Source: a virus
Strand: one strand, 5' to 3'
DNA: 31,014 nt
Virus record (IMG/VR): IMGVR_UViG_3300044626_000781
Span: 1-31,014 of that record
The position numbers and the translations under genes are program-made. Positions 1-31,014 of this stretch are shown here, in pieces. The notes under the pieces were generated by a model. It did no database searches. It saw only the letters and a list, made by a program, of their open reading frames with translations, and was not told where the DNA came from. How positions within the stretch are numbered: the stretch's first letter is position 1; each line of letters starts with the position of its first letter.

Positions 1-127
1 ATGGTGCCAGCTGCGCTGGACAGGTCAGGCTGTGGGACGATTTCCTGGACGTTGGAAGACATTGATGGAGCCCGTGGGTTGGGGGGTGGCTGGGTGAGGG
101 TGGAAGGCCCGTCCCCGGGTGGGGGCG
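1..127. repeat. Terminal direct repeat, left copy
   Basis: Identical over all 127 bases to 30888-31014. The exact odd length equals a k-mer size widely used by short-read assemblers, so it most likely marks the overlap of a circular assembly graph rather than a biological terminal repeat. On the minus strand it carries the first 62 bases of the gene that starts at 30949 (start codon at 60-62 here) and part of the hairpin that follows the capsid gene. The unique circle would be 30,887 bases. Confidence 0.97.
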
Positions 128-135
128 GGCCTTCC
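102..135 (-). terminator. Strong hairpin just after the major capsid gene
   Basis: A perfect 10-bp stem (GGAAGGCCCG at 102-111 with CGGGCCTTCC at 126-135) encloses a loop that can itself pair CCCC with GGGG. It begins 8 bases past the capsid stop codon on the minus strand. No T-run follows, so it may act as a partial terminator or as an mRNA 3'-end stabiliser that raises capsid yield relative to the next genes. The right-hand contig end carries only the left part of this structure. Confidence 0.6.
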
Positions 136-143
136 GGGGTGCA

Positions 144-1049
144 TCAGGCGTCCGTGACCACCTTGACACCACGAAGGTCTTCCACTTCGGCAATGGCCGG
201 GTAGTACTGGCCCACCACGAAGGTCTTTCCCTTCGAAGCGCCCACGCTGCCACGGACGAACTCCACCACCATCTTGCTGCCAGCGGGGGCAATGCTGTTG
301 GGCATGAAGCTGGTGATGCGGTCCACGGGGGCTTCGGTGTAGGCAAAGCAGCCCTTGCCGTACATGGCTCCCACGCGGTCCCCGCCGCTGGTGGTCACGC
401 TGTTGTGGGTGTAGATTTCGATTCCGTTCCAGGTGCCCTTGAAAGACTCACCCTTGATCGCGAGCATCTCAGCGGTGGCGGGCACGAACTGCATGGCACC
501 CAGTTCACCCCGAAGGCTGGCCTGGAAGTCGTTCCACTGGATGGGGGCCAGCACGAGGTAGAAGGGCCCGGTGACCAGGGAAAGCTGCAGCGCGTACTGG
601 GCGCTGTAGATGTCATCCACGGAGAGGTTCACGCCGCTGGTGCCCACGCTGGTAGCGAGGGAACCGAACGCTGCGGTCAGAAGGCTGTTCAGCGTGTAGT
701 TCGCCGAAAGGGCCATATCCGCCGCAAGCTTGTCGAGGTCCGGGCCCCCGGTAATCTGCGCCAGGTCGGTCAACTCCCGCTGAAGACCGTAGCGGGCACA
801 GGTCAGGGTGGCGCTGGAATCGGTGATGTTCGTGACCGAAAGGGCGGTATCCTCGCCCGGGGCGCTGAACGCATCCAGCGGCTGGTACAGGCCCATCTTG
901 ATGGCGGCGCTGCCCATGTTGGGGCTGAAGGGGACTTCCACCATGGTGCCACGAAGGTCACCACGTTCGTGGAGAAGTTCCATGAGGGTCTGGTTGAGGT
1001 ACGCAGCGATGCGAAGGTCAGACAGGGAAGCGTAGGTATCGGCAGCCAT
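144..1049 (-). CDS. Major capsid protein (HK97-like)
   Basis: 301 residues. This would be the shell-forming subunit of the phage head. The call rests on position directly after portal and scaffold, on length, and on composition: an N-terminal helical segment, then a beta-rich body with no cysteine-rich or membrane parts. The start is the only sensible ATG, at 1047-1049; the upstream GGTGCTCCC is a poor ribosome-binding site for so abundant a protein, so translation may depend on the structured 159-base leader (1050-1208). A strong hairpin follows the stop. I see no protease gene, and scaffold and capsid are separate genes. The HK97 fold is inferred from context; no diagnostic motif was checked. 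Confidence 0.85.
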   Translation of the reverse strand: MAADTYASLSDLRIAAYLNQTLMELLHERGDLRGTMVEVPFSPNMGSAAIKMGLYQPLDAFSAPGEDTALSVTNITDSSATLTCARYGLQRELTDLAQITGGPDLDKLAADMALSANYTLNSLLTAAFGSLATSVGTSGVNLSVDDIYSAQYALQLSLVTGPFYLVLAPIQWNDFQASLRGELGAMQFVPATAEMLAIKGESFKGTWNGIEIYTHNSVTTSGGDRVGAMYGKGCFAYTEAPVDRITSFMPNSIAPAGSKMVVEFVRGSVGASKGKTFVVGQYYPAIAEVEDLRGVKVVTDA

Positions 1050-1174
1050 GGGAGCACCAGTAGGGCGAAGGGTGAAGCGAGAGGGGGAAGCTTACCTGGC
1101 TGCCCCTTGACGCTGGGCTGCGGTGGTGCCAGTCCCGTAACGCTGGGCAGCGGATACTACTGTGGGGAAGCGTA

Positions 1175-1202
1175 CACCCCCGCGCTGGAAAGCGCAAGGG
1201 TG
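1175..1202 (-). promoter_or_regulatory. GGAA-tetraloop hairpin in the scaffold-capsid gap
   Basis: The sequence folds as a 5-bp outer stem (1175-1179 with 1198-1202), a 2x2 internal loop, a 5-bp inner stem (GCGCT 1182-1186 with AGCGC 1191-1195) and a GGAA tetraloop (CTTTCC side on the minus strand). It lies just after the scaffold stop codon (1209-1211) in a 159-base gap, long for this compact operon. The same gap has a direct repeat, ACGCTGGGCTGCGG near 1115 and ACGCTGGGCAGCGG near 1140. It may separate scaffold from capsid expression by termination, processing or mRNA protection. I found no convincing capsid promoter here. Confidence 0.4.
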
Positions 1203-1208
1203 CATCGG

Positions 1209-1802
1209 TCAGCTTCCAAACAGTGACTTCCGGATGGTTTCTTTGTTGGCCTTCCAGGTGGCCATATCCAGACCCCCGATGGCTTCAGCCGTGAAGGTGT
1301 TGTCCGTGCTGCCAGGCTTCCGCTCCGGAGCCACCTTCGGGGGCACAGGCTTCACCACCGGGGCGGGGGCCTTCCCTGCGGGGGCCTTCCCTGCGGGGGC
1401 CTTCCCTGCGGACTGCAGCGCAGCCTGCAGCACGCGGTTCGTGGTCTTCGCTTCCGTGTACCAGTCCGTGAAGGCGGGGCGGTCTTCCCCTTCCGCCGGG
1501 GCGGGCAGCTTCCCATACTGGAACTGCAGGTATTCGTACAGGTCTTCATCCCCGTCCACACCATCCGCAGCCAGCACCCGCGAGTGTTCAGCGCGGGCCA
1601 CCTGCGCTTCCAGCGCCTGGATGCGGTCCTGCGCTGCCTGCAGTTCCTTCCCACCATCGGCGGGGGCTGCCTGCGCTTCCAGCAGCTGGGCCTTCAGCTG
1701 CTGGTTCTTCCCCAGCAGTTCCTTCCAGCGTTCAGCGAACTGGGCAGGTACGTCAACATCCCCCAGACGCACGGTCGGGGGCTTCGGTTCGTCTTCATTC
1801 AT
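1209..1802 (-). CDS. Capsid scaffolding protein
   Basis: 197 residues placed between portal and capsid, the usual site of scaffold genes. An acidic N-terminal part leads into a charged, glutamine/alanine-rich helical stretch (about residues 20-75) that looks like a coiled coil, then a flexible proline/lysine-rich tail with a triple AGKAP repeat, and a short basic C-terminus (KANKETIRKSLFGS) of the kind that binds coat protein. Its ribosome-binding site overlaps the portal stop codon (GGAGTAG), so the two are probably translationally coupled. No protease motif is visible, so the scaffold is probably expelled or cleaved by a host enzyme. Confidence 0.8.
   Translation of the reverse strand: MNEDEPKPPTVRLGDVDVPAQFAERWKELLGKNQQLKAQLLEAQAAPADGGKELQAAQDRIQALEAQVARAEHSRVLAADGVDGDEDLYEYLQFQYGKLPAPAEGEDRPAFTDWYTEAKTTNRVLQAALQSAGKAPAGKAPAGKAPAPVVKPVPPKVAPERKPGSTDNTFTAEAIGGLDMATWKANKETIRKSLFGS
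1366..1410 (-). repeat. Three perfect 15-bp tandem repeats in the scaffold gene
   Basis: Unit GGGGCCTTCCCTGCG occurs at 1366-1380, 1381-1395 and 1396-1410 with no mismatch and encodes three AGKAP units in the linker before the C-terminal capsid-binding segment. Such perfect copies imply recent slippage, so linker length may vary among relatives. Confidence 0.9.
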
Positions 1803-1807
1803 GGGGT

Positions 1808-3496
1808 CTACTCCGTGGGTTGGACAGTCGGGGCGGGGTCACCCTGCGCCGCTGCTGCTGCCGTGGCAGTCACAGCAGCGTGAAGCGCCTGGTATTCGGT
1901 CACGGTCAGCTGACCGTCCGCGCCAGCCAGCGGGGGAAGCCCCTGCGCAGCGCGTGCTTCGTTGACGGTCACGATTCCAGCCACGTCTGTGGCAGTCAGC
2001 TGGATTTCCGGGCGGGCTGCAGGGGTGGGCGCAGCTGGGGCAGCCGGGTCCGCCAGAGCAGCGGGGGCCACCACAGCGGGGCCATCCAGGGGGAAGGAAG
2101 CGTTATCCTGCGCCACTTCCAGCAGCGCTTCCCGTGCCTGTTCCCGGGAAAGTTCAGGGCGGTACTTCTGCATCAGGTCCACCTTGCTGATGAACCCCAG
2201 CCGCACCATCCGCTCGTCCCGGTCCAGTTCCGCTATGAACTCGTCCACGGACGCTTCGGGCAGGTGGTAGGTCAGTTCCCACCCTTCCGTGGGGTAGCTG
2301 GTGTTCCCGAAGGTGTTGCTGATGCTGGCCATCAGGCCCAGCAGTTCCACGTCCCCCTGGCGGAACTGGGGAAGCATCCGCAGGGCCAGCCGGCGCTGGG
2401 CGCTGCGCTTCAGCTGGATGGCCACCCCAGACTGGGCGGTATGGCCCGCTTCCAGGTCCGCCGGGTGAATCCCGATGTTGGACAGCACGCTGGCCTGGAA
2501 GGTCACGATGGACAGCGCCATGGCTGCGGGGTCCACGGGGGTGTTGTATTGCCCCACGCTGCCCGGCTTGTCCCCCCGGCTGGTGAAGGCCAGGATGCTG
2601 GTGGGGTCAGTCTCCACGGAACCCGTGACCGCAGCCCCGCTCCCGCTGATGCTCATTCCCTGCAGCATCAGGTCAATAACCCAGCGCTGGGACCAGCTGG
2701 CATCCAGTACGCACTTGCCCCACGCGGTCCACAGAATAGCGGTATCCAGCGCAGCGTGGACCAGTTCAGACAATGCGTAGGCATCCCACGGGTCAGCGGT
2801 GTCCTGCGCCCGGTACTTCACGAAGGGCAGATAGGGCTGCCCCCCTTCCTTCACGTAGGGCCAGGGCTGGGGGTCCGTGACCACCCGCACCGTGATGTCC
2901 CGCCCGCTGGCGTCTTCCACGCGGAAGTGCGGCTGGTCGGGGTTGCTGATGTCCCACACAGCCCAGGCGGGGATGCTGTCCCCGTCCACCGTGTAGCAGC
3001 GGGCTGCCTTCAGCACCAGCACGTCATCCGGGTCACCCGGGCGGGTGACAGTCACCACCGTATCCGGGGTCAGGGGCGACACCACCACTTCCCCGCCTTC
3101 GGGGTGGTAGGGGATGGCCACCCATTCCACCTGCATGAAGCACTCCCGAAGTCCGATAACGGACTCCGATGCCCGCTGCATGATGGACCACAGGTGGGCT
3201 TCCGCCATCAGGTGCTTCCAGCGGTCCTGCTGGGCTTCATCCAGGTCAGGGTGGTGGACGGTGGGGGCAGCATCGTACTGCACCGCCAGCTGGCGCACGG
3301 TGGAAGCAAAGAGGTTCAGGGACTGGACGGGCCTGCCCAGGTTGTAGCTGCGCCCGGGGGTCAGCCGTTCGTTCAGGCGCTGGCTGATGTCCTGCTCCCA
3401 GTGACCGTCCAGCATCCGCCTGCGCACCCTGGTGTGCTCCCAGCGGGCAGCGTCCGCCGGGTCAGCGGGAATCAGGACAGGGCTGGTGGATGCCAT
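1808..3496 (-). CDS. Portal protein
   Basis: 562 residues, between large terminase and scaffold. It would form the dodecameric ring at the head vertex through which DNA is packaged. The N-terminal half holds the aromatic-rich wing and clip portion, and the helical portion near residues 310-400 (IGIHPADLEAGH, QLKRSAQRRLALRM) fits the crown and stem of SPP1/HK97-type portals. The C-terminal about 90 residues are alanine/proline-rich and low in complexity. The start ATG at 3494-3496 has a CTCCGGAG ribosome-binding element 9 bases upstream and a good minus-strand promoter (3515-3543) just before it. It ends ACG GAG TAG, which provides the ribosome-binding site for the scaffold gene. Confidence 0.9.
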   Translation of the reverse strand: MASTSPVLIPADPADAARWEHTRVRRRMLDGHWEQDISQRLNERLTPGRSYNLGRPVQSLNLFASTVRQLAVQYDAAPTVHHPDLDEAQQDRWKHLMAEAHLWSIMQRASESVIGLRECFMQVEWVAIPYHPEGGEVVVSPLTPDTVVTVTRPGDPDDVLVLKAARCYTVDGDSIPAWAVWDISNPDQPHFRVEDASGRDITVRVVTDPQPWPYVKEGGQPYLPFVKYRAQDTADPWDAYALSELVHAALDTAILWTAWGKCVLDASWSQRWVIDLMLQGMSISGSGAAVTGSVETDPTSILAFTSRGDKPGSVGQYNTPVDPAAMALSIVTFQASVLSNIGIHPADLEAGHTAQSGVAIQLKRSAQRRLALRMLPQFRQGDVELLGLMASISNTFGNTSYPTEGWELTYHLPEASVDEFIAELDRDERMVRLGFISKVDLMQKYRPELSREQAREALLEVAQDNASFPLDGPAVVAPAALADPAAPAAPTPAARPEIQLTATDVAGIVTVNEARAAQGLPPLAGADGQLTVTEYQALHAAVTATAAAAAQGDPAPTVQPTE

Positions 3497-3505
3497 GGGG
3501 TAGGA

Positions 3506-3513
3506 CTCCGGAG
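3506..3513 (-). promoter_or_regulatory. Palindromic CTCCGGAG ribosome-binding element of the portal gene
   Basis: The palindrome CTCCGGAG lies 9 bases before the portal ATG. The same 8-mer sits 9 bases before the gene starting at 26375 (26385-26392) and 8 bases before that at 30044 (30053-30060), and in all three the start is ATGGC. The GGAG half is the Shine-Dalgarno core. Confidence 0.7.
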
Positions 3514-3514
3514 G

Positions 3515-3543
3515 ATAGTACCTTCAAACGGTCAACAGGTCAA
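3515..3543 (-). promoter_or_regulatory. Late promoter before the portal gene
   Basis: On the minus strand: TTGACC (3538-3543), 17-base spacer (3521-3537), TACTAT (3515-3520). This is the best sigma-70-like promoter I see in the late arm. The -35 box overlaps the stop codon of the large terminase gene (3540-3542), and a second TTGACC lies inside the spacer. It would raise portal, scaffold and capsid expression above that of the terminase. The -10 lies in a GGTACTATCC 10-mer that also occurs inside the early promoter at 12822. Confidence 0.65.
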
Positions 3544-4868
3544 CGCACCCGCAAGCGGCTGATAGAAGGCAGCGTCATGGACCAGGCATGTAGCACGGGC
3601 TGGCTGATGTAGCGCAGCGCGTCCAGCGGGTGCTTCAGGTCTTCACCCTTTGGCCCGGGCGCGTAGTTCTTCAGGCTGGTAATCAGCCCCGCGCAGCCAC
3701 GATGCACCTTCAGCGTGCCCCGCATGAAAGCAGCGTTCACCAGCTTGCTGCCCAGTTCCACGCTGCCCTTGCCTTTGTCGGGGGCTGTGATGGTGATGGT
3801 GCGGGCCCGCAGCCCAGCTGCAGCAGCCAGCGCATCCCCCAGCACTTCGTTCACCTTCATCCCTGCGCCCATCTTCCCCGCGCTGTTGATGTCGCCCACG
3901 ATGCGGGCCACGTCCGTAAGGGCCCAGCCCCAGTCCTGCAGCCTGGTCACAATGGCCCGCGCGTCCGCTTCGGGCAGCGTGGTGGTGGTGTTCACGATTT
4001 CATCCAGCACGATGAAGGTGGAATCCGTCCACAGGCACAGCAGCGCCACCTGCCTGCCGATGCCTTCCCCGTGGTCAATGCCGATGCCCAGCCGGAAGGG
4101 TTCTTCCACGGGCAGCTGGTCATCGTCCACGATGCAGCCTTCGTCAAACCCGGTGAAGGTGCGGTCCAGCACTTCCCCTTCCCAGTCCCCGAAGATGGTT
4201 TGGCGGTAGGCCCACGGGCTGGCAGCAGCTTCCGCCAACCACGCTGTGACCTGTGCGTGCGTGTACCACGGGCAGTTCCGCTGGCTGAACTCCACCACCA
4301 CCTGTTCCCACGGGCTGCCCGGTTCTTCCACCATCCGGCGGAACCACTTGCTGGGCCTGCCTATGGGGGTGAAGGTACACCACACCCAGCCGCCCCTGGA
4401 CACCACGCGCTTCACGCACTCCAGGAACACGTCCGGGGGCGGGACTTCATCAATCCACACCCCGTCAAGGTCGGACCCCGCGTGGCTGATGGCGGACTGG
4501 TCCTGACTGCGTATCTCGCAGGTGGACCCGTTCTTCAGCCGTATCAGCTGGTGCGTCCACCCATTCTCCAGGCTGAACCTGCAGCCCGTGGCCAGCGCGC
4601 TGGGGGGCAGGAAGCTGTGCAGGTATCGGGACACCACGCTGATGGACTGCTGGTAGGTCACGCCCACCGCACGGAAGCGTCCGCTGGGGGTGGCCAGCAT
4701 CAGGGCTGCCAGCTTCGCAGCAGCGTGGCGCGTCTTCCCGGTGCGATTCGCTGCCCGCACCAGGATGCGCTTGCCCTTGCTGCCCATGAAGTCCCGCAGC
4801 GCGGGGGACGGGCTGAACAGCGCCAGGGGGTTATCCGCCAGCGTGGCGCGGATGCGGTCCAGGTTCAT
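3540..4868 (-). CDS. terL: Terminase large subunit
   Basis: 442 residues. ATPase and nuclease of the packaging motor, which translocates and cuts concatemeric DNA at the portal. Walker A is AANRTGKT (residues 39-46), lacking the usual leading glycine, as in many terminases. Walker B is VWIDE, with Asp140 and Glu141. The RNase H-like nuclease shows Asp265 (GIDHGEG), Asp326 (VGDINSAG) and Asp416 (HPLDALRY). The ATG at 4866-4868 overlaps the small-subunit stop as ATGA; a longer open frame reaching 5126 is rejected because it runs through the small terminase gene. The stop codon overlaps the -35 box of the portal promoter. Confidence 0.95.
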   Translation of the reverse strand: MNLDRIRATLADNPLALFSPSPALRDFMGSKGKRILVRAANRTGKTRHAAAKLAALMLATPSGRFRAVGVTYQQSISVVSRYLHSFLPPSALATGCRFSLENGWTHQLIRLKNGSTCEIRSQDQSAISHAGSDLDGVWIDEVPPPDVFLECVKRVVSRGGWVWCTFTPIGRPSKWFRRMVEEPGSPWEQVVVEFSQRNCPWYTHAQVTAWLAEAAASPWAYRQTIFGDWEGEVLDRTFTGFDEGCIVDDDQLPVEEPFRLGIGIDHGEGIGRQVALLCLWTDSTFIVLDEIVNTTTTLPEADARAIVTRLQDWGWALTDVARIVGDINSAGKMGAGMKVNEVLGDALAAAAGLRARTITITAPDKGKGSVELGSKLVNAAFMRGTLKVHRGCAGLITSLKNYAPGPKGEDLKHPLDALRYISQPVLHAWSMTLPSISRLRVR

Positions 4869-5326
4869 GGGGCTGCAGTCACCCGGGCCAGCGCTTCCGC
4901 CAGCACGTCCGCAGGGATGGCTGCCAGGGCTTCCACCAGTTCGTCCCGGGTGGCGTAGGGCTGGACCAGCTGGCCTTCGTCCGTGCGGTCCCCAGCGCGG
5001 AAGCTGGCCCGGTCCAGTATGCTGTTGGCTGCCTGCACGCGCACCGCCCCTTTCTCGTCGGGGTCCGCGTTGACTTCTATCAGGGTGTCCGCCGCAGCCC
5101 CCGCAGCGTGGCGCAGCCGGGTCCACACGTCTGCTTCGTACTCAGCGCGGGCCACGTCCAGCGCAGCGCTGAAGACAGGCTCCGCCTTCCAGCGGTACAG
5201 CAGGGCGGTATCCACCCCGAACTTCTGGGCAGCAGCGCGCCAGGACAGCCCATCCCGCACCACCGCAGCAATGACTTCCACCTGCCTGGACGTAAGGGAC
5301 AGGGACCGCGCTGGATGGGCTGGCAT
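4865..5326 (-). CDS. Terminase small subunit (candidate)
   Basis: 153 residues, directly upstream of the large terminase and overlapping it by four bases (ATGA). The N-terminal part (about residues 8-50: SRQVEVIAAVV, LSWRAAAQKFGVDTALLYRWK) reads as a helix-turn-helix, as expected for the subunit that recognises viral DNA; the rest is helical and would mediate oligomerisation. The open frame extends to 5722, but the upstream part has a proline- and histidine-rich non-coding look and runs through the control region, so I take the ATG at 5324-5326. No clear Shine-Dalgarno precedes it. It is the first gene of the late arm. Confidence 0.82.
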   Translation of the reverse strand: MPAHPARSLSLTSRQVEVIAAVVRDGLSWRAAAQKFGVDTALLYRWKAEPVFSAALDVARAEYEADVWTRLRHAAGAAADTLIEVNADPDEKGAVRVQAANSILDRASFRAGDRTDEGQLVQPYATRDELVEALAAIPADVLAEALARVTAAP

Positions 5327-5377
5327 GACGGAAGGGTAGCACCACGTCCGGACAGCAGCAAGGGGGGTGGGGTACGC

Positions 5378-5407
5378 TTGACCGGGCCCCGGGGGGGTGT
5401 TGATAGT
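5378..5407 (+). promoter_or_regulatory. Candidate early promoter before the 55-residue gene
   Basis: TTGACC (5378-5383), 18-base spacer, GATAGT (5402-5407). It resembles the other plus-strand promoter candidates, which also have TTGACC/G boxes and 18-base spacers (5975, 8241, 12822). The -10 is only four of six to consensus. A nearby alternative is TTGATA (5400-5405) with TAAAGT after 16 bases. Confidence 0.4.
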
Positions 5408-5455
5408 ACCTATCTGAGTCCTAAAGTCCCACCCCCCGCTGACCGATGCAGGGGC

Positions 5456-5623
5456 ATGGACATCCCCGCTGTGTGTTGTGGAAAGCCCTGCAGCGTGGTC
5501 TACATGACCCGGGGCCCGCTGACCGGGTGCTTGATGTACCTGCTGCGGTGGGCGGACGGGTCGGAAACGTGGCTGGCTGCCCAGTTCGTCCAGCTGGTGC
5601 CCGCCCACAGCGAAGGGTACTGA
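5456..5623 (+). CDS. Small unknown protein, first gene of the early arm
   Basis: 55 residues, function not recognised. The frame is open farther upstream to 5108 only because it shadows the terminase gene; the ATG at 5456 is the first start outside that gene. It has paired cysteines near the N-terminus (CCGKPC) and a compact pattern of hydrophobic strands ending in RWADGSETWLAAQFVQLV, like small SH3-like or regulatory phage proteins. A weak GGGG ribosome-binding site precedes it. Position right after a candidate promoter suggests a very early product. It could still be a chance frame. Confidence 0.5.
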   Translation: MDIPAVCCGKPCSVVYMTRGPLTGCLMYLLRWADGSETWLAAQFVQLVPAHSEGY

Positions 5624-5630
5624 CGGGGGC

Positions 5631-5718
5631 TTCGTTCGTATCGTACCGCCCCCCACGAGGTTACGAAGGAAATAGCGCAGGATGATCCGGCTGTTTCGTT
5701 CGTATCGTTCAATCGTAC
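5631..5718 (-). repeat. Left arm of TCGTTC repeats
   Basis: The 14-mer TTCGTTCGTATCGT occurs at 5631-5644 and again at 5695-5708. Within these, TCGTTC starts at 5632, 5696 and 5705, with degenerate TCGTAC at 5641 and 5713; spacing inside a cluster is 8 or 9 bases. The same 14-mer occurs in inverse orientation at 5823-5836. Confidence 0.85.
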
Positions 5719-5795
5719 CCACTTCCCTCTATAGTGTATTCTCGCGTGCATGGTATTACCCCCCTTCTAACTATACTACCTCTCATTTATTTCTA

Positions 5796-5809
5796 TACTC
5801 TATAGAGTA
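5796..5809. promoter_or_regulatory. Perfect 14-bp palindrome in the AT-rich core
   Basis: TACTCTATAGAGTA reads the same on both strands. A related CTCTATAG lies at 5727-5734. It could be a dimeric repressor or initiator site, or part of overlapping -10 elements (TATACT at 5794-5799). Confidence 0.7.
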
Positions 5810-5818
5810 GGGGACGAT

Positions 5819-6082
5819 ATGAACGATACGAACGAAAGTAGGCTTAGAACCGCCACTCTCAGATACGTCCTATCCGACCCCAACGAACGAATAGAACGAA
5901 CTGAACGGATGCGCAGGCATCCCCCGCTGATGCGCACCACCACGCTGCTGTGGAAGGAATCTTCCGGAAAGCCCTTGACCCCGCTGCCCGCTGCGGGGTA
6001 TTACCCTCTGGTCGGGGTTACCGCCCCATCCGTTCAAAGGGCAGGCCCACGGTGGCCAGCCCGCCAGCCTTCCGTGCGGTAA
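5819..6082 (+). CDS. Doubtful open frame over the repeat region
   Basis: 87 codons from an ATG with an AGGGGA site four bases upstream. In favour: that site, and a stop codon lying exactly in the loop of the 6063-6096 hairpin. Against: its first third is made of 9-bp repeats, which keep any frame open and give a repetitive NDTNES / NERIERTER text; codon choice there is unlike the other genes; the C-terminal part has no recognisable fold; and a promoter-like element (5975-6004) lies inside it. I keep it only as a possibility. Confidence 0.25.
   Translation: MNDTNESRLRTATLRYVLSDPNERIERTERMRRHPPLMRTTTLLWKESSGKPLTPLPAAGYYPLVGVTAPSVQRAGPRWPARQPSVR
5821..5908 (+). repeat. Right arm of GAACGA repeats
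   Basis: GAACGA starts at 5821, 5830, 5885 and 5894, followed by GAACGG at 5903. Within each cluster the period is exactly 9 bases. This is the reverse complement of the left-arm TCGTTC units, so the two arms face each other across the AT-rich core. Confidence 0.85.
5975..6004 (+). promoter_or_regulatory. Early promoter before the primase-helicase
   Basis: TTGACC (5975-5980), 18-base spacer, TATTAC (5999-6004). A GGAATC element lies 13 bases before the -35; the promoters at 8241 and 12822 have GAAATC or GGAATC 12 bases before theirs. The transcript would start near 6011 and include the 6063-6096 hairpin in its leader. Confidence 0.5.
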
Positions 6083-6096
6083 CACGGAAGGCTGGC
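6063..6096 (+). terminator. 14-bp perfect stem-loop before the primase gene
   Basis: GCCAGCCTTCCGTG (6063-6076) pairs perfectly with CACGGAAGGCTGGC (6083-6096) around a CGGTAA loop. No T-tract follows, so it may be an attenuator, a leader structure or a protein-binding RNA rather than a classical terminator. It ends 24 bases before the primase start codon. Confidence 0.6.
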
Positions 6097-6120
6097 CCCC
6101 ATCCCCGCAGGTGCTGCCTG

Positions 6121-8232
6121 ATGCCCACGCCCCGCCTTGACCTGGCCCTTGCTGCTGCAGCGATGGGCTGGGAAGTCCACCCCTGCCTGGACGTAGCGGA
6201 AGGGGACCGGAAAGCGAAGACCCCACACACCCGCTGGAAGGACGAAGCCACCACGGACCCCGCCACCATCCGCGCATGGTGGACCCGGTGGCCCACCGCC
6301 CTGGTGGGGGCGCGCACGGGCAGCGGCATCGTGGTGCTGGACTTCGATACGGACCCCACGAAGGGGCTGGAAGCGCGGGTGGCCCAGTCCACGCTGGAAG
6401 GGGCGCTGGGCCCCCTGCCCTGCACGGTGGTCAGCAACACCCCCCGGGGTGGGTGTCACCTCTACTTCACCACCCCCACCCCGATGCGCAGCGGTGCGGG
6501 GGTGCTGGGCATCCCTGGCGCGGACATCCGGGGGGAAGGGGGCTACGTCATTCTGTACGGGGACCACCCCCCTGACCCCGATGCCCTGGCCACCATCCCG
6601 GGCCCCTACGCCACCCACACGCAGCTGGCCCACTCCGCTGCGCCCCCGCCGGTCCCGCCCCCGACGAACGCACCCCACGCCACCCCCAACGCTGCCACCA
6701 TGCAGCGGGTGGCGGAACACCTGTCCACGCTGGACAGCCCCCCGGAAGGCACCCGCCATGAACAGGTGCTGTCCATGGCCCGCCTTATCGGTGGGTACGT
6801 GGGGGGCGGGCACCTGGCCTATGCGGACGCGCTGACCATGCTGGACGATGCCTGCAAGGGCCACGCGGACGCTGCAGACTCATTCCGGGCCATCCGGGCG
6901 GGCCTGATGTCGGGGATGGCAGCGCCCCTGCACCCGGGCACCCCGCAGCCCCGCCCCATCCCCCCCACCGCAGCGGGCACCGCCCCGCCCCCGTTCGCAC
7001 GCACCACAAAGACCATCAAGGGGGGCGGGGTGGTGGACGTGCCCAGCTTCCCCAACGCGGTGCTGGACCTGTTGGCCCTGCTTGAGTTCAGCACGCTGCA
7101 GGCGGACACCTTCCGGGGCACGATGTCCCTGGACCACCAGCTGGTCACGGACGCCACCATGCTGCAGGTGCGGCTGGACCTGTACCGGCTGGGGGGCACG
7201 AACTACAAAGAAGCAGACGTGGAAGCAGCGGTCAGCCACGTGGCCACGAACATCCGGGGGGTCAACCCCGTGGCCGAATACCTGCAGGGGCTGCGCTGGG
7301 ATGGGGTGCCCCGCATCCATGACTGGCTGGGCCGCAGCTTCGGCATCACCACCACCCCGCAGGAACGTGCCTACCAGCGGAAGTTCTTTCTGTGCCTGGC
7401 AGCCCGCATCCTGCAGCCGGGCTGCAAGGTGGACGACTGCCTGTCCATCCTGGGCCCCCCTGGCGTGAAGAAATCCACGCTGTTCCGTGCGCTGGTGCCC
7501 AGTCCTGACCTGTTCACGGACAGCCACATGGACCTGGAGAATAAAGACACCTTCCTGAAGCTGCGCCGGGTGTGCCTGGTCGAAATCGGGGAAGAGCGGG
7601 ACTTTCTGCGGGGCGGGCAGGAAGCCACGAAGCGCTTCCTTTCCACGCAGGAAGACTTCTACCGGGCCCCCTTCGGGCGCACCGTGGAGAGTCACCCCCG
7701 GCATTGCGTCTTCGTCATCACCACGAACGCACGCAGGCCCAGCATCTTCATGGACTTCACGGGGGAAGGCCGGCGCTACTGGCCCATCAGTCTGTATGAC
7801 CGGCAGGGCCTGCACGATGCGGACGTGCGGTGGCTGGAAGCCCACCGGGACCAGCTGTGGGCGGAAGCCATCGTGGCCTTCCGCAGCGGGGAACTGCACT
7901 ACTTTGACACCCCGGAAGACAAGCTGGCCCACCAGCAGCACTTCCGCCAGTACCTTGACCTGGACCCCACGGACCTGCAGGTGGAAGCGGCGCTGGAAGC
8001 CCTGCGCAAAGATTCCTTTACGCTGGGGGAAGTGCTGGAACGGATGCGGGTGCCCATCAGCGAGTACGGAAAGAACACCCGCCGGGTGACCGCATCCCTG
8101 GAACGGCTTCAGTACGAAGTGACCAGCTACACCTACACGAAGAACCGGAACCGGGTGCCCGTGTGGGCCAGCCGCACCGCCCCCGCCACGGGGGCCCCTT
8201 CGGACGTGCTGCCCTTCGTGAAGAAATCCTGA
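6121..8232 (+). CDS. Primase-polymerase / VapE-like helicase (replication initiator)
   Basis: 703 residues, two modules. The N-terminal half fits the bifunctional Prim-Pol (archaeo-eukaryotic primase) family, with the catalytic pair in VVLDFDTDP (Asp74, Asp76). The C-terminal half fits the virulence-associated E / D5-like ATPase family: Walker A GPPGVKKST (445-453), Walker B VCLVEIGE (484-491), and a downstream GEGRRYWPI segment (about 549-557). A proline-rich linker joins them. It would unwind and prime phage DNA, perhaps at the adjacent repeat region. The ATG at 6121 is preferred (AGGTG site) over the frame's earlier start at 5950, which would force translation through the 14-bp hairpin and gives unlikely N-terminal sequence. 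Confidence 0.9.
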   Translation: MPTPRLDLALAAAAMGWEVHPCLDVAEGDRKAKTPHTRWKDEATTDPATIRAWWTRWPTALVGARTGSGIVVLDFDTDPTKGLEARVAQSTLEGALGPLPCTVVSNTPRGGCHLYFTTPTPMRSGAGVLGIPGADIRGEGGYVILYGDHPPDPDALATIPGPYATHTQLAHSAAPPPVPPPTNAPHATPNAATMQRVAEHLSTLDSPPEGTRHEQVLSMARLIGGYVGGGHLAYADALTMLDDACKGHADAADSFRAIRAGLMSGMAAPLHPGTPQPRPIPPTAAGTAPPPFARTTKTIKGGGVVDVPSFPNAVLDLLALLEFSTLQADTFRGTMSLDHQLVTDATMLQVRLDLYRLGGTNYKEADVEAAVSHVATNIRGVNPVAEYLQGLRWDGVPRIHDWLGRSFGITTTPQERAYQRKFFLCLAARILQPGCKVDDCLSILGPPGVKKSTLFRALVPSPDLFTDSHMDLENKDTFLKLRRVCLVEIGEERDFLRGGQEATKRFLSTQEDFYRAPFGRTVESHPRHCVFVITTNARRPSIFMDFTGEGRRYWPISLYDRQGLHDADVRWLEAHRDQLWAEAIVAFRSGELHYFDTPEDKLAHQQHFRQYLDLDPTDLQVEAALEALRKDSFTLGEVLERMRVPISEYGKNTRRVTASLERLQYEVTSYTYTKNRNRVPVWASRTAPATGAPSDVLPFVKKS

Positions 8233-8240
8233 AAGATTAC

Positions 8241-8270
8241 TTGACGGGTAATATCATCCCGAAGTACATA
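8241..8270 (+). promoter_or_regulatory. Early promoter cassette A
   Basis: TTGACG (8241-8246), 18-base spacer, TACATA (8265-8270). The block from the last primase codons through the -10 and on to GATGGGGCGGGG is nearly repeated at 12804-12863. An AATC-N6-GATT inverted repeat sits just upstream of the -35, and CGGG-N9-CCCG sits between -35 and -10. It drives the pentapeptide-repeat gene and the genes after it. Confidence 0.75.
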
Positions 8271-8276
8271 GATGGG

Positions 8277-8295
8277 GCGGGGGCGGAACCCCCGC
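8277..8295 (+). promoter_or_regulatory. Leader hairpin of cassette A
   Basis: GCGGGGG (8277-8283) pairs with CCCCCGC (8289-8295) around a CGGAA loop, at the expected 5' end of the cassette A transcript. Cassette B has an equivalent hairpin (12858-12878). A structure at the very 5' end could protect the mRNA. Confidence 0.6.
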
Positions 8296-8326
8296 GCAGA
8301 CCACCCCAAAGACCCGGACCACCACC

Positions 8327-8740
8327 ATGAACGAAGACCTGACCACCCCTGCGCCCTTCAAAGGACTGGCCCCGACTGAAGCAGCGCTGGCGGAAGTGCT
8401 GCGGCTGCACGCCACTCGACACACGGGAGGTCAGCGGGCCGACCTTAGCGGGGCCGACCTGACCGGGGCCAACCTGCACGGGGCCCACCTGACCGGGGCC
8501 GACCTTAGCGGGGCCGACCTGACCGGGGCCTACCTGCGCGGGGCCAACCTGACCGGGGCCGACCTGACCGGGGCCGACCTGCGCTGGGCCGACCTGTCCG
8601 GGGCCAACCTGCGCGGGGCCGACCTGACCGGGGCCAACCTGACCGGGGCCAACCTGCGCGGGGCCGACCTGACCGGGGCCAACCTGACCGGGGCCGACCT
8701 GCGCTGGGCCGACCTGACCGGCGCACGGGGGCGGGAATGA
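8327..8740 (+). CDS. Pentapeptide-repeat protein
   Basis: 137 residues: a 37-residue non-repeat head, then 19 consecutive A(D/N)LXX pentapeptides (residues 38-132) and a five-residue tail. Such repeats build a right-handed quadrilateral beta-helix; 19 units give not quite five coils. In MfpA and Qnr proteins this fold mimics DNA and acts on gyrase, and an acidic Asp-rich helix as here could also counter a restriction enzyme; that role is inference. It is the first gene after promoter cassette A and overlaps the next gene by ATGA. No clear Shine-Dalgarno. Shorter than Qnr (about 215 residues) and lacking their loops. Confidence 0.9.
8436..8720 (+). repeat. 19 tandem 15-bp repeats encoding pentapeptides
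   Basis: Every unit follows GGGCCGACCTGACCG with a few substitutions. Units 12-14 (8601-8645) and 15-17 (8646-8690) are an identical 45-bp duplication, and units 1-2 equal units 5-6. Such near-identity at DNA level implies recent expansion by slippage or recombination, and a short-read assembly may have the wrong copy number here. Confidence 0.95.
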
Positions 8741-9042
8741 CCCCCCGCCGGGGCAGGCCCCCGATGGATCCCAACCAGCTGCGGTGCCAGCGGGTTGAAG
8801 TGCGCCTGACTGCCCTGGAACTGGAACTGCTGGATGCGCTGCGGGGGCGGGTGTCCCGCAGCCGCTTTCTGCTGGAACCGCTCCACGCCACCATGACTTT
8901 GCTGCGGGGGGCCCCTTCGGGGATGGCCCCTTCCCAACCCGGGACGGGTGAACCCACAGGTGACCTGCCCTGTTCCAGCGCTGTGGAGACACAGCCCCCC
9001 CGCAGCATCCCCACCACCCCCACCACGCGGAAGCCCCGATGA
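8737..9042 (+). CDS. Ribbon-helix-helix-like DNA-binding protein
   Basis: 101 residues. After a basic N-terminus, [19 protein letters not shown] and then [10 protein letters not shown] fit a ribbon-helix-helix (CopG/Arc-like): strand at about 18-24, helix 26-36, turn RGRVS, helix 41-52. The last 45 residues are proline/threonine-rich and probably disordered. It overlaps its neighbours on both sides by ATGA (8737-8740 and 9039-9042), so it is made with the pentapeptide-repeat protein and may repress its own promoter cassettes. The family match is from pattern only. Confidence 0.6.
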
Positions 9043-9461
9043 ACCCCACCCCTTCCATTGAAGAACTGCAGGCCCAGCTGGTGGATGCCCAGGTGCTCCG
9101 CTGGGAACCCGGGATGCTGCGCACGGACGGGGTGCGCCACGCCACCCACCTGCGCCCCGCGCTGGGCAGCGTCCACCCCGTGCTGCGGGACTGGCCCACC
9201 TGGACCCGGGCGCTGGCCCAGGTGCGGGAACTGCTGGGTGACCCAGACGCGGAACTGCATTTCACTGGCCCCCCGCCTATGCGCGTGGAGTTCTACATGG
9301 GCAACGGGGCCCCGCCGATGCTTTCCGCGCGGTCTGTCCCCGAAGCGGTGGGGCTGATGCTGCTGAAGGTGGGGAAGCCTGTGGAGCAGGACCGGGAAAC
9401 CTACGTGGACCCCGACCAGCTGCCCCTGTTCCCCAGCATGGACCCCCGGAAGGGGGCCTGA
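9039..9461 (+). CDS. Unknown early protein
   Basis: 140 residues, not recognised. It is mixed alpha/beta, with no membrane segment or catalytic motif I can name. The middle (about residues 60-110: [32 protein letters not shown]) looks like a folded core. The C-terminal tail ends [15 protein letters not shown]; a QLPLF-type segment resembles sliding-clamp-binding peptides (QxxLF), which would fit a replication operon, but this is speculation. It is translationally coupled to both neighbours (ATGA at its start; TGATG at its end). Confidence 0.75.
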
Positions 9462-11179
9462 TGCCCCGCCCCTGGTCCCGCGTAAGCGCCACCCAGCTGA
9501 AGGTGGCGCAGCTGTGCCCCCGCAAGTGGTGGTACGAACGGGTGAGCGACCTACCGCCCATCCCCCCCACCGCAGCCATGCTGCAGGGGAAGGCCATCCA
9601 TGAACAGGTAGAAGCCTGGCTGAAGGACGGCACCCGGCCCACGGATGCCCGCGCTGCTGCGCTGGCCCTGCAGTACCCTGCCGGGCTGATCCGCACGTCC
9701 CCGCACGTTCATTCCGAAAGGGAAGTGGACCTGCATCTGGAACTGCCCGTGCCCCTGCTGGGCTTCGTTGACTTGCTGGACGCGCGGGCCCTTCCCCACA
9801 CGGTGGAAGTGGTGGATTTCAAGACCACCAGCGGGTGGCAGTATGCGAAGACCACGGAAGAACTGCAGGAAGACCTGCAGATGGTCCCCTACGCCCGCTG
9901 GGTGCTGGAACAGTACCGCCCCAACGCGGTACAGGTCACCCACGTGGTGGTCCACAAAGAAACCTGTGAAGTGGCCACCACCAGCGCAATGCTGACCCCC
10001 GCCCACGTCCGCAGCGTCTGGTCAGATACCATCGTCCCCCTGGCCCACAGCATGGCCAGCTGGGCTACCGCCCCCGCCCCGCAGGCAGTCCCGGCTGTCC
10101 CGGGGGCCTGTTCCGCCTTCGGGGGCTGCCCCTACGCTTCGGCCTGTGACCGGGGCGGGGGCACCACCACCCGCCCCTTCGGGGCTATGTCCCGCATCCG
10201 TTCGTCAACCGTCCCCCAACCCACTGATGGAGCTACCCCTATGTCACGTCTTCAGGAACTTATCCGCGCCCGGTCCCTCGCTGCAGCCAGCAACAGCCCC
10301 CCGCCGGGCCCCGCCCCGAAGCCCCCCGCGCACGTCACCACCAGCAGCACCAGCCTGGAAGATGCCCAGCAGCGCGTGCAGGAAGCGCGGGCCCGGCTGG
10401 CCCGGGCGGAAGCGGGGGGCGACCCCCTGCCCACGGAAGCGGGACTGGCCCACGCCGTGGAAGCGGCGGGTGGTCCCCCCGCCCCGGTGGTGGAAGCCAC
10501 CACCGCCCCCGCCCCCGCCCGGTCCCGGGCCGATTCCTACGCAGCAGCCCGGGCCAGCGTGCTGACCGCAGCGGGCGGGCGGGACTTCGTGCCCGTGAAG
10601 GAACTGCGCCTGCTCATCGGGGCGGAACTGGGCCTGGCCCGCGTGGCGTGGTCCCACGTGGAAGAAACCTGTATCGGGGCCATGCCCGGCTGGGAACTGG
10701 AAGCGGCTGGCCTGCAGGCGGTGGCCCCCGTGGAAGCCCAGGTGGTGGACGAACCGGTGGACACCCAGCAGTACGCGGACACCGCAGCCCGCGCTTCCGT
10801 GGAACCGGCCACCATCGTGGAAGCCCCGGCGGTGGCCCCCGTGGAAGCCCCGGTGGTGGCCCCCGTGCAGTCCGAAGCCCCCCAGCACGGCTTCCTGCTG
10901 CTGGTGGACGTGGGGGTGGTGCAGGCCCCGCAGGGCTGGAAGCTGCAGACGTTGGAAGCGTACCTGGCCCCCATCGTGGCCCGGTACGAAGCCAGCGTAG
11001 GGGGCCCCGCCTTCCTGCGGGACTTCCGTGCGGGGGAACGCACGGTGGCCCATATGGCCAGCCTTGACCTGCCTGCGGATGGCACGGTGCTGCTGGTGGA
11101 CAGCGGGAACAGTGTGTGGAAGGAAGTCAGTCAGGCGCTGGTCCCCCGTGCGGCGGGCATCCTGCGGGGCCTGCGGTAG
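9461..11179 (+). CDS. RecB/Cas4-like PD-(D/E)XK nuclease with long C-terminal extension
   Basis: 572 residues. Residues 1-235 carry RecB-family nuclease signatures: His47 (GKAIHEQVE), Asp104 (GFVDLLD), the VVDFKTT motif (Asp119, Lys121) and the QxxxY motif (Gln140, Tyr144). Cys19, Cys217, Cys223 and Cys229 are arranged like the Fe-S cluster ligands of AddB and Cas4 nucleases. It probably acts as a DNA end-processing exonuclease in recombination or host DNA breakdown. After a Pro/Ala-rich linker, residues 261-572 form a second part of unknown function, with Pro/Ala/Val-rich tracts and a folded C-terminus (about 475-572). A good internal start (10241) could also produce that part alone. The helicase gene follows without a gap. 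Confidence 0.85.
   Translation: MPRPWSRVSATQLKVAQLCPRKWWYERVSDLPPIPPTAAMLQGKAIHEQVEAWLKDGTRPTDARAAALALQYPAGLIRTSPHVHSEREVDLHLELPVPLLGFVDLLDARALPHTVEVVDFKTTSGWQYAKTTEELQEDLQMVPYARWVLEQYRPNAVQVTHVVVHKETCEVATTSAMLTPAHVRSVWSDTIVPLAHSMASWATAPAPQAVPAVPGACSAFGGCPYASACDRGGGTTTRPFGAMSRIRSSTVPQPTDGATPMSRLQELIRARSLAAASNSPPPGPAPKPPAHVTTSSTSLEDAQQRVQEARARLARAEAGGDPLPTEAGLAHAVEAAGGPPAPVVEATTAPAPARSRADSYAAARASVLTAAGGRDFVPVKELRLLIGAELGLARVAWSHVEETCIGAMPGWELEAAGLQAVAPVEAQVVDEPVDTQQYADTAARASVEPATIVEAPAVAPVEAPVVAPVQSEAPQHGFLLLVDVGVVQAPQGWKLQTLEAYLAPIVARYEASVGGPAFLRDFRAGERTVAHMASLDLPADGTVLLVDSGNSVWKEVSQALVPRAAGILRGLR
10229..10243 (+). promoter_or_regulatory. Internal ribosome-binding site and in-frame ATG
   Basis: GGAG (10229-10232) lies eight bases before an in-frame ATG (10241-10243) that begins MSRLQELIRARSLAAA. 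Upstream of it the protein is low-complexity linker. This looks like a former gene boundary or an active second start giving a 312-residue C-terminal product. Confidence 0.45.
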
Positions 11180-12802
11180 ATGCTGCCCGAAGTCCGCCGC
11201 ATCGTGGCCCTGCCCCGGCTGGAAGGCCAGCGGGCGGGGCCCAGCCCTGCCAGGCTGGCGGGCATCCGCCGCACCCAGGCGGACATCCTGCGCCCGGTGC
11301 AGCTGGCTGCGCTGGGTGAGGTAGAACGCTGCGGGGGGCTTCTGGGAATCATCGGGGTGGGACAGGGGAAGTTCCTGATAAGCACGCTGGCCCCCAGCAT
11401 GGTGGACTGCCAGCGCCCCCTGCTGCTGGTGCCCCCCGCCCTGCTGCAGCAGACGCTGGCGGAACTGGAACGGTGGCGCGCGTTCTTCCACTTCCACCCC
11501 GCGCTGACCGTGCTGCCCTACTCCGTGCTGTCTTCGGAACGGGGCAGCGCAGTCCTGGAATCCCTGGCCCCGGATTTCATCGTGGCAGACGAGTGCAGCA
11601 AGCTGCGCAGGCGGGAATCCGGGCGCACCCGCCGGCTGGTCCGCTGGGCGCAGGAACACCCCGCCACCCGCTGCGTGATGCTGTCCGGAACCATGACAGC
11701 CCGCAGCGTGGTGGACTTTGACCACCTGGCGGAACTGGCCCTGCGGGAAGGCAGCCCCGTCCCCCGGGACTGGCTGGAAGTGGAAGCGTGGGCAGCCTGC
11801 ATGGATGCCCGCACGGAAGCCCCGCCCACGTCCCACCAGCTGGCAGCGGTGGCCCCGCTGGTGGCAGCCTTCCCCACCCCCGAAGGGACCGCCCCCGCAG
11901 CGCTGTATGCCCGCCTGCGCAGCTGCCCCGGGGTGCTGTGTACGGTGGACACCAGCGCAGCAGAGTGCAGCCTACGGGTGGAAGCGCAGCGCTACACCCC
12001 TGCCCCCGCGCTGACGACTGCGCTGCGGGAACTTCGGATGCTGTGGCGGCTGCCCGATGGAACGGAACTGCTGCGGGCGGTGGACTTCGCTGCAGCGGTG
12101 CGCCAGCTGCAGGTGGGCTTCTACTACCGCCCCGTGTGGGGCCCGGCTGGGCCTAACGCCAGGTGGCTGGAAGCCCGGCTGAAGTGGGGGCAGGTGGTGC
12201 GGCAGGTGCTGGCCCTGAACATCCCCGGGGCGGACACCCCCGGGACCGTTGCGGAGTACGTCCGCAGCGTGGGGCCCAGGTGGCGGGCGGTGGCGCTGGA
12301 AACGTGGGAAGCCGTGGCAGACCGCGAAGGGCCCGGGCAGGAAGCGGTCTGGGTATCGGATGCCCACCTGCAGCACGTCCGCAGCACCGCCCTGCGCCTG
12401 GAAGCTGACCGGGGCCCGGTGCTGGTCTGGTGCGAACACGTGGCCACGCTGGAAGGGCTGGCAGCGCTGGGCATGAAGGTCTGCAGGCCCGGGGATGCGC
12501 TGCCCGCCACCCCCTGCACCGTGGCGCTGTCCCGGCCCAGCTTCGGGATGGGCACGAACCTGCAGGCATGGTCCACGAACCTGGTGCTGGAACCCCTGGG
12601 GAATGGGGAAGCGTGGGAACAGCTGCTGGGCCGCACCCACCGGGAAGGGCAGGCGGACGAAGACGTGCTGGTGCTGGTTCCCTACTGGGACCGCGCTGCG
12701 GTGGCTGCGGTTGACGCTGCCCGCGCTGATGCGGAGTACGTCCAGCAGGCCACCGGACAGCGCCAGAAGCTGCTGCTGGCCAGCTGGTGGCAGGGGGACT
12801 GA
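11180..12802 (+). CDS. SNF2-like SF2 helicase/translocase
   Basis: 540 residues. Motif I is GVGQGKF (residues 59-65), motif II is ADECS (Asp137, Glu138), motif III is SGT (169-171), and motif VI is QLLGRTHREGQ (481-491), typical of SNF2/RapA-type ATPases that move on duplex DNA. The region between motifs III and VI is divergent. The Walker A Ser/Thr after Lys64 is replaced by Phe65, so ATP hydrolysis may be altered. The start codon follows directly after the nuclease stop (TAG ATG), so the two are coupled and may work together on recombination or fork repair. Confidence 0.82.
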   Translation: MLPEVRRIVALPRLEGQRAGPSPARLAGIRRTQADILRPVQLAALGEVERCGGLLGIIGVGQGKFLISTLAPSMVDCQRPLLLVPPALLQQTLAELERWRAFFHFHPALTVLPYSVLSSERGSAVLESLAPDFIVADECSKLRRRESGRTRRLVRWAQEHPATRCVMLSGTMTARSVVDFDHLAELALREGSPVPRDWLEVEAWAACMDARTEAPPTSHQLAAVAPLVAAFPTPEGTAPAALYARLRSCPGVLCTVDTSAAECSLRVEAQRYTPAPALTTALRELRMLWRLPDGTELLRAVDFAAAVRQLQVGFYYRPVWGPAGPNARWLEARLKWGQVVRQVLALNIPGADTPGTVAEYVRSVGPRWRAVALETWEAVADREGPGQEAVWVSDAHLQHVRSTALRLEADRGPVLVWCEHVATLEGLAALGMKVCRPGDALPATPCTVALSRPSFGMGTNLQAWSTNLVLEPLGNGEAWEQLLGRTHREGQADEDVLVLVPYWDRAAVAAVDAARADAEYVQQATGQRQKLLLASWWQGD

Positions 12803-12803
12803 A

Positions 12804-12851
12804 GGAATCCTGTAAGATTCCTTGACGGGTACTATCCCCCCGAAGTACATA
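12804..12851 (+). promoter_or_regulatory. Early promoter cassette B
   Basis: TTGACG (12822-12827), 18-base spacer, TACATA (12846-12851), preceded by a perfect inverted repeat GGAATC-N6-GATTCC (12804-12821). It nearly repeats cassette A: the -35, the spacing, the -10 and 25 bases around the -10 are identical. It starts the DNA-polymerase transcription unit. Confidence 0.78.
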
Positions 12852-12857
12852 GATGGG

Positions 12858-12878
12858 GCGGGGTGCAGAACCCCCCGC
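12858..12878 (+). promoter_or_regulatory. Leader hairpin of cassette B
   Basis: GCGGGG (12858-12863) pairs with CCCCGC (12873-12878); an alternative register pairs GGGGT with ACCCC. It sits at the same place as the cassette A hairpin although the loop differs, which supports selection for the structure. Confidence 0.55.
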
Positions 12879-12913
12879 GACAAAGACCACCACCCAGACA
12901 AAGGACCACTACA

Positions 12914-13084
12914 ATGACCCGACCCGAAACGCTACAACTACTCCGCCCCGCCCACGTTCGCACGGATGGGGCTGCAGGCCACCTGTTCCGCCACCACGGG
13001 TCCACCGGGTGGCAGGAACTGGTCTTCCCCACGAAGGAAGCCGCCGCAGCTTTCATCGCTGCCCGTAACTTCCGGGCAGCGTGA
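12914..13084 (+). CDS. Small unknown protein
   Basis: 56 residues, first gene after promoter cassette B. The ATG has an AAGGA site eight bases upstream. It is basic and aromatic-bearing, with a C-terminal helix (EAAAAFIAARNF); the pattern HHGSTGWQELVFPTKEAAAAFI looks like one compact beta-beta-alpha unit. No family recognised. Its stop overlaps the next start (TGATG), so both are likely translated together. The frame is open upstream to 12863, but that part lies in the leader hairpin. Confidence 0.6.
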   Translation: MTRPETLQLLRPAHVRTDGAAGHLFRHHGSTGWQELVFPTKEAAAAFIAARNFRAA

Positions 13085-13176
13085 TGGGCCCGGATACCGC
13101 CCTGCTGCTGGCGCTGTGTGGGCTGCTGGCGACTGTGGAAGCCCTGCGGATGGTCCTGACCTGGCCCCGCAGGTAA
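13084..13176 (+). CDS. 30-residue single-span membrane peptide
   Basis: ATG overlaps the previous stop (TGATG). The peptide is a single hydrophobic helix (about residues 5-22, ALLLALCGLLATVEAL) ending in a positively charged RR, the usual layout of a very small inner-membrane protein. A set of hairpins follows its stop codon at once. Role unknown; in the early arm it might act on the host membrane or anchor replication, but nothing shows this directly. Confidence 0.5.
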   Translation: MGPDTALLLALCGLLATVEALRMVLTWPRR

Positions 13177-13181
13177 CGGAA

Positions 13182-13254
13182 GGGGGCCCGAAGCCCCCGC
13201 ACCACCCCCGCCATTCCGGCGGGGGCTGGCGTAGCCCGCTGCATGGATGCGGGC
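13182..13254 (+). terminator. Three successive hairpins
   Basis: Hairpin 1: GGGGGC (13182-13187) with GCCCCC (13193-13198). Hairpin 2: CCCCCGCC (13205-13212) with GGCGGGGG (13218-13225), five-base loop. Hairpin 3: GCCCGC (13234-13239) with GCGGGC (13249-13254). They fill most of the 125-base gap before the ssDNA-binding gene. They may end upstream transcription partly or shield the 5' end of the next message. No T-run follows any of them. Confidence 0.5.
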
Positions 13255-13301
13255 GATGGAACCACACGGACGTGGACGAAGACCAGACACGGAGCAATAT
13301 C

Positions 13302-13742
13302 ATGGGCATCTTCAGCAACATCGGAAACACGGAAGCAGCGCGGGCCCGGGGCACGTTCTTCACCCGGGGCACCTACACGGGCAGCGTGCTGTCCTGCCGT
13401 CACGTCAAGTCCCGCGTGGGCACGGATGAGTTCTTCGTGGTGGACTTCCACATCCTGGAGAGCACGAACCCGGAACTGCCCCGGGGCAGCACGGGCACCT
13501 GGATGGCCAAACTGACTGGCAAGTATCCGGCGCTGGCGCTGGCGGACGTGAAAGCGTTTGTCATGGCTGCCACGGATTCCACGGAAGCGGACGTGGGGGA
13601 AGCGGAAGTGACGGAAGCGGTCAGCGGGGACGGCACCCTGCTGGCTGGCAGCCAGGTGGTGGTCACGGTGGAAGACGTGCGCACGAAGGCGGGGGCACCG
13701 TTCAGCAAGCACAGCTTTCGCACCCCCAGCCCCGAAGCGTAG
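13302..13742 (+). CDS. Phage ssDNA-binding-type protein
   Basis: 146 residues. The layout matches a common phage replication-module family: MGIFSNIGN start, FFxxGxYxxxV strand, CRHVKSRVGTDEFFVVDFHILES, a conserved GSxGxWMxKL region and a C-terminal strand with a KxGxxFxxHxF pattern. Members are usually annotated as single-stranded DNA-binding proteins and lie beside the DNA polymerase, as here. It would coat template strands. The ATG at 13302 has a GGAG site seven bases upstream. It lacks the acidic C-terminal tip of bacterial SSB, so partner contacts may differ. Family recall is from memory. Confidence 0.7.
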   Translation: MGIFSNIGNTEAARARGTFFTRGTYTGSVLSCRHVKSRVGTDEFFVVDFHILESTNPELPRGSTGTWMAKLTGKYPALALADVKAFVMAATDSTEADVGEAEVTEAVSGDGTLLAGSQVVVTVEDVRTKAGAPFSKHSFRTPSPEA

Positions 13743-13762
13743 CAGCCCCCCCCGGCTGCACC

Positions 13763-13798
13763 AGCCCCCACCCCCGGCTGACCCCGGTGGTGGGGGCT
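13763..13798 (+). terminator. 10-bp hairpin between ssDNA-binding and polymerase genes
   Basis: AGCCCCCACC (13763-13772) pairs with GGTGGGGGCT (13789-13798), with further G-C pairing possible in the loop. The bases after it are TCTGCCCC, so at best a weak terminator; it may reduce polymerase expression relative to the ssDNA-binding protein. Confidence 0.5.
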
Positions 13799-13829
13799 TC
13801 TGCCCCAGACCCCCCACGGAGTAGCCCCG

Positions 13830-15698
13830 ATGCCCACCCCCGCCCACGTGGCCTTTGACTGGGAAACCTGCCTGATTCAGCCCGGCATCGTGGCCCCCCA
13901 GCCCGTCTGCCTTTCGTGGGCCCGGGAAGGGGACGTGGGGCTGGTGACTGCTGCGGACGCATGGCCCCTGCTGCTGGGCTGGCTGGAAGACCCCCAGACC
14001 GTGCTGGTAGGGGCCCGCACCACCTTTGACCTAGGGGTGGCACTGACGTGGTGCCCCAGTCAGGAACGGATGGCGGAAGCCATCGCGCTGGCCTATGCGC
14101 AGCAGCGCATCCGTGACGTGCAGGTGCGGGCCAAGCTGGTGGCACTGGCGGAAGGCTGGCTGTCCTTTGACATTGCCCTGAGGAAGATGCCCAGTTTCAG
14201 CCTGGCTGCGCTGGCCCAGCGATACCTGGGGGCCACGCTGGACAAGTCCGCTGACACCTGGCGGCTGCGCTACTCTGAACTGCTGGGGAAGGCCATCCAC
14301 GAATACCCGGGCCCCGCCATTGACTACGCGGTGATGGATGCGCAGGCCACGCTGGACGTGTATGCGGCGCTGGCTGAACGGCAGCACCCCCCGAAGGTCA
14401 CCCCAGACCTGTTCACGAACGAAGCGGAACAGACGGAAGCGGACTGGTTCCTGGCCCTGATGTCCATGACGGGGCTGGACGTGGACCCCGCCGGGGCTGC
14501 CCAGCTGGAAGTGGACTTGCGGGCCAGTCTGGTGGACGTGCGGGCAGCGATGGCTGCAGCAGGCATCCTGCGCCCCAACGGCACGAAGGATATGGGGGCG
14601 CTGCGGGCGCGGGTGGAAGCTGCCTACCGCACGCTGGGCCGCCCCTGCCCTGTGACGGACAAAGGGGCCACCAGCACCGCAGCGGACACCCTGGAAGGCT
14701 GCGGGGATGCCCTGCTGGAAGCGGTGGCGGAAGCGTCCAGCAGCGAGAAACTGCTATCTGCCTTCGTGCCGATGCTGCAGCTGGGCATCGTGAACCCCAG
14801 CTATGACGTGCTGAAGGAATCCGGGCGCACCAGCAGCTACGGTCCCAACATCCAGCAGATGCCCCAGGGGGGCGGGGTGCGGGAACTGTTCCGCCCCCCG
14901 CCGGGCCACGTGTTCCTGGATGCGGACTACTCCACGATAGAACTGGCAGCGCTGGCGCAGGTGTGTCTGGACAAGTTCGGCCGCAGCCGGATGGCGGAAG
15001 CCATCAATGCGGGGATGGACTTGCACGTGCTGACCGCTGCCCACATTCACCGGCTGGACTACGCGGAAGCGCTGGCCCGGTACACCGCAGGGGACGAAGA
15101 ACTGAAGGCAGCGCGGAAGCTGGCTAAGGTGCTGAACTTCGGGCTGCCTGGGGGGATGGGGGCGGACAGCTTCGTGGAGTACGCGCGGGGCTTCGGGCTG
15201 GACCTGGACGCGCGCTTCGTGCAGGGGCTGAAGTCGGACTGGCTGCAGGCATACCCGGAAATGCAGGACTACTTCCACCACCTGGCCCAGCTGGCGGGGG
15301 CTGCGGAAGCCTTCACCCTGGTGCAGCTGCGCAGCGGGCGGGTGCGGGCGGGGTGCCGGTACACCAGCGGGTGTAACAGCTACTTTCAGGGGCTGGCTGC
15401 GGACGGTGCGAAGCGGGCGGGGTGCCTGCTGGCCCGGCGGGTGCTGCTGCCCAGCGGGGGGCCCCTGTACGGCTGCCTGCTTCATGCCTTCGTACATGAC
15501 GAGTTCCTGATAAGTGCCCCCGTGGCCACCTTCAGGGAAGCAGCCACCGCGCTGGAAGCCACGATGGTGGAAGGCATGGCCCACTTCATCCCAGACGTGG
15601 CCATCCGGGTGGACGTGACCGCATCCGACCGATGGGCAAAGGCTGCCCGGCGCATCGTGGACGGGGACGGGCTGCTGCAGGTATGGTCCCCCGCATGA
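13830..15698 (+). CDS. DNA polymerase I-like (family A) replicative polymerase
   Basis: 622 residues with 3'-5' exonuclease and polymerase domains but no 5' nuclease. Exonuclease: Asp10/Glu12 (FDWETC), Asp67 (GARTTFDLG), Tyr166/Asp170 (DYAVMD). Polymerase motif A: DADYSTIEL, catalytic Asp366. Motif B: KVLNFGLPGGMG, with Lys433 and Phe437. Motif C: VHDEF, with Asp557 and Glu558. In motif B the position of Taq Tyr671 is Gly441, a variant I recall in other phage polymerases. It should copy the phage genome with the primase-helicase. ACGGAGTAGCCCCG precedes the ATG, the same site cassette found before several late genes. Confidence 0.95.
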   Translation: MPTPAHVAFDWETCLIQPGIVAPQPVCLSWAREGDVGLVTAADAWPLLLGWLEDPQTVLVGARTTFDLGVALTWCPSQERMAEAIALAYAQQRIRDVQVRAKLVALAEGWLSFDIALRKMPSFSLAALAQRYLGATLDKSADTWRLRYSELLGKAIHEYPGPAIDYAVMDAQATLDVYAALAERQHPPKVTPDLFTNEAEQTEADWFLALMSMTGLDVDPAGAAQLEVDLRASLVDVRAAMAAAGILRPNGTKDMGALRARVEAAYRTLGRPCPVTDKGATSTAADTLEGCGDALLEAVAEASSSEKLLSAFVPMLQLGIVNPSYDVLKESGRTSSYGPNIQQMPQGGGVRELFRPPPGHVFLDADYSTIELAALAQVCLDKFGRSRMAEAINAGMDLHVLTAAHIHRLDYAEALARYTAGDEELKAARKLAKVLNFGLPGGMGADSFVEYARGFGLDLDARFVQGLKSDWLQAYPEMQDYFHHLAQLAGAAEAFTLVQLRSGRVRAGCRYTSGCNSYFQGLAADGAKRAGCLLARRVLLPSGGPLYGCLLHAFVHDEFLISAPVATFREAATALEATMVEGMAHFIPDVAIRVDVTASDRWAKAARRIVDGDGLLQVWSPA

Positions 15699-15892
15699 CC
15701 TCCAACCCCGTACTACTGGCCCGGATTGCTGGCCTGGAAGACCCGGTGGCGTATCTGGAAGACGTGCTGGTATACGCCACGAAGCGGATGGCGGAAGCGG
15801 AAGCGCTGGTGGCCCCCTACCGGGAAGCTGAACTGGACGCTGCCCTGCACTGGGCTGCAGCCACCAGCGGGGGCGGGGTTGGGACCGCGTAG
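15695..15892 (+). CDS. Small unknown helical protein
   Basis: 65 residues, not recognised. The ATG overlaps the polymerase stop (ATGA). It appears all-helical and acidic (PVAYLEDVLVYATKRMAEAEALV), with a glycine-rich C-terminus that overlaps the resolvase start. Coupling to the polymerase on one side and the resolvase on the other suggests an accessory replication factor. Confidence 0.65.
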   Translation: MTSNPVLLARIAGLEDPVAYLEDVLVYATKRMAEAEALVAPYREAELDAALHWAAATSGGGVGTA

Positions 15893-16355
15893 GGCGGTCT
15901 GCTTTGACCCCGCCATGACCGGCCCCACGGGGGTGGCGGTCTTCGTGGACGGGGTGCTGGTAGATGCCTACTCCACGAACCCCCGCCCCCCAGGTGTCCG
16001 TGGCCCCACAGCGTGGGGGGAAGTGGCCAGCGCGGTCTGGGCCCCCCTGCTGGACGCGGGTGCGGACGTGGTGGTGATTGAAGGGCAGGCCATCTACCCC
16101 CGCAGCCCGGTGGACCCGAATGACGTGCTGCAGGTCAGCGGGGTGGCAGGCGGGCTGGCGTCCATTGCTGCGGCGCTGGGGGCCACGGTGGTGGGCCTGC
16201 AGCCAGCGGACTGGAAGGGGCAGGCCCCGAAGCGGGTGATACAGGCCCGCAGCCGGGCACGGCTGTCCCCGGCTGAACTGGCCCGGGTGCGCCGGGGTAC
16301 TACCCTTGACGGATGGGATGCTATCGGGGTAGGATTGCACTACCTCAGAAGGTAG
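15879..16355 (+). CDS. RuvC-like Holliday junction resolvase
   Basis: 158 residues from a TTG start. The RNase H-like RuvC fold is shown by Asp10 (VCFDPAMTGPTGVAVF), Glu68 (VVVIEGQ) and the C-terminal Asp144/Asp147 (LDGWDAIGVGL). It would cut branched DNA before packaging. The start matters: a later ATG (15915) would remove catalytic Asp10, and no ATG or GTG fits between the coupled upstream gene and that residue, so TTG at 15879 with a G-rich site is chosen; it overlaps the previous gene by 14 bases. The final codons lie in an inverted repeat. Confidence 0.85.
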   Translation: MGPRRAVCFDPAMTGPTGVAVFVDGVLVDAYSTNPRPPGVRGPTAWGEVASAVWAPLLDAGADVVVIEGQAIYPRSPVDPNDVLQVSGVAGGLASIAAALGATVVGLQPADWKGQAPKRVIQARSRARLSPAELARVRRGTTLDGWDAIGVGLHYLRR

Positions 16356-16360
16356 TACCC
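16295..16360 (+). promoter_or_regulatory. Inverted repeat and promoter-like element at the resolvase 3' end
   Basis: GGGTACTACC (16295-16304) and its exact inverse GGTAGTACCC (16351-16360) enclose TTGACG (16306-16311), an 18-base spacer and TAGGAT (16330-16335). A tighter hairpin ACTACC-TCAGAA-GGTAGT (16339-16356) shares the right arm. It lies in coding sequence for the last catalytic residues, so part of the match may be chance, but it ends at the ribosome-binding site of the next gene and could be a third-type early promoter or an attenuator. Confidence 0.4.
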
Positions 16361-16361
16361 C

Positions 16362-16595
16362 GTGGCCCTGACCCGTTCCCAGCGCATGATTTCCATAAAC
16401 ACCCGGGAAGCCGTGCTGATGAAGCACGCGGCGGACGTGGCTGCGGAACTGCGCACGGTGGAAACGGGCCAGCTGGTCAGCCGTCACGCTGCCATGGTGG
16501 AAGCCCTGCGCATCGGGCTGGCCACCATGCTGGACGTGGACCCCACGGAGTTCACAGAAGCGGCGGACGCAGCGGAAGCGCTGGGGGGTGCCTGA
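16362..16595 (+). CDS. Unknown small protein, last clear early gene
   Basis: 77 residues from a GTG start preceded by AAGG and a TAGTACCCC stretch. It seems all-helical, basic at the N-terminus and acidic at the C-terminus (VDPTEFTEAADAAEAL). No family recognised. Its stop overlaps a further ATG (TGATG), which leads into a short interrupted frame. Confidence 0.65.
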   Translation: MALTRSQRMISINTREAVLMKHAADVAAELRTVETGQLVSRHAAMVEALRIGLATMLDVDPTEFTEAADAAEALGGA

Positions 16596-16723
16596 TGGGC
16601 ACCGCTTCCCCGGGGGAACCCCCCGCGCTGTGACAGGTTTACCTGGTGCTGTTCATCATCGTCATGGTGCCCGGTGCCCTGCTGCTGGGGGCTATCAGGC
16701 TGGCGTGGGCCTGGTATAGCTGA
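16595..16723 (+). pseudogene. Interrupted 43-codon frame with a membrane segment
   Basis: From the ATG at 16595-16597 the frame reads 12 codons, meets TGA (16631-16633) and continues in the same frame as a hydrophobic helix (LVLFIIVMVPGALLLGAI) ending ARLAWAWYS-like with a stop at 16721-16723. The membrane part could start alone at GTG 16646 (25 residues). Possibilities are TGA readthrough (the next base is C, a leaky context), restart after termination, or a recently broken gene. The end overlaps the 3' end of the minus-strand DUF5675 gene. Confidence 0.35.
16611..16625. terminator. Hairpin in the convergent junction
   Basis: CGGGGG (16611-16616) pairs with CCCCCG (16620-16625) over a three-base loop, between the ends of the two arms. 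It could act on both strands. There is no T-tract; nothing better appears in this 100-base junction. Confidence 0.4.
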
Positions 16724-17150
16724 TGCTGATGGGCCTGCCCGCATCCGTGGCAGCCTGCAGCAGCGCGTACAGTTCCGCGATGGCCACCCGGCTGGACCCC
16801 ACCCCCGTGGGGGTGCGCGTCTTCCCCACCAGCAGGCAGCCTTCCGTGTCCGCTGCGGTGTTGCCGCTGTGGATGCGGATGCCCTGGAATACCGGAACGC
16901 AGCCCACCAGGGGCATCATCCTGCGGTACTTCGGGGACCACGTGAAGGCCACGGGGTAGGTGCCCAGGGGGATAGCGGTGCGTCCCTTCACTTTCACTTG
17001 CCGGACGTGGGCCAGGGTGTCCGTGATGGTCAGCCCCCGGTCTTCATCCTCGCAGGTGTAGAACATCAGCAGTCCGTCCACGGACAGGGTGCCCCGGGTC
17101 AGGCCCGGCTGGCAATCGTCGCGCACCACGGTAAGGCGTAGGGGGTCCAT
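16695..17150 (-). CDS. DUF5675-like protein, candidate lysis enzyme
   Basis: 151 residues. The pattern fits the DUF5675 family: YTCEDEDR (about 31-38), KGRTAIPLGTY (55-65), a WSPKY...MPLVGCVPVFQGIRIHSGN stretch (His94) and DTEGCLLVG (101-109, Cys105). The His-x-Gly...Gly-Cys arrangement recalls L,D-transpeptidase-type active sites, and family members often lie in lysis regions. It is the last late gene and follows a single-span membrane protein, and I see no lysozyme, amidase or peptidase elsewhere, so it is the best endolysin candidate. Role is inferred. Its site, CACGGAGTAGCCCT, includes the stop codon of the previous gene. Confidence 0.75.
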   Translation of the reverse strand: MDPLRLTVVRDDCQPGLTRGTLSVDGLLMFYTCEDEDRGLTITDTLAHVRQVKVKGRTAIPLGTYPVAFTWSPKYRRMMPLVGCVPVFQGIRIHSGNTAADTEGCLLVGKTRTPTGVGSSRVAIAELYALLQAATDAGRPISISYTRPTPA

Positions 17151-17154
17151 AGGG

Positions 17155-17562
17155 CTACTCCGTGGGTGCGATGGAAGTGGGGGTGGTGGGGACTTCAGAC
17201 ACCACGATGGGGGGAACCTTCAGCTGGGGGAGCGTGCCCCCCGTGATGCCGACGAACATCATACCCAGCAGCTGGTACAGAAACAGCGCCATGGTCAGCA
17301 GCAGGGAAGTCTGCACGGGGGCGGGCAGCCGGGCTAGCGCGGTTTCTATCCAGCCGCTTCCCGCTGCTGCCTGCGTGGCCCCCCGTTCATGGGCGCGCAA
17401 CAGTTCTTCATGCCTGCGGCTGGCTTCCTTCAGCCATTCATCGTGCCTGCGGGCACCTTCCCGCAGGATGGCCCGCGTGCCACTGGCGTACACCTGGGCG
17501 GTGTATGCCGTGTCTGGGGAAACCCCGTCCGGAACGGGGGGCGGGTCATAAATGTCAGGCAT
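17155..17562 (-). CDS. Holin-like single-span membrane protein
   Basis: 135 residues. A proline-rich start, a long charged helix (about 20-65, rich in Arg, Glu and His), then one strongly hydrophobic span (83-108, QTSLLLTMALFLYQLLGMMFVGITGG) and a Pro/Thr/Val tail. A soluble coiled helix with one span, directly before the candidate lysis enzyme, suggests a holin or spanin-like role; a tail-assembly role is also possible. Two starts are possible: ATG 17562 (used) and ATG 17574, four residues longer. It ends ACG GAG TAG, which supplies the next ribosome-binding site. Confidence 0.6.
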   Translation of the reverse strand: MPDIYDPPPVPDGVSPDTAYTAQVYASGTRAILREGARRHDEWLKEASRRHEELLRAHERGATQAAAGSGWIETALARLPAPVQTSLLLTMALFLYQLLGMMFVGITGGTLPQLKVPPIVVSEVPTTPTSIAPTE

Positions 17563-17597
17563 AGGGGGGACCATCCAGCAGCTGGGGGGATACAACG

Positions 17598-19190
17598 TCA
17601 CCCACTCACGTGGAAAGAACGGGCAGCATCGTCCACCAGACGCAGCTGCAGCCGCAGCATACCATCTTCCTGGTAGGTGGTGCCTTCCACCAGCGCGGGC
17701 TGCAGGTTGAAAGACAGCCCCGCATCGGTCAGCAGCACCACGTCCCCCCGTTCCAGCCAGCCCCACGAACTGGGCATCAGGTACTGCACCCGGCGGGTGG
17801 GAAGGGCCTTTGCACGGGCCTGCCAGGCCAGCACCATAGCAGCGGTGGCGGGGTCGTAGACCACCGTGCTTTCCGCTTCCACTTCCAGCACCCCGTAGCG
17901 CAGGCGGGACTGGGCGCAGTAGACCGATTCAGCCACCGCTGCGGACGTGCCGTCATCGCTGCCCAGCACAGCGTACCGGGTAGTGGTCCCGGTCAGCTGG
18001 TCCAGAGCATAGCGCAGCTTCAGCCGGTTTGTGAGGGACCGGGCGGAACCGTCCACCAGCACCGCCCCATCCAGTTCCACGTCGGGGTCCGCTGCGGTGT
18101 CAATGGTGGCCACAGCGTCCCGGCGGGTGGCAGCGTACCGCCAGGGCAGGGGGTAGACCCCATCCGGGCCATTGACCAGGCTGCAGGGCAGCAGGGGCAG
18201 CACGTTGGACGTAATCCATTCCCACGGGGTGACCCCTTCCACCACGCACCCACACAGCAGGAACGGGTCCAGGTACGGCTTCGCTGCAGCCACCCTTCCC
18301 CAGTCCACGGGCAGGGTGGACATAGCCAGGAACGCTTCCAGCACGTCCCCCGCCCGGGTCAGCGTGCCCCCGTCCCGGGCCTGCATCCCTCCAGCCCCCT
18401 GGTTCCACGCCACCCCGAAGGAACCCCCCAGCGCCAGCGCGGTCCCCGCCATGGCCATGGTGGTGCAGACCCGTCCCAGCGCGTCCGTGGTCTGGGTGAG
18501 TGCCCGCACTTCCACGGTGGTGCCGTCGGACACGCTGGCGCTGTCCGCCACGGTAGACCCCGCAGCCACCAGCAGCACTTCGTTCGCTGGGGTATCGTCC
18601 ACCAGATACGCGGGGCTGGAAGCCACGGAGGATTCCCCGAAGGGCAGGGGATAGGACAGGCCCAGCGCGCTGCTGGAAGCGTTGGGCCAGGCTTCCGTGC
18701 TGACCACCAGCAGCGCCGGGGGGACCACCGCCCGGTCCCTGAACGCTTCAGACTCCAGGGACGCCACCACGGGTTCCCCCGCGTAGCCATAGGACGGGTC
18801 CACCAGCTGCCCCCGCAGCAGCACCCGCCGCGCTTCGTATGCGGTGCCTTCAATCCACAGGGACAGTTCCCCGGTGGCCTGCAGCAAGTCCTGCCCCCGC
18901 TGCACCAGGGCAGCCACGTCCACGGGCAGCGTGAACGCCAGCGGGGCGGATACGCTGTCCGCGCTGGACTGGAACAGGTTCACCACTTCCTCCCAGCGGA
19001 CTTCATCCACCAGGTCACCCGCGTACTGCAGCTGTTCCCCGGTGGCGGTGCTGGTCACCAGCAGTTCCGTGCGGGCCAGCCGGAACAGCCGCCCCGCGTA
19101 GGTCAGGTCCAGCAGCACGTGGACCACCGCCCCCCGCAGCGCGGTGGCGTCAAAGCGGCGGGCGGTGGCGGTCTTTCCTGCTGTGTCCAC
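17598..19190 (-). CDS. Tail hub / baseplate-like protein
   Basis: 530 residues from a GTG start at 19188-19190, after GAGGAAG. It follows the tape measure and the large tail protein, the place of tail-tip proteins. The N-terminus (VVHVLLDLTYAGRLFRLARTEL) and the beta-rich course with SYGYAGEPV resemble phage tail hub proteins that record surface coordinates; no catalytic motif is visible. An insertion around 200-330 (DDTPANEVLLVAAGSTVADS onward) looks like a separate beta domain. It would close the tail tube and hold the receptor-binding protein. Family is not certain. Confidence 0.65.
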   Translation of the reverse strand: MDTAGKTATARRFDATALRGAVVHVLLDLTYAGRLFRLARTELLVTSTATGEQLQYAGDLVDEVRWEEVVNLFQSSADSVSAPLAFTLPVDVAALVQRGQDLLQATGELSLWIEGTAYEARRVLLRGQLVDPSYGYAGEPVVASLESEAFRDRAVVPPALLVVSTEAWPNASSSALGLSYPLPFGESSVASSPAYLVDDTPANEVLLVAAGSTVADSASVSDGTTVEVRALTQTTDALGRVCTTMAMAGTALALGGSFGVAWNQGAGGMQARDGGTLTRAGDVLEAFLAMSTLPVDWGRVAAAKPYLDPFLLCGCVVEGVTPWEWITSNVLPLLPCSLVNGPDGVYPLPWRYAATRRDAVATIDTAADPDVELDGAVLVDGSARSLTNRLKLRYALDQLTGTTTRYAVLGSDDGTSAAVAESVYCAQSRLRYGVLEVEAESTVVYDPATAAMVLAWQARAKALPTRRVQYLMPSSWGWLERGDVVLLTDAGLSFNLQPALVEGTTYQEDGMLRLQLRLVDDAARSFHVSG

Positions 19191-19193
19191 GGG

Positions 19194-22100
19194 CTACACT
19201 TCCTCTTCAAAGGTCACGGTGGCCACGCGCACCACTTCCCCCTTGCTGTGCCATTCGGACCCCAGCACGGTTTCCACCCGGGGGCTGGATACGATGCGTC
19301 CCAGCATGAACTGCTGCCTGTTCACCAGCAGGGTGTCCACCGTTTCCGCAGACACCACGGGCACTTTCGAAAGGTACACGCAGGGGGTGACAGCACCCGC
19401 CATGATTTCCACCAGCCCCGCCACTTTGAAAGCGGTATCCGCCGGGCTGGCCACAGGGTTGGTGCCCCCGCTGGTGATGTAGTCCACGTCGGGGGGATTG
19501 CTGGCCAGCTGGCTGGTGTCCGTTTCATTCTCGTTTGCCCAGCTGAACTCCACGGTGCGGCGGGTGGGCCCCAGCTGCTGGGCCCGCCGGCTACCCCCCC
19601 GGGCGGTGGTCAGGTTGAAGTTGGGTTCCCAGTTCATGGTACGCCCCCGCGCGTACTGCTTCCCGAAGTAGGCAAGGTGTCCCACCACCAGCGTGCCGAT
19701 TTCAAAGTACCCTTCAGCGGTGGGCCCAGTCGGAATGGTGAACTTCAGTTCACACAGGTCCGGACAGTCATGGATGATCAGCACCCCGTCCTTCCACCAG
19801 ATTTCCCCAGCGGTCCCGGTGGCGCTGTCCGTGGCCAGCACGTCTGCACAGTAAAGGCGGGGGCGCACCCGCTGAAGGTCCGTCCAGCTGCCTTCCGTGT
19901 TCCGCTGGATGGTGCGGACCACGGACCCCCCACCGTCTGCAATCAGCACGTGACTGTCCGCCAGCGCGTTCGTGGTGAAGTAGACCCCCGCGCTGGTAGC
20001 CCCGGCTGCGGTATTCGGCTGGATGGTGTGGCCATCCCTGCGCCACTTCAGCCCCGTGCATCCGTCCGCCATGGACAGCGTGCCCAGTGCCGTGAAGCCA
20101 CCCGTGCCACCCCCGCTGGTGTCCCGGTAGGACACGTTCAGGGTGGGGAAGTTGCAGTTAAAGGCAGCCACCACCACGGTGCTGCCCAGCGGGGCCCCGG
20201 GGTCCGCGCTGTTGTCCAGCTTGATGGTGAAATCCTGCTGGGCGGTGCTGGTGCTGCGCCAGGTGCGGCGGGGGCTGGGGGCCACTTCCGCGAATACGTT
20301 GCTGATGCCGTAGTCATGGCGCTGGGTGATGGTGTGAATGTCCCCATCCCACGCGGGCCCGTCCACCGCAGCCACGCGCACCCCGTCCCCAGAGTAGACG
20401 TGGACGGGGTAGCTGGTCCAGGCCCGCCCAAACAGCGGGGTGCCCAGCGCGCTGCTGGCCCGGATGGGAAGCCCGAAGGCACCACTGCCCCAGAAGACTT
20501 CACGCCAGCGGGCGGTGCTGTCCTGAGGCTGGTCCACCCGCAGGCGGGAAGCGGTGGCCCCCGCTGCGGACGCCAGGGAATGGTCCAGCAGCGCCTGCTG
20601 CCAGGGGCGCACTTCCGTGTCCGTAGCGGACGCGCGGACGTACACACACAGCCGGGACGTGGCCCAGTCAAAGCTGAACAGCACCTGGTTCCACCCAGCG
20701 GCTGCGGGGGCTGCTGCGTTGTAGGGGGTGGTCCCGCCCGCAATGTCCTTCACCATGAAGTTCGTGGTGCTGAACTCCAACCAGAAGCGCCGCAGGTTCG
20801 CACCGTCCCCCACCAGCACTTCCAGCCGGCTGTTCCCCGCAGTCACCTGGACTTCAAAGACACCTTCCGTCCGCTGGTTCCCGCTGGCCACCGCTGCCAC
20901 GTTCGTGGTGGTGATGGTCAGCGTCTGCCCTGCCGTGGTGGTGGTGGTGCTGTAGTCCCCTGCGGTCAGGACTTCGGACCCCGTGCCCGCCAGGGCCCAG
21001 CCCGTGGTGGTGGACAGCAGTTCCACGGGCAGCCACACGTAGTCCCACTGGACCATGTTGTGGGTAAGTTCCACGCTGCGCTTGAAAGACCTGCAGGCTG
21101 CGGTGTAGCCCCCCAGGTCGATTTCGTACAGCTTCGTGCGGTCAGTGACGGGTTCCTGCTCCGTGCCCGTCTGGAACGAAGTGAGCACCACCAGCCGCCC
21201 ACACTGGAAGGTGCAGCTATACCCCGTGGGGTAGAACGACGGGTCACCATTCTCCCACCAGGGCACATAGGTGGCTGCGGTGGCGTTGGAGTTCCGAGTG
21301 GACAGGGTAGCGTTGCAGGTCAGCCACGTGGCCCCGCCATCGTTGGAAAGGAACACCCCGCTCTTCTGGGAATCGTCCTTCTGGAACAGCACAGCCAGCT
21401 GGCCCGTTTCATCCACCGCCAGCGCGGTATTCGTACTCTGTACGATGTTGGATGCCAGCGTGCCCATGTTGATGGCAGTCACCAGCACCTGGCCCGTCAC
21501 GTCCAGCCAGCTGGTGAAGGCGGTGCCCAGGCGCTTGATGGCCAGGTTCATAGACACCCCTGCCGTGATGTAGCTGACCACGAAGCCCCCGCCCCGCGCT
21601 GCCCGAAGGTCAATCCACGAAGCGCCGTTCGTGCTGCCCACCCCCGCCAGGTAGCCCCCGTCATTCGGGGCAGCGCCCACGGGGGTGCCGTCCAGCGCCA
21701 CCCGGCTGAAGGTGTGGCCCAGGTCCGTGCTGCCGTACTGCCACAGGGTGTCCACGTAGGTCACGGTGGTGTTGTGGGCGGTGCCCTGCAGCAGCAGCAG
21801 CATCTGCCCGTTGTCATACGCCACCCGCATCCGCCGGATTTCAAAGCCCGCGTTTCCAGCGCCGGGGGTGCTGGTGGCGTCGATCGTCTGCAGCAGGCAG
21901 GGCTTCCCCGCCAGGGTGAGCGTGCCCCCGGGGCTGTCCAGGTACGCCAGCCGCACCTGGTAGTACTGGTCCGTGGTGATGGACGTGACCCGTTCCACCC
22001 AGTAGACGTGGATACGTCCTTCGGGCAGCTGCAGCAGGCAGGCGGTGCCCATCACCACGGCAGCAGTCTGCCCCGTGGCGAGGGACGTAACCGCGTCCGC

Positions 22101-22643
22101 CAGGTTCCAGTTCCACACCACCCCGGCGCTGGCAGCGTACCCCGCGCTGTCAAACCGCTTGTAAATCAGGCCCACCTTCGTGGTCCCGCCTGCGGTGGAA
22201 GCGGTCACAGCCAGGGCCACGGTATTGTCCTGCAGCCGCTCGCACCCGCATACGTAGGTGTCATCCGTTGCGGTGTAGACCGTGGCGGGGATGCGTTCGT
22301 GCCTGCTGATGGCGGTGGGGGAATCCCAGCCCATCGTGGACAGGTGGCCCCCGGGAATCGAGTAGTTCGGGGACCACAGAAACCGGGCATCTTCCAGCCC
22401 GGGCATCCCGCCCCGGTTCGTGGTCACGGTCAGCGCGGGAAGCAGCCCTGCTGTGTTGGGCATGGTCCCGCTGGCTTCCACGGTCAGGCCCGTATTCCGG
22501 GTGGCCACGGGCACCCCGGGACGGGGGCCTGCTTCCGTGAAGCTGGAGTCCACCCGCTGCAGCCCCGAAGCCACGAAGCGGGGGTCAGGCAGCACGATGC
22601 CCCGGTAATCCTCGCCCGCCGCTTTGGATACATTCACGGCCAT
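19194..22643 (-). CDS. Large tail protein with Asp-box motifs, candidate receptor-binding protein
   Basis: 1149 residues, the largest gene, directly after the tape measure. The N-terminal half (about 80-520) has Asp-box-like motifs, STDLGHTF (305-312) and SNDGGATW (433-440), which suggest a sialidase-type beta-propeller. A following segment (about 570-720) reads like a LamG-type jelly roll. The C-terminal about 200 residues (from GRTMNWEPNFNL) look like a tail-attached beta domain. It is cysteine-bearing (CGCERLQ, CPDLCEL). The likely role is host surface binding, perhaps to glycans; no enzyme residues were identified. It starts three bases after the tape measure stop. Confidence 0.65.
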   Translation of the reverse strand: MAVNVSKAAGEDYRGIVLPDPRFVASGLQRVDSSFTEAGPRPGVPVATRNTGLTVEASGTMPNTAGLLPALTVTTNRGGMPGLEDARFLWSPNYSIPGGHLSTMGWDSPTAISRHERIPATVYTATDDTYVCGCERLQDNTVALAVTASTAGGTTKVGLIYKRFDSAGYAASAGVVWNWNLADAVTSLATGQTAAVVMGTACLLQLPEGRIHVYWVERVTSITTDQYYQVRLAYLDSPGGTLTLAGKPCLLQTIDATSTPGAGNAGFEIRRMRVAYDNGQMLLLLQGTAHNTTVTYVDTLWQYGSTDLGHTFSRVALDGTPVGAAPNDGGYLAGVGSTNGASWIDLRAARGGGFVVSYITAGVSMNLAIKRLGTAFTSWLDVTGQVLVTAINMGTLASNIVQSTNTALAVDETGQLAVLFQKDDSQKSGVFLSNDGGATWLTCNATLSTRNSNATAATYVPWWENGDPSFYPTGYSCTFQCGRLVVLTSFQTGTEQEPVTDRTKLYEIDLGGYTAACRSFKRSVELTHNMVQWDYVWLPVELLSTTTGWALAGTGSEVLTAGDYSTTTTTAGQTLTITTTNVAAVASGNQRTEGVFEVQVTAGNSRLEVLVGDGANLRRFWLEFSTTNFMVKDIAGGTTPYNAAAPAAAGWNQVLFSFDWATSRLCVYVRASATDTEVRPWQQALLDHSLASAAGATASRLRVDQPQDSTARWREVFWGSGAFGLPIRASSALGTPLFGRAWTSYPVHVYSGDGVRVAAVDGPAWDGDIHTITQRHDYGISNVFAEVAPSPRRTWRSTSTAQQDFTIKLDNSADPGAPLGSTVVVAAFNCNFPTLNVSYRDTSGGGTGGFTALGTLSMADGCTGLKWRRDGHTIQPNTAAGATSAGVYFTTNALADSHVLIADGGGSVVRTIQRNTEGSWTDLQRVRPRLYCADVLATDSATGTAGEIWWKDGVLIIHDCPDLCELKFTIPTGPTAEGYFEIGTLVVGHLAYFGKQYARGRTMNWEPNFNLTTARGGSRRAQQLGPTRRTVEFSWANENETDTSQLASNPPDVDYITSGGTNPVASPADTAFKVAGLVEIMAGAVTPCVYLSKVPVVSAETVDTLLVNRQQFMLGRIVSSPRVETVLGSEWHSKGEVVRVATVTFEEEV

Positions 22644-22646
22644 GTT

Positions 22647-24347
22647 CTAAGCCCTTCCCCTGCGTAGCTGTCCCACACGGTCCCCGCCCCGGATGGTGCG
22701 CGCCAGCGTTCCGTCCATTCCCAGATGGTCCGCGATGAAGTATTCGAAGGCCCGGTGTTTGTAGACCACCACCCCGCGTCCAGCGCTGCTGGCAGGCTGC
22801 TGGCCCGCGTTCGCTGCGTTGATGGTGGCATCCCCCAGCGTCCGCCTGCCCTGCCCAGACAGCACGGCTTCCCCTGCCCGCAGCGTGGCGGGGGTTTCAT
22901 CGGGGGCCATGCCACCCGTGTGCAGCTTCGGGGGCGGGCTGGCCACCACGCTGGCCACCGCGATAGCCCCCATCACACCCGCCACGATAGCCCCGGGGAT
23001 GTTCCCGGTGGCCAGCTGGGCAGATACCCCCAGCGCAGCGTTCAGGACCGCTTCCGCCACGGACAGCGCATACTGCGCATCCCAGCGCTTCTGGGCTGCT
23101 TTCTTCCCTTCGTTCGTGCTGGTGTCAATGTTGGCCAGTTCCGCCTGCAACACGGTCTGAGCCAGCCCGATGATGGCGCTGGAAGTCTGCTGGGCCACGT
23201 TCAGCGCTTCTACGTGCTTCTGCTGAATCTGGGCCAGTTCCGCCGCATCCCGGGCAGCGGCTTCCGCCGCTTCCTGGTCATCCAGCGCCTGCAGCTTGTC
23301 CGCGTACTGCTGGCGGGCCTTCAGCTTCGCTTCCTGCAGTTCGGCATAGGCCCCGCTGTCCTTCGCATACAGGCGCTGCTGCTTCGTGAACTTCGCATCT
23401 TCAGCCCGCGCTTCCTGCACGATGGCTTCACGGGCAGTCTGCCCGCGCACCTGCACGCTGTTGATAAGGTCCGTGCTGGTCTGCAGCCGGGCAGCATCCA
23501 GCGCCTGCGCTTCCCGCACCGCAGCGCTGGCAGCCTTCAGGGCTGCAGCCCGGTCCCGGGTGGCTGCTGCGTCCGCCTTCGTGGCCACGGTGGTGGTGCC
23601 CAGCGTGGACGCATGTTCCCGGGTCAGCCGGTCAGTTTCGTACAGCTGCGCCGTGGCAGCCACGTAGGCTTTCCGGTGGGCCTTGACGATTTCTTCGCTG
23701 GCCCCCGTCTCTTTGTCCAGCCTCTTCGTGGCTTCGTATGCACCCTTCAGCGCGTCCAGCTGCTGCAGCAGGGCCACGGTGCCCTTGTCCGTTTCCCCCC
23801 GGGCCAGCTTGTTATCCGTGGCGATTGCCCGCACCTGGTCCGCGAAGGAATCGTACCCCTGGCTGGCCCGGGTAGCCGTGGCTGCAGCTGCGTCCATCTT
23901 CTTCGTGGCTTCATCCACTTCCGTGGACAGCAGGTGGTAGGCAGCGCCCACCGCAGCAATACCCGCCACCACCCCCAGAAAGACGGGGTTTGTGGCCATG
24001 GCCACCACCTGCGCCTTGATGGCCACGGTAACCGCGCCGATACCCCCCGCCATGGCGGACTGGGCCAGCGCTGCCACTTCCGCAGCCTGGGCCAGCTTGC
24101 CCAGCCCCTGCGCCATCCCCGCCGCTTCGGGGCTGATGGCGGACAGCGCCCCGCCCAGCTTCATGGCATTGCTGCCCGTCTGGTTCAGCGTCTTATCCGC
24201 CGCTTCCAGCCCCTTCGTGATGCCCTTTCCTGCAGCTTCCCCCTGCCCCTGCAGCTTCCCCAGGTCCGCATTGATGCGCGCCAGCGCAGCCTGCAGCCCC
24301 GCCGCGTCTGCCGTGAAGGTCAGGGTGACCTGTTTCGTGCTGCTCAT
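22647..24347 (-). CDS. Tail tape measure protein
   Basis: 566 residues. Long, alanine- and glutamine-rich, mostly helical, with a hydrophobic zone near 98-140 (AGGIGAVTVAI, PVFLGVVAGIAAVGAAYHLL) and a second in the C-terminal part (PGAIVAGVMGAIAVASVVA), typical of proteins that line the tail and enter the host membrane. The coiled-coil middle (AEDAKFTKQQRLYAKDSGAYAEL) supports this. At about 0.15 nm per residue it predicts a short tail, roughly 85 nm. No peptidase or lysozyme domain is seen. The ATG overlaps the previous stop (ATGA). Confidence 0.9.
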   Translation of the reverse strand: MSSTKQVTLTFTADAAGLQAALARINADLGKLQGQGEAAGKGITKGLEAADKTLNQTGSNAMKLGGALSAISPEAAGMAQGLGKLAQAAEVAALAQSAMAGGIGAVTVAIKAQVVAMATNPVFLGVVAGIAAVGAAYHLLSTEVDEATKKMDAAAATATRASQGYDSFADQVRAIATDNKLARGETDKGTVALLQQLDALKGAYEATKRLDKETGASEEIVKAHRKAYVAATAQLYETDRLTREHASTLGTTTVATKADAAATRDRAAALKAASAAVREAQALDAARLQTSTDLINSVQVRGQTAREAIVQEARAEDAKFTKQQRLYAKDSGAYAELQEAKLKARQQYADKLQALDDQEAAEAAARDAAELAQIQQKHVEALNVAQQTSSAIIGLAQTVLQAELANIDTSTNEGKKAAQKRWDAQYALSVAEAVLNAALGVSAQLATGNIPGAIVAGVMGAIAVASVVASPPPKLHTGGMAPDETPATLRAGEAVLSGQGRRTLGDATINAANAGQQPASSAGRGVVVYKHRAFEYFIADHLGMDGTLARTIRGGDRVGQLRRGRA

Positions 24348-24832
24348 CGTGACCCCCCGAAGCTGCGGGCCTGGGCCCGGGTACTACGTCCCCCGGGCAC
24401 CTTACGCGGTGCGGAAGGGGTTGACAAGTTCCGCTGGATTTCAGCCAGCAGGGCTGCTTCGAAGATGCGGGTGAACTTCACCACCGCAGCATCCCACACC
24501 ACTTCGTATTCCAGCACTTTCGTGCCCGCCCGGTGGACGTGGGCCACGTAGTAGTCCCCCTTCGGGGTGGTGGCTTCGTTCTTCACGTGCAACGCCGCTT
24601 CGCTTTCCGTGCTGGAAACGGTGGCGGTCCACTTCCGCTGTGACACCAGCCGGGGGGCCCCAGGGGGCCTGCCTTTGTATTCCCAGCCCGTCCATTCATC
24701 CTTCACGAACGCCAGCACTTCGTCCCGGTATTTGTGCAGCACCGCCACTTCTGAATCCACCAGCTTCCGCTGAAGGGAATCCAGGTCCAGCGTGGTGCTG
24801 ACCTGAACCCGGGCGGACGGACGCTTAGCCAC
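24344..24832 (-). CDS. gp10-like minor tail/connector protein
   Basis: 162 residues. N-terminal helices, then a beta core (WTATVSSTESEAALHVKNEA, GDYYVAHVHRAGTKVLEYEVV) and a C-terminal helix and basic tail. The layout resembles HK97 gp10-type proteins at the head-tail or tail-completion joint, like its upstream neighbour, so the pair may be diverged duplicates. It lies between the chaperones and the tape measure, an uncommon place. It overlaps the neighbours on each side. Confidence 0.55.
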   Translation of the reverse strand: MAKRPSARVQVSTTLDLDSLQRKLVDSEVAVLHKYRDEVLAFVKDEWTGWEYKGRPPGAPRLVSQRKWTATVSSTESEAALHVKNEATTPKGDYYVAHVHRAGTKVLEYEVVWDAAVVKFTRIFEAALLAEIQRNLSTPSAPRKVPGGRSTRAQARSFGGSR

Positions 24833-25295
24833 CCAGCACCGCCCGCAGCTGGTCCAGATAGCTGCGCTTCCCCTTCCGCTGCAGGATGGTGTTCACGCTG
24901 GCCCCCGTGCGGGCCAGTTCCGCCTGCGTGGACTGGATGGCAGCCCGCAGCGCGGGCAGCATCCGGTCTATCCAGCGGTCCAGAATGTCAGGGACTTCCC
25001 CTTCCGCCAGCGGGGTTTCTTCCCCGCTGCGGTGGACGAACTCCGCATAGTCCACCAGATTCTCCACAGTGAAGCCCACGCTGCCCACGTGGCCATCCAC
25101 GAACCATTCCCAGTTATCGCGGCTGTTCCCGGTATCCACAGGCCACATAGCCGTGATTTCCTGCACCGCCCCCAGCACGTAAGCGCTGATAACGTCCGTT
25201 TCTTCCAGCGTAAGCTGGCGGGGCTGGCCACCGTTTACCTGCAGGATGAAGGTTTCCACGGACTGCAGGTGGTAGGGGTAGGTTACGCCAGCCAT
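24825..25295 (-). CDS. gp10-like minor tail/connector protein
   Basis: 156 residues. The central part, WPVDTGNSRDNWEWFVDG followed by GFTVENLVDYAEFVHR, is the recognisable signature: HK97 gp10-type proteins share a PVDTGxLRxSxxxxV and YAxxVExGT pattern. A long C-terminal helix follows. It would join tail or neck parts. The ATG (25293-25295) overlaps the stop of the frameshifted chaperone product (TGATG). Confidence 0.65.
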   Translation of the reverse strand: MAGVTYPYHLQSVETFILQVNGGQPRQLTLEETDVISAYVLGAVQEITAMWPVDTGNSRDNWEWFVDGHVGSVGFTVENLVDYAEFVHRSGEETPLAEGEVPDILDRWIDRMLPALRAAIQSTQAELARTGASVNTILQRKGKRSYLDQLRAVLGG

Positions 25296-25552
25296 CAGTC
25301 CCCGCCCCCCAGGTAGTCATTGACTTCCGCATCGTGGCTACCGGGCCCCGCCGGGGCGGGGGTGTGCAGCATGTTGTGCAGCTGCACCTGGTCCCGCAGA
25401 GATGCCGGGGCAAGCGACTGCAGCGCCCCTGCGGGGCTGCGGCGGGCGAGGATGTAGGCCAGCAGTTCCACCAGTTCATCATCCGGTAGGGTGAAGGGGT
25501 CACGGGTTCCATAGCGGGCCAGCCCCGCTTCGGTCAGCTGGTAGTCAAGCCC
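25295..25552 (-). CDS. Frameshift extension of the tail assembly chaperone (T-like)
   Basis: A well-formed 85-codon frame in the -1 register relative to the upstream chaperone. It reads GLDYQLTEAGLARYGTRDP and then a helix DDELVELLAYILARR, uses the genome's usual GAA and CTG codons, and ends by overlapping the next start. It has no ATG, GTG or TTG near its beginning; the first candidates fall well inside the conserved-looking part. So it is most simply made as a fusion by programmed -1 frameshifting, as in lambda gpG-gpT. No perfect slippery heptamer is present; TTTCGGG (25564-25570 on the minus strand) and GGAGGGC near 25549-25555 are candidate slip sites. Confidence 0.65.
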   Translation of the reverse strand, partial: GLDYQLTEAGLARYGTRDPFTLPDDELVELLAYILARRSPAGALQSLAPASLRDQVQLHNMLHTPAPAGPGSHDAEVNDYLGGGD

Positions 25553-26007
25553 TCCGTGTGGACCCCGAAATACTCGGCACGCGCTTCCGCCATCACAGCA
25601 AGGGACTGGCGGTGCAGGAACCCTTCCTGCACTTTGCTGAACAGGTCCACGATTTCCATGAGGTTCCAGCCAGCTTCCTGCAGCTCTTCCGCCACCGCTG
25701 CCCCGAAGGCAGCCAGCCCGGCGGGGGTCAGGTCCGTGGGCTGCGGGGTGTCCAGCTTGCTGTTCAGGTCTGCCCAGCAGACCCCGATAACGGCACCAGC
25801 GCAGGGCAGCAGCGTGGCGTAGCGTTCCTGCAGGGGGCGGGTGTCCCCCCCGGGGTCCACGTACTCGGCGCTGGTGTAGAGTGCCACGCGGGCCCCCACC
25901 CCGTAGAACGGATGCCTGCAGACCACCGGGCCCCGGGCGCTGGCTGCGGTCCAGTACCGGTGGTTCGTTTCAGGCGGGGCGGGCAGGGGCTTCGGGCGGG
26001 GGGTCAT
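25534..26007 (-). CDS. Tail assembly chaperone (G-like)
   Basis: 157 residues, upstream of the tape measure region. Mixed N-terminal part, then acidic helices (LAAFGAAVAEELQEAGWNLMEIVDLF, HRQSLAVMAEARAEYFGV), the usual look of the small chaperone that coats the tape measure before tube polymerisation. Its last codons overlap an 85-codon -1 frame that would give a longer fusion. The ATG at 26005-26007 overlaps the previous stop (ATGA). The assignment depends on position and on the frameshift pattern rather than on sequence family. Confidence 0.6.
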   Translation of the reverse strand: MTPRPKPLPAPPETNHRYWTAASARGPVVCRHPFYGVGARVALYTSAEYVDPGGDTRPLQERYATLLPCAGAVIGVCWADLNSKLDTPQPTDLTPAGLAAFGAAVAEELQEAGWNLMEIVDLFSKVQEGFLHRQSLAVMAEARAEYFGVHTEGLTTS

Positions 26008-26375
26008 TCGGAATCCGTGGGTTGGAGGGTGAGCAGGGACGGGGGTTCCCGCGTGACCGCAGGGAAGCCATCCAGCACGGGCTGGACGGGGTGCGCGTAG
26101 CAGCGGGTGGGGTCGCGCCCATCCCGCACCACCAGCACGTCCCAGTCCCGGGGGCTGGGGATGCCATCCACCCGGGTCAGCAGCAGGCTGCGCCGCTTCA
26201 GCAGCCACTTGATCCGTGCTTTCAGCGCGTAGTCCACGCGGTGGAAGGGGACGCAGGTGCGCCACCCGGGCCAGGTGGCATCCAGTTCAGCGTCCAGCTG
26301 GACCACCCGCGCCAGTACGTGGGGCGGGAAGTCCGCGTGGGACTCAGTGACGGGGGGGATGGTGGTAGACGCCAT
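26004..26375 (-). CDS. Unknown tail-region protein
   Basis: 123 residues. Two helical, basic segments (LARVVQLDAELDATW, YALKARIKWLLKRRSLLL) then a beta part (DWDVLVVRDGRDPTRCYAHP). No family recognised. It lies between the tube proteins and the chaperone and is coupled to the latter by ATGA. It begins with the CTCCGGAG ribosome-binding element at nine bases, also used by the portal gene, suggesting strong initiation. Confidence 0.65.
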   Translation of the reverse strand: MASTTIPPVTESHADFPPHVLARVVQLDAELDATWPGWRTCVPFHRVDYALKARIKWLLKRRSLLLTRVDGIPSPRDWDVLVVRDGRDPTRCYAHPVQPVLDGFPAVTREPPSLLTLQPTDSE

Positions 26376-26407
26376 GGGGGCGAACTCCGGAGGGAAGGCG
26401 GGAAGGG

Positions 26408-26953
26408 CTACGCGCTGCGCCCGATAACGAGCAAGTCCCAGGTGTTGGTGCTGCCCGCCACCCCGCTGGTGGTCACCCGCAGCACGTCCCCCGTGCCAGC
26501 GGTCACGGGCACGCCGTCTTTCGCGTACAGCACCAGCCAGCTGTCGGGGGCCACGATGCTGCCCTGGTCAGCGTCCGCAGCTGCATCCGCAGGCCAGAAG
26601 CCCCGGCTGCTGGCCAGTCGCCCGAAGCCGTTCGTGGCGTGGGGGCCCACGTCCAGGTACGCCAGCGCGGTGGTGCGCTTGTTGCGCACCGCAATCAGGC
26701 AGACTTCCACGAAGGTGAGAGTGGTCCCGAAGCTGTCAAACAGCGACCCCGCCAGGTCGTAGCTGGTGACCGTGGAAGCAGCCACGCCGGAAGCGGTGGT
26801 GGCGTACACCAGGTCAGCCTGGCCATCAGCGGTGCCCGTGGTCAGGTCCAGCAGCACGTGGAAGTTGGACGGAATGACCCCCGCGCGGATGCCGGCGGAA
26901 AGCAGTTCCTGGGCGCGGATGTCAACGGCGATGCGGGCGGATGCGGTTCCCAT
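26408..26953 (-). CDS. Tail-tube-associated structural protein
   Basis: 181 residues directly after the tail tube gene. Beta-rich, with helix AVDIRAQELLSAGI at the start, then YDLAGSLFDSFGTTLTFVEVCLIAVRN and a C-terminal strand pair GDVLRVTTSG and TWDLLVIGRS. I recall similar small proteins in phage tail modules, but the role (tube decoration, second tube or inner protein) is not known. AAGGAAG precedes the start. No membrane segment. Confidence 0.6.
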   Translation of the reverse strand: MGTASARIAVDIRAQELLSAGIRAGVIPSNFHVLLDLTTGTADGQADLVYATTASGVAASTVTSYDLAGSLFDSFGTTLTFVEVCLIAVRNKRTTALAYLDVGPHATNGFGRLASSRGFWPADAAADADQGSIVAPDSWLVLYAKDGVPVTAGTGDVLRVTTSGVAGSTNTWDLLVIGRSA

Positions 26954-26965
26954 AGGGGGTCTTCC

Positions 26966-27472
26966 TTACGAAAGGGTGGGGCGGACAGCGTGGCTGGTGA
27001 AGGAAGCGTCCACGGTGTTGGGGTCACCTTCTTTCGCGTTCGCACGGAACACACTGAAGGGGAACGCCACGGACTTGTCCGCTTCCCCGAAGGGGGAACC
27101 GTCAATGGTCAGCGTGATGGTGAGGGTGAACACGTCCGAAGCGCTGCCCATCGTGGACACCCAGGTGGTAGCCACGTACTTGGAAGCGTAGCGGTGGGCC
27201 ACGTCCAGCAGCGTGGCGTAGGTGCCTGCCGTGTCGCCCAGGTCACGCAGGAACGCGCTGAAACTGCCCGTCATCGCCTGTTCATCCCCGATGCGCAGGG
27301 ACGGGGTGGCCCCGATTACCCCCCGGTCCAGGAACATGTTCACGGTGTAGTCCGGGACATTGTAACTGAAGTCACCCGGTTCATAGGCCACGGTGTAGGT
27401 GTTGACTGCGCCGGAATCGGCCAGAAGAATCTGACCGTCTCGCTTGACACGGACTACGGTGCTTTCAGGCAT
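26966..27472 (-). CDS. Major tail tube protein
   Basis: 168 residues. The segment MPESTVVRVKRDGQILLADSG, followed by YEPGDFSYNVPDYTVNMFLDRG, and the later beta strands (DVFTLTITLTIDGS) match the general plan of small siphovirus tube subunits. Size and position, after head completion genes and before the chaperones, agree. GAGG precedes the ATG and a promoter-like element (27497-27524) lies just upstream, consistent with high demand for this protein. Confidence 0.75.
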   Translation of the reverse strand: MPESTVVRVKRDGQILLADSGAVNTYTVAYEPGDFSYNVPDYTVNMFLDRGVIGATPSLRIGDEQAMTGSFSAFLRDLGDTAGTYATLLDVAHRYASKYVATTWVSTMGSASDVFTLTITLTIDGSPFGEADKSVAFPFSVFRANAKEGDPNTVDASFTSHAVRPTLS

Positions 27473-27496
27473 GGCGGAACCTCAGAAGGTGGGGGG

Positions 27497-27524
27497 AGTA
27501 TAGCGCGCATCAGGCCCAGGTGAA
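27497..27524 (-). promoter_or_regulatory. Candidate promoter before the tail tube gene
   Basis: On the minus strand: TTCACC (27519-27524), 16-base spacer, TATACT (27497-27502). The -10 is five of six to consensus and the -35 four of six. It lies over the end of the previous gene, 25 bases from the tube start codon. Confidence 0.45.
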
Positions 27525-27929
27525 GTCCTGGTCCACGCGGAAGGTCAGGTCTACCACCAGGTGTTCCCGGGCAGCGGACAGGGTGGTGGTGGTCTGCAGG
27601 TACGTGACCCGGATGAAGTCAAAGGCATCACCCGCCTGCATGGCCCGCATCACCCGTTCCTGGATGTCCAGGCAGGCCAGCTGGCTTTCGTGCTGGTCTA
27701 GTGGTTTCAGCACCTTCACGAAGGTCACGGTAAGGGTGTGGTCCAGGCGCATCACAGCGTCCGCCCCGCCCCGGTACTGCTGAGTATTCACGGTCTGCAG
27801 GTCCAGCGTGAAGGCCAGGTCCACAATGTTCTTCGGCATGGCTGCAGCGCTGAAGACGCTGGGGGACAGCTTCAGCCCGGTGCTGGTCAGCACGGCCACC
27901 ACTTCCACCAGCATGGCCCGCAGCGTCAT
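27510..27929 (-). CDS. Tail terminator/completion protein candidate
   Basis: 139 residues from ATG 27929. A first helix (MTLRAMLVEVVAVLTSTGL), a beta core (IVDLAFTLDLQTVNT, LDHTLTVTFVKVL), a helix (LACLDIQERVMRAM) and a final strand (HLVVDLTFRVDQDF) resemble phage tail terminator proteins, which cap the tube. It lies between connector and tube genes, the right place. A GTG at 27944 or the longer GTG at 27974 would overlap the previous gene; I chose the only ATG. Confidence 0.6.
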   Translation of the reverse strand: MTLRAMLVEVVAVLTSTGLKLSPSVFSAAAMPKNIVDLAFTLDLQTVNTQQYRGGADAVMRLDHTLTVTFVKVLKPLDQHESQLACLDIQERVMRAMQAGDAFDFIRVTYLQTTTTLSAAREHLVVDLTFRVDQDFTWA

Positions 27930-27936
27930 GCTGGAT

Positions 27937-28695
27937 TCAGCCACGGGGCCACCCCACGCCACCGCCCAGCACACCCCACCGGGGGGTGTTGGTGTAGATC
28001 ACAGGGACCGCTGCCACGCTGTCCACCGCACCCGCCCGCTGGTTGGACTGGCTTTCATCGTACTCCAGGCGCAGCATCGTGAAGGCCCGGTCAGCCGCTT
28101 CCCGGTGTTCCGCTGCCTTAGCCTGATACCGCCCGTCGCCCATGTAGGTGTCCAGGTCGGCGAAGATGAAGGCCAGCGTGGTTTCCAGCGTGGTGTCCTT
28201 CAGGGCCCAGCTGTTCATAATCAGGTATGGCCTGCGCCCATCCTGCAGCAGCCGCCCCTGCACGCTCGCCCAGGCTTCATCAATGAAGCCCTGGAAGTTC
28301 ACGATGCTGGCAGGCTTCAGATTGTTCAGGTCCGTAACCCGCCGCAACAGCATGGCTTCATTGACTACGTTGTACAGGCTGCGCAGGCACAGATAGCAAT
28401 CCCTGCGGATGGTTTCCACCACACCATCCACGGTCAGGGCCCATTCTTCCTGCCACGCATCGGACAGGGAAGTGGTGGAAGGGATGGACGCAGCTGCCAC
28501 GGTGTAGGTGGCCACGTTGCCCGTGACCGTTACGGCACCCGTGACCACCACCACCTTGCTGCCATCGTACAGGGTGAAGGTGCCCGCGCTGGGGGCGGTG
28601 GGGGTGCTTCCCCCCGCATACACGGGCATGGTCAGCACTGCAGTCTTCGCACGTTCCAGGAACGTGGGCAGGCTGAAGTCCGTGCTGATGGCCAT
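27937..28695 (-). CDS. Head-tail connector (adaptor) protein
   Basis: 252 residues. The first half is beta-rich (TFTLYDGSKVVVVTGAVTVTG), the second helical with VVNEAMLLRRVTDLNN, FQGFIDEAWASVQGRLLQ and LKDTTLETTLAFIFADL, which fits adaptor-type connectors below the portal. Upstream, on the minus strand, a 7-bp hairpin (28715-28732) and GGAG ten bases before the ATG separate it from the preceding gene. The assignment is from pattern and position. Confidence 0.6.
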   Translation of the reverse strand: MAISTDFSLPTFLERAKTAVLTMPVYAGGSTPTAPSAGTFTLYDGSKVVVVTGAVTVTGNVATYTVAAASIPSTTSLSDAWQEEWALTVDGVVETIRRDCYLCLRSLYNVVNEAMLLRRVTDLNNLKPASIVNFQGFIDEAWASVQGRLLQDGRRPYLIMNSWALKDTTLETTLAFIFADLDTYMGDGRYQAKAAEHREAADRAFTMLRLEYDESQSNQRAGAVDSVAAVPVIYTNTPRWGVLGGGVGWPRG

Positions 28696-28714
28696 GGTGT
28701 AAGCGCTCCAGGAA

Positions 28715-28732
28715 AGCTGGGAACCCCCAGCT
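28715..28732 (-). terminator. Hairpin between two virion genes
   Basis: AGCTGGG (28715-28721) pairs with CCCAGCT (28726-28732) around AACC. It sits in a 77-base gap after the 133-residue protein gene, one of the few gaps in the late arm. There is no T-run; partial termination or mRNA protection is possible. Confidence 0.45.
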
Positions 28733-28772
28733 GGTCAACCCACGAAGCCCAGAAGGGGGCCCCAGCCGGAAA

Positions 28773-29174
28773 CTACCAGAGAAGGTCCGAAGTCAGCACG
28801 ATGGTGGTAAGGATGTTGCCGGTGGTGCCCGTGGTGCCGTTCGCTGCAGACCGCCCGAATAGCACCCCATTCTGCACACTGAAGTGTGCGTTATCGGGGG
28901 TGTTGCGGGTGACCGCAGCGGCTGCGCCGTTTGCAAACACCGTGTCCGTGGACGTGGTGCCCGTGGCCTCCTGCACGATGGGGTCCACCGTGGTGGCGGA
29001 CCCGTCCCCCGGAGTCAGCTTGCACTTGTGATAGTGCAGCGTGCCCATCACCCCCACCTGGGCGGACCATTCATCCGTGGCCCCAGTCACCCCGGTTTCC
29101 GTGATGGTCAGGACCAGGTACTGCACCCCTGCCGCGTGCTTCGTGGTGGTGGTGATGGCTGCAGCGTATGCCAT
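28773..29174 (-). CDS. Unknown virion-region protein, decoration-like
   Basis: 133 residues, rich in Thr, Ala and Gly with alternating hydrophobic residues (VQYLVLTITETG, GVMGTLHYHKCKLTPGDG, NILTTIVLTSDLLW), typical of beta-sandwich decoration or outer capsid proteins. No family recognised. The start uses the GCGGAGTAGCCCC site, which includes the stop codon of the previous gene. Confidence 0.6.
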   Translation of the reverse strand: MAYAAAITTTTKHAAGVQYLVLTITETGVTGATDEWSAQVGVMGTLHYHKCKLTPGDGSATTVDPIVQEATGTTSTDTVFANGAAAAVTRNTPDNAHFSVQNGVLFGRSAANGTTGTTGNILTTIVLTSDLLW

Positions 29175-29178
29175 GGGG

Positions 29179-29388
29179 CTACTCCGCTACGGACGGGGTG
29201 AGGGGAAGCACGGGCAGGGGGTCGACCACCGCTTCCGGGCAGGCGGTGCAGGACGGGCAGACCACGGGGGGCGGGCAGACCACGGGGGGCGCTGCCTGCG
29301 CTCCCGCGTAGGTGCCACCCGCCAGGGCACCGCCCAGCAACGTGACGATGAACTGGACCACCTGGATGGGGCTGGGCTTACGCATCAT
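29179..29388 (-). CDS. Small membrane-anchored or secreted cysteine-rich protein
   Basis: 69 residues. After MMRKPSP comes a hydrophobic helix (about 8-30, IQVVQFIVTLLGGALAGGTY) with a possible signal cleavage after AGAQA, then a short Pro/Cys tail with four cysteines (C-x5-C-x2-C-x2-C) and a Pro/Val end. Unusual within a head-tail operon. It might be a spanin-like or holin-associated protein, or an exported factor. An 18-base repeat in the DNA (GGGCAGACCACGGGGGGC-type, near 29257-29292) encodes PVVCP twice. The first ATG (29386-29388) overlaps the previous stop. Confidence 0.55.
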   Translation of the reverse strand: MMRKPSPIQVVQFIVTLLGGALAGGTYAGAQAAPPVVCPPPVVCPSCTACPEAVVDPLPVLPLTPSVAE

Positions 29389-30044
29389 GCGAGCGTGACC
29401 CCTTCGGATGACACCACCTGCCAGCGCAGGGCACCCGCGATGGTGATGGCTTCCAGCTTGATGAACGCACCCACCGCAGTGAAGGTCATCACAGTGTTTC
29501 CCGGCTGGTTCACCCGGGCAGCCGCAGTGACCACGCGGGCCCCGCTGGTGTCCGTGTCCACGAAGATGGTCAGTTCTTGCCCCATGAAGGTGGGGTTTGC
29601 CAGGGTGTTGGTTTCCGCGCCATTCTGTGTGATGGCCACGCTGCCCGACTGCGTGACGGGGATAGCCACCCCCGTGCCCGGGTCCGTGATGCGCTGGGCC
29701 ACCTTCACGTCCGCCACCACTTTCCACGCGCTGCTGGTGCTGACCACGGTGGCGGTGCCCCCGATTCCCACTTTCGTGAGAGTGGTGGCCCCGTCCTTCA
29801 CGGTCAGCAGGGCATCGGTGGTGCCGTTGTTGTAGATCGTGAAGAAACAGCCCCGGTGTTCCGGATCCGCTGCGGGCAGCGTGACGTTCCGGCTGGTGCC
29901 GTTGGGGTTCAGCGACTGGTGCTGTTCATCCCCGAAGGTCAGGGTGAGGTTCCCCGCCAGCGTGGTGACAGCCACGCCGTCCCCGCTGACCCCGAAGGCG
30001 AGGGGGCGATACAGCTTGAAAGGAATGGTGCCAGTGAGTGCCAT
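29385..30044 (-). CDS. Beta-rich virion protein with two similar halves
   Basis: 219 residues. Both halves show a strand set ending in a Trp motif: TVVSTSSAWKVVADV (about 100-114) and TIAGALRWQVVSSEG (about 202-216), each preceded by a T(I/L)...(D/N)xG-type beta segment. This suggests an internal duplication of a decoration or fibre-knob-type domain. It is coupled to the next gene by ATGA and starts with a CTCCGGAG element eight bases upstream. The role (head fibre or decoration) is inferred from position near the capsid gene. Confidence 0.6.
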   Translation of the reverse strand: MALTGTIPFKLYRPLAFGVSGDGVAVTTLAGNLTLTFGDEQHQSLNPNGTSRNVTLPAADPEHRGCFFTIYNNGTTDALLTVKDGATTLTKVGIGGTATVVSTSSAWKVVADVKVAQRITDPGTGVAIPVTQSGSVAITQNGAETNTLANPTFMGQELTIFVDTDTSGARVVTAAARVNQPGNTVMTFTAVGAFIKLEAITIAGALRWQVVSSEGVTLA

Positions 30045-30086
30045 GGGGAAGACTCCGGAGGGATGTACGACGGTGGAAGGGGGTGG

Positions 30087-30233
30087 CTATTTCTTCGGGG
30101 GGTTCGTGCGCTCGAAACGCAGCGCAGCTTCCCGCGCTTTCTGCTGGGCCTGGTCAGGCTTCATCCCGCTGTCCTGCAGCTGGCGGGACATCCGCCCGAT
30201 GGCATCCCGTGCGCCTTCACGTTCAGCGCTCAT
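30087..30233 (-). CDS. Small basic helical protein
   Basis: 48 residues, ATG at 30231-30233 overlapping the previous stop (ATGA), stop TAG at 30087-30089. It reads MSAEREGARDAIGRM, then QDSGMKPDQAQQKAREAAL and a basic end. Strongly helical and charged, no membrane part. It could be a small virion or assembly factor. Coupling and clean codon use favour a real gene. Confidence 0.6.
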   Translation of the reverse strand: MSAEREGARDAIGRMSRQLQDSGMKPDQAQQKAREAALRFERTNPPKK

Positions 30234-30949
30234 TCGGACCCCCCAACGGGCTGGCCCAGCTTGCGCCTGCGGGTGGTGGGTGCGACGGGGGCGGGGGCGG
30301 GGGCAGCAGCTTCCGCTTCCCCGAAGGAATCCTGGATGCTGTCCAGCCCGGCCAGCATGGCATCCAGCAGGGCTTCCGCCGCCTGGATGCGGCTGGCCCG
30401 CTGCCCGTTCGTGGGCAGGGCCCGCAGGTGGTCCAGCGTGCCCGCCAGCTGGTCAATCTTCGTTTCCGCCACCACACGGCTGATGGGTTCCACGATGCCG
30501 GCGGACACCAGCAGCCGGCGGAAGTCCGTCTGGGCAGCGCGGTCCACGTCCCAGCGCACGTTCCGGTTCCCCACCATGGTGGGACGTTCCCAGGCGGCGC
30601 AGTAGTAGTTGCCCACCGCCCCGCTGTTGGGGTCATACGCGGGCACGCTGCAGCGGTAGTTCCGGAACTTGCCCAGCTTCGGATGGGTGGGCGGGATGAG
30701 CGTGCCCCCCTTCCCCAGCACGTGCTGGCGGGCAGCGTTGGGGCTGCCATCGGTCTGTCCGTTCAGTCCGTTGCGGAAGTTCAGCTGGGAAAGCTGGGGA
30801 AGCCATTCCCCATCCACGAAGTCCCACGCGGTGGGGAAGTGGACGTATTCCCATACCAGGTTCAGCACGGTGGCGGGCACCCGGGTGATGGTGCCAGCTG
30901 CGCTGGACAGGTCAGGCTGTGGGACGATTTCCTGGACGTTGGAAGACAT
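30230..30949 (-). CDS. Unknown virion-region protein after the capsid gene
   Basis: 239 residues, not recognised. The first gene after the capsid once the circle is closed; its start codon region is duplicated at 1-62. A mixed N-terminal domain rich in Trp, Tyr and Asn (residues 28-130: LVWEYVHFPTAWDF, KFRNYRCSVPAYDP) leads to a helical stretch (QTDFRRLLVSAGIVEPISR, TLDHLRALPT, RIQAAEALLDAML) and an Ala/Pro tail ending in RRRKLGQP. No clear ribosome-binding site. It may be a minor head protein; position is the only evidence. Confidence 0.65.
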   Translation of the reverse strand: MSSNVQEIVPQPDLSSAAGTITRVPATVLNLVWEYVHFPTAWDFVDGEWLPQLSQLNFRNGLNGQTDGSPNAARQHVLGKGGTLIPPTHPKLGKFRNYRCSVPAYDPNSGAVGNYYCAAWERPTMVGNRNVRWDVDRAAQTDFRRLLVSAGIVEPISRVVAETKIDQLAGTLDHLRALPTNGQRASRIQAAEALLDAMLAGLDSIQDSFGEAEAAAPAPAPVAPTTRRRKLGQPVGGSE

Positions 30950-31014
30950 TGATGGAGCCCGTGGGTTGGGGGGTGGCTGGGTGAGGGTGGAAGGCCCGTC
31001 CCCGGGTGGGGGCG
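30888..31014. repeat. Terminal direct repeat, right copy
   Basis: Exact copy of 1-127. Joining the two copies continues the minus-strand operon from the capsid gene (144) into the gene that starts at 30949, with hairpin 102-135 between them. Confidence 0.97.

Follow-up and report, generated by a model that had tools for sequence, protein, structure and literature searches.

Between two divergent operons of an uncultured phage, short units spaced 9 bp apart face each other across an AT-rich core. Judged from its sequence, this element (~5631-5911 of the window, by which we mean the whole 31,014-base virus record analyzed here, a ~31-kb phage with a 127-bp end repeat) is built like an iteron origin and has the neighbors expected of one, and it is most likely the replication origin of the phage. 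An earlier note on this DNA had read it as either a two-way operator or an iteron-bearing origin. We favor the origin because the architecture is conserved in relatives while the unit sequence changes, because similar arrays adjoin one class of primase-helicase in many phages, whatever the gene orientation, and because the anatomy matches published PICI/SaPI origins. If correct, the phage gains a specific, testable origin and a named probable initiator.

Anatomy of the array and its surroundings

The genes on the left, terS and TerL, run leftward. Those on the right begin with the primase-helicase gene (6121-8232), followed further on by a nuclease, a helicase-like protein and a family-A DNA polymerase (13830-15698). 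The repeats lie in the ~800 bp between terS (ATG at 5326) and the primase gene, and thus between divergent operons and beside the primase-helicase, where the earlier note had placed them (Table 1). Two independent assemblies (L006 and L007) carry the array sequence at 99.95-100%, so it is no assembly artefact. When viral contigs were searched for exact matches to the 16-mer TTCGTTCGTATCGTTC, 23 contigs were found, among which only the same phage's own contigs match the window elsewhere.

Table 1. Features of the array and of the genes beside it, in window positions
Feature	Position	Strand	Remark
Terminase small subunit gene (terS), divergent neighbor	4865..5326	-	
Outer left iteron copy TTCGTTCGTATCGT	5631..5644	-	GAACGAA-type units on minus strand
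Inner left iteron pair (TCGTTC 5696 + 5705, 9 bp apart); left arm of 18-bp inverted repeat	5694..5711	-	
AT-rich core, 108 bp between arms; probable DNA unwinding element	5712..5819	.	unwinding role putative
Perfect 14-bp palindrome TACTCTATAGAGTA within core	5796..5809	.	
Inner right iteron pair (GAACGA 5821 + 5830); right arm of 18-bp inverted repeat	5820..5837	+	
Outer right iterons GAACGAATA-GAACGAACT-GAACGGATG, three units, exact 9-bp spacing	5885..5911	+	
Perfect 14-bp hairpin between array and primase start, no T-run	6063..6096	+	
Primase-helicase gene: PF09250 Prim-Pol + PF05272 VapE-like helicase; presumed initiator	6121..8232	+	
C-terminal winged-helix domain, codons 609-688; candidate iteron-binding domain	7945..8184	+	fold predicted, binding putative

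The units listed in the earlier note are all present: TCGTTC at 5632, 5696 and 5705 on the left, GAACGA at 5821, 5830, 5885 and 5894 on the right, and GAACGG, readable directly in the sequence, at 5903. The strongest element had been missed. It is a perfect 18-bp inverted repeat, TTTCGTTCGTATCGTTCA, with arms 108 bp apart and a third copy, 14 bp long, at the outer left edge of the array. Seven copies of one 6-mer occurred in 0 of 2000 dinucleotide shuffles of 5601-5930, an inverted repeat of at least 18 bp occurred in 0.2% of such shuffles, and in both arrays identity at lag 9 exceeds that at every other lag from 5 to 21. The repetition is beyond chance by these shuffles.

The core was also correctly described as unusually AT-rich: it has the lowest GC content of the genome over 50, 100 and 200 bp (32% in 50 bp and 44% in 200 bp, against a genome mean of 67%), with the lowest 50 bp at 5755-5804. 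The 14-bp palindrome within it is real; taken alone it is unremarkable, because the genome holds six perfect palindromes of at least 14 bp. The arithmetic by which 9-base units, each worth three codons, keep a reading frame open across the array is right as well. An open frame of this kind needs no coding function, and most of the other arrays that we found are intergenic. On both strands (5694-5722, minus; 5811-5837, plus) a GGG run, a start codon and the first codons are alike, TTG or ATG being followed by AAC GAT ACG AAC GAA, such that two opposed short ORFs would share their first residues. This shared start is probably a by-product of the inverted repeat.

Nucleotide skew, which had been proposed as a check, speaks against an origin at this place insofar as cumulative GC skew does not turn at the array and reaches its extremes elsewhere, at 25.2 and 17.6 kb. 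Around the circle, cumulative AT skew is lowest at 5801, coinciding with the switch in gene orientation and confounded by it. We therefore rejected skew as an origin marker.

Arrays in relatives and in other phages

An alignment of TerL reached 21 loci. In one group of these, L039-L046 (TerL 53-55% to the window), the stretch between primase and terS carries GATCAACAC-type units, then an AT-rich core that includes a palindrome, and then GTGTTGATC units. Conservation of the repeats in relatives, another check that had been suggested, thus holds for the architecture: the group keeps it with a different unit, GTGTTGATC, mostly at 9-10 bp spacing. As the primase of this group (~30% identical to that of the window) is co-directional with terS, opposite to its orientation in the window, the array remains beside the primase even where the two genes are not divergent. 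The nearest relative that has a complete primase (L004, 54% in the primase) counts against the origin reading, having kept the AT-rich core with no clear iterons. At the contig end of a further locus (L008, 1-109), upstream of terS, we observed an AT-rich inverted repeat with perfect 18-bp arms, together with two copies of GGCTTCGTAGATGGAAGCC.

We viewed six phages with the same primase-helicase class as loci with 4-kb flanks. Clear arrays adjoin the primase in PS3, U5 and Fontainebleau, those of Aval and Javan405 are weak, and BC669P2 has none beside its primase. Ten further phage records were then picked before their arrays were viewed. Here, strong arrays adjoin the primase in S-LBS1, CL31 (both primases), FutureBee, YeP4 and StAB; the array of LilStuart is weak, that of S-2L very weak, and ep3 and 1358 have none beside the primase. 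The weak and missing arrays of these two sets weigh against the origin reading. When repeat clusters were scored by uncorrected Poisson statistics, taking the top clusters of each record, 11 clusters in the ten records had log10 P below -12, and 6 of the 11 lie at most 400 bp from a primase gene. Of the other five, three are repeats inside genes, one duplicates a primase array and one is an array 2.3 kb off. In Montesquieu, opposed AGAGCATG units with 11-bp spacing (13122-13333) lie 2.3 kb from the primase, near the record end. Within the window, repeat scans are dominated genome-wide by in-frame ACCTGACC repeats of a pentapeptide-repeat protein gene (8327-8740), directly after the primase.

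Unrelated phages of this primase-helicase class often have an array at most a few hundred bp from the gene, and each such array has its own unit sequence. Over 17 arrays, with the unit of each picked by hand, the modal spacing between neighbors is 9 bp; this exact value accounts for 26 of 47 same-strand spacings. Each of the two primase genes of CL31 has a different opposed 9-bp array beside it, which makes this phage a natural test of specificity. One of its arrays, of GGGACAA units, is present in two copies (4341-4578 and 14476-14712), one adjoining primase clg_09 and the other ~10 kb away. An "AAC" core seemingly shared among iteron units was discarded, its orientation to the AT core being inconsistent and chance a possible cause.

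We next formulated the pattern as a strict rule: a 6-mer must occur twice at a distance of exactly 9 bp, and its reverse complement must follow within 250 bp, likewise twice and exactly 9 bp apart. In the window genome this detector matches once, at the element itself. In a run over ~450 kb it otherwise matches pRN1, CL31 (twice, plus one duplicate), FutureBee, BIP-1 and two of the distant primase loci from an alignment search (L033 and L035 among L033-L035); BIP-1 and pRN1 were included because a paper pointed to them. Every one of these matches adjoins a primase gene (~0.5 kb away in BIP-1) or is the CL31 duplicate. The detector matched once in 7.34 Mb of shuffled sequence and 0 times in 194 kb of unrelated viral contigs. 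Since it misses looser arrays, it is specific rather than sensitive. It offers a simple sequence rule for origins beside PrimPol/VapE-type primase-helicases, applicable to many unannotated phages.

The same comparisons bear on two other explanations. As terS adjoins the array both in the window and in the L039-L046 group, the repeats might be a pac or cos site at which the small terminase subunit encoded next door would bind for packaging; we regard this as very unlikely, given that the arrays of PS3, CL31 and Fontainebleau adjoin the primase, kilobases from annotated terminase genes. Short direct repeats are also typical of partition-like (centromere) arrays and other maintenance sites. That the array is one of these seems slightly less probable still: there is no partition ATPase among the proteins scanned, and an AT-rich core with linkage to a primase is a better fit for an origin.

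Candidate readers of the 9-bp units

If the array is a two-way operator, then a phage repressor, such as the ribbon-helix-helix-like protein encoded at 8737-9042 (judged by eye; no Pfam match), should bind the repeats and control both divergent operons. The position of the array between divergent genes would suit such a role, as would the fact that the repeats overlap putative start regions of ORFs in either direction. Nevertheless, a promoter scan found no sigma-70-type promoter pair in the core, and the array accompanies the primase gene in other phages, including those without a divergent arrangement.

The L039-L046 loci are more telling, as they carry two arrays. One, upstream of the ribbon-helix-helix gene in the intergenic region upstream of terS, is of GTATGTAC type in L039 and L044 and of GTTGTGG type in L040, L042, L043, L045 and L046. 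The N-terminal strand of the ribbon-helix-helix protein switches with it, from DSRFNVRF (GTATGTAC) to PATLHVRF (GTTGTGG; PSTLHVRF in L045). The protein is otherwise nearly unchanged between the two versions, a natural specificity switch. Across both groups the 9-bp array and, where readable, the C-terminus of the primase hardly change; thus, in these relatives, the 9-bp array does not covary with the DNA-contacting strand, as an operator for this protein should. The seven loci are not all independent, L042 and L043 being near-identical here. As the strand switches with the first array while the 9-bp array is constant, the first array is most likely the target of the ribbon-helix-helix protein, and the 9-bp array that of another factor. 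We consider an operator as the primary function unlikely, and the ribbon-helix-helix protein, put forward earlier as a binder, is disfavored. As a secondary role, protein bound to an array in this position, with operons leading away on either side, might also dampen their transcription in both directions.

Sequence comparison points to the primase-helicase as the likeliest protein to read the 9-bp units. Its helicase domain matches PDB 7pds ("similar to D. nodosus vapE", E 2e-20), and its Prim-Pol region weakly resembles pRN1 ORF904 (1ro0). Structure prediction for the full protein was poor (mean pLDDT 45 with four sequences, 36 with one), leaving the C-terminal domain as its usable part. Here, residues 609-688 are predicted with modest confidence to form a winged helix, and the structural matches (Z about 6) speak for the fold only.

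Collectively, these data suggest a model in which the C-terminal winged helix would read the 9-bp units and one primase-helicase oligomer would assemble on each side of the core. Two helicase rings could then load face to face and melt the AT-rich core, after which the Prim-Pol domain would prime bidirectional synthesis and the family-A DNA polymerase of the phage would extend it. The unit sequence and the binding domain presumably change together over time, and therefore the architecture would be kept while its spelling drifts.

Comparison with known origins

Our open literature searches on PrimPol and iterons found nothing direct. PICI/SaPI origins consist of two groups of short iterons with an AT-rich region between them, directly downstream of the rep or helicase gene (PMC6092414; PMC7581432), and SaPI Rep reads the iterons through its C-terminal domain (PMC7581432). 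The window likewise has two short-iteron sets around an AT-rich region beside a primase-helicase gene, and its helicase is of the same broad class by the match to 7pds. An initiator helicase (PF05272) with a DNA-binding domain at its C-terminus, here a predicted winged helix, would be a further likeness. Unlike in SaPIs, the array lies upstream of the gene start (6121) rather than directly downstream of rep, which counts against the origin reading; the carrier is an autonomous phage, the PrimPol and VapE parts are fused in one gene, the unit sequence is its own, and the element is known here from sequence.

Phage P4 provides a further parallel, drawn from its published description: a winged-helix primase-helicase, the alpha protein, binds repeats at the origin (PMC4234260), although its primase is of the TOPRIM type. 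Initiators with an archaeo-eukaryotic primase, an SF3 helicase and a winged helix have been proposed to assemble at a stem-loop, and no origin iterons were reported in pRN1 or phage BIP-1 (PMC4234260). In the Bordetella phage BIP-1, we find the arrangement GCCTCGTTTGCCTCGTTT - AT core - AAACGAGGCAAACGAGGC (record ~26610-26710), in which GCCTCGTTT pairs and opposed AAACGAGGC pairs, each at exactly 9 bp, flank an AT-rich core. This array lies ~0.5 kb beyond the replication gene, whereas the stem-loop singled out in published work is closer to the gene.

The pRN1 family of Sulfolobus plasmids has an initiator that combines primase, SF3 helicase and winged helix (PMC4234260; PMC3869888), and the window, too, has an AEP primase. 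The origin of this family is an essential 100-bp region with inverted arms of about 20 bp around an AT-rich loop; pRN1 has 21-bp arms and a 58-bp loop, compared to the perfect 18-bp arms and 108-bp loop in the window. The plasmids differ in being archaeal, and their origin in being described as an iteron-free stem-loop, in having only two units per arm and in lying downstream of the gene. TGTCCA occurs four times in the whole of pRN1 (5087, 5096, 5166 and 5175), two per arm of the essential stem-loop. The left arms of pRN1, pRN2 and pHEN7 each hold two units at 9-bp lag, with other sequences in pRN2 and pHEN7, and the arms of pDL10 and pSSVx show no clear 9-bp pairs. Pooled over the five left arms, lag-9 identity exceeds that of all 20,000 mononucleotide shuffles, the plasmids being related and the arm boundaries chosen by hand.

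We put at about even the chance that one design, 9-bp units in opposed pairs or arrays around an AT-rich core, serves a broad class of C-terminal winged-helix primase-helicases in phages, satellites and archaeal plasmids. If so, the pRN1 "stem-loop" would be four iterons and not a folded structure, a competing explanation for an archaeal plasmid origin described as free of iterons. Deletions of 3 bp in the pRN1 loop are reported to abolish transformation, and the loop is described as insensitive to base substitution (PMC3869888); this behavior would fit phased complexes on facing iterons, with the deletions killing the origin by shifting the phase between the two.
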